34,409 nucleotides of DNA from a virus, in IMG/VR virus record IMGVR_UViG_3300034121_000400, positions 1-34,409 of that record; one strand, 5' to 3'. The notes beneath the pieces are model-generated. The model saw only the letters and a list, made by a program, of their open reading frames with translations. It searched no databases and had not been told where the DNA came from. Position 1 is the first letter of the stretch, and the number at the start of each line of letters is the position of its first letter. Both the position numbers and the translations under genes were made by a program. Positions 1 to 34,409 of this stretch are shown here, in pieces.

Positions 1-88
1 GATAAAAATATTATTGATTTGGATAGCGTACGAATTTATAAGACCAAAAGCGATTTGGTTATGGAATTTTTTAATTAGTAAAGCATGA
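1..88 (+). CDS. 3' part of a 29-aa small membrane protein gene (second copy of the junction gene)
   Basis: This is the 5'-truncated copy of the gene that is complete at 34281-34370. It lacks only the first two bases of the ATG because the linear record was cut there. The TGA stop at 86-88 overlaps the ATG at 85 of the next small gene. On the circular genome there is only one copy. Confidence 0.5.
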   Translation, partial: IKILLIWIAYEFIRPKAIWLWNFLISKA

Positions 89-127
89 TAGAATTTGCAA
101 CAGGAATAACAATAGGTTTCTTTATAG
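1..127. repeat. Direct terminal repeat, left copy
   Basis: Bases 1-127 are identical to 34283-34409. The repeat begins in the middle of a codon of a small gene and carries no recognisable site. The exact length of 127 matches a common maximum assembler k-mer, so it most likely marks a circular molecule closed on itself. A genuine short terminal repeat is less likely but not excluded. Confidence 0.95.
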
Positions 128-180
128 GGGTTTTTTTAATGTTTGTAGCTTATGTATTAAAAACAAAAAAATATATATAA
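85..180 (+). CDS. Small single-span membrane protein (31 aa)
   Basis: A 31-residue protein that is almost entirely one hydrophobic helix (about residues 4-26, rich in I, F, G and V) followed by a basic tail (KTKKYI). Its ATG overlaps the upstream stop as ATGA, a typical arrangement for translational coupling. It lies between a run of tiny genes and the methyltransferase at 190. I do not recognise a family. Small membrane proteins in phages can be holin-like, superinfection-exclusion or membrane-remodelling factors, but nothing here decides which. Its length is below usual gene-calling cut-offs. Confidence 0.5.
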   Translation: MIEFATGITIGFFIGVFLMFVAYVLKTKKYI

Positions 181-185
181 CTTTG
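178..185 (+). promoter_or_regulatory. Candidate Bacteroidetes-type -7 element (TAACTTTG)
   Basis: TAACTTTG fits the -7 consensus TAnnTTTG and ends 4 nt before the ATG at 190, so a transcript from it would be nearly leaderless. I see no convincing -33 TTG at the usual 19-20 nt spacing. The same octamer also lies just upstream of the portal gene. Confidence 0.35.
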
Positions 186-189
186 TAAA

Positions 190-1293
190 ATGAAAAAAGT
201 AAAAATAAACGAAATTAAATTAAATCCTAATAATCCAAGATTGATTAAGGATGATAAGTTCACAAAGTTGGTTCAGTCTATTAAAGACTTTCCAGAGATG
301 TTAGATATTAGACCGATAGTTGTAAACGGTGATATGATAATACTTGGCGGTAATATGAGGTATAAAGCCTGTAAAGAAGCTGGTTTAAAAGAAATACCAG
401 TTATTGTAACCGATTTAACTGAAGACCAACAAAGGGAGTTTTTGATTAAAGACAATACTTCAGGAGGTGAATGGGATTGGGAAGTTTTAAAAAATGAATG
501 GAATTTAGAACAGCTTGATAATTGGGGAATTGATATTCCAGACTTTGCAACTGATGTTGTTTTAGAAGCTGAAGAAGATGATTTTGATACAACACCGCCT
601 GAAATACCGATAACTGTTTTAGGTGATTTGTATGAGATAGGAGAGCATAGATTGTTGTGTGGCAGTTCTACAGATTCAAACGATATTGATAAACTTATTA
701 ATAGAATTGAAATTGATTTAATACATACTGACCCTCCTTATGGAATGAATGCAGTATCAAAAAGCGGAGTATTAAGTAAAAACTATGATACTGATATCTT
801 AGGAGATGATAATACAGATGTAGCAAAAGACAGTTTTAATTTAATTTATTCTTTATTTGAAAAATCAATACATATCTGGTGGGGAGCTAATTATTACTCA
901 AATGTTTTACCTGACAGCGAGTGTTGGTTGGTTTGGGATAAAAACAACGGAGGGAGTGATCAGACGGATTGTGAGTTAGCTTGGTCAAATATACGCTCTG
1001 TAGTAAGGCAATTCACTCAGGCAAGCGAGAAGACCAATAGGGTTCACCCAACACAAAAACCAGTTTCATTAGTTGAATGGTGCATTGAAAAAACAAAACA
1101 ACCTATAAGCACAATTGCTGATTTTTTTGGAGGTAGTGGAGTTACTATGGTTACAGCTCAACAGTTAAAGATTAAATCGTTCTTAATGGAATTAGACCCA
1201 AAATACTGCGATGTAATTGTAAAGCGAATGATTAAGTTAGACCCAACATTGATAATTAAAAGAAACGGAGTAGTAACTAAAGACTTTGAATAA
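190..1293 (+). CDS. ParB-like domain / DNA methyltransferase fusion
   Basis: A 367-aa two-domain protein. Residues 1-110 or so resemble a ParB/Srx N-terminal domain: an [10 protein letters not shown] box at 51-60, followed by a short helical region. Residues 140-350 are a SAM-dependent beta-class (N6-adenine or N4-cytosine) DNA methyltransferase with catalytic motif IV DPPYG at 181-185, HPTQKP at 286-291, and SAM-binding motif I DFFGGSG at 311-317. The IV-before-I order is the permuted beta arrangement. This fusion is common in phages directly before the terminase, as here: its stop overlaps the ATG of the small terminase gene by one base. It probably modifies phage DNA against host restriction or marks DNA for packaging or expression. 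No cognate endonuclease is present, so it is an orphan enzyme. Confidence 0.9.
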
Positions 1294-1682
1294 TGGCATA
1301 CGACAAACAAAAGATATTTGAACAAGCAAAAGAAATGATAGTAAAACACAAACTATTTTTTATTGAAGATATAGTTTCTTTTTTACCTTGCGATAAAACT
1401 ACATTTTACAGATTTTTTGAACCTGATAGCAACGAATACAACGAGCTAAAAGGATTACTTGAAACAAATAGAGTTGAATTAAAGGTATCAATGCGATCAA
1501 AATGGTATAAATCAAATGCACCAGCATTGCAAATGGCATTGATGAAACTTATAGCAACACCAGATGAATTAAGGAAATTATCAATGAATACACAAGCGCA
1601 CGAAGGAAATGTAAAAGTAACTCCATTATTATTAAATGATCCTTTGGAAAATGAAAGCAACGACAGCACTGAAGAAAATTAG
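1293..1682 (+). CDS. terS: Terminase small subunit (probable)
   Basis: A 129-aa protein with an N-terminal helix-turn-helix-like segment (about residues 20-45, containing LPCDKTTFYRFF), a central helical part, and an acidic, asparagine-rich C-terminal tail. It starts one base inside the methyltransferase stop and its 3' end overlaps the large terminase. Small size, a DNA-binding N-terminus and this position are what is expected of TerS, which recognises the packaging site and loads the large subunit. TerS sequences diverge strongly, so the call rests mainly on synteny. Confidence 0.75.
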   Translation: MAYDKQKIFEQAKEMIVKHKLFFIEDIVSFLPCDKTTFYRFFEPDSNEYNELKGLLETNRVELKVSMRSKWYKSNAPALQMALMKLIATPDELRKLSMNTQAHEGNVKVTPLLLNDPLENESNDSTEEN

Positions 1683-2877
1683 TAGTTTAAAAAATAGGAT
1701 CTGGGGCATACAAGGCGGTCAAGGAGCTGGAAAAACATATTCAATCCTTCAAATATTAATAAACCACGCATATAAAAATGATGGTAAAGAAATATTTATA
1801 GCTTCAAACGAATTATCTAAAATGAAAATTACAGTAATAAAAGACTTTGTTAATATAATGAAGTCTTTTAATGTTTTCAACAGGAATAATTGGGTTGATG
1901 GTACACTTTACAGATTTGACAATGGTAGCTTTATAAAGTTTATAGGATTAGATAAAGAGGATATAGGTAAGGGTTTAAGATCCGATGTTATGTTTGTGAA
2001 TGAAGCTAATAAGACAAAATTCGATACTTTTAGAGAATTAACCTCCAGAGCCAAAAGAGTAATTATAGATTTTAATCCAAATAAAAAGTTCTGGTTTCAT
2101 ACTGAAGTAATGGATAGGCCTGATTGCGATTATATTAATCTTACTTTTTTAGATAATGAATTTTTAAGTGAGGAAGAACAAAATGAAATTTTAAGATACA
2201 AACAAAAAGGTTATGATGCAACTGGTCAAGTAATAAATCAATACTGGGCAAATATGTGGCAAGTTTATGGACTTGGAAAAATAGGTCAGGTTGAGGGAAG
2301 AATTTACAATTGGAAATCTATTGAATATTTTGAATACTTAAACATTGAAAAACAGACTTACTATGGTTGTGATTGGGGTTTGGTTGATCCATTTGCAATT
2401 GTTGAGGTTAAATATCATGATGGTAATTTATACGTTCATGAGTTAAACTACAAAAGTGAGAACGAATTAAGGAAAAATTTAACCACAACGGAACTACACC
2501 AAATAAACGCAAATCAGGATGAAGGTTTGGTAAGCTGGATGTTTACAAAGTTAAATATACCAAAGGATAAAATAATTGTATGTGATTCTAATAGGCCTAC
2601 AAAGATTATAGCATTAAGGCGCTCAGGTTGGGAGTATGCCGTTTCTGTTGGTGGTAAGACTCGATTGATTGACAGGATAGGCACAATGCAAGGCCTAAAT
2701 GTTTATTATACTTCAACATCAAAAAATATAGAATTTGAACAGGAAAACTACTCTTATCAAAAAGATAGGTTTGGCGTAACGTTAGAAAATCCAGAGGATG
2801 GCAACGACCATTTAATTAATGCTATTGAATATATTGCACAAAAACTGTTTGAAATGAATATTATAAAAAATATTTAG
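1651..2877 (+). CDS. terL: Terminase large subunit (ATPase/nuclease)
   Basis: The packaging motor, 408 aa from the chosen start. Walker A is GGQGAGKT (residues 22-29) and a Walker B-like strand, VMFVNEA, lies at about 113-119. The C-terminal RNase H-like nuclease domain begins near CDWGLVDP (D241 as the first metal ligand), with VCDSNRP and the acidic NPEDGNDH segment following. An ATG at 1636 is also in frame. I prefer 1651 because it gives the usual short N-terminus before Walker A. Either start overlaps the small subunit gene, which implies coupled translation. Length and domain order are normal for a phage TerL. Confidence 0.95.
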   Translation: MKATTALKKISSLKNRIWGIQGGQGAGKTYSILQILINHAYKNDGKEIFIASNELSKMKITVIKDFVNIMKSFNVFNRNNWVDGTLYRFDNGSFIKFIGLDKEDIGKGLRSDVMFVNEANKTKFDTFRELTSRAKRVIIDFNPNKKFWFHTEVMDRPDCDYINLTFLDNEFLSEEEQNEILRYKQKGYDATGQVINQYWANMWQVYGLGKIGQVEGRIYNWKSIEYFEYLNIEKQTYYGCDWGLVDPFAIVEVKYHDGNLYVHELNYKSENELRKNLTTTELHQINANQDEGLVSWMFTKLNIPKDKIIVCDSNRPTKIIALRRSGWEYAVSVGGKTRLIDRIGTMQGLNVYYTSTSKNIEFEQENYSYQKDRFGVTLENPEDGNDHLINAIEYIAQKLFEMNIIKNI

Positions 2878-2885
2878 TAACTTTG
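2878..2885 (+). promoter_or_regulatory. Candidate -7 element (TAACTTTG) before the portal gene
   Basis: TAACTTTG matches TAnnTTTG and sits just after the terminase stop in the 21-nt gap before the portal ATG at 2899. No clear -33 partner is seen at standard spacing, so it may be a weak internal promoter or a chance match. Confidence 0.35.
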
Positions 2886-2898
2886 TGAAAATTTTATT

Positions 2899-4053
2899 AT
2901 GGGATTCAATCTAAATTTTTCTTTTGGTAATAATGCGCCTCAAATAGTGGAGCGTGATTTGTCTGGTAATTTCTTTTATGAACTAATTAACCAAAATGCA
3001 AACGTATCAAAGTTTAAAAACGATAAAGAAAAATTAAATGTAATTTTATCAAATCCAGCAGCGTTAAAAGTCTTTGCATTAAACTGTGATCTTTTTAGTT
3101 TAGGTAAAATAAACACACTAACAGAAACAGACTTTCTTTATACACAAAGAAAAAAGCCAAACTTTAAACAAAACTGGACTCAATTCTTGTGGGATTATAT
3201 GTTTTTTATGCAGTTGGGAACTGCTTACCTTTGGACACCAAACAATCAATTGAATGAAACATCACCTATTCAGTGGCTTAATCCAGCTAATATTGAATTT
3301 GATACAAATATAGTTGATAAGTTAAACAGTCTTATTTTATCTAAAATTACTTATTCAGATATTATAAAAGGCACAATAAAATACAATATTGGTAATACAT
3401 CCAAAGTTATTCCTATTTCAGAAATTACACCATTTTACGATCTTACAAACTCAGTTAGTGATAACCATTTCAAAGGTGTTTCAAGATTAGATGCATTGTA
3501 TAAAGTTATTTCTAATTCCGAAAATGCACTTAATGCTAAAAATATCAATTTAGAATTTAGCCAGAAATTTGTTGCTACTGCTAAAAATGACAGTTTAGAA
3601 TCGGTTAACATGACCGATGTAGAAAAAAGAAATATTGAAGGAGTAGTAAGAAGTAGCAAGAGCGTTCACGCAATTAAAAAGCCTATTGATATAAAGAGAT
3701 TTGTTGATGATATAGCCAGATTAAAACTGGATGAATGTTTTTACAATGATTATTTTATGATAGGATCAATGTATGGTATTCCAAAAGATATACTTGAATC
3801 TAATTTAAAGGGTAGTACATACGAAAATCAAGAAAAGGCAACAAATAGACACGTTGAATATGTTTTAAAGCCAAAAGGCCAATTATTAACAGATACATTT
3901 GAGGAAAAATTTAATTATTCTGAATTGTTTATGAGTTGGGAACATTTGGCATTTAATCAAGTATTTGAAAAAGAACGTCAAGAAGTAATTAAATTAAAAC
4001 TGGATAACAAAATATTAGCAGATGCAAATAACATAAATCTGGATGAGTTATGA
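2899..4053 (+). CDS. Portal protein
   Basis: A 384-aa protein directly after the large terminase, with the length and composition of an HK97/SPP1-type portal. The C-terminal half contains the recognisable portal segment MYGIPKDILESN followed by STYENQEKA, then a helical region ending in a lysine- and leucine-rich tail. It would form the dodecameric ring at the head vertex through which DNA is packaged and ejected, and would contact both terminase and neck proteins. The start is an ATG after an A/T-rich leader. The stop overlaps the start of a tiny ORF (ATGA). Confidence 0.9.
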   Translation: MGFNLNFSFGNNAPQIVERDLSGNFFYELINQNANVSKFKNDKEKLNVILSNPAALKVFALNCDLFSLGKINTLTETDFLYTQRKKPNFKQNWTQFLWDYMFFMQLGTAYLWTPNNQLNETSPIQWLNPANIEFDTNIVDKLNSLILSKITYSDIIKGTIKYNIGNTSKVIPISEITPFYDLTNSVSDNHFKGVSRLDALYKVISNSENALNAKNINLEFSQKFVATAKNDSLESVNMTDVEKRNIEGVVRSSKSVHAIKKPIDIKRFVDDIARLKLDECFYNDYFMIGSMYGIPKDILESNLKGSTYENQEKATNRHVEYVLKPKGQLLTDTFEEKFNYSELFMSWEHLAFNQVFEKERQEVIKLKLDNKILADANNINLDEL

Positions 4054-4121
4054 TAACCAAAGAAGAAATTGAGCAACTAAAAAAAGATAAACAAAATGAA
4101 AATACCATCGTTCGAAAATAA
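4050..4121 (+). CDS. Possible 23-aa coupled mini-protein
   Basis: A 23-codon ORF whose ATG overlaps the portal stop as ATGA and whose 3' end overlaps the first 26 bases of the protease gene in another frame. The product is charged (MITKEEIEQL start, many K, E and N) with no membrane segment. It may be a real small protein or may serve only to carry ribosomes from the portal to the protease gene. Its N-terminus resembles that of the capsid protein (MITQEQLDAL). Confidence 0.3.
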   Translation: MITKEEIEQLKKDKQNENTIVRK

Positions 4122-4902
4122 AGAACAGGAAATTGATTTTATTGTAAAGAATCAAAATAAACTGATCGCATTTAAAAAAGCATCATTTAAAAAAGCCGAT
4201 ACATTTTCATTTTCACCAATTGAAACAACAAAGGCAATTGTTAATAATAAACCAGTTCAGGAAGCTGAAGAAGAACTAAAAGTAAAAGTAGTAGTTAATT
4301 CAACTAACTTTTTAGATTCACACGGTGATGTACATATTAAAGGTTTATGGAACAAGTCTATTAATGAAAACAAAAATATTGTACATTTGCAAGAACACTG
4401 CATGGAGTTTGACAAAATTATTGCAGATGGTGAAGACTTAAACGTATTTACTCAACAATTTACTTTTAAACAATTGGGTTTTGAATATGATGGTAAGACA
4501 GAATGTTTAATCTTTGAAAGTAAAGTAAAAGAAGATCGTAACGAGTTTATGTATGAACAATATTCAAAAGGATTTGTAAAAAATCACAGCGTTGGAATGT
4601 CATATGTTAAAATGTTGCTTTGTGCAAACAATCCATCAAGCACACAAGAATTTGAAAACTGGAATAAATACCTTCCTGAAGTTGCTAACCAAGAAACAGC
4701 AATTGAAAAAGGTTATTTCTGGGCAGTTTTAGAAGCGAAATTAATTGAAGGTAGTGCAGTAGTTATAGGATCTAATCCAGTTACACCGACACTTGAAAAT
4801 AATATGAAAGCCGTTCACACACTTTCAGAAAATGAGCCAACCATAGAAGTTACTCAAAAAATGAATGAAAACGAATTTAACAAACTATTAAACAAATTTT
4901 AA
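4096..4902 (+). CDS. Prohead maturation protease (HK97 type)
   Basis: A 268-aa serine protease of the HK97 prohead-protease group. Visible features are the strand LKVKVVVNSTNFLDSHGDV (about 61-79), a histidine region with H97 and H101 (either could be the catalytic His), and KNHSVGM with S165 as likely nucleophile, followed by EGSAVVIGSNPVTPT near 230-245. The portal-protease-capsid order is the classical one. Its role is to remove the scaffold-like N-terminus of the capsid protein during head maturation. An N-terminal lysine-rich extension of about 60 aa precedes the catalytic core. Confidence 0.88.
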   Translation: MKIPSFENKEQEIDFIVKNQNKLIAFKKASFKKADTFSFSPIETTKAIVNNKPVQEAEEELKVKVVVNSTNFLDSHGDVHIKGLWNKSINENKNIVHLQEHCMEFDKIIADGEDLNVFTQQFTFKQLGFEYDGKTECLIFESKVKEDRNEFMYEQYSKGFVKNHSVGMSYVKMLLCANNPSSTQEFENWNKYLPEVANQETAIEKGYFWAVLEAKLIEGSAVVIGSNPVTPTLENNMKAVHTLSENEPTIEVTQKMNENEFNKLLNKF

Positions 4903-4904
4903 AA

Positions 4905-6062
4905 ATGATCACACAAGAACAATTAGACGCATTAAGCGCAAAAGTTGAAGGATACAAAGCACAAGATGTTGAAGTATCTACATTAAAAGCTGAAATCGAA
5001 GCTTTGAAAGGTAAAGAAACTATTGAAAAATCAGTATTCGAAAACCTACAAGAACAAGTTAATCAATTAAAAGAAATGAAAGTAACTACAACTGTTAAAA
5101 CTATTGTTGAAGAAATCAAAGAAAACAAAGAAACTTTAAAAGCTATTGCAAAAGGTGGAAACGCTGAAGTAGTATTGAAAGCTGATACATTAAGAGCTTC
5201 TATTGCTACAAATCCACACGTTGCATTAGTTGACGGTATTGGTCAATTACAACGTAAAAAAAGAAGTCTTTATGAATTATTTCGTAAAATTCCTGTTGGT
5301 GCTGGTAACCATAATGGTACTATTGCTTATGTTGACTGGGATGAAGCTACAACAGTAAAAGCTGCCGCTTCAGTTGCTGAAGGTGTTGCATTTGCTGAAT
5401 CAACTGCTAAATTTAAAGGTTATACATTAGCATTGCAAAAAATCGGTGATTCATTACCAGTATCTGAAGAATTTTTCAACGATGAGGTTATGGCTGCCGC
5501 TGAATTAGAATTGTTTTTAGATGCAAACGTACTTGATAAAGTAGCTTCGCAAATCGTAGTTGGTGATAACACCGGTACTAACTTAAAAGGTTTAATCACT
5601 TCATCACCAGCTTACACGGCTGTAGCTTCTGGAATTACAGATGCAAACATTTATGATTTGATTGCAAAAGTATCTGAAGATATTACTTCTGTTGGTGGTG
5701 CAAAATATCAACCAGATTTCGTAGCAATGAACATTGCAGATATCAACAAATTGAAATTGAAAAAAGATAGTACTTATAACTATGTTTTCAACTTTAATGA
5801 TCCACGTATCGGTGCATTGAATATCGTAGAAGATAACAACGTTACAGCTAACACACTTTATTTAGGTGATTCAAGATTTGCACGTATCTATGAAATGGGT
5901 GGAGTTGTTGTTTCTAAAGGATATAACGGTACTGATTTTGCAGAAGATATGTTAACTTTGAAAGCTCGTAAAAGATTAGCTTTCTTAATCCGTGAAGCTG
6001 ATAAAACTGGATTCAGAAAAGTAGCTTCTATTTCTGCTGCATTAACTACATTGGCAACATAG
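4905..6062 (+). CDS. Major capsid protein (HK97 fold) with N-terminal delta domain
   Basis: A 385-aa protein. Residues 1-90 are a charged coiled coil rich in K, E and L, typical of a covalent scaffolding delta domain removed by the prohead protease. The remainder has HK97-type features: an N-arm, then ELFRKIPVGAG, a central region with ALQKIGDSLPVSEEFF, and a C-terminal strand region with GYNGTDFAEDMLTLKARKRL. It begins two bases after the protease stop. Its codons look smoother and more GC-rich than those of its neighbours (GCT, GGT, CGT), as expected for a highly expressed structural gene. Confidence 0.93.
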   Translation: MITQEQLDALSAKVEGYKAQDVEVSTLKAEIEALKGKETIEKSVFENLQEQVNQLKEMKVTTTVKTIVEEIKENKETLKAIAKGGNAEVVLKADTLRASIATNPHVALVDGIGQLQRKKRSLYELFRKIPVGAGNHNGTIAYVDWDEATTVKAAASVAEGVAFAESTAKFKGYTLALQKIGDSLPVSEEFFNDEVMAAAELELFLDANVLDKVASQIVVGDNTGTNLKGLITSSPAYTAVASGITDANIYDLIAKVSEDITSVGGAKYQPDFVAMNIADINKLKLKKDSTYNYVFNFNDPRIGALNIVEDNNVTANTLYLGDSRFARIYEMGGVVVSKGYNGTDFAEDMLTLKARKRLAFLIREADKTGFRKVASISAALTTLAT

Positions 6063-6065
6063 TAG

Positions 6066-6203
6066 ATGAAAAAAGTAGAGTTTATAAAAGACTTTGCAAC
6101 TAAACTGAAAGGCGATGTCTGGGAATGTGATTCCCAGCTCGCTTCTCACTTAGTAAACATTGACAAAGTGGCTAAGTATTACCAACCTAAAAGCAAAAAA
6201 TAA
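6066..6203 (+). CDS. Small protein between capsid and connector genes (45 aa)
   Basis: A 45-aa basic protein (start MKKVEFIKDF, end PKSKK) between the capsid stop (6062) and the connector ATG (6204), with an unbroken reading frame filling the gap exactly. It contains one Cys (WECDSQ) and no membrane segment. No family is recognised. Its position suggests a head-decoration or neck accessory protein, which is inference from synteny only. Confidence 0.6.
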   Translation: MKKVEFIKDFATKLKGDVWECDSQLASHLVNIDKVAKYYQPKSKK

Positions 6204-6842
6204 ATGTATTTAATTGACCAAACATATTTTATCAAAGAATTAAGTATTCCAAATCTTAACGAAATGGATTCTGATAATCTTACTGTATTAAATCAATATA
6301 TTGATGAAAAATGTAGGGAATTATTACAAAATGCATTAGGTTATGTTTTATTTAAAGATTTGGACGCAAACATCACAAGCGGTGTTTTAAACGTTGGAGC
6401 GCCTCAAAAATGGATTGATTTTGTAAATGGCAAAGAATATACAGAAGGCGGTAAATTATACAAGTGGAAAGGCTTAAAATACACTGAAGGACTTTATAAA
6501 TCTTCTTTGTTAGCCAAATATACTTTTTACTATTGGCTTAAGGATTCAGTTTCTGTAATTACAGGAACAGGCGAAAAAACAATTAATTCCGTTAACGCTC
6601 AAAATGTTAATTCAAATCAAAGATTGGTAACAGTTTGGAATGACTTTGTATCTGAATATCAGGGTACAAATAATTACTTCCCAACTGTGTGGTATAAAGG
6701 AACAACAAAAGTTGTTGATTGGTTTGGATCTGGTGAGCAGTTGGGATATGTTAGTTTGATTCAGTTTTTAGCTGATCATGAAACAGATTATCCAGATGCA
6801 AACATGACCTTATTTAGAAATCAAAATCAATTTGGATTATGA
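6204..6842 (+). CDS. Putative head-tail connector / head-completion protein
   Basis: A 212-aa protein immediately downstream of the capsid region, where head-completion proteins lie in siphoviruses. The N-terminal half is helical (KCRELLQNALGY), followed by a segment rich in W and Y (YTEGGKLYKWKGLKYTEGLY) and a helical stretch, LLAKYTFYYWLKD. This layout resembles Bacteroidetes-phage connector proteins, but I cannot assign a named family with certainty. Its last bases overlap the next gene (ATGA). Confidence 0.6.
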   Translation: MYLIDQTYFIKELSIPNLNEMDSDNLTVLNQYIDEKCRELLQNALGYVLFKDLDANITSGVLNVGAPQKWIDFVNGKEYTEGGKLYKWKGLKYTEGLYKSSLLAKYTFYYWLKDSVSVITGTGEKTINSVNAQNVNSNQRLVTVWNDFVSEYQGTNNYFPTVWYKGTTKVVDWFGSGEQLGYVSLIQFLADHETDYPDANMTLFRNQNQFGL

Positions 6843-7333
6843 TAATAGTAGAGCATTATTTACGGGATTTATTTGCACAATTACCAACTATTCAAGGTTT
6901 TCAACCTAAATTTAACTGGGGTTCACAGGATTCATTAAATTTGTATTTAGCACAATTAAAGCAGACAAATAAGTATCCGTTAATCTGGTTAGTTGAAAAT
7001 GAGGAGAACGGTAATTTCTCTAAAAAAGGAGTTGAAAAATCTGTAAAACTAATTATTGCAAAACAATCAGTACACCAAACAAACACAAACCCAATTATTT
7101 GGGAAACAGAATTTAATGACGTATTAAATCCACTTGCAGAAAATATACTAAAAGCATTGGATCGAAGTACAACAACAGAAATAAAGGAAGGAAAATATAA
7201 ATTACAAAGACGATCTAACTATTCAGAAGATAACGGTAAAAATGCAAAAACCATCGATAACTGGAATGTGATTGTTTTAGATTTGGATATTTACTTCAAA
7301 GATAATTGTTTAAAAACTATAAATTTTAATTAA
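6839..7333 (+). CDS. Putative tail-completion / neck protein
   Basis: A 164-aa protein coupled by an ATGA overlap to the connector candidate and followed 2 nt later by the tail-tube candidate. This is the slot usually filled by a tail terminator or head-tail joining protein. The sequence has alternating strands (KYPLIWLVEN, DNWNVIVLDLDIYF) that fit the alpha/beta fold of tail terminators. No catalytic motif is visible. The assignment rests on position and size. Confidence 0.5.
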   Translation: MIIVEHYLRDLFAQLPTIQGFQPKFNWGSQDSLNLYLAQLKQTNKYPLIWLVENEENGNFSKKGVEKSVKLIIAKQSVHQTNTNPIIWETEFNDVLNPLAENILKALDRSTTTEIKEGKYKLQRRSNYSEDNGKNAKTIDNWNVIVLDLDIYFKDNCLKTINFN

Positions 7334-7335
7334 AA

Positions 7336-8271
7336 ATGGCATTAACTAACATCGTAAATTCGGTAAATTGTAGCGCATCAGAAGTTTTAGGAACTGGTCT
7401 GAAAAACTGCAAACAGGATATTAAAAGAGTAACAACATTGGGCCTACTTGAAAGGGGTCTTAAATTTGATGAAGCACGTTCACTTGAATTGGCTTACATT
7501 CAAGAATTGCAACAAAAAGGGCAATTAATCATTTTGCAAGGAGTTGTAGAATTAACAGATAACACAGCAGAGGACACAATCATTACAAGAGCTGGATCAG
7601 GTGAGAAAATCGTAGCGGGAAAAAATCCATACGAGTATATGGTTATGTTTGACAACGGTTTAAACTTTCACAAGGCTTTGACTTCATTATCAAGCAATAG
7701 ACAATATGATTTAATCATGTTTGATTCAAAAGGTGATGCAATTTTCACACAAACAAAAGCGGGTGAATTTAAAGGTTTCACACTTGGAATGTTTGAAAAT
7801 GGTAAATACACTATGAGCAACGGTACTGATGCTTCAGCTCAAACAGTAACTTTTCAAATGGTTAACCGTTTAGAGTTTGATGAGCGTGTAAGCTGGATCA
7901 CTGCTGACAACTTGGACTACAACGCACAAGAAGATCTTGATGGTGTTAACGATGCAGTATTTACAATGACTGCTCCAACTGCTGGAACTTCTATTGTTTT
8001 CACTGTTAAAACATTAGCTGACAATCATCAAGTATCATTAAGCGGATTACTTAAAACTGATTTACTTTATACTGTTGACGGTGTTACTACAACAATCACA
8101 ACATTAGTAGAAAGCACAACAGAAGCTGGAAAATATACTTTGACTGTTCCAGCGTTTATTGCAGGTAAAGTATTAACACTTAAAACTTGGGATACTACAT
8201 TATTAAAAACTATCATCAACCTTGATGGTGTTTTATATAAATCAAATGTAGCAACTACAACGGCAATATAA
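7336..8271 (+). CDS. Putative major tail (tube) protein
   Basis: A 311-aa protein, the last gene before a strong terminator and upstream of the tail-assembly and tape-measure genes. Residues 1-190 are a mixed alpha/beta domain. Residues 205-311 form a T/V-rich, beta-strand-rich extension (starting near VFTMTAPTAGTSIVFTV) that looks like an added Ig-like surface domain. Codon use is smooth like the capsid gene, consistent with an abundant structural protein. I infer tube function from order, size and expression-like codon use rather than from a diagnostic motif. Confidence 0.6.
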   Translation: MALTNIVNSVNCSASEVLGTGLKNCKQDIKRVTTLGLLERGLKFDEARSLELAYIQELQQKGQLIILQGVVELTDNTAEDTIITRAGSGEKIVAGKNPYEYMVMFDNGLNFHKALTSLSSNRQYDLIMFDSKGDAIFTQTKAGEFKGFTLGMFENGKYTMSNGTDASAQTVTFQMVNRLEFDERVSWITADNLDYNAQEDLDGVNDAVFTMTAPTAGTSIVFTVKTLADNHQVSLSGLLKTDLLYTVDGVTTTITTLVESTTEAGKYTLTVPAFIAGKVLTLKTWDTTLLKTIINLDGVLYKSNVATTTAI

Positions 8272-8293
8272 TTTTGTTTTAAGTTAATGAATT

Positions 8294-8323
8294 AAGCGCA
8301 TCATAATAGGTGCGCTTTTTTTT
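8294..8323 (+). terminator. Rho-independent terminator after the tail-tube gene
   Basis: A 7-bp stem, AAGCGCA/TGCGCTT, with a 10-nt loop followed by a run of T up to 8323. It closes the head and connector operon 22 nt after the stop at 8271. Confidence 0.9.
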
Positions 8324-8324
8324 G

Positions 8325-8332
8325 TACTTTTG
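8325..8332 (+). promoter_or_regulatory. Candidate -7 element (TACTTTTG) restarting transcription
   Basis: TACTTTTG fits TAnnTTTG and lies directly after the terminator T-run, 4 nt before the ATG at 8337. A promoter is expected here because the terminator would otherwise silence the tail genes. No clear -33 element is seen. Confidence 0.4.
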
Positions 8333-8336
8333 TATT

Positions 8337-8777
8337 ATGAGAACTATTAAAGATTATATGGACTTTGTGAAAAATGTTCGGGATAATATTCCGCAACAAA
8401 CTGAGGGTATAATTAACAGAAAAAAGGCAGAGATAATAGACTTAAATAGACAGGCTCAATTGTATGAAAAAGGTGAAGATAGTTTGGGATTAGACTTAAA
8501 ACCTTATGCATTTTTCACGGTTCAGATAAAACAATTGTTGGGTCAACCATATGACAGAACAACTTTGAACTATTCAGGCGCATTTTACGATGGCTTTTAT
8601 TTAACAGTAGATAAAGACAATTTAATACTTACTTTTAATTCAACAGATAGAAAAACACCTGATTTGATTGGAAAATATGGTAAAAATATTTTTGGATTGA
8701 ATTACGATAATCAACAAAAACTTAATTATGAAATTATTAAACCTGAACTGGATAAATACATCCGTCAATATTTATAA
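8337..8777 (+). CDS. Putative minor tail / virion morphogenesis protein
   Basis: A 146-aa protein. A GTG at 8310 is in frame but lies inside the terminator hairpin, so I use the ATG at 8337 (MRTIKDYMDF). It has a helical N-terminus followed by LNYSGAFYDGFYLTV and a strand-rich stretch (NLILTFNSTDRKT), vaguely like HK97 gp10-type proteins. It is the first gene of the tail operon after the terminator. Function is uncertain. Confidence 0.55.
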   Translation: MRTIKDYMDFVKNVRDNIPQQTEGIINRKKAEIIDLNRQAQLYEKGEDSLGLDLKPYAFFTVQIKQLLGQPYDRTTLNYSGAFYDGFYLTVDKDNLILTFNSTDRKTPDLIGKYGKNIFGLNYDNQQKLNYEIIKPELDKYIRQYL

Positions 8778-8790
8778 AAAGTGTGATGAA

Positions 8791-9357
8791 ATGCCACTTT
8801 GGAACTTTCAAAAGTATTTACAAACAAATGAATTAAAATACTTTACAAAGGAATTAAAAGAAGTAAAAGGCTTAGATAATGTAATGAATGATTTCTTTGT
8901 TGAATATTTAGAATTAACTCAAAATAATGCAGTATATCAAAGATTCAGTAAAATTTATAAATTATTAAAATTAGAAGGAAAATATAATTGCGTTACATTA
9001 ATATTAAAATCTTTGTACAATTACGATAAGGGTTTAAATTTAGATATGTTTCACGCTTTAACTTGGGAACTTGAAAAATGGCATTACAGGATCGATAGGG
9101 CAAAAGATATATTTTCACAACTTGAAAGCATTAACCAAAGATTGCAGAATGTTAAAACACAAATAGAAATATTGCAATTGGAACTTAAAAAAGATGATCA
9201 ACAGGAAAGCCAAAGTATAGAATCACAATTAATTTCAGTTAGTCGTATTTTAGAATTAAAATATAAGCTAGATGCAAAAGAAATAACAGTAAAAGAATGG
9301 ATTGAATTCCAAAAACAAGCTGAAAAAACAATAAAATCACAAAAGAATGGCAAATAG
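8791..9357 (+). CDS. Possible tail assembly chaperone
   Basis: A 188-aa, largely helical, charged protein just upstream of the tape-measure gene, overlapping its start by 11 nt. A longer frame opens at 8728, but that would overlap the previous gene by 50 nt. The ATG at 8791 (MPLWNFQKYL) fits the gap. The C-terminal half is a coiled coil (about residues 100-188). Position suggests the chaperone role of lambda gpG/gpT, but I find no arrangement for a -1 frameshift: the upstream frame relation is not -1. Treat it as a chaperone candidate only. Confidence 0.5.
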   Translation: MPLWNFQKYLQTNELKYFTKELKEVKGLDNVMNDFFVEYLELTQNNAVYQRFSKIYKLLKLEGKYNCVTLILKSLYNYDKGLNLDMFHALTWELEKWHYRIDRAKDIFSQLESINQRLQNVKTQIEILQLELKKDDQQESQSIESQLISVSRILELKYKLDAKEITVKEWIEFQKQAEKTIKSQKNGK

Positions 9358-11980
9358 TATTGATTTAATAGTAAGTAAAGAGGCACAAGCTGGACTTGAT
9401 GCGTTATATAAATCATTAACAAAAACACACGAAGAAGTAGTAGCGATTTCAAAACTACAACTTTCTTTTAATGGTGGCCAATCACCTAAAAGTGTTACTG
9501 ATTTAAACGAAAAAATAAAGGATCAAGCAAAAATTCAGGCTCAATTAGAAAAACAAATTGAAAGGAATAGACTTGCAGAAATAAGACTACAACAGACAAG
9601 GGAAAAAGCCTTTGATAAATATACTGCACAATTACAAAAGGAAGAAGCCAAACTAAAAGCATCCGAATCAGTTTACAATAAAATTCAAAACAGTATGAAT
9701 TTATTGCAAAAAACTTATAAAGATTTAGCTATTAGAAAGGAATTAGGAAGCCAATTAACAGATAAAGAGGAGAAAAGTTTAGAACGGTTAGGTAAAAGAA
9801 TACAAGACTATGATAGAGCCTTAAAAGCTGTTGATGGTCAAATGGGTAAATACCAGCGAAATGTTGGTAACTATGCAGGGGCTTTCAATCCATTAAGCAA
9901 CTCAATCAATCAATTAAGCCGTGAGATGCCAGCCTTTGCAAATTCCGTTCAAACTGGATTTATGGCAATATCAAACAATTTACCTATATTTTTTGATGCA
10001 GTTGGTGGAATTATTAATCAAAATAAAGAATTACAGGCACAAGGGCAACCAACTCAATCAGTATTCAAACAATTAGCCGCTTCTGTTTTTAGTTTAGGAA
10101 CTGCATTAAGTGTTGGGGTTACTTTGCTTACTTTATATGGTAAAGATATTGTTACATTTATAGGTAAATTATTTGATGGCGGTAAACAGATGCAAACTAT
10201 ATCTGATCAAATGAATCAAATAACGGATGCAAGAAAAAAAGCTTCTGAAAGCGCATCAACTGAAATATCTGAATTAGATACACTTTATAAAGTAAGTCAG
10301 GATGTTTCAATATCTATTGACCAAAGGCGTGAGGCGGTTAATAAATTACAGGAACTTTATCCAAACTTTTTAGCTAATATATCTGATGAAAACATTTTAA
10401 ACGGTAAAGCTGAAAGCCAATATTATAAGCTTAGAGATGCTATAATGGCAAAATATATGGCACAAGCTATTGGCGACAAATTAGCAGAAAACGCAAAAGA
10501 TAGTTTAGAGGATTATTTAAGTATTCAAGAAAAAATACAAGAAACAGAAGCTGAAATTGCAAAATTAAGAAAAAGCGGTAAAGATTTAATTATTCCAGGA
10601 TCAAGAGAAGAAAAAACTCAAACCGTTAGAATATCAAATAATGATTTAATTTTAGCACAAGAAAGAAAATTAATAATATTAAATAAGGATAAAAACAATT
10701 TAAAAACACAAGAAAGGCAAGAAAATTCATTGCTTATTAAAACAATGCAAGAAATGCTTGTTCAGGCTAAGCCGTTAGAAATTGAAGATAAAAAACAAAT
10801 TTCAAGAACAAAAGAAAAAACTAAATTAGCAAAAGACAAATTAAAAATAGACAAAGAAATAAACAGAGGAACTGAAGAATATTTCCTTTCTGAAATTTCA
10901 CGTTTAGAAAAATTAAGATCATCCGTTGCAACAACCACACAGGAATATGAATCATATAACGCACAATTAGAGTTATTAAATGCAAGTTTATTATATTTAA
11001 GAGGTGGTGAAAGGTTAAATATGGCTGGAATGGTAACTGGTGGCAAAGATGAAATTGCAAAATTACCAATAGCAACAAAAGAAAGTTTAGAACAAACAAG
11101 CCAATATTTACAAGGTTTTTATGATCAATTTGGAAGTGAAAGTGGAACTCCTACTTTATTTAAGGTTATGAATAAAGAGATTGAAGGATTTGGTGATAAT
11201 TGGAAAGTTACTGCCGTTGCAATGATGGAAATAGGTCAGGAATTGACCAATACATTAATGAAACAAAGTGAGGCACGTTTTAATGCTGAATATTCACGAT
11301 TAGAACAACAAAAAAATATTTCAATTGCATTTGCTGGAAATAGTGCAACGGCTAAAGCTGAAATAGAGCGCCAATATGAAGAACGAAGAAAATCAATACA
11401 AAGGCGACAAGCTGAATCCGAAAAGAAACAAGCTTTGTTTAATATAGCCGTTAATACTGCTCAAGCTATTGTTGCAACACTTGGTAAGACTGGATTCGCT
11501 GGCATTCCATTATCTTTAATAGTTGGTGCAATTGGTGCGGCTCAATTAGCAATGGTAGCATCACAAGAAATACCAGCATTTGCAGAAGGTGGAGTTCACG
11601 AAGGTGGCAGGATGTTAATTAATGACGCTAAGGGTTCAAAATATCAAGAAACAGTAGTAACGCCAGACGGAAAAGTAAGACAGTTTAAAGGAAGGAATAA
11701 AGTTGTAGATGCACCAAAAGGAACGCAAATTTTCACACCTGATCAATGGAGTAAGCAAATTAATAACTTACTTTTGAAAAACAATATTTCACCGTTACAA
11801 ACAAACCAGACCAACGGAATAAATAAAGAGGATCTTGAAAGTGTTTTTAGAAAATACAGCGGATCAAATGAGGTTGCAATTAATATAAATGAAAACGGAT
11901 TTAAGAAAATGATAAGTTCAAATGGTCGCACACGTGAAATATTAAACAGCAGATTAACAACTAATGGAAGAATCGTATAA
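9347..11980 (+). CDS. Tail tape measure protein
   Basis: An 877-aa protein, the longest helical protein in the window. It has an extended coiled coil at about 1-165, a G/A-rich hydrophobic region at about 195-275 (QTGFMAISNNLPIFFDAVGG, then ALSVGVTLLTLYG), further coiled coil at 300-550, and a hydrophobic segment near 715-745 (IPLSLIVGAIGAAQLAMVA). A C-terminal domain beginning EIPAFAEGG with GRMLINDAKG follows, a common end module of Bacteroidetes-phage tape measures. It sets tail length and is ejected with the DNA. By the usual 0.15 nm per residue rule the tail would be roughly 130 nm. Confidence 0.92.
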   Translation: MANSIDLIVSKEAQAGLDALYKSLTKTHEEVVAISKLQLSFNGGQSPKSVTDLNEKIKDQAKIQAQLEKQIERNRLAEIRLQQTREKAFDKYTAQLQKEEAKLKASESVYNKIQNSMNLLQKTYKDLAIRKELGSQLTDKEEKSLERLGKRIQDYDRALKAVDGQMGKYQRNVGNYAGAFNPLSNSINQLSREMPAFANSVQTGFMAISNNLPIFFDAVGGIINQNKELQAQGQPTQSVFKQLAASVFSLGTALSVGVTLLTLYGKDIVTFIGKLFDGGKQMQTISDQMNQITDARKKASESASTEISELDTLYKVSQDVSISIDQRREAVNKLQELYPNFLANISDENILNGKAESQYYKLRDAIMAKYMAQAIGDKLAENAKDSLEDYLSIQEKIQETEAEIAKLRKSGKDLIIPGSREEKTQTVRISNNDLILAQERKLIILNKDKNNLKTQERQENSLLIKTMQEMLVQAKPLEIEDKKQISRTKEKTKLAKDKLKIDKEINRGTEEYFLSEISRLEKLRSSVATTTQEYESYNAQLELLNASLLYLRGGERLNMAGMVTGGKDEIAKLPIATKESLEQTSQYLQGFYDQFGSESGTPTLFKVMNKEIEGFGDNWKVTAVAMMEIGQELTNTLMKQSEARFNAEYSRLEQQKNISIAFAGNSATAKAEIERQYEERRKSIQRRQAESEKKQALFNIAVNTAQAIVATLGKTGFAGIPLSLIVGAIGAAQLAMVASQEIPAFAEGGVHEGGRMLINDAKGSKYQETVVTPDGKVRQFKGRNKVVDAPKGTQIFTPDQWSKQINNLLLKNNISPLQTNQTNGINKEDLESVFRKYSGSNEVAININENGFKKMISSNGRTREILNSRLTTNGRIV

Positions 11981-14604
11981 TGGAAAACTTTACATTTTAT
12001 TTAAACTTTAAGAACGATACAACAGGCTTGATTCAGATAACCGAGCCTGTTAAATTCGATGGTGCAAGTTTCACAGTTGAACAGGATAAAACCAGATACG
12101 GAAGGGATATAAGCTATGGCAATGAGGAAGTTAGTCTAGAGTTTTATGATGGGACTTTTGATAATGGTTTAACAATGGGTTTATTCCAATTATTAGATTA
12201 TTATAAAACATATGGTTTTGAAAGTGAGGTTGAATTTATATTGAAGAAAAACGGTGTAACTTTTACGGTTGGATTGTTAGACTTTCAAATGGCAAAGACT
12301 GACTTACTTACTTATTTTGAATGTAAAGTAATTCAGGAAAATAACAGGGCAATAATAAACAGGCGCAGTGATATTAATGTTGATGTATTTAGTGATAAAG
12401 ATCTAGATTTAAACACAATCACACCGTTAACAACTGAAAACATTTTATTAAAAGCAAAGCCATTATTTCAGGTAAGTGAGTGGGGAAGTTATGTTGAAAA
12501 TTCTTTTTACCAACCTTTATACGGTCAGGATGCAGTTTTAATGAACATAACAGGAAATTTAAATAAATTTGCAATAGAAAACTCGTTTTCACCATTATTC
12601 CACAAAGAGTATGTTCCTTCATTGTCAGGTGATCCAGTTTATGAAACCTTAAGGGATGAATCAACAATTATAAGAGCAGCAGCAAATTTAACAAATGTAA
12701 ACATTAAGATTAAAAACTTAAATTTAAATGCAATTGCACAAAGTGCATTTTTTACAAAATTTTATTTCAGATTATATTATGGAACTTCTTATGTAGCTGG
12801 AAATTACGAATATATTGATATTATTACGCCATTTGATTTAAATAGTTTTAATATAACAAATCAAGATTATACTATTAATATACCTTTTTTAGTTTCAAAC
12901 TCAAAAGTTTGGATTAATTTACAAGTTTTCAATTTATATTCAACACCAGCGGGAACACCAGTTGACGCAGTTACAATTGATTTTAATTGTGAAAGCGTAA
13001 CAATAGAAGCCACTTCAACTGCAATCGATAGTATTATAAAAGGAATTAGATACATTGATCTATTTAAACAAAATATTAAATCAATATCAAGTTTAACAGT
13101 TGATGCGCCAAAATTTGATGTTGATGGTGAATTTTACGAACAATTTGCGTTTAATGGTAAATTAATAAGGCAATTTATAGACAGACCTTTTTACGTTAGT
13201 TTTAAGGATTTAACGGATGGATTACAGGAAGTTAATGCAGACTATCAAATAAACCAAAATAATGTCTTTATAGGGCAATATAATGACTTTTATAATAATG
13301 TTGATTTGGGTGGATATTTACAAGCACCAGATACAGAATTTAATACAAATTTCAATGACAGATATACTATTAACGCTTTCAATTATTCTTATAAGACTTA
13401 CGAACAAAATAGAGATGAAACTAATACAATTGATAGTATTCATACGGATGCGCAATTTTTAATGCCAAATAAACTGGTTGAAAATAATAAAAAAATAGAA
13501 GTAAATCAAATTCGTGATCCGTTTAGTATTGAAAGCGCACGTCGTCAAGGAATAAATACAAAAGAAACAACTTCTTTGGATAATGACGATAAAATATTTT
13601 TAATAGATGTTTATCCATTGCCAAATGGTTCAATGGGTGGTTTTATTTCTTTTTTATTAATGAGGTTAAACGATGGTAAATTAGAAATATTAAATAATAC
13701 TTTAAACGGTGCTGCAATTCCTTTTAATTGGACTTTGTTAGGTTTTGTTGTTGGTTCAGACTTTAATATACTTGCTGGTGAAAATATAGGTAATTATACA
13801 GTATTTTCAATAAATGAAACAAGTGTATTTTTAACACCTATTGGATTTACACCAAGTTTTGAGGGTGATGGATTTATTAAAACAGAATTTCCGCTTAATA
13901 ATGTATCTTATGTAAATAGAACAAGTCAGGGTTTCACCGAAATACTTAATTTGTCAAGTGGCGACAATTATAGTAATTTAAGGTATTCAATAAAAAGAAA
14001 TATGAAGTATTGGAGCAGTTATTTAAAGACAGCATCGAAATACAAACCAAATGGAATAATACAAAATACATTCTTTAAAAATAACGGTTTACTTTCAACA
14101 AAATACGGATCAGAAACGGTTGCAACTGTTGAGGGTGGCAATATTAATGTAACTGATTTAAGCGATGCAATTTTATCACCAATGTTTTATAAAACAAAAG
14201 TTGTGGCCGAATTTGAAACGGTTAAAACTTTACTCGATAATTTAGCCACTCAAAAAGGATTTATTAGGGTTGTTGATACAAATAACAGGGTTTTAAAAAT
14301 ACATCCAACTAAATTGGATTATGAATGGGTAACTAATTTATTAACAATCGAAGGAGAGCAAAGAAATGAAAGCGACTTTGTAACCATTGACACAATAGGA
14401 ACTGAATTAATCAATATTAACGAGGTTGGTTATGATTCAATAATATTAAAACGTAACTGGTTTAAAATTGATGGTTTTTTTGTAACTTTGTACGATTTCA
14501 ATAGTGTACCGTTAATTAATCCCACAAGGATAGAAAAAGTTAAGGTTAATGGTGTAGCATATACAAATGCAGTTAATTTAAGTGATGCAATAAATGGATT
14601 ATAG
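11980..14604 (+). CDS. Distal tail / baseplate protein 1
   Basis: An 874-aa protein whose ATG overlaps the tape-measure stop by one base. The N-terminal part (MENFTFYLNFKN, then ISYGNEEVSLEFYDG) is strand-rich, as in distal tail or tail-hub proteins. The rest is rich in N, T, Y and F, with no enzymatic motif visible. The order tape measure, distal tail, hub and fibres supports a role in the tail-tip complex. No signal peptide is present. The exact homologue (Dit, Tal or a Bacteroidetes-specific hub) cannot be named from motifs. Confidence 0.7.
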   Translation: MENFTFYLNFKNDTTGLIQITEPVKFDGASFTVEQDKTRYGRDISYGNEEVSLEFYDGTFDNGLTMGLFQLLDYYKTYGFESEVEFILKKNGVTFTVGLLDFQMAKTDLLTYFECKVIQENNRAIINRRSDINVDVFSDKDLDLNTITPLTTENILLKAKPLFQVSEWGSYVENSFYQPLYGQDAVLMNITGNLNKFAIENSFSPLFHKEYVPSLSGDPVYETLRDESTIIRAAANLTNVNIKIKNLNLNAIAQSAFFTKFYFRLYYGTSYVAGNYEYIDIITPFDLNSFNITNQDYTINIPFLVSNSKVWINLQVFNLYSTPAGTPVDAVTIDFNCESVTIEATSTAIDSIIKGIRYIDLFKQNIKSISSLTVDAPKFDVDGEFYEQFAFNGKLIRQFIDRPFYVSFKDLTDGLQEVNADYQINQNNVFIGQYNDFYNNVDLGGYLQAPDTEFNTNFNDRYTINAFNYSYKTYEQNRDETNTIDSIHTDAQFLMPNKLVENNKKIEVNQIRDPFSIESARRQGINTKETTSLDNDDKIFLIDVYPLPNGSMGGFISFLLMRLNDGKLEILNNTLNGAAIPFNWTLLGFVVGSDFNILAGENIGNYTVFSINETSVFLTPIGFTPSFEGDGFIKTEFPLNNVSYVNRTSQGFTEILNLSSGDNYSNLRYSIKRNMKYWSSYLKTASKYKPNGIIQNTFFKNNGLLSTKYGSETVATVEGGNINVTDLSDAILSPMFYKTKVVAEFETVKTLLDNLATQKGFIRVVDTNNRVLKIHPTKLDYEWVTNLLTIEGEQRNESDFVTIDTIGTELININEVGYDSIILKRNWFKIDGFFVTLYDFNSVPLINPTRIEKVKVNGVAYTNAVNLSDAINGL

Positions 14605-15739
14605 TTTTATAAAATTATCGAAAATACAAGATAGTGAAAATCCAAAAATTTCACAAATTAACTATTCAGATTGTGTGCAATTATTACCTTCTGAAAGTTA
14701 TCTGCAAATAAGCAACAACGCTGACGGAATCGCATTTGACAATGACTTTTCCGTTTTTGTTGTTGATTGTGATAATACAGAATTAGCCGACATAACAACA
14801 AATGTATCAATATTTGAATTTACTGATATTAATGGAGTTCACCAGATAGCATTTGAAATTAATTTTATAAATGTTGATTTTGGATTCCAGCCTGTTAGAT
14901 TAAAATTTATTAAGACAACTGGATCTAATGTTTGGTTTTCAAATGAAATATTGATAACTGAAGAAGCTGAAGAACAAACAACACGATTTGATTATAAAGC
15001 AAATGATTATTTTCATGGAATATCTTATAATATAGTTGATTTTTATCAATCAATACGTTTAAGATGCTTTTTTGATCGTTTGGATAGTGAAACGGAAGTA
15101 AAAGACTACTATCAGATAAGTAAAGGTAATACAATCAGTACAAGGGCTTTATTTAAAGAATTAAGTCAGTATAAATTTGTAAATATAAATCCTTTTGTAT
15201 TTAGAAGAATAAATATATTATTGATTCATGATATTATTTATATTGATGGATTGAGAATGACTAATAAAACAAATGTAAAAGGGTCGGAACGCTTAGGCTA
15301 TTCTAATTTATCAGAAGGGGAATTTTCTGCATACATAAACAACAGCGACCCTTTTAATTTTGATTATCAAATATATGAAGGATTAAAAATTACAGAAAAT
15401 AATCCAGTGGGCCAGATAAGTTTATATGAGTTTTTTAATGAAATTTCATTTTCTTTAAATAAACCAGTTACTTTAAATCCAATTGCATTATTAATTAATT
15501 TAAAAGATGGATCAGGTAATATTTTATTTTCTTATGATTATTTAGATTTAACATTTGACGGTGTATATTACAATATAGATACAAGCGCATTTACACCAGC
15601 AATTGGAAGTTATACGGTTGAAATTCCAAAAGGTTTATTTTCCTCAACTTTACAAACAACAGATTTTTATTCATGGACTTTTAATATTGTTGTTGGTGAT
15701 TATTCAGATTCAGATTACTCAATTGATTATTTAATATAA
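14594..15739 (+). CDS. Tail tip / baseplate protein 2
   Basis: A 381-aa protein overlapping the previous gene by 11 nt. It is strand-rich and aromatic-rich (YSFIKLSKIQDSE at the N-terminus, then FEFTDINGVHQIAFEINF) with two apparent domains split near residue 230. No catalytic motif is visible. Its place between the putative hub and the fibre genes suggests a tail-tip or fibre-anchor role. Confidence 0.6.
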   Translation: MDYSFIKLSKIQDSENPKISQINYSDCVQLLPSESYLQISNNADGIAFDNDFSVFVVDCDNTELADITTNVSIFEFTDINGVHQIAFEINFINVDFGFQPVRLKFIKTTGSNVWFSNEILITEEAEEQTTRFDYKANDYFHGISYNIVDFYQSIRLRCFFDRLDSETEVKDYYQISKGNTISTRALFKELSQYKFVNINPFVFRRINILLIHDIIYIDGLRMTNKTNVKGSERLGYSNLSEGEFSAYINNSDPFNFDYQIYEGLKITENNPVGQISLYEFFNEISFSLNKPVTLNPIALLINLKDGSGNILFSYDYLDLTFDGVYYNIDTSAFTPAIGSYTVEIPKGLFSSTLQTTDFYSWTFNIVVGDYSDSDYSIDYLI

Positions 15740-15743
15740 AGAT

Positions 15744-16274
15744 ATGACACAAGCAGAATTAACGGAACTTATTAATGATAACATTAGAAATAAGACTCCC
15801 AAAGTAGTAAAAGTAGAACACGCAGATGTAGAACAAGAAATAACAGATACTTTGTTTGATAATGTAAATACATTAACAGCTGTTATTGGCGCCTTAAATG
15901 ATACAATTACAGATATACAGGCTGTATTGGCTCTTAATAGCGGAGTTGTTAAAAGTATAAATATAGGATCTGGAACAGTTGGAGCAAGTAGCGCAACACA
16001 AGGTAACATTTCAAGTTGTATTTTAAATGCTGTTGGATCAAATGGAAATACCTACACCGTTACTTTGACAAATGCAATGCCATCAATATCTTATAGTGTA
16101 TTTTTTACTTTGGAATCAACAAGCGGTGATATGTTAGTTGATAACAATGCTTTAAGCGTAGTATTTAAACCTTTGACAACTACAACCTTCCAATTTTCAT
16201 TAGATGATGTAACAAGTTCTGGAAGTGATTTAATTGATTTGCATTTGAAAGTTTATAACAATACAACTTACTAA
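15744..16274 (+). CDS. Small tail-fibre or fibre-linker protein
   Basis: A 176-aa protein. Residues 1-70 are helical (TQAELTELINDNIRNK start, like the N-terminal anchors of many phage fibres). Residues 75-176 are a beta-rich, S/T/N-rich domain (GSGTVGASSATQGNISS). Gaps of 4 nt upstream and 2 nt downstream place it in the fibre operon. It is probably a virion protein on the tail tip; nothing identifies a ligand. Confidence 0.55.
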   Translation: MTQAELTELINDNIRNKTPKVVKVEHADVEQEITDTLFDNVNTLTAVIGALNDTITDIQAVLALNSGVVKSINIGSGTVGASSATQGNISSCILNAVGSNGNTYTVTLTNAMPSISYSVFFTLESTSGDMLVDNNALSVVFKPLTTTTFQFSLDDVTSSGSDLIDLHLKVYNNTTY

Positions 16275-16276
16275 AT

Positions 16277-19200
16277 ATGGCTACATTAGAAATAAGAAAA
16301 AAAAGTCTTAAAACGTGGCTACACGTTCCAAGTGATGCAGATAATTTTATATTATCTAAATTCTATTGTAAAACGGATGCTGGAACATTTAAAATTGTTG
16401 AAGAAAGCGGTAGCAATAGAAGGGAATATTCATATAGTGACATCACAGTTTATGATGATACAGATATTGGAACAGCAGAAACATTCGGAAGCGCACAGGC
16501 TTTGATGTTAAGGTTAGAAGTTCTGAAATATACGGGTTTTAATAGGGATGGGGACATCCCAACTTCGTATATTGAAAGTGTTGTAGCTGGAACAAACGTA
16601 ACAATTGACAACACCGATCCATTAAACCCTATTATTTCAAGTACTGGCGGTGGCGGTACTCAAAACTTAAACGAGGTTTTAGTTGAAGGTAATTCAACTG
16701 GTGGAGAGAATATTTTTATTAGTGATGGTGATGAAATTTCTTTTGATAATGGATCAAGAATAAGAAAAGGTTTAACCGATGCTGGGAATGGCGGTGCAAA
16801 AGGTGTGGCATTAGTTTGTTCATTAGATTACGAATTGAAATGGGAAGCTGGTAGACTTTATGTAATGCAACAAGATGGTTTTACTATTAGAGAAGTATCT
16901 AACAATTTTACAATTACACCCGCTGCTACAGACGATATTTCAAAAGGTTTTATTGTTGGTTCACGTTGGATTTTAGACGATGGCGATTTATACATTTGTA
17001 CTGACAACACAAGTACGGCTGCTGTTTGGGAATTACAAGTAATTGGAACACAAAATTTACAAAATGTTACAGATTTAGGCAGCACAACAACAAACGCTAT
17101 AAACGTTCAATTAGGCGATGACTATAGTATTGTTAACCGAACAAATGTAACAACTGAAAGCGATGCTACGGGTGCTTATGCATTTATTGAAAATACTGGA
17201 AAACTTGGAATTAATAGCGGTGATTTTGAAGGAACAATCCAAGCTAATAATTTAACAGCTAATAATGTTAGTTTAGAATTCCCACAGAAAGCAGTTGGTA
17301 GTTATACAATTGCTACAACTGATGATTTAACTGGTGGCACCGTTACAAGCGTAGGTTTAACAATGCCGAGTGCTTTTAGTGTTTCAAATACTCCAATAAC
17401 ATCAAGCGGTGATATTGCAGTAACAGGCGCTGGATTAGCTTCTCAATACGTTCGTGGTGATGGTACTTTAGCAAATTTTCCAAGCACAAGCGGTGGCGGT
17501 TCAAGTGTTAATTATTATCTAAACGGCGGAACAAGTCAAGGTACTTTTGGCGGAACAACTTATTACGAGTTTAGTAAAACTGCTGTATTAGGAACAGGAG
17601 CAGATTTTAGTAGAGGTACAAATGGTTATATTGCTTCATTCATAACCGATGTAGCAGACCCTTCGTTGTTACTTATTCCTGCTGGTAATTGGAATTTAGA
17701 ATTTTTCTTTTCTTCAAGTTCGGCTGGTGGTTCACCTTCATTTTATGCTGAATTGTATAAATACGATGGAACTACATTTACACTTATTGCAAGTGGTTCG
17801 GCAGCTCCTGAAGGAATAACAAATGGAACAGCTATTGATGCTTATTTTACAGCATTAGCAGTACCCGAAACGGTATTAACAGTTAATGACAGATTAGCTA
17901 TAAGAGTGTATATAAATGCTTCAAGTAAAACAATTACACTACATACACAAAACGGTCATCTTTGCGAAGTAATTACAACTTTTTCAACTGGATTAACTGC
18001 GCTAAATGGTTTAACAAATCAGGTGCAATATCTTGCAACAGGAACTACAGGAACTGATTTTGGAATATCTTCTTCAGGAGATACGCACACTTTTAACTTA
18101 CCAACTGCAAGTGCAGCTAATAGAGGAGCTTTAAGCTCGGCAAATTGGAGTACATTTAACGGAAAACAAGATGCTTTAGTTTCAGGCACAAATATAAAAA
18201 CAATAAACGGAAATAGTGTTTTAGGTTCTGGCAATTTATTGTTAGGAGTTCCATTAACAAGGCAAGAATTTAGTTTTTCAGGAGCGCAAACTTTTACATT
18301 ATCAGGCACTCCTTCAGATATTTATGCTGTTTTTGTTAATGGTCAGGAATTAAATAGTTCTCAATATTTTTTTGTAACTACTACACTAACTATTTCAGAT
18401 ACTTTACAAACTGGGGATAAAATTAATATTCTTTATACACCTACAAGTGTTGGAGTTTTAGAATACTACACAAAGGCGCAAATTGACAGTTTTTTAACAA
18501 ATTCAAATATTGAATCAATTATAGGTCAGGCTTCAGGTGTTAATAGTGGATATTTGAGTTTTACTGATTGGCTTGATTTTGATGCAAAACAAGATACAAT
18601 AACATTAACAACTAATAATTATAGCGGTGTTGCTACATTAATAGGAACTACTTTAAATATACCAAATTACGATGGTTTTATTCCTAAAATAAGAGGTCAC
18701 GAAACATTCAGAGGGGTAAATTATTCAAATAACTCAACAACGGAAGTAACCAGCGGTGGTATTACAATAGCAACAACTGGATCAACAATTGCAAGATCTG
18801 TTGCATCAACAAATTACGCATTAAAACAAATTCGTAAAGGATTTTATGGTTCGGTTGTTTCAACTGGTCGTTATACAGGAACAAGGGGTTCGGCTTTGTT
18901 GTGGTATATTGGTGGCGGTTTTAAATACGTTTGCGATGTTTATATTTCTGATACTGCATTCGGAAGTGGATGCCGTCAATTTTACGGAATGGCAGGGCAA
19001 ACAACGGATTTAGCTTATAGCGATTCTGTTTTGGTTTCATCATTAACTAATATTATCGGTATTGGTTCTGATGCTTTAGATACAAATCTTCAAGTATTCC
19101 ACAACGATGCAACAGGAACTGCAACGAAAGTTGATTTGGGAGTTAATTTTCCAGCTAATAGAACAGCTGGATCTGCATTGACAACTGTTTATTCAATTGA

Positions 19201-19402
19201 ATTGTATAACGATTCAGCAAGTACAGATATTAAATATTGCGTAAGAAATAAAGAAACAGGCGACATTGCAATGGGTACAATTAGCACAAATTTACCTTTA
19301 GACACACAAGGTTTAAATTTCTTTGCTTCACGTTGTATGGGTGCTGGTGTTACCAATACAGGACAATTTGATTTATTAACATTAGGCGTTTACTCTTTAT
19401 AA
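16277..19402 (+). CDS. Tail fibre / receptor-binding protein
   Basis: A 1041-aa modular fibre. Recognisable phage-fibre pieces are LQNVTDLGSTTTNAI (about 258-272), GKLGINSG with the nearby ATTDDLTGG (300-355), YVRGDGTLANFP (about 391-402), WSTFNGKQDALVSG with INGNSVLGSGNLLL (about 625-656, a widespread trimeric-fibre motif), and AKQDTITLTT with TLNIPNY (about 769-800). The last 240 residues form a separate globular region and probably the host-binding tip. The low-complexity G/S stretches (GGGG near 130, SGGGSS near 405) look like hinges between modules. Confidence 0.85.
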   Translation: MATLEIRKKSLKTWLHVPSDADNFILSKFYCKTDAGTFKIVEESGSNRREYSYSDITVYDDTDIGTAETFGSAQALMLRLEVLKYTGFNRDGDIPTSYIESVVAGTNVTIDNTDPLNPIISSTGGGGTQNLNEVLVEGNSTGGENIFISDGDEISFDNGSRIRKGLTDAGNGGAKGVALVCSLDYELKWEAGRLYVMQQDGFTIREVSNNFTITPAATDDISKGFIVGSRWILDDGDLYICTDNTSTAAVWELQVIGTQNLQNVTDLGSTTTNAINVQLGDDYSIVNRTNVTTESDATGAYAFIENTGKLGINSGDFEGTIQANNLTANNVSLEFPQKAVGSYTIATTDDLTGGTVTSVGLTMPSAFSVSNTPITSSGDIAVTGAGLASQYVRGDGTLANFPSTSGGGSSVNYYLNGGTSQGTFGGTTYYEFSKTAVLGTGADFSRGTNGYIASFITDVADPSLLLIPAGNWNLEFFFSSSSAGGSPSFYAELYKYDGTTFTLIASGSAAPEGITNGTAIDAYFTALAVPETVLTVNDRLAIRVYINASSKTITLHTQNGHLCEVITTFSTGLTALNGLTNQVQYLATGTTGTDFGISSSGDTHTFNLPTASAANRGALSSANWSTFNGKQDALVSGTNIKTINGNSVLGSGNLLLGVPLTRQEFSFSGAQTFTLSGTPSDIYAVFVNGQELNSSQYFFVTTTLTISDTLQTGDKINILYTPTSVGVLEYYTKAQIDSFLTNSNIESIIGQASGVNSGYLSFTDWLDFDAKQDTITLTTNNYSGVATLIGTTLNIPNYDGFIPKIRGHETFRGVNYSNNSTTEVTSGGITIATTGSTIARSVASTNYALKQIRKGFYGSVVSTGRYTGTRGSALLWYIGGGFKYVCDVYISDTAFGSGCRQFYGMAGQTTDLAYSDSVLVSSLTNIIGIGSDALDTNLQVFHNDATGTATKVDLGVNFPANRTAGSALTTVYSIELYNDSASTDIKYCVRNKETGDIAMGTISTNLPLDTQGLNFFASRCMGAGVTNTGQFDLLTLGVYSL

Positions 19403-19404
19403 TT

Positions 19405-19629
19405 ATGGAACAGTTTATTTTACAAAGCGAAAACATTATTTTAGACGACAATAAAATTGATGTGAAATTAAAACCGATAAATCCTGCAATAGTTAATTAT
19501 ATTGGAACTTCTAAAATTTACAATAATTTATCGGATGCAACTGCTGATTTATCAAATTTCATTACAGAAATGACACCAATTTTATATAATAATATGGATT
19601 CATCAATAAAAGCTAATTACTACTTATAA
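19405..19629 (+). CDS. Small fibre-operon protein (74 aa)
   Basis: A 74-aa protein sitting 2 nt after the large fibre gene and sharing its last base with the next gene. It has an N-terminal strand region (FILQSENIILDDNKIDVKLK) and a helical C-terminal part. No family is recognised. Operon position suggests a fibre accessory or tip protein. Confidence 0.55.
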   Translation: MEQFILQSENIILDDNKIDVKLKPINPAIVNYIGTSKIYNNLSDATADLSNFITEMTPILYNNMDSSIKANYYL

Positions 19630-20288
19630 TGATAGGAACTAAAAAATTACCAAAAGACCAAATTGCCGATTATATTTCGGACACAACACAAACTGCTTTA
19701 AATGCAAAGCAAGGAACTTTGACATTAACAACTACTGGCACAAGTGGAGCAGCAACATTAGTAAGTAATACTTTAAATATTCCGCAATATTCTGGAGGGG
19801 GCGGTGCTGCAAAAGAATTTGTCAGAATGTTTCATCCACTATGGGGGTTTGCAGGAACAGCAGTTAATACTTGGTTTTCTTGGACAAGAAATAGTTCAAC
19901 AATGTTAACACAAAATCCAAATTCATTAGCTCAAACAACAAGCCCTCCTTTTCTTGGAGATAGCAACTTTCTTTTAGTTAATGGAAGAACTAAATTAAAT
20001 AAAGTCAGTTGGTCTAATAGAGATGGAACTAATGGAAATACTGTGCAAATATACATTAGGTCATTTACATTTGCTAACGGTACTTCCAGAGGTTCAGAAA
20101 CAAATGTACAAGTTTTAGTTGATGAAAGCTGGACTTTGCCAAGTACTTCATCAAATGGATTTAAAAATAATTTTACAATCGCAACACATACTTTAGATGC
20201 AATAACAGGAATACAAATAGCGGTTAGGTCAACATCAGGTACACCTCCTTCAATACAAGGGGTTAATTTAATTTTAGAGTTCGAATAA
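19629..20288 (+). CDS. Second tail-fibre / tip protein
   Basis: A 219-aa protein with a short helical start (KLPKDQIADYISDTTQ), a fibre module at about 26-56 (KQGTLTLTT, then TLNIPQYSGGGG), and a C-terminal beta-rich head domain from about residue 60. The fibre module is clearly related to one in the 1041-aa fibre (residues about 769-800), which suggests shuffling or duplication. It is plausibly a second receptor-binding or fibre-tip protein with a shared shaft element. Confidence 0.7.
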   Translation: MIGTKKLPKDQIADYISDTTQTALNAKQGTLTLTTTGTSGAATLVSNTLNIPQYSGGGGAAKEFVRMFHPLWGFAGTAVNTWFSWTRNSSTMLTQNPNSLAQTTSPPFLGDSNFLLVNGRTKLNKVSWSNRDGTNGNTVQIYIRSFTFANGTSRGSETNVQVLVDESWTLPSTSSNGFKNNFTIATHTLDAITGIQIAVRSTSGTPPSIQGVNLILEFE

Positions 20289-20289
20289 T

Positions 20290-20655
20290 ATGAAAGCAAG
20301 GATAGAAAATACAGAATTTAAAGGCATTTATACAGATGAATTTATACAAGATAATTTATCGAATATTATTAACGGTCAATTAGTTTCAGAATGGGAACTA
20401 ACTGAAATATTTCCTACAGAATTAGAACTTAAATTTATAAAATTAAAGTTTGATGGTTTAGTGTATTTTGAAGGAGCATCTGTTGAGGAAATTCAAGAAG
20501 CTGAAAACGCAAAAAAAAAAGTACAAAACCTTGAAATTTATAATGAATTATTATTAACAGATTGGTATGTCGTTAGATTTGTTGAAACTGGAATACAAAT
20601 ACCAGTTGAAATATTAGCAGAACGACAAGCAATAAGAAATCGTTATGCGAAATAA
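20290..20655 (+). CDS. Tail-fibre assembly-like protein
   Basis: A 121-aa protein. Its C-terminal half (LLLTDWYVVRFVETGIQIP, then ILAERQAIRNRY) matches the end pattern of tail-fibre assembly and related fibre-gene partner proteins, where a tDWyviR..EtG.piP..i...R..iR motif is typical. It directly follows the fibre genes, which supports a chaperone or fibre-capping role. It overlaps the next gene by 11 nt. Confidence 0.65.
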   Translation: MKARIENTEFKGIYTDEFIQDNLSNIINGQLVSEWELTEIFPTELELKFIKLKFDGLVYFEGASVEEIQEAENAKKKVQNLEIYNELLLTDWYVVRFVETGIQIPVEILAERQAIRNRYAK

Positions 20656-20833
20656 AATATTAAATATCGTAACTACTATAATCGGGGTTTGCATTTTGTT
20701 TTTGCAAGTATGGAAATATTACAGCCATACTTTAAATTTATCGTTTAATGAGGTTATTCTTACTATAATTGCATTATTATTATTAAAAGACCCAAATAAA
20801 TTAATTAACTTTGTAAAAAATAAAATAGAATAA
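20645..20833 (+). CDS. Holin candidate (62 aa, two membrane segments)
   Basis: A 62-residue protein with a hydrophobic stretch at about 5-22 (ILNIVTTIIGVCILFLQV) and a second at about 36-48 (VILTIIALLLL), separated by a short polar loop and ending in a basic tail (NKLINFVKNKIE). Small size, two membrane spans and position two genes before an endolysin fit a class II-like holin. The sequence alone does not exclude another small membrane protein. Confidence 0.6.
   Translation: MRNKILNIVTTIIGVCILFLQVWKYYSHTLNLSFNEVILTIIALLLLKDPNKLINFVKNKIE
20806..20813 (+). promoter_or_regulatory. TAACTTTG octamer inside the holin candidate gene
   Basis: The same octamer as at 178 and 2878, lying 19 nt before the ATG at 20833. 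It could give separate expression of the downstream lysis genes. It lies within coding sequence and lacks a clear -33 partner, so support is weak. Confidence 0.25.
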
Positions 20834-21093
20834 TGGATTATATCAACATCATTATCGGATCTTTACCAATGATAGGCACAATTGTAGGTATTTATATTAA
20901 AATGAACAATGTGATTATTCGTCAGGATATGAAAATTGAACATTTAGAAATGAAAATAAATGAAATACAAGTAAATGCCGAAAAATTGAATAACATTTTA
21001 TTTAAGAAGCTGGAAGAAATGGATAAAAAAATGGATGATGTAAGGATGCACGCATTTAGTTGTATTAATTTTAAAACTAATAAGAATGGATAA
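20833..21093 (+). CDS. Membrane-anchored coiled-coil lysis accessory protein
   Basis: An 86-aa protein with an N-terminal membrane segment (about 4-22, INIIIGSLPMIGTIVGIYI) followed by a coiled coil (about 35-70, heptad-like I, L and M spacing). It lies between the holin candidate and the endolysin and overlaps both (1 nt and 8 nt). This layout resembles i-spanin-like or holin-associated proteins of phage lysis cassettes. No lipobox or second spanin gene is seen. Confidence 0.55.
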   Translation: MDYINIIIGSLPMIGTIVGIYIKMNNVIIRQDMKIEHLEMKINEIQVNAEKLNNILFKKLEEMDKKMDDVRMHAFSCINFKTNKNG

Positions 21094-21562
21094 GATAAGT
21101 TTAAACAGAATCGAAAAGGCGCATCCTAAAATTAGAGAGGAATTAAGCGTATATTATAGAGAATGCAACAATTTACTGCCTAAACACGTTAGGCTTCGTT
21201 TTAGCCACGTTTTTAGAAGTCCACAAGAGCAACACGCACTTTATATACAAAAGCCAAAAGTAACTAACGCTGATTCGTGGCAATCTATCCATAATTACGG
21301 ATTAGCTTTTGATATTGTACTTTTATATGATAAAAATGGCGATGGAACTTTTGAAACTGCATCTTGGACCATTGATGAACATTGGGATAGAGTAGTAAGC
21401 TATTTTAAAAGCAAAGGTTATGAATGGGGTGGCGATTGGAAAACATTTAAAGATAAACCACACTTTGAAAAAAACTTCGGCTTTGATTGGAAAACGCTTA
21501 AAAGTAGATTTGATAGAGGAATAATTATAAATGATAACGGAATTACATACCCTAAAATATAA
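21086..21562 (+). CDS. Endolysin: M15-family peptidase (L-Ala-D-Glu / D-Ala-D-Ala type)
   Basis: A 158-aa zinc peptidase. The signature SIHNYGLAFD (residues 67-76) supplies zinc ligands H69 and D76. H126 in DKPHFEK is the third ligand, and FRSPQEQ (43-49) is the usual conserved segment upstream. Domain length is normal for a single-domain M15C lysin, with no added cell-wall-binding domain, as is usual for Gram-negative hosts. No signal peptide is present, so export would depend on the holin. It overlaps the membrane protein gene by 8 nt. Confidence 0.92.
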   Translation: MDKISLNRIEKAHPKIREELSVYYRECNNLLPKHVRLRFSHVFRSPQEQHALYIQKPKVTNADSWQSIHNYGLAFDIVLLYDKNGDGTFETASWTIDEHWDRVVSYFKSKGYEWGGDWKTFKDKPHFEKNFGFDWKTLKSRFDRGIIINDNGITYPKI

Positions 21563-21566
21563 TAAA

Positions 21567-21728
21567 ATGGAAAAAAAAGATTTGATTAATTTAGCATTAA
21601 AAGAAGTAGCTATTAAGTACAGCGAAAGTCCTGCAACTACAAACGCTGGAAGATGGTTGAGGTTAATTGTTAAGTATTTGCCAACTGATTTAATTGTTAA
21701 GGCATTTGCACATAAATTGAGTAGGTAA
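21567..21728 (+). CDS. Small protein after the endolysin (53 aa)
   Basis: A 53-aa protein (MEKKDLINLA start, AHKLSR end). An in-frame ATG at 21531 would add 12 residues but overlaps the endolysin. The ATG at 21567 follows an A-rich leader 4 nt after the endolysin stop. It is amphipathic and mostly helical, with no membrane segment. It is the last gene before a terminator. Function unknown. Confidence 0.6.
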   Translation: MEKKDLINLALKEVAIKYSESPATTNAGRWLRLIVKYLPTDLIVKAFAHKLSR

Positions 21729-21765
21729 TTTAAACGGGATTAGGGTGTCTCCTGGTCGAAACTAA

Positions 21766-21795
21766 AACTGATTATTAATTTAATCGGTTTTTTTT
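21766..21795 (+). terminator. Terminator closing the lysis operon
   Basis: A 9-bp stem, AACTGATTA/TAATCGGTT, including one G-T pair, with a 6-nt loop and a run of T to 21795. It separates the late genes from the control block. The preceding stretch 21729-21765 contains a comparatively GC-rich patch (about 21735-21760) with no recognised role. Confidence 0.85.
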
Positions 21796-21805
21796 ATGTC
21801 TTTTA

Positions 21806-21836
21806 TTTTAGTAATTGAAATTTATTACTATATTTG
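21806..21836 (+). promoter_or_regulatory. Promoter with palindromic operator, copy A
   Basis: The -7 element TATATTTG (21829-21836) fits TAnnTTTG. A T-rich -33 position (21806-21809, TTTT) lies 19 nt upstream. Filling the spacer is the 18-bp palindrome GTAATTGAAATTTATTAC (21811-21828), with GTAAT/ATTAC arms. Near-identical palindromes occupy the same place in promoters B and C. A protein bound here would block polymerase. It drives the small HTH gene at 21864, which suggests autoregulation. Confidence 0.7.
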
Positions 21837-21863
21837 CATTTATAAATTATAAAACAAAATGCT

Positions 21864-22034
21864 ATGAATAAAAAACTAAAAGAATTATTTATTAAATCAG
21901 GCTTAACAAAAGCCGAGTTTTCCAGAAAGTGCGGAATTAAAAAACAAAATCTTAATCCGTATTTAACCGATTTGTATGAAATGAAACTTTCAACTTTTGA
22001 AAAAATAAAAAAGAAGTATTATGAACGTAGTTAG
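21864..22034 (+). CDS. Cro-like HTH regulator (56 aa)
   Basis: A 56-aa protein that is essentially one helix-turn-helix domain of the XRE/Cro type: LKELFIKSGLTKAEFSRKCG (5-24) is helices 1-2 with the LTKAEFSRKCGI turn, and IKKQNLNPYL (25-34) is the recognition helix. The C-terminus is lysine-rich. No dimerisation or cleavage domain is present, so it resembles Cro or the controller proteins of restriction-modification systems more than a CI repressor. It overlaps the cytosine methyltransferase by 14 nt, so the two are expressed together. Promoter A with its palindrome lies directly upstream, and the same palindrome marks two other promoters. The simplest reading is that this protein controls all three. 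Confidence 0.8.
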   Translation: MNKKLKELFIKSGLTKAEFSRKCGIKKQNLNPYLTDLYEMKLSTFEKIKKKYYERS

Positions 22035-23025
22035 CCTATTTAACGGAATGAATACAGGCAGACAAGCTTTGGAAAACGTAGGTATAAAAGTCGATAAATA
22101 CTATTCAAGTGAGATAAAGCCTTACGCTATTGAATTAACTCAATACCATTTTCCTGATACTATTCAAGTAGGCGACGTAACCAAATGGAGAGAATGGGAT
22201 ATTGATTGGAAAAGCATTGATTTAATATTAAGCGGATCGCCTTGCCAAGATTTAAGCGCAGCAGGAAAACGTGCCGGAATTAATGGTAAAAAATCTTCTT
22301 TATTTTTTGTATTTATTGAGATATTAGAACACGTTAAATCACTTAATCCAAATGTATTATTCCTTCAAGAAAATGTTGGTTCAGCTTCTAAATTGGATGT
22401 CGGTATTATGTCAAGAGCGTTGGGAGTTTATCCTGTTAGAATCAATTCAAAGTTAGTTACTGCTCAATTAAGGGATCGTTATTATTGGAGTAATATAAGA
22501 ACAAAAGAAACGATGTTTGATGTAGTTACAGATATTCCACAACCGAAAGATAGAAATATAATGTTTAAAGATATTTTAACAAGTGGTTATATTGATGTTG
22601 ACAAACACAATTGTTTAAAAACATATAGAAGCGATGGAAGTCAAGAATATTTAAAACACAGAAACGAAACTACAGGGATGATTACTTTGATTTATGAAGT
22701 AAACAACGAATTAAGATGTAAAACAAATACTGTAAGAGGATATGATATAGTTACAGAAGATGATTGTTTGGATTTATCTTTTACAACAAGCACAACTCGC
22801 AGAGGTAGAGTTACAAAAGGCAAAAGTCCTTGTTTAATGGAAAGTTCAAATAATCTTTATTCTTATAAAGATGGAATTGTAAGAACAGTTAACCAGGTTG
22901 AAATGGAAAGATTACAGGGTTTTCCTGATGGATATACAAGTATTTTATCTAAAGCAAAAGCAGGATCATTGCTTGGAGATGGTTGGACTTTACCAGTAAT
23001 TGAACATATTTTTTCATTTATTTAA
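22021..23025 (+). CDS. C5-cytosine DNA methyltransferase
   Basis: A 334-aa enzyme transferring methyl from SAM to cytosine C5. Motif I is VVSLFNGMNTG (3-13). Motif IV SGSPCQDLSAAGK (71-83) has the catalytic Cys75. Motif VI is ENVG (117-120) and motif VIII QLRDRYYW (149-156). The target-recognition region is about 170-285, and motifs IX-X are RTVNQVEMERLQGFPDGYT and LGDGWTLPVIEHIF. The motif VIII form resembles the Dnmt3-like bacterial group. All catalytic motifs are intact. No endonuclease partner is adjacent, so it is an orphan modification enzyme, probably protecting phage DNA. It is co-transcribed with the HTH gene, which may time its expression. Confidence 0.95.
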   Translation: MNVVSLFNGMNTGRQALENVGIKVDKYYSSEIKPYAIELTQYHFPDTIQVGDVTKWREWDIDWKSIDLILSGSPCQDLSAAGKRAGINGKKSSLFFVFIEILEHVKSLNPNVLFLQENVGSASKLDVGIMSRALGVYPVRINSKLVTAQLRDRYYWSNIRTKETMFDVVTDIPQPKDRNIMFKDILTSGYIDVDKHNCLKTYRSDGSQEYLKHRNETTGMITLIYEVNNELRCKTNTVRGYDIVTEDDCLDLSFTTSTTRRGRVTKGKSPCLMESSNNLYSYKDGIVRTVNQVEMERLQGFPDGYTSILSKAKAGSLLGDGWTLPVIEHIFSFI

Positions 23026-23032
23026 TTATTTA

Positions 23033-23063
23033 TTTGCGTAATTAAAAATTATTACTATCTTTG
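23033..23063 (+). promoter_or_regulatory. Promoter with palindromic operator, copy B
   Basis: -33 TTTG (23033-23036), then exactly 19 nt, then -7 TATCTTTG (23056-23063): a full match to the Bacteroidetes promoter pattern. The spacer contains GTAATTAAAAATTATTAC (23038-23055), differing from copy A at 2 of 18 positions. It lies 7 nt after the methyltransferase stop and serves the small-gene/ERF/SSB operon beginning at 23086. Confidence 0.75.
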
Positions 23064-23085
23064 ACAAAAATAAAACAAAACAACT

Positions 23086-23178
23086 ATGAAAAACTTCTTT
23101 TTAAAACTCGAGTACCAAATTAGATTTGCTTACATTTTAGCGATAATCTTTATTCTTAATTTCATCTTCAGATCATAA
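23086..23178 (+). CDS. Small membrane protein (30 aa), first gene of operon B
   Basis: A 30-aa protein with a basic N-terminus (MKNFFLKLEY) and one hydrophobic helix (about 13-27, FAYILAIIFILNFIF). It is the first ORF behind promoter B with an A-rich leader typical of this genome, and its stop overlaps the next ATG (TAATG). No family is recognised. It is too short for standard gene finders. Confidence 0.55.
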   Translation: MKNFFLKLEYQIRFAYILAIIFILNFIFRS

Positions 23179-23279
23179 TGGAAAACAAAGAAAAATTTAA
23201 TGAATGGATGCAAAAGATTAAAAATATTTATTTTGCAGATAATGAACAAATGACTAACGCTTACACTAAAATCAATTAA
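23178..23279 (+). CDS. Small hypothetical protein (33 aa)
   Basis: A 33-aa polar, helical protein (MENKEKFNEWMQKIKN start) linked to its neighbours by a one-base overlap upstream and a 1-nt gap downstream. No family or motif is recognised. The tight packing between two other ORFs is the main support. Confidence 0.5.
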   Translation: MENKEKFNEWMQKIKNIYFADNEQMTNAYTKIN

Positions 23280-23280
23280 T

Positions 23281-23532
23281 ATGAATAGTTACGATGCTTG
23301 GAAAGATGGCAGGTTTAATCCTGAATCACCAATAAACCAAATAGAAGTAGATGCCGAAATAGTTAACGGTTGGGACAACTTAACAGATGCTTATTATAGC
23401 GGACACGTTCACGCTTTTTACGATGTTCAAATAGAAATATTAAAAGAATTAGATATACTATTAGAGATAGCAAAATTAAACGCATCAGGAACAAAAAGCA
23501 GAATTGAGGATTTAATAAATAAATGTAAATAA
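23281..23532 (+). CDS. Hypothetical protein (83 aa)
   Basis: An 83-aa acidic protein beginning MNSYDAWKDGRFNPES, with a YYSGHVHAFYDVQIEIL segment in the middle and a helical C-terminus. Located in the operon leading to the recombination genes, one base before the next ORF's spacer. No family is recognised. It contains no membrane segment. Confidence 0.65.
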   Translation: MNSYDAWKDGRFNPESPINQIEVDAEIVNGWDNLTDAYYSGHVHAFYDVQIEILKELDILLEIAKLNASGTKSRIEDLINKCK

Positions 23533-23533
23533 G

Positions 23534-23980
23534 ATGGGAGCAAATTCAGAAACATTTTTGGAATTAAGAGCGCAAGACTTCGTAACAATGTATGACGCAA
23601 GTTTTACAAAAAAAGAAGCGCAAAAAGTAGGTTTAAAACTTGTTACCGATTTACTGGATAATGGTAACGTAGATAAAATGGAATTCATAGCTAATTTAGC
23701 ACGTTTAAGCGAAGTTGTAGGTACTGCAATGACTGAAGCGAGAAAACATATTACCGAAGAAAAACAGACTGTTATGGGCGTTGAATTTACTCCAGTTAAC
23801 GGAGGTAATACGATTAACTATTTAGAAGATCCAATTTACCAACAATTAAAAGCGGATTTAGATGCAAGAGCTGAATTGCTTAAATTAGCGCAAAAACAAA
23901 ACGTTATTGACATGTACGGTAATGACGTACCAGTGGTAAGCACAACGCCACGCAAATCGAGTATAACTATTAAATTTTAA
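23534..23980 (+). CDS. Hypothetical protein before the annealing protein gene (148 aa)
   Basis: A 148-aa protein, helical and charged. Visible parts are AQDFVTMYDASFTKKEAQ (about 13-30), a central helix NVDKMEFIANLARLSEVVG (about 45-63), and a C-terminal segment with DPIYQQLKADLDARAELLK. Genes in this position next to ERF or RecT-type proteins often encode partner proteins or exonuclease-like factors, but I see no nuclease motif. The function is open. It is 4 nt upstream of the ERF gene and so co-expressed with it. Confidence 0.65.
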   Translation: MGANSETFLELRAQDFVTMYDASFTKKEAQKVGLKLVTDLLDNGNVDKMEFIANLARLSEVVGTAMTEARKHITEEKQTVMGVEFTPVNGGNTINYLEDPIYQQLKADLDARAELLKLAQKQNVIDMYGNDVPVVSTTPRKSSITIKF

Positions 23981-23984
23981 TACT

Positions 23985-24470
23985 ATGAAAAATATAGCAT
24001 CCGCATTAGTAAAAGCACAATTAGAAATGATAACACCAAAGAAGGGTAGTGTTAATCCATTCTTTAAGAATAAGTACGCAGATTTAAACGATGTTTTACA
24101 AGCAGTTGTACCAGCTTTAAACAATAACGGAATTGTATTATTACAACCTTTGATTAATATTGATGGCAAAAACTTTGTAAAAACTGTTTTAATGCACGAA
24201 TCAGGCGAAATATTCGAATCTTTGGCAGAAATATTTTGTAAAAATACAAATGACGCACAGGCCTATGGATCTGGTGTAACTTATGCACGTAGGTATAGTT
24301 TGAGCTCAATTTGCGGTATCGGTTCAGAGGATGACGATGCACAAAAAGCGGTACAAGCTAAACCAATGGCAACGGCTGAAATATTAGCCAAAGCGAAGGC
24401 AACAGGGGCGACAATGGCGCAAATTAAGAGTAAATACAGCGTAACAGCTGAACAAGAAAAGAATTATTAA
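23985..24470 (+). CDS. erf: ERF-family single-strand annealing protein
   Basis: A 161-aa recombinase of the ERF superfamily. Diagnostic segments are KNKYADLNDVLQAVVPALNN (about 28-47) near the N-terminus and the signature QAYGSGVTYARRYSLSSICG (about 91-110) followed by the acidic EDDDAQKA. The family anneals complementary single strands, often to circularise or repair phage DNA with an SSB. The SSB-like gene follows 22 nt later, giving a compact recombination pair. Length is at the short end for the family, since ERF proteins are often near 200 aa. Confidence 0.9.
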   Translation: MKNIASALVKAQLEMITPKKGSVNPFFKNKYADLNDVLQAVVPALNNNGIVLLQPLINIDGKNFVKTVLMHESGEIFESLAEIFCKNTNDAQAYGSGVTYARRYSLSSICGIGSEDDDAQKAVQAKPMATAEILAKAKATGATMAQIKSKYSVTAEQEKNY

Positions 24471-24492
24471 TAATCACTAAATAAATAAACAA

Positions 24493-24828
24493 ATGGCTTT
24501 AGAAGTAACAGGAATTATCGAAAACATTTTACAATTAGAAAAAGGACAGTCAAAAGATGGTAAACAATGGCAAAAACAAAGTTTCTTATTAAAAACAGAT
24601 GAGCAATATAACAACCTTTATTGTTTTGAAATTTTTGGCGATGAGAAAGTAGAAAACTTTATTAAATTCAATAAAGTAGGTCAATCGGTAAAAGTGGATT
24701 TTAACGTAGGTTGCAACGAGTGGAACGGTAAATATTTTACTAAATTATCAGCTTGGAAAATCTTTAAAGCTGATTCAAAAGAAGAAGAAGTTTCACAAGA
24801 AGAAATCGAATCTGATTTACCATTTTAG
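24493..24828 (+). CDS. ssb: Single-stranded DNA-binding protein (DUF3127-like OB fold)
   Basis: A 111-aa protein resembling the Bacteroidetes DUF3127 proteins: MALEVTGIIENILQ start, KDGKQWQKQSFLLKT strand pair, then FEIFGDEKVENF. The C-terminus is acidic and ends in ESDLPF, the classic SSB tail that recruits partner proteins. An OB fold plus DLPF tail, next to ERF, strongly supports ssDNA binding in phage replication and recombination. Confidence 0.82.
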   Translation: MALEVTGIIENILQLEKGQSKDGKQWQKQSFLLKTDEQYNNLYCFEIFGDEKVENFIKFNKVGQSVKVDFNVGCNEWNGKYFTKLSAWKIFKADSKEEEVSQEEIESDLPF

Positions 24829-24840
24829 TATTAACAAAAT

Positions 24841-24860
24841 CCCCCTATTAATTTAGGGGG
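24841..24860. other. Perfect 7-bp GC-rich hairpin between SSB and the next gene
   Basis: CCCCCTA, a 6-nt loop TTAATT, then TAGGGGG. No T-run follows on the + strand, so it is not a canonical terminator here. Read on the - strand it is followed by GATTTTG. It may be an mRNA-processing or stability element that makes the SSB message more abundant than its downstream genes. Confidence 0.7.
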
Positions 24861-24880
24861 TTATAAAAACAAAAAACAAA

Positions 24881-25222
24881 ATGATACCAGAAGAAAATAG
24901 AATTAATCACATCGTTATAAGTTCACAAGTTTTGAGTTATTATATTGCTGGAATGAAATCAGACAACTATTTTAAAAAAGTTTTATTAAAATTTACAAAT
25001 AATTTTATTGACCAACTTAAAACTGTTGAATGGAAGTATTTCGATAAAATGTTTAAAAAGGAAGAAGAAGCCAGTGTAATTGTTTATGAAACTTATGACA
25101 ACTTTATAAAAACAATTGCATCCGTTCCAATTTGGGAAATGCAGAATGTGAGCCAAATTTTAGAAGCGTACAACAAAGATCCTAAAAGTATAGAAGGATT
25201 GGTAAAAAAGATATTAAAATGA
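24881..25222 (+). CDS. Hypothetical protein (113 aa)
   Basis: A 113-aa protein, mostly helical, K/E/F-rich (MIPEENRINHIVISSQ start; VEWKYFDKMFKKEEE in the middle). No membrane segment or catalytic motif is visible. It has an A-rich leader ending in AAAACAAAATG and its stop overlaps the next gene (ATGA). No family is recognised. Confidence 0.6.
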   Translation: MIPEENRINHIVISSQVLSYYIAGMKSDNYFKKVLLKFTNNFIDQLKTVEWKYFDKMFKKEEEASVIVYETYDNFIKTIASVPIWEMQNVSQILEAYNKDPKSIEGLVKKILK

Positions 25223-25392
25223 AAACAGAAGAAATTGCACAATTAATAGAATGGATTGATACAGAACTTAACTTGGTAAAAATTCAAGATGGTTTTTTAT
25301 ATCATGGTCAATATTTTACTAACGAACAAATCATTGAAATATGGAAGCGCCAAAACACTACGACAATAGCAAAGGAACGCTCTACAAAGTAG
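25219..25392 (+). CDS. Small hypothetical protein (57 aa)
   Basis: A 57-aa protein (MKTEEIAQLIEWIDTELNLV start) coupled upstream by ATGA. Its last 52 nt overlap the next gene in a different frame. The first 40 residues look like a folded helical/strand unit (IQDGFLYHGQYFTNEQIIEI), while the overlapped tail is low in hydrophobics. Probably real because it fills a gap that would otherwise be 118 nt. Function unknown. Confidence 0.5.
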   Translation: MKTEEIAQLIEWIDTELNLVKIQDGFLYHGQYFTNEQIIEIWKRQNTTTIAKERSTK

Positions 25393-25532
25393 CATCCGAA
25401 AGAAATTGGAATCCTTATTTATTTGACATTGTCAAAAGACTTGAAAGAGCAGAAAAAAAAGGAGAGTTTAAAACAGATTTAGAAAAAAGTATATTAGTAA
25501 TTAATTTATGGTTAAAAGAAAATGATAAATAA
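25341..25532 (+). CDS. DUF3310-like small protein
   Basis: A 63-aa protein with the pattern PKHYDNSKGTLYK, FDIVKRLERAEKKGEF and DLEKSILVINLWL. It recalls the DUF3310 phage family (HY...iKYi.R...K....eDL.KA...l), sometimes annotated as a nucleotide-kinase-related protein without biochemical proof. It overlaps the following MazG-like gene by 11 nt, which fits a nucleotide-metabolism pair. Confidence 0.65.
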   Translation: MEAPKHYDNSKGTLYKVASERNWNPYLFDIVKRLERAEKKGEFKTDLEKSILVINLWLKENDK

Positions 25533-25887
25533 AGTTAGAGAATTTCAGAAAACAGGACAACAAATTGTAAACGATTTACCAACGGTTAATAGTTTTAAAG
25601 ATTGTGAATTACGATACAAGCTAATGAAAGAGGAAAACCTTGAGTATTTGGGTGCGTGTTATAATAATGATAAAGTTGAAATATTAGATGCATTAGTGGA
25701 TCAGGCTTATGTATTATTTGGCACTATTAATTTTCACGGAATGCAGGATATATTTTCGGAAGCATTTAGGAGAGTTCACGCTAACAATATGAGTAAGTTT
25801 CCAAATGGAAAAGTATTGTTAGATCCTGATGGCAAAATATTGAAACCTGAAGGATTTGTACCGGTCGATTTGTCAGATTTAATTTAG
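25522..25887 (+). CDS. MazG-like nucleotide pyrophosphohydrolase
   Basis: A 121-aa all-alpha NTP pyrophosphatase candidate. The metal-binding signature EExxE...ExxD is visible as E37, E38, E41 and E53, D56, with D60 following. The C-terminal stretch FRRVHANNMSKF, then DPDGKILKPEGF, is typical of phage members of this superfamily. Such enzymes hydrolyse NTPs or dNTPs to monophosphates, cleaning nucleotide pools or lowering alarmone-type signals. It is the last gene of the operon before a strong terminator. Confidence 0.82.
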   Translation: MINKVREFQKTGQQIVNDLPTVNSFKDCELRYKLMKEENLEYLGACYNNDKVEILDALVDQAYVLFGTINFHGMQDIFSEAFRRVHANNMSKFPNGKVLLDPDGKILKPEGFVPVDLSDLI

Positions 25888-25894
25888 TATATTT

Positions 25895-25926
25895 ATACGC
25901 TCTATAACAGGAGCGTATTTTTTTTT
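25895..25926 (+). terminator. Strong terminator after the MazG-like gene
   Basis: Perfect 8-bp stem ATACGCTC/GAGCGTAT with an 8-nt loop, followed by a T-run to 25926. It ends the operon that starts at promoter B. Confidence 0.93.
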
Positions 25927-25943
25927 AATCAAATAACCAAAAT

Positions 25944-27104
25944 ATGAGTATTTATTCAAAGTATAATGAAGAAATTTTAAAACTATTATTAACAGGCTTA
26001 AGTAATCGAGAAATAGCACGTCAAATTTCTCCTGATAAAGTTTCTGGAATAAGAAAGCATATCGCAAAATTAAAAGACAATACAGGTATTTTAAATGCTT
26101 GTAATAGCGTAGGAGTTGACCCTAAAACAGTTCCGATGTTATGGCTTAAAAATAAAAATGAATCGGTAAGAGTTACAAATCCACTATTCGAGAAATTAAG
26201 TGATGAAGAAAAAAACATTAAAGATATTGACTTTTTAAATATTTTTAAAGATAAAATTAAGCCTATAACCTTAAAACCAATTGATAATTTTCAGCCTATA
26301 GCCTTATTTGATAGGTTGGTTTATACCGATGTCCATGTAGGTATGAATGTTAATCCAGATGGTTACTCTCTTTACGGTGGCTTATGGAATGAGGAGGAAC
26401 TAACTAAAAGATTAAATTTAATGGTTAATCATACCTTAAATAATAAAAAATCAAATACTTTAATAATACACGAATTAGGCGATTTTCTCGATGGTTGGGA
26501 TGGTTATACAACAAGAGGCGGTCATTCATTGCCACAAAACATGGATAACCAAAAAGCCTTTGATACTGCATTAACTTTTAAAATAAAATTAATTGATTCT
26601 TTAATTAACCATTATGACAAAATTAAGTGTATAAATATCTGTAATGACAATCACGCTGGATCATTTGGTTATATTGTAAATTCCGCATTTAAAACCTACA
26701 TAGAATTGAAATATCCTGAAAGGATTGAAATAATTAACCAAAGGAGATTTATAGACCATTACAGCCAAGATAATATAACTTTTATACTCACGCACGGTAA
26801 AGATGATAAAAGCCTTAAATTTGGATTTAAACCTATTTTAGATGCAAAGCAAATCGAAAAAATAAAAAACTATATTGACGAGAATAAACTGCATAATCAA
26901 AAAATAGAGTTTAGCAAGGGTGATTCACACCAATATATTTTCGACAATTCAACTTCAAAACATTTCAGTTATCAAAACTTTCCTGCATTTTCACCCCCTT
27001 CAAATTGGGTACAGACAAACTTCCAGAATTCAATTAGTGGCTTTATTCATTTTAATTATTATGAAAATGGACAAAAAAGTATAAACGATTTTATTTTTAA
27101 TTAA
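25944..27104 (+). CDS. HTH / calcineurin-like metallophosphoesterase fusion
   Basis: A 386-aa protein. Residues 8-40 look like a helix-turn-helix (LKLLLTGLSNREIARQIS). From about 120 a metallophosphoesterase core shows TDVHVG (D129, H131), ELGDFLDG (G179, D180), NDNHAG (N236, H237), LTHGKDD (H284) and GDSHQ (H329), the full ligand set of the two-metal DxH/GD/GNH/H/GxH family. Related phage enzymes act as DNA exo/endonucleases (Mre11/SbcD-like) or as phosphatases. The DNA-binding N-terminus and position upstream of helicase and primase favour DNA processing. It starts 17 nt after a terminator, so its promoter is not obvious. Confidence 0.82.
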   Translation: MSIYSKYNEEILKLLLTGLSNREIARQISPDKVSGIRKHIAKLKDNTGILNACNSVGVDPKTVPMLWLKNKNESVRVTNPLFEKLSDEEKNIKDIDFLNIFKDKIKPITLKPIDNFQPIALFDRLVYTDVHVGMNVNPDGYSLYGGLWNEEELTKRLNLMVNHTLNNKKSNTLIIHELGDFLDGWDGYTTRGGHSLPQNMDNQKAFDTALTFKIKLIDSLINHYDKIKCINICNDNHAGSFGYIVNSAFKTYIELKYPERIEIINQRRFIDHYSQDNITFILTHGKDDKSLKFGFKPILDAKQIEKIKNYIDENKLHNQKIEFSKGDSHQYIFDNSTSKHFSYQNFPAFSPPSNWVQTNFQNSISGFIHFNYYENGQKSINDFIFN

Positions 27105-27120
27105 AAAAGTATTATATTTG
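27090..27120 (+). promoter_or_regulatory. Promoter for the structured leader and helicase gene
   Basis: -7 TATATTTG (27113-27120) is a full TAnnTTTG match. A weak T-rich -33 position (27090-27093) lies 19 nt upstream. It overlaps the 3' end of the metallophosphoesterase gene and would start a transcript near 27125, about 87 nt ahead of the helicase ATG. It lacks the palindrome found in promoters A-C. Confidence 0.55.
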
Positions 27121-27124
27121 TGCC

Positions 27125-27211
27125 ATAGGAGTGGAAGCCTAATTAACAATATTATTAAATTCCCGCAATGATAAAGTCTTCCACCTTTTGATTTGCGGGT
27201 TTTTGTATTAA
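27125..27211 (+). ncRNA. Structured leader RNA with interleaved helices (putative pseudoknot / attenuator)
   Basis: Two 7-bp helices interlock. S1 pairs GTGGAAG (27131-27137) with CTTCCAC (27178-27184). S2 pairs CCCGCAA (27162-27168) with TTGCGGG (27193-27199). The order S1-5', S2-5', S1-3', S2-3' is H-type pseudoknot topology with connecting segments of 24, 9 and 8 nt. S2 is followed by TTTTT (27200-27204), so S2 alone looks like an intrinsic terminator that S1 could support or compete with. A 7-codon ORF (27168-27191) lies across the helices. It could be a riboregulator or riboswitch, or a short RNA. No known class is recognised. Confidence 0.55.
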
Positions 27212-28768
27212 ATGAAAAAAACTTTAAGACCCTACCAACAAGAGTTGTTAGATGAAATCCTTCAAAAAATTCCAATTACTGAAAAACTTTGCGTCCAACT
27301 TTCAACTGGTGGTGGAAAAACAGTAATTTTTACGGAATTAGTAACTCAATTAAACGCTAAGACTTTAATACTTGTTGACAGTATTGATTTAGTAAATCAA
27401 ACTATTGATACTTTTAAAAAGCAAGGCGCAGACATTGGATCAATTTTAGCTGGAGCAAAAAAAATACCTGATAATAAAATATTAGTAGGTATGATTAAAT
27501 CCGTTTACAATAGACGTGAAAAATTACCTAAATTTGATTATTGCATTATTGATGAATGCCATATATGGGAATTTAATAAATTATTTACTTACCTAACTGA
27601 TTGTAAAATTATTGGATTTACTGCTACTCCTGCACGTTTAAAAAGATATTCTATTGATGAAAATATAAGCGCGCAAGAAACAATGAGTGATGTATATGAT
27701 GATATTGTATGCGGTAAGCCAATTGAATGGTTAATGCAAAATAATTATTTAGTTCCTGAAAAAACAGAATACATTGAATTTGATAGCACACCTTTAAAAA
27801 CTGATGCAAGTGGTGAATTTACGGCTGCAAGTTTAAAAGAAGTATTTCAGCATCCTGATTATAAAAAAGCACTTCGCAAAACATACGACAAACTTTGTGA
27901 AGGTAAAAAAACAATGATATTTACTTCGGCAACGGAAACAAATGCTATTTATGCCGAGTTATTTAAAGATAAAAATATAAAAACTTATGACAGCGTAAAT
28001 AATACACCAAATGAAAGAGATAGTATTATTGAATGGTTTAAAAATGAAAGAGATGCTATTTTAATAAATACTGGATGTTTCACAAAAGGTTTTGATGTAT
28101 GTGATGTAGAATGTATTATTATGGCGCGCGCTACAAAATCATTATCTTTGTGGGTTCAGATTGCGGGGCGTGGAGCAAGACCAACCAATAAAATAGAAAA
28201 ACCTTTTTTCCTTTTAATAGATGGTGGGAATAATAATAAAGAACACCAAGCATTTAGTTTTAATCGAGATTGGAAAAAAATATTTTCAGATAAGAAAATA
28301 AAAGATAAACTTTTAGATATTACAGAATGTGAGGAATGTGGATTTACTTATGAGATTAAAGAAAGTTGTTGCCCTAATTGTGGACACGTTCCTGATATTA
28401 TAGAAGTAGAAGAGGATATTCCAAAAGAACAAAAACTATTTGAAATTCAAGGTAAAAAAAATAATACAATCCCCCCAACATTAGATTTAATTTATTTTAT
28501 TAACAAAGGCTCAACAAAATATGAAACTTTAAAAGTTTTACGCGAAAAATGGATATATTTTTTATCTAAAATAGAAAAAATTGAATTTCATTTGCATAAT
28601 CCAAATATTCAATTAAATCAAAGATTTAGAAAATATTTATTCCCAGCATATTCAAAGACAATTACATCAATGCTAAAAGATAGCAAACACGTTAAATACG
28701 AAACTTTAAAAACAAAAATAATATATGATACAATTCAGCAGTTACAAAACGGTAAAAGACACGAATAA
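27212..28768 (+). CDS. SF2 DNA helicase (DEAD/DEAH-like, type I/III restriction helicase fold) with zinc finger
   Basis: A 518-aa ATP-dependent helicase: Q-like RPYQQELLDEI start, Walker A STGGGKT (31-37), motif II DECH (114-117), motif III FTATPAR (136-142), motif VI QIAGRGARP (about 316-324). A C-terminal zinc-finger pair CEEC...CPNC lies at about 373-392, followed by a helical tail. This matches phage replicative or repair helicases of the RecQ-/RadD-like group. It sits behind the structured leader RNA and overlaps the primase gene by 44 nt, suggesting a helicase-primase unit. Confidence 0.93.
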   Translation: MKKTLRPYQQELLDEILQKIPITEKLCVQLSTGGGKTVIFTELVTQLNAKTLILVDSIDLVNQTIDTFKKQGADIGSILAGAKKIPDNKILVGMIKSVYNRREKLPKFDYCIIDECHIWEFNKLFTYLTDCKIIGFTATPARLKRYSIDENISAQETMSDVYDDIVCGKPIEWLMQNNYLVPEKTEYIEFDSTPLKTDASGEFTAASLKEVFQHPDYKKALRKTYDKLCEGKKTMIFTSATETNAIYAELFKDKNIKTYDSVNNTPNERDSIIEWFKNERDAILINTGCFTKGFDVCDVECIIMARATKSLSLWVQIAGRGARPTNKIEKPFFLLIDGGNNNKEHQAFSFNRDWKKIFSDKKIKDKLLDITECEECGFTYEIKESCCPNCGHVPDIIEVEEDIPKEQKLFEIQGKKNNTIPPTLDLIYFINKGSTKYETLKVLREKWIYFLSKIEKIEFHLHNPNIQLNQRFRKYLFPAYSKTITSMLKDSKHVKYETLKTKIIYDTIQQLQNGKRHE

Positions 28769-30908
28769 AATAGATATTGATTTAAAAGATTATATCGATG
28801 CAATTAAAAATGGAAGATTTCAGGATGTTATTTTAAGCGCGCGATCCGTTAAATCGGATAAACAAAAGTATAATGAGTTTAAAAGTCTAACTCCCTGCAT
28901 TACTGGTTCAGCAATAATGAATCAAGGATCAAAAGTTGAAAGCAATATAAAAGAGTTAAACGGATTAATTGTTTTAGATATTGACGAGAATGTTGATATT
29001 GAAACAATCACAAAAATAAACAATGATAAACATACTTTTATATCGCATCGTTCATTTGGTGGTGATGGTGTTTGTGTTTTTGTAAAAATAAATACTACTA
29101 AATTTTTAGAATCATTTAACGATTTAGGTCAATATTATTGGGATAATTTTAATTTAACAATCGATCCAAGTTGTAAGAATAAAAACAGACTTCGATATTA
29201 TTCTTACGATCCTTATTTATTTTATAATGAAAATGCTAAAAAGTTTATTGCAAAATCTAAAATTGATAAACCAAAAGAAAAAGAAAAATTCATTTTTGTA
29301 AAAGATGATTTTACAGCCGTTTTAAATAAAATTTCAAATATTGATCTATGTCAGGATGATTATTCTAGATACGTTCAAATTGGATTTGCCATTGGGTCGG
29401 AATTTGGTGCATCAGGATTAGAATATTTTAAAGCAATTTGTCAAAACGGTTCTAAATACGACGCGAAAAATATTGAAAAACATTATAAGCAATTTTGTAA
29501 AGTTGGAAATGTTACAATAGCTACTTTTTATCACTTTGTAAAACAAGAAGGAATTGAAATTTATTCTGACAAAACAAAGAAAACAATTACAACCGTAGCT
29601 GCACAAAAGGCGCAAGGAACTCCAACAATAGAAAGCGTAAAAAAACATATTATAGAAGTTTTAAAAATTGATAATCCAGATGAAAATCTAATTAAAGAAT
29701 TAATTGAATCAAAATTTGATTATTCAGCAGGAATAGAAAATGAAGAAAGCGAAGTAAATCAGCTGAAAAACTTTATTATTGAAAATTTTAATCCTGTTAG
29801 AGATTCAATAACAAATGAAATATTTTTAAATGGAATACTACTCGATGATATTAAATTGAATACCATTTATTTTGCTGCTAAAAATTGTTTAACTTTTAAT
29901 GTAAATAAATCAGATGTTAGGGATATGATAAATTCAGAAGCTACTCCAACTTATAATCCTTTAAATGAATTTTTTAAAATTAAAGAATTTGAAAACGGAA
30001 TAATTGATAAATACATTGATTGCATCCAACCAAATAACGAATATAATAGATGGGCATTTAAAAAATGGATAGTTGGTTGTGTTCATAATTGGTGTAGCCC
30101 ATTACATGAAACAAAAGTATCCCCTCTTACTTTGGTATTATGCGGAATCCAACAAGGCACTGGAAAAACTTCTTTTTTTAGAAACTTACTACCAAAAGAA
30201 CTACAAAAATACCTGATTGAGCATAAAATAGACAGCAAGGATAAAGATTCTATTTATAATTTAGTAAAAGGATTAATTGTTTTAGATGATGAGTTTGGTG
30301 GGTTAGCCACAAAAGATGTAAAAGATTTTAAAAAGATAGCAGATGCAAACCAGATCGATATAAGATTACCTTATTCAGCATTTTATTCAAAAATGAAACG
30401 TAAGGCATCATTATGCGGAACGAGTAACGATGTATCAGTTTTAAAAGATGTAACGGGAAACAGGCGTATTTTGCCCTTAAATGTAACTTCCATTGATTAT
30501 AATAAAATGATTTTATTAGATACAGATAGTTTATGGCGTGAAGCCTTCAAATTATGGCGCGAAAATTATGACTGGAAGATATACACAAGCGATGATATTG
30601 ATTATTTAGCAAAAAACACAAATAACAATATAGAAGTGATGCCAGTTGAGGAATTGTTTTTTAATAGGTTTTCGATTGATTTAAACGATGTTTATACAGA
30701 AAGACGCATAATGAATCAGGGCGACATTTTAAATAGCTTAAATTTAAACACAGCTATCAATGTGAGTAAGTACGATGTAAAAGATATTTTTGTAAAAAAT
30801 AAGCTTGAATATAAATCATACAGGATTAAAGGAATGGTTAAGATGGGTATTGAATTATTTGTAAAACCTGAATTTGACGATAAAATTAATGATGAAGTTC
30901 CTTTTTAA
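28725..30908 (+). CDS. VirE-type primase-helicase
   Basis: A 727-aa multidomain replication protein. Residues 1-170 match the VirE N-terminal (BT4734-like) primase-type domain: DLKDYIDAIKNGRFQDVI near the start, GLIVLDIDENVDIE near 84-97, SHRSFGGDGVCVFVKI after it. A PriCT-like segment (RYVQIGFAIGSEFGASGLEY) follows at about 212-231. The VirE/D5-like ATPase has Walker A GIQQGTGKT (474-482), a Walker B-like LIVLDDEFGG, and the GNRRILPLNV sensor-like motif near 582-591. It primes and unwinds phage DNA and overlaps the helicase gene. The acidic end DEVPF resembles an SSB-interaction tail motif. Confidence 0.9.
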   Translation: MIQFSSYKTVKDTNKIDIDLKDYIDAIKNGRFQDVILSARSVKSDKQKYNEFKSLTPCITGSAIMNQGSKVESNIKELNGLIVLDIDENVDIETITKINNDKHTFISHRSFGGDGVCVFVKINTTKFLESFNDLGQYYWDNFNLTIDPSCKNKNRLRYYSYDPYLFYNENAKKFIAKSKIDKPKEKEKFIFVKDDFTAVLNKISNIDLCQDDYSRYVQIGFAIGSEFGASGLEYFKAICQNGSKYDAKNIEKHYKQFCKVGNVTIATFYHFVKQEGIEIYSDKTKKTITTVAAQKAQGTPTIESVKKHIIEVLKIDNPDENLIKELIESKFDYSAGIENEESEVNQLKNFIIENFNPVRDSITNEIFLNGILLDDIKLNTIYFAAKNCLTFNVNKSDVRDMINSEATPTYNPLNEFFKIKEFENGIIDKYIDCIQPNNEYNRWAFKKWIVGCVHNWCSPLHETKVSPLTLVLCGIQQGTGKTSFFRNLLPKELQKYLIEHKIDSKDKDSIYNLVKGLIVLDDEFGGLATKDVKDFKKIADANQIDIRLPYSAFYSKMKRKASLCGTSNDVSVLKDVTGNRRILPLNVTSIDYNKMILLDTDSLWREAFKLWRENYDWKIYTSDDIDYLAKNTNNNIEVMPVEELFFNRFSIDLNDVYTERRIMNQGDILNSLNLNTAINVSKYDVKDIFVKNKLEYKSYRIKGMVKMGIELFVKPEFDDKINDEVPF

Positions 30909-30909
30909 A

Positions 30910-31161
30910 TGTAATATTGTAATATAAATGTAATATTTTTATATTACACGTTAACCCTTACCACCATTGACTTAAAGCCAATTGTAATATTGTAATATAA
31001 AAATATCATAAACTTATAATAATATATAATAATTTATATAAATATACATAATAGTGTTTTTTTTATATAGAATCTATATAAGTTTTAAAAAAAAATATTA
31101 CATATTACATCGGCTTAAAGTATTGAAAACAAACGAATTAAATGTAATAAAAAATATTACA
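30910..31161. repeat. TGTAATAT iteron cluster; candidate replication origin or control region
   Basis: The gene-free region 30909-31165 is extremely AT-rich and contains nine copies of TGTAATAT. Forward copies start at 30910, 30918, 30929, 30983 and 30991 (two head-to-tail pairs). Inverted ATATTACA copies start at 30941, 31095, 31102 and 31154. The copies at 30929 and 30941 form a perfect 8-bp hairpin with a TTTT loop. TGTAATA at 31143 pairs with TATTACA at 31155, just before the ATG at 31166. Only 30948-30980 is not AT-dominated. Iterons next to primase genes are typical of phage origins; an operator array is the alternative. Confidence 0.7.
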
Positions 31162-31165
31162 AATT

Positions 31166-31498
31166 ATGACAGAAGCACAAATTCAACAACAAATCATTAT
31201 TTGGTTTAGGAATAATTACCAAATAAAAGGCAAAGGATTGATATTTTCAGTGGCAAATGAATCAACCTACAAAAACAAAGTATTTAAGAATACAGGAACG
31301 ATGTCTGGAGTATCTGATTTGATAGTAGTTTTAAATGGTAAAACTATTTTTATAGAATTAAAAACAGAAATTGGAATCCAAAGCCAAAAACAAAAAGACT
31401 TTGAAAGTAAAATAAAAGAATTGAATCAGGAGTATTATTTAATCAGATCATTAGAACAATTTAAAAATGAAATTGAAAGACAAAATAGAATTATTTAA
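31166..31498 (+). CDS. VRR-NUC domain nuclease
   Basis: A 110-aa stand-alone VRR-NUC (PD-(D/E)xK-type) nuclease: GVSDLI with D51 (48-53), the catalytic IELK with E64 and K66, then the conserved GIQSQKQKDF (70-79). E3 and Q7 near the N-terminus match the family's first helix. Phage versions cleave DNA junctions or branched replication intermediates. Its position right after the iteron region and primase suggests a role in replication or recombination. Expression may be controlled by the hairpin at its start. Confidence 0.92.
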   Translation: MTEAQIQQQIIIWFRNNYQIKGKGLIFSVANESTYKNKVFKNTGTMSGVSDLIVVLNGKTIFIELKTEIGIQSQKQKDFESKIKELNQEYYLIRSLEQFKNEIERQNRII

Positions 31499-31673
31499 AA
31501 AAAAGAATCCTGAAAGATTAGAACATACCTTTAAAAATGGTTTAATATTCAAAGGAAGTGGATCTTATAAGTTACATTGGTGGTTAGATAGTCTTTATAA
31601 AGATGCTGTAAATGAGTGGGTTACAAAAAAAGAAAAAAATATTGCAAAATTTATTGAAAAATGTATTGCGTAA
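31467..31673 (+). CDS. Hypothetical protein (68 aa)
   Basis: A 68-aa basic protein (MKLKDKIELFKKKNPERLEH start; NGLIFKGSGSYKLHWWLDSL in the middle). It overlaps the nuclease by 32 nt and its stop codon lies inside promoter C's palindrome. No family is recognised. The high Lys content would suit nucleic-acid binding, but that is only a guess. Confidence 0.6.
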   Translation: MKLKDKIELFKKKNPERLEHTFKNGLIFKGSGSYKLHWWLDSLYKDAVNEWVTKKEKNIAKFIEKCIA

Positions 31674-31695
31674 TTAAAATTTATTACGATATTTG
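31666..31695 (+). promoter_or_regulatory. Promoter with palindromic operator, copy C
   Basis: TTG (31666-31668), 19 nt, then GATATTTG (31688-31695), a -7 element with one mismatch. The spacer holds GTAATTAAAATTTATTAC (31670-31687), one base different from each of copies A and B. The flank TTGCGTAATTAAAA is shared with copy B. It serves the small-gene block starting at 31727. Confidence 0.65.
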
Positions 31696-31726
31696 CTAAA
31701 GATAACAACAATAAAACACAAATATT

Positions 31727-31921
31727 ATGGAAACTTTATCAAATTTCAATTTTCAATTTTCAGGGCACGGACACTATAAAGTAACTTACACAAGTCCTAA
31801 TACAGGTAAAAATTGGACTAAAACAATTAATGATATGACTTTAATTGATGCGACTAAAAATGAAGACTATCCAAAACAAATGGATTTAAAAAGATTAAAA
31901 AAAATAATAAAAGATAATTAA
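31727..31921 (+). CDS. Hypothetical protein (64 aa), first gene of operon C
   Basis: A 64-aa protein (METLSNFNFQFSGHGHYKVT start) with an N-terminal strand-rich half and a basic helical C-terminus (MDLKRLKKIIKDN). It is the first gene after promoter C, with a long A-rich leader. The pattern recalls small phage early proteins with no named family. Confidence 0.6.
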   Translation: METLSNFNFQFSGHGHYKVTYTSPNTGKNWTKTINDMTLIDATKNEDYPKQMDLKRLKKIIKDN

Positions 31922-31936
31922 ACAAAATAAAATAAA

Positions 31937-32086
31937 ATGAAAAGAACAATAAAATACATTTATTACAGAGAGGTTCAAGGATCTTCTGATAGGTCATTTA
32001 AAACAATTCAAGAGGTACACAAGTACGCTAAAATGATGAATATTGAAAACTACGAAGTTAAAGAAGTAATCGAGATAACAAGATAA
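31937..32086 (+). CDS. Small hypothetical protein (49 aa)
   Basis: A 49-aa protein beginning MKRTIKYIYYREVQG and ending VKEVIEITR, with a beta-alpha-beta-like hydrophobic pattern. The leader AAAATAAAATG and 15-nt gap to its neighbour fit the operon. No family is recognised. Confidence 0.55.
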   Translation: MKRTIKYIYYREVQGSSDRSFKTIQEVHKYAKMMNIENYEVKEVIEITR

Positions 32087-32091
32087 AAATT

Positions 32092-32292
32092 ATGTTGACA
32101 GTAAAAAACAAAGCCGAAAAATTAGTGCTATCAATGCACGGAATAAAAAATGATCCTAATTATTATATGTCAATTGACAACGCTAAAAAATGCGCCTTAA
32201 TTGCAATTGATGAAATACTTGGAATGGTAGATGAAGAAAGCCTTTATTTTGATTATTGGTCGGAAGTAAAAGAAGAAATAGAAAAAATGTAA
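32092..32292 (+). CDS. Small hypothetical protein (66 aa)
   Basis: A 66-aa helical protein: MLTVKNKAEKLVLSMHG start, then YYMSIDNAKKCALIAIDEIL, and an acidic end. It resembles short acidic helical phage early proteins often found in runs; no named family applies. It starts 5 nt after the previous stop. Confidence 0.6.
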   Translation: MLTVKNKAEKLVLSMHGIKNDPNYYMSIDNAKKCALIAIDEILGMVDEESLYFDYWSEVKEEIEKM

Positions 32293-32294
32293 TT

Positions 32295-32771
32295 ATGGAT
32301 TTAAAAGAGATAAAAGATTTGTTTGGAATAGACCTAACAATTAAGAATAGAAAGCCACATTTTGTTTATTTACGAGGTATTTATATGGATCAGGAGATTG
32401 AAAACGGAAGGAATAATTTAAACATTTGCAAAGAATTAAAGTGTAATCACGCTTCAGGGTTTCACTACTTCCAGCGAAAAGAAATGTATAAAAATATCAA
32501 AGAGTATAACGAGGTTAAAACAGCTTTTGATAATAAAGATGCTGATTTATTTAAAGATATTGATTTTAGACTCAATAATGTTAAGTACATTCACTATCGA
32601 GAAATGGAACGTAAAAAACCTAAAAAAATAAAGCTGGATGAAATGCCAAAAGTAAGATGGCATTACTTAAGAATAATTGAAGCCTTAAGAAAAGATAATA
32701 AAAACAGACTTTGGGAGAAGCCGATGAAAGAGTTTACAATTAATGATTATAAAATTTTAGAATCTTTATAA
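32295..32771 (+). CDS. DnaA domain IV-like DNA-binding protein
   Basis: A 158-aa protein from the ATG at 32295; an upstream in-frame ATG at 32256 would overlap the previous gene. Residues 6-65 follow the pattern of the bacterial DnaA C-terminal domain: FGIDLTIKNRKPHFVYLRGI (10-29, matching the basic loop and arginine helix) and NHASGFHYF (51-59, in the position of the DnaA DHTTV signature that reads DnaA boxes). The AAA+ part of DnaA is absent. The rest is a basic helical extension. It could be an origin-binding or replication-control protein, or a transcription factor built on the same fold. Family assignment is by motif only. Confidence 0.6.
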   Translation: MDLKEIKDLFGIDLTIKNRKPHFVYLRGIYMDQEIENGRNNLNICKELKCNHASGFHYFQRKEMYKNIKEYNEVKTAFDNKDADLFKDIDFRLNNVKYIHYREMERKKPKKIKLDEMPKVRWHYLRIIEALRKDNKNRLWEKPMKEFTINDYKILESL

Positions 32772-32778
32772 ATATTCG

Positions 32779-32812
32779 TTTTAACGGCGATTAACGCCGA
32801 AATAAGTTAAAA
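32779..32812 (+). other. Nested inverted repeats in the leader of the 41-aa gene
   Basis: An inner 5-bp hairpin CGGCG-ATTAA-CGCCG (32785-32799) lies inside outer arms TTTTAAC (32779-32785) and GTTAAAA (32806-32812), with a short unpaired stretch on the 3' side. No T-run follows. It is the only GC-rich patch in this gap and may be an operator or mRNA structure for the downstream genes. Confidence 0.5.
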
Positions 32813-32824
32813 TTTTAAATAATT

Positions 32825-32950
32825 ATGGCAAATAAAAGAAATATAAAACCGTTAACGCAAAGGTTATCGATTTACGAGCAAGAATATAAATTGAAAGAAC
32901 AAGCAAAAGAAATACTTAAAAAAATAAAAAATAATGAAAACACTAAATAG
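32825..32950 (+). CDS. Small basic helical protein (41 aa)
   Basis: A 41-aa protein, Lys-rich, with MANKRNIKPLTQRLSIYEQE start and a helical C-terminus. It overlaps the next gene by 17 nt. No family is recognised. A basic unstructured N-terminus followed by a helix could bind nucleic acid. The long overlap suggests coupled expression with the PAPS-reductase-like gene. Confidence 0.5.
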   Translation: MANKRNIKPLTQRLSIYEQEYKLKEQAKEILKKIKNNENTK

Positions 32951-33740
32951 CGTTTCAGGTGGTAAAACATCTTCTTATTTAGCTAAACATTACCCAGCTG
33001 ATTACAATGTGTTTTCTTTAGTTAGAATTGAGGATATAAGATGTAGTCCAAAAGATAAAAAAATAGTTCAATTAGTTTCTGATAAAATAGGAATGGATTT
33101 TATTGCTACAGCTGAAAGTGATAAAACGTTAAAAGTTGTTTTAGATTTAGAGCAAGTTATCGGAACAGAAATAAAATGGCTTACTGGAGATACATTCGAG
33201 AAAATAATATCTAAAAATTATTTGCCAAATCAAAGAACTCGTTTTTGTACTACTGATATGAAAATTAATCCAATTGCAAATTTTTGTAGAAATGAAATAA
33301 AAGAAATAGTTTCAACTCGTTTAGGTATTCGATACGATGAAGAAAATAGAGTAAATTACGATAATACTGATTTTAGATTTCATAACGGTTATTCTAAAAA
33401 TGGTCGTAATAAATGGGTAATTGAAAAATATAGAGAATTAGAATATCCTTTAGTTAATGATAAAATTGACCATTACCAAATATATTTATGGTCATTATCA
33501 ACAAATTTAGATTTTCCTCAAGATAGCAATTGCGTAGGATGTTTTCATAAACCAAAACAACAGCTTCGCAAAAATTGGGATGATGAACCTTTAAAGATGC
33601 AATGGTTTGCAGAACAGGAAACAAAAAAGAAAAAATGGAAACAGGGAACTTCTTATTTTAATATTAAAGAAATAGGTTTGCAAACTGATTTTATTTTTGG
33701 AGGGGGAGCGAGTTGTAATAGTGGAGGATGTACAGATTAA
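32934..33740 (+). CDS. PAPS reductase / ATP-pyrophosphatase-like protein
   Basis: A 268-aa protein of the adenine-nucleotide alpha-hydrolase fold. The PP-loop is SGGKTS (residues 8-13) and RFCTTDMKI (C105, K110) matches the FC....K segment of CysH-like proteins. It also has NCVGCFHK (C200, C203) and a C-terminal GASCNSGGCTD (C261, C266), which may bind metal or an iron-sulphur cluster. Phage members are often labelled phosphoadenosine phosphosulfate reductase but lack sulfate-assimilation neighbours, as here. A role in nucleic-acid thiolation or another ATP-activated modification is possible but unproven. Confidence 0.8.
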   Translation: MKTLNSVSGGKTSSYLAKHYPADYNVFSLVRIEDIRCSPKDKKIVQLVSDKIGMDFIATAESDKTLKVVLDLEQVIGTEIKWLTGDTFEKIISKNYLPNQRTRFCTTDMKINPIANFCRNEIKEIVSTRLGIRYDEENRVNYDNTDFRFHNGYSKNGRNKWVIEKYRELEYPLVNDKIDHYQIYLWSLSTNLDFPQDSNCVGCFHKPKQQLRKNWDDEPLKMQWFAEQETKKKKWKQGTSYFNIKEIGLQTDFIFGGGASCNSGGCTD

Positions 33741-33761
33741 TTTAAAAAAAAATAAAAGAAG

Positions 33762-34034
33762 ATGCCAGATATAACAATGTGCAAAGGAATTAATTGCAAT
33801 ATAAAAGATAATTGTTATAGATTTAAAGCAGAACCGAGTAAATTTAGACAATCGTGGTTTTGTAAAAGTCCTAATATAGACGAAGATAATTGTGATTATT
33901 ACTGGGAAGTAACAAAACCAATACATAAACTAAACGGAGGATTAGGTGCTACACTATGCAATAAATGCAGTAAAATTATAAGCACAGGATTAACAAAAGA
34001 ATTATATTGTTCAACTAAATGTGAAGAAATATGA
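33762..34034 (+). CDS. Cysteine-rich zinc-binding protein (90 aa)
   Basis: A 90-aa protein with ten cysteines in two groups. Residues 7-44 (CKGINC, DNCYRF, SWFC, DNCDYYW) follow a small cysteine-rich phage domain of unknown function. Residues 66-87 (CNKCSKII, then LYCSTKC) form a zinc-ribbon-like CxxC...CxxxC. It follows the PAPS-reductase-like gene and overlaps the next gene by 4 nt. The cysteine enrichment of two adjacent genes may reflect a shared redox or metal role. Confidence 0.7.
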   Translation: MPDITMCKGINCNIKDNCYRFKAEPSKFRQSWFCKSPNIDEDNCDYYWEVTKPIHKLNGGLGATLCNKCSKIISTGLTKELYCSTKCEEI

Positions 34035-34228
34035 AAAACGTATTGATAGTAATTTTAATAGCAGTATTTGGAATTATAATGTTTCATTTAGGTATTAAAA
34101 GTAAAAAGTATTTAGATAAAACAATTGTTTTAACTTTGCCGAATAACGAATTACCGCCTAATGAAGGTGATTTGTTTAGGGTTCAATATGTTAGTGGGGA
34201 AAAAGTTTATTTATGCATCATAGACTAA
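34031..34228 (+). CDS. Small membrane-anchored protein (65 aa)
   Basis: A 65-aa protein with one N-terminal hydrophobic helix (about 3-21, NVLIVILIAVFGIIMFHLG), a KSKK stop-transfer stretch, and a polar domain of about 40 residues (PNNELPPNEGDLF). It is coupled upstream by ATGA. Topology is likely N-in with a soluble C-terminal domain outside. No lipobox is seen. Function unknown. Confidence 0.65.
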   Translation: MKNVLIVILIAVFGIIMFHLGIKSKKYLDKTIVLTLPNNELPPNEGDLFRVQYVSGEKVYLCIID

Positions 34229-34284
34229 CTTTAGTCCCAAATTTAAACAATATTAGGGACAGAATTAAAAAAGAAAAAATATGA
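34213..34284 (+). CDS. Possible 23-aa basic mini-protein
   Basis: A 23-codon ORF overlapping the previous gene by 16 nt and the next by 4 nt (ATGA). It is basic (MHHRLTLVP start, IKKEKI end). An inverted repeat GTCCC/GGGAC (34234-34260) lies inside. It may be a real peptide or only a coupling frame in this dense region. Confidence 0.35.
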   Translation: MHHRLTLVPNLNNIRDRIKKEKI

Positions 34285-34370
34285 TAAAAATATTATTGAT
34301 TTGGATAGCGTACGAATTTATAAGACCAAAAGCGATTTGGTTATGGAATTTTTTAATTAGTAAAGCATGA
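34281..34370 (+). CDS. Small membrane protein across the circle junction (29 aa)
   Basis: A 29-aa hydrophobic protein with MIKILLIWIAYEF start and WLWNFLISKA end. It has two short hydrophobic parts around RPK, or one interfacial helix. ATGA overlaps link it to the ORFs on both sides, so it belongs to the same coupled chain that continues at position 85 of the window. All but its first two bases lie in the repeated 127 bp. Function unknown. Confidence 0.5.
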   Translation: MIKILLIWIAYEFIRPKAIWLWNFLISKA

Positions 34371-34409
34371 TAGAATTTGCAACAGGAATAACAATAGGTT
34401 TCTTTATAG
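34283..34409. repeat. Direct terminal repeat, right copy
   Basis: Identical to 1-127. It joins the chain of small genes at the right end to the methyltransferase and terminase genes at the left end, giving a sensible continuous operon when closed. The partial ORF at 34367-34409 is simply the start of the gene at 85-180. Confidence 0.95.

Follow-up and report, generated by a model that had tools for sequence, protein, structure and literature searches.

A small HTH protein as the probable repressor of several early promoters in a group of flavobacterial-type phages

A phage genome in the IMG/VR record IMGVR_UViG_3300034121_000400 encodes a 56-aa, single-domain helix-turn-helix (HTH) protein of the Cro/C1 type (21864..22034, plus strand), a proposed autorepressor that probably acts as a repressor through 18-bp GTAATn8ATTAC sites set into several promoters. 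A regulon run by this protein was the core of the original prediction, and it is supported: the sites are confined to promoters, track the HTH gene among related phages, include the promoter of the HTH gene itself and change with the recognition helix of the protein.

The phage genome

The window, i.e. the whole stretch of DNA analysed (34,409 nucleotides), begins and ends with a 127-bp direct terminal repeat (1-127 and 34283-34409), which marks it as a complete circular map of about 34.3 kb. Its main genes lie on one strand, in the order terminase, portal, capsid, tail, endolysin, HTH gene, recombination, replication and an operon with a PAPS-reductase-like gene. A ParB-like N-terminal domain fused to an N6/N4 DNA methyltransferase is encoded at 190-1293.

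Is this a temperate phage? Neither an integrase nor a CI-type repressor was recognised among the window proteins scanned (some small ORFs were outside the scan), and a profile search of 84,980 prokaryote genomes found no homologue of the HTH protein. The hallmarks of a temperate phage's lysogeny repressor/Cro pair, namely an integrase with a CI-type repressor and occurrence in prophages, are thus not seen, and the phage looks virulent. The nearest isolates by primase are the Flavobacterium muminphages (64% over full length), which are described as virulent (PMC7077304). A near-identity search of a phage collection with 12 kb of the window gave no match, nor did a tblastn search of named phages with the 56-aa protein. 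The group of phages that carries the HTH gene and operators appears to be flavobacterial.

Operators and promoters

Three 18-mers had been proposed as operators, and all are present exactly, on the plus strand: GTAATTGAAATTTATTAC at 21811..21828 (operator 1), GTAATTAAAAATTATTAC at 23038..23055 (operator 2) and GTAATTAAAATTTATTAC at 31670..31687 (the third proposed site, here termed operator 4). They are identical at 16 of 18 positions, differing at positions 7 and 11. Their palindromic character is imperfect in the window, where 6, 6 and 7 of 9 pairs match; a perfect form, GTAATTAAATTTAATTAC, is present in relatives.

A uniform spacing between -33 and -7 elements had also been proposed, and this is true of two promoters. 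Promoter 2 (23034..23063, plus strand) has TTG at 23034-23036, a 19-nt spacer and the -7 element TATCTTTG at 23056-23063; promoter 4 (31666..31695, plus strand) has TTG at 31666-31668, again exactly 19 nt before its -7 element, GATATTTG at 31688-31695. Promoter 1 departs from the pattern, with TTT where the -33 TTG is expected, followed by operator 1 and a -7 element of the Bacteroidota TAnnTTTG type (TATATTTG, 21829..21836, plus strand). The TAnnTTTG box is that of flavobacterial sigma-A promoters (consensus from PMC9723704).

What do these promoters control? Promoter 1 serves the HTH gene and, presumably on the same transcript, a C5 cytosine DNA methyltransferase gene (22021..23025, plus strand; Pfam DNA_methylase, 2.8e-31) that overlaps the HTH gene by 14 nt. 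Promoter 2 heads the recombination operon (23281..25887, plus strand), made up of small ORFs and genes for an ERF single-strand annealing protein (23985-24470) and for DUF3127, DUF3310-like and PRA-PH/MazG-like proteins. The operon that starts at promoter 4 contains the PAPS-reductase-like gene (32934-33740), an assignment that is borne out (phrog_424, 8e-25); a DnaA-like gene, also assigned to this operon, was searched for among the window proteins and none was found. The PAPS-reductase-like protein has weak similarity to DndC of DNA phosphorothioation. A fourth promoter can be added to the three proposed. Ahead of the helicase-primase genes lies a degenerate operator 3 (TTAATn9ATTAT; 27097..27120, plus strand), which runs into a -7 element (TATATTTG, 27113-27120). 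Its arms are one base too far apart in the window, but the homologous place in relatives has an intact or one-mismatch site.

The consensus scan first suggested, with up to three mismatches, gives five matches in the window, a number reached by 10 of 100 shuffles and thus not significant; one of them, at 29550 with three mismatches, was discarded for its position within the primase gene. Significance therefore rests on exact arms and promoter context, and the loose scan was replaced by the strict two-arm pattern GTAATn8ATTAC. This pattern occurs four times in the window against 0.108 expected, and none of 500 dinucleotide shuffles reaches four. With a -7 box within 0-2 nt it occurs three times against 0.002 expected.

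The HTH protein

The proposed Cro-like HTH assignment was confirmed by a match to Pfam HTH_26 (23.5 bits; gathering cut-off 22), whereas NCBIfam and PADLOC gave nothing specific. An AlphaFold2 model (pLDDT 91.6) predicts four helices (residues 2-12, 16-23, 27-34 and 42-54); the curated family match, together with this predicted compact four- to five-helix fold, in which helices 2-3 form the HTH, would place the protein among the Cro/C1-type (XRE) regulators. Fold matches include DdrO, SinR, P2 C, C.AhdI, C.Esp1396I, Aca10 and Aca2, with many XRE proteins at Z 6-8, and 434 Cro is among the Foldseek matches. Aca10 aligns to 53 of the 56 residues at Z 7.4 and Aca2 has Z 6.1, values in the range of a common fold; since a Z below 8 can mean merely a common arrangement, these matches support the HTH fold only.

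Operators in related phages

The HTH protein or a homologue is encoded in 28 contigs, the window included. Do the sites fall at random in them? They do not: a -7 box follows within 0-3 nt at 60 of 65 exact sites, and not one of the 65 is in a minus-strand promoter. Four homologous operator places recur, the first at the HTH operon, the second at the recombination operon, the third behind an exonuclease gene, where it heads the helicase operon, and the fourth behind VRR-NUC. Several relatives also have a recurrent GTAATTATGAAAGATTAC some 395-500 bp downstream of the third place. It lacks a -7 box and falls inside the span of the helicase-like ORF behind that place, and it was left out of the operator count.

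In all 47 distinct contexts of the window type, TAAT and A14 are present and the inner bases are variable. The gap between operator and -7 box is 0, 1 or 2 nt in 38, 8 and 7 contexts, respectively, and 0-3 nt overall; the operator shifts as a unit relative to the box and so is not merely a part of the promoter.

Which protein reads these sites? That a different protein does so, either from the host or from another gene of the phage, with the HTH gene a mere neighbour, is unlikely, although it deserves some weight: binding by the HTH protein is something we infer, and one contig (G065) has an HTH homologue of 62% identity and no such operator. Several observations point the other way. The HTH gene itself has an operator-promoter at most 760 bp upstream in 27 of the 28 contigs. 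Phages that share other genes of the region and lack this HTH family also lack the operators: none of 15 relatives sharing ERF or primase has an exact site, and those sharing the exonuclease are likewise without operators. Absence of the HTH gene in the 15 was established by a profile search of the whole records in nine cases and by phmmer with the available stretch in the others; two of the nine, G039 and mumin6-1, have a distant 16-bit HTH each. Cellular promoters, where the palindrome might also have been met, hardly ever have it: the strict operator-promoter pattern matches twice in 84,980 prokaryote species genomes, neither time near such an HTH gene and both times apparently by chance.

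Some HTH-negative contigs (G004, G019, G031 and L108/L109) have promoter-embedded sites, and these are fragments of the same group with the HTH locus off the contig. The association of operator with HTH gene has a Fisher probability of 1e-10, a value that overstates independence because the HTH-positive contigs are essentially one clade; the association represents few independent events. The collection-wide scan also matched contigs without the HTH gene, in about the number expected by chance. Several of these matches have G/C-rich centres, look like chance and were set aside; the AT-rich ones are in L110, L114/L129/L150, L125/L127, L126/L140 and L139. Those of L114, L129 and L150 (about 140 kb), of L125 and L127 and of L126 and L140 belong to unrelated phages, with an AT-rich GTAATn8ATTAC directly before TATnTTTG. 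They are due either to chance or to another regulator with a similar site.

A different reader is also hard to reconcile with variation in the protein and its sites. In one HTH lineage (G061/G063/G064; 45-53% identity), K26 is changed to Q, so that the recognition helix reads IQ(K/R)QNLN instead of IKKQNLN. In all seven sites of this lineage, position 6 is A in both halves and none has a GTAATT half-site, whereas 35 of 46 sites in the K26 lineages have at least one (Fisher 2e-4, relatedness ignored). This covariation of helix and site is suggestive, and it counts as one evolutionary event.

A proposed early shut-off

If the HTH protein is the repressor, the following course of events may be envisaged. 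A dimer would bind the 18-bp GTAATn8ATTAC site, which takes up the spacer that separates the -33 from the -7 element in a promoter of the host sigma type, and would thereby exclude RNA polymerase. In early infection, all the promoters would be active. As the protein accumulates it would shut off its own gene along with the DNA-modification gene of the same transcript, and also the recombination and PAPS-reductase operons and, in most relatives, the replication operon. The protein would be a self-regulating switch by which a virulent phage turns off early transcription, similar to Cro or to the Aca (anti-CRISPR-associated) proteins. In the Aca case, inverted repeats are located in the core promoter and repression is by blocking RNA polymerase (PMC9410906, PMC9410881). 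Repression rather than activation, and the timing, are what we infer for the present protein; in a phage without signs of lysogeny, an early burst followed by shut-off is the likely use. The poor -33 element of promoter 1 counts against this explanation.

Could the protein instead be an activator, or a dual regulator, working from within the spacer with a MerR-like geometry? The operator does occupy a nearly constant position between the -33 and -7 elements, and the spacer is 19 nt at two of the three promoters. Spacers of 19 nt are ordinary for Bacteroidota TTG/TAnnTTTG promoters, so no unwinding needs to be assumed; spacer length differs by 2 nt among phages, and the predicted fold is Cro/C1-like and not winged as in MerR. 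A protein required for expression of its own gene, moreover, could not start early transcription. Activation therefore seems quite improbable.

An exchangeable slot behind the HTH gene

The methyltransferase was originally proposed to be under the control of the repressor. In the window it presumably does share the HTH transcript, but it is not a fixed member of the regulon, as relatives have other genes, or none, in its place. Genes in this slot usually overlap or abut the HTH stop codon. The slot holds a C5 methyltransferase of 334-370 aa in the window and in L006 (with remnants in L108 and L109), a C5-type enzyme of 217-221 aa in G047, L010, G010, L020 and L115, a phrog_757 methyltransferase in L011, a Mom-like DNA-modification protein in L008 (contig G043; Pfam Mom 3.3e-25, phrog_1384 1.5e-31) and a 53-aa orphan in G042, L009, G050 and G057. 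It is empty in 11 relatives (G053, G049, G058, L013, L016, L017, L019, L021, L024, L025 and L029), and there operator 2 and the end of the HTH gene overlap. HNH, pentapeptide and orphan genes are found in a second slot, between operator 1 and the HTH gene. As the contents of the slot vary from phage to phage, the methyltransferase is best seen as cargo; what stays constant is the HTH gene together with its operators.

The overlap of a small HTH gene with a methyltransferase gene, and the fold matches to C.Esp1396I and C.AhdI, call to mind a controller (C) protein of a restriction-modification system that includes the adjacent C5 enzyme. The empty slot of 11 relatives and the unrelated methyltransferases, Mom-like protein or orphan found elsewhere make such a role most improbable; no restriction enzyme was recognised beside the HTH gene, and the operators extend to recombination and replication operons.

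DNA methyltransferases and Mom are known anti-restriction devices, and those of the slot presumably act in this way. We tentatively suggest that the whole may be a counter-defence cassette with a fixed regulator: the HTH autorepressor would define a slot in which virulent flavobacterial phages swap DNA-modification genes and small genes of unknown function, all under a promoter that is on early and then off. If so, the 53-aa and 73-75-aa orphans and the pentapeptide protein would represent new anti-defence proteins, and the operator by itself would suffice to locate them; the cassette would be coordinated with the recombination, replication and PAPS-reductase-like operons by a single small protein.

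A repeat cluster behind the primase gene

The fourth gapped palindrome of the window, at 30930, is outside promoters. It lies in an intergenic cluster of 10 GTAATA/TATTAC units within 257 bp (30909-31165), behind the VapE-type primase gene; considered as a fifth operator, it was reassigned to this primase-linked, iteron-like cluster. The cluster is limited to the window and G004, whose primase is 99% identical. At the same place G063 (81% primase) and mumin6-1 (64%) have GGTAACC/GTTACC repeats, and the relatives with operators lack the GTAATA/TATTAC cluster. This is likely to be an origin of replication, with repeats that differ according to the primase. That the palindromes in general are origin iterons, or sites for a replication protein, as this cluster might suggest, is highly improbable, because related primases go with GGTAACC repeats instead and the other sites are single and embedded in promoters.

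Comparison with known systems

Close parallels to the proposed repressor are found among the Aca proteins, especially Aca10. Aca10 is a four-helix HTH dimer with a minimal 19-bp palindrome over the promoter (PMC9410881); Aca proteins, as small four-helix HTH proteins, have an inverted repeat within the core promoter, control their own operon and have neighbour genes of the counter-defence type (PMC9410881, PMC9410906). An inverted repeat inside its own core promoter is likewise found for 27 of the 28 HTH genes. The present protein differs from the solved Aca proteins in having no sequence match to them (Aca10 is not listed at E up to 1), in that no known anti-CRISPR (acr) gene was recognised beside it, in cargo that modifies DNA (slot genes across relatives are DNA modifiers, HNH, pentapeptide or orphan genes), in its three or four promoters instead of one, and in being encoded by the first, not the last, gene of the operon in the window.

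With the lambdoid Cro proteins (lambda, 434) it shares a phage-encoded single HTH domain, palindromic operators that overlap early promoters and a probable role in early shut-off. In contrast to those phages, the window phage yielded neither an integrase nor a CI partner, nor a divergent promoter pair; its genes are on one strand, and the operators are single and dispersed at separate operons. C proteins are similar as small autoregulatory HTH proteins of matching fold encoded beside a methyltransferase; here no restriction enzyme was recognised, the methyltransferase can be replaced or missing, and each promoter has one site and not tandem C-boxes. Muminvirus vB_FspS_mumin6-1 resembles the window in primase (64%) and in a similar helicase-primase-VRR order, but it has no operator of this type, and its distant 16-bit HTH match is gp029.

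Significance

No description of this regulon was found in the open-access literature. A small phage HTH autorepressor with palindromic operators at early promoters is of a well-known kind; distinctive here are the reach over several promoters and the exchangeable DNA-modification slot, and the system is a new, well-supported member of that kind in little-studied phages. Transcriptional timing in Bacteroidota phages has been little studied at the level of phage-encoded regulators. One motif predicts an early regulon across some 30 contigs, marks the exchangeable slot and offers a series of naturally occurring repressor-operator variants. Early promoters of archaeal viruses have been used as a search handle (PMC11065993). 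Similarly, if the repressor works as proposed, its operator would be a handle in the search for unknown counter-defence genes.
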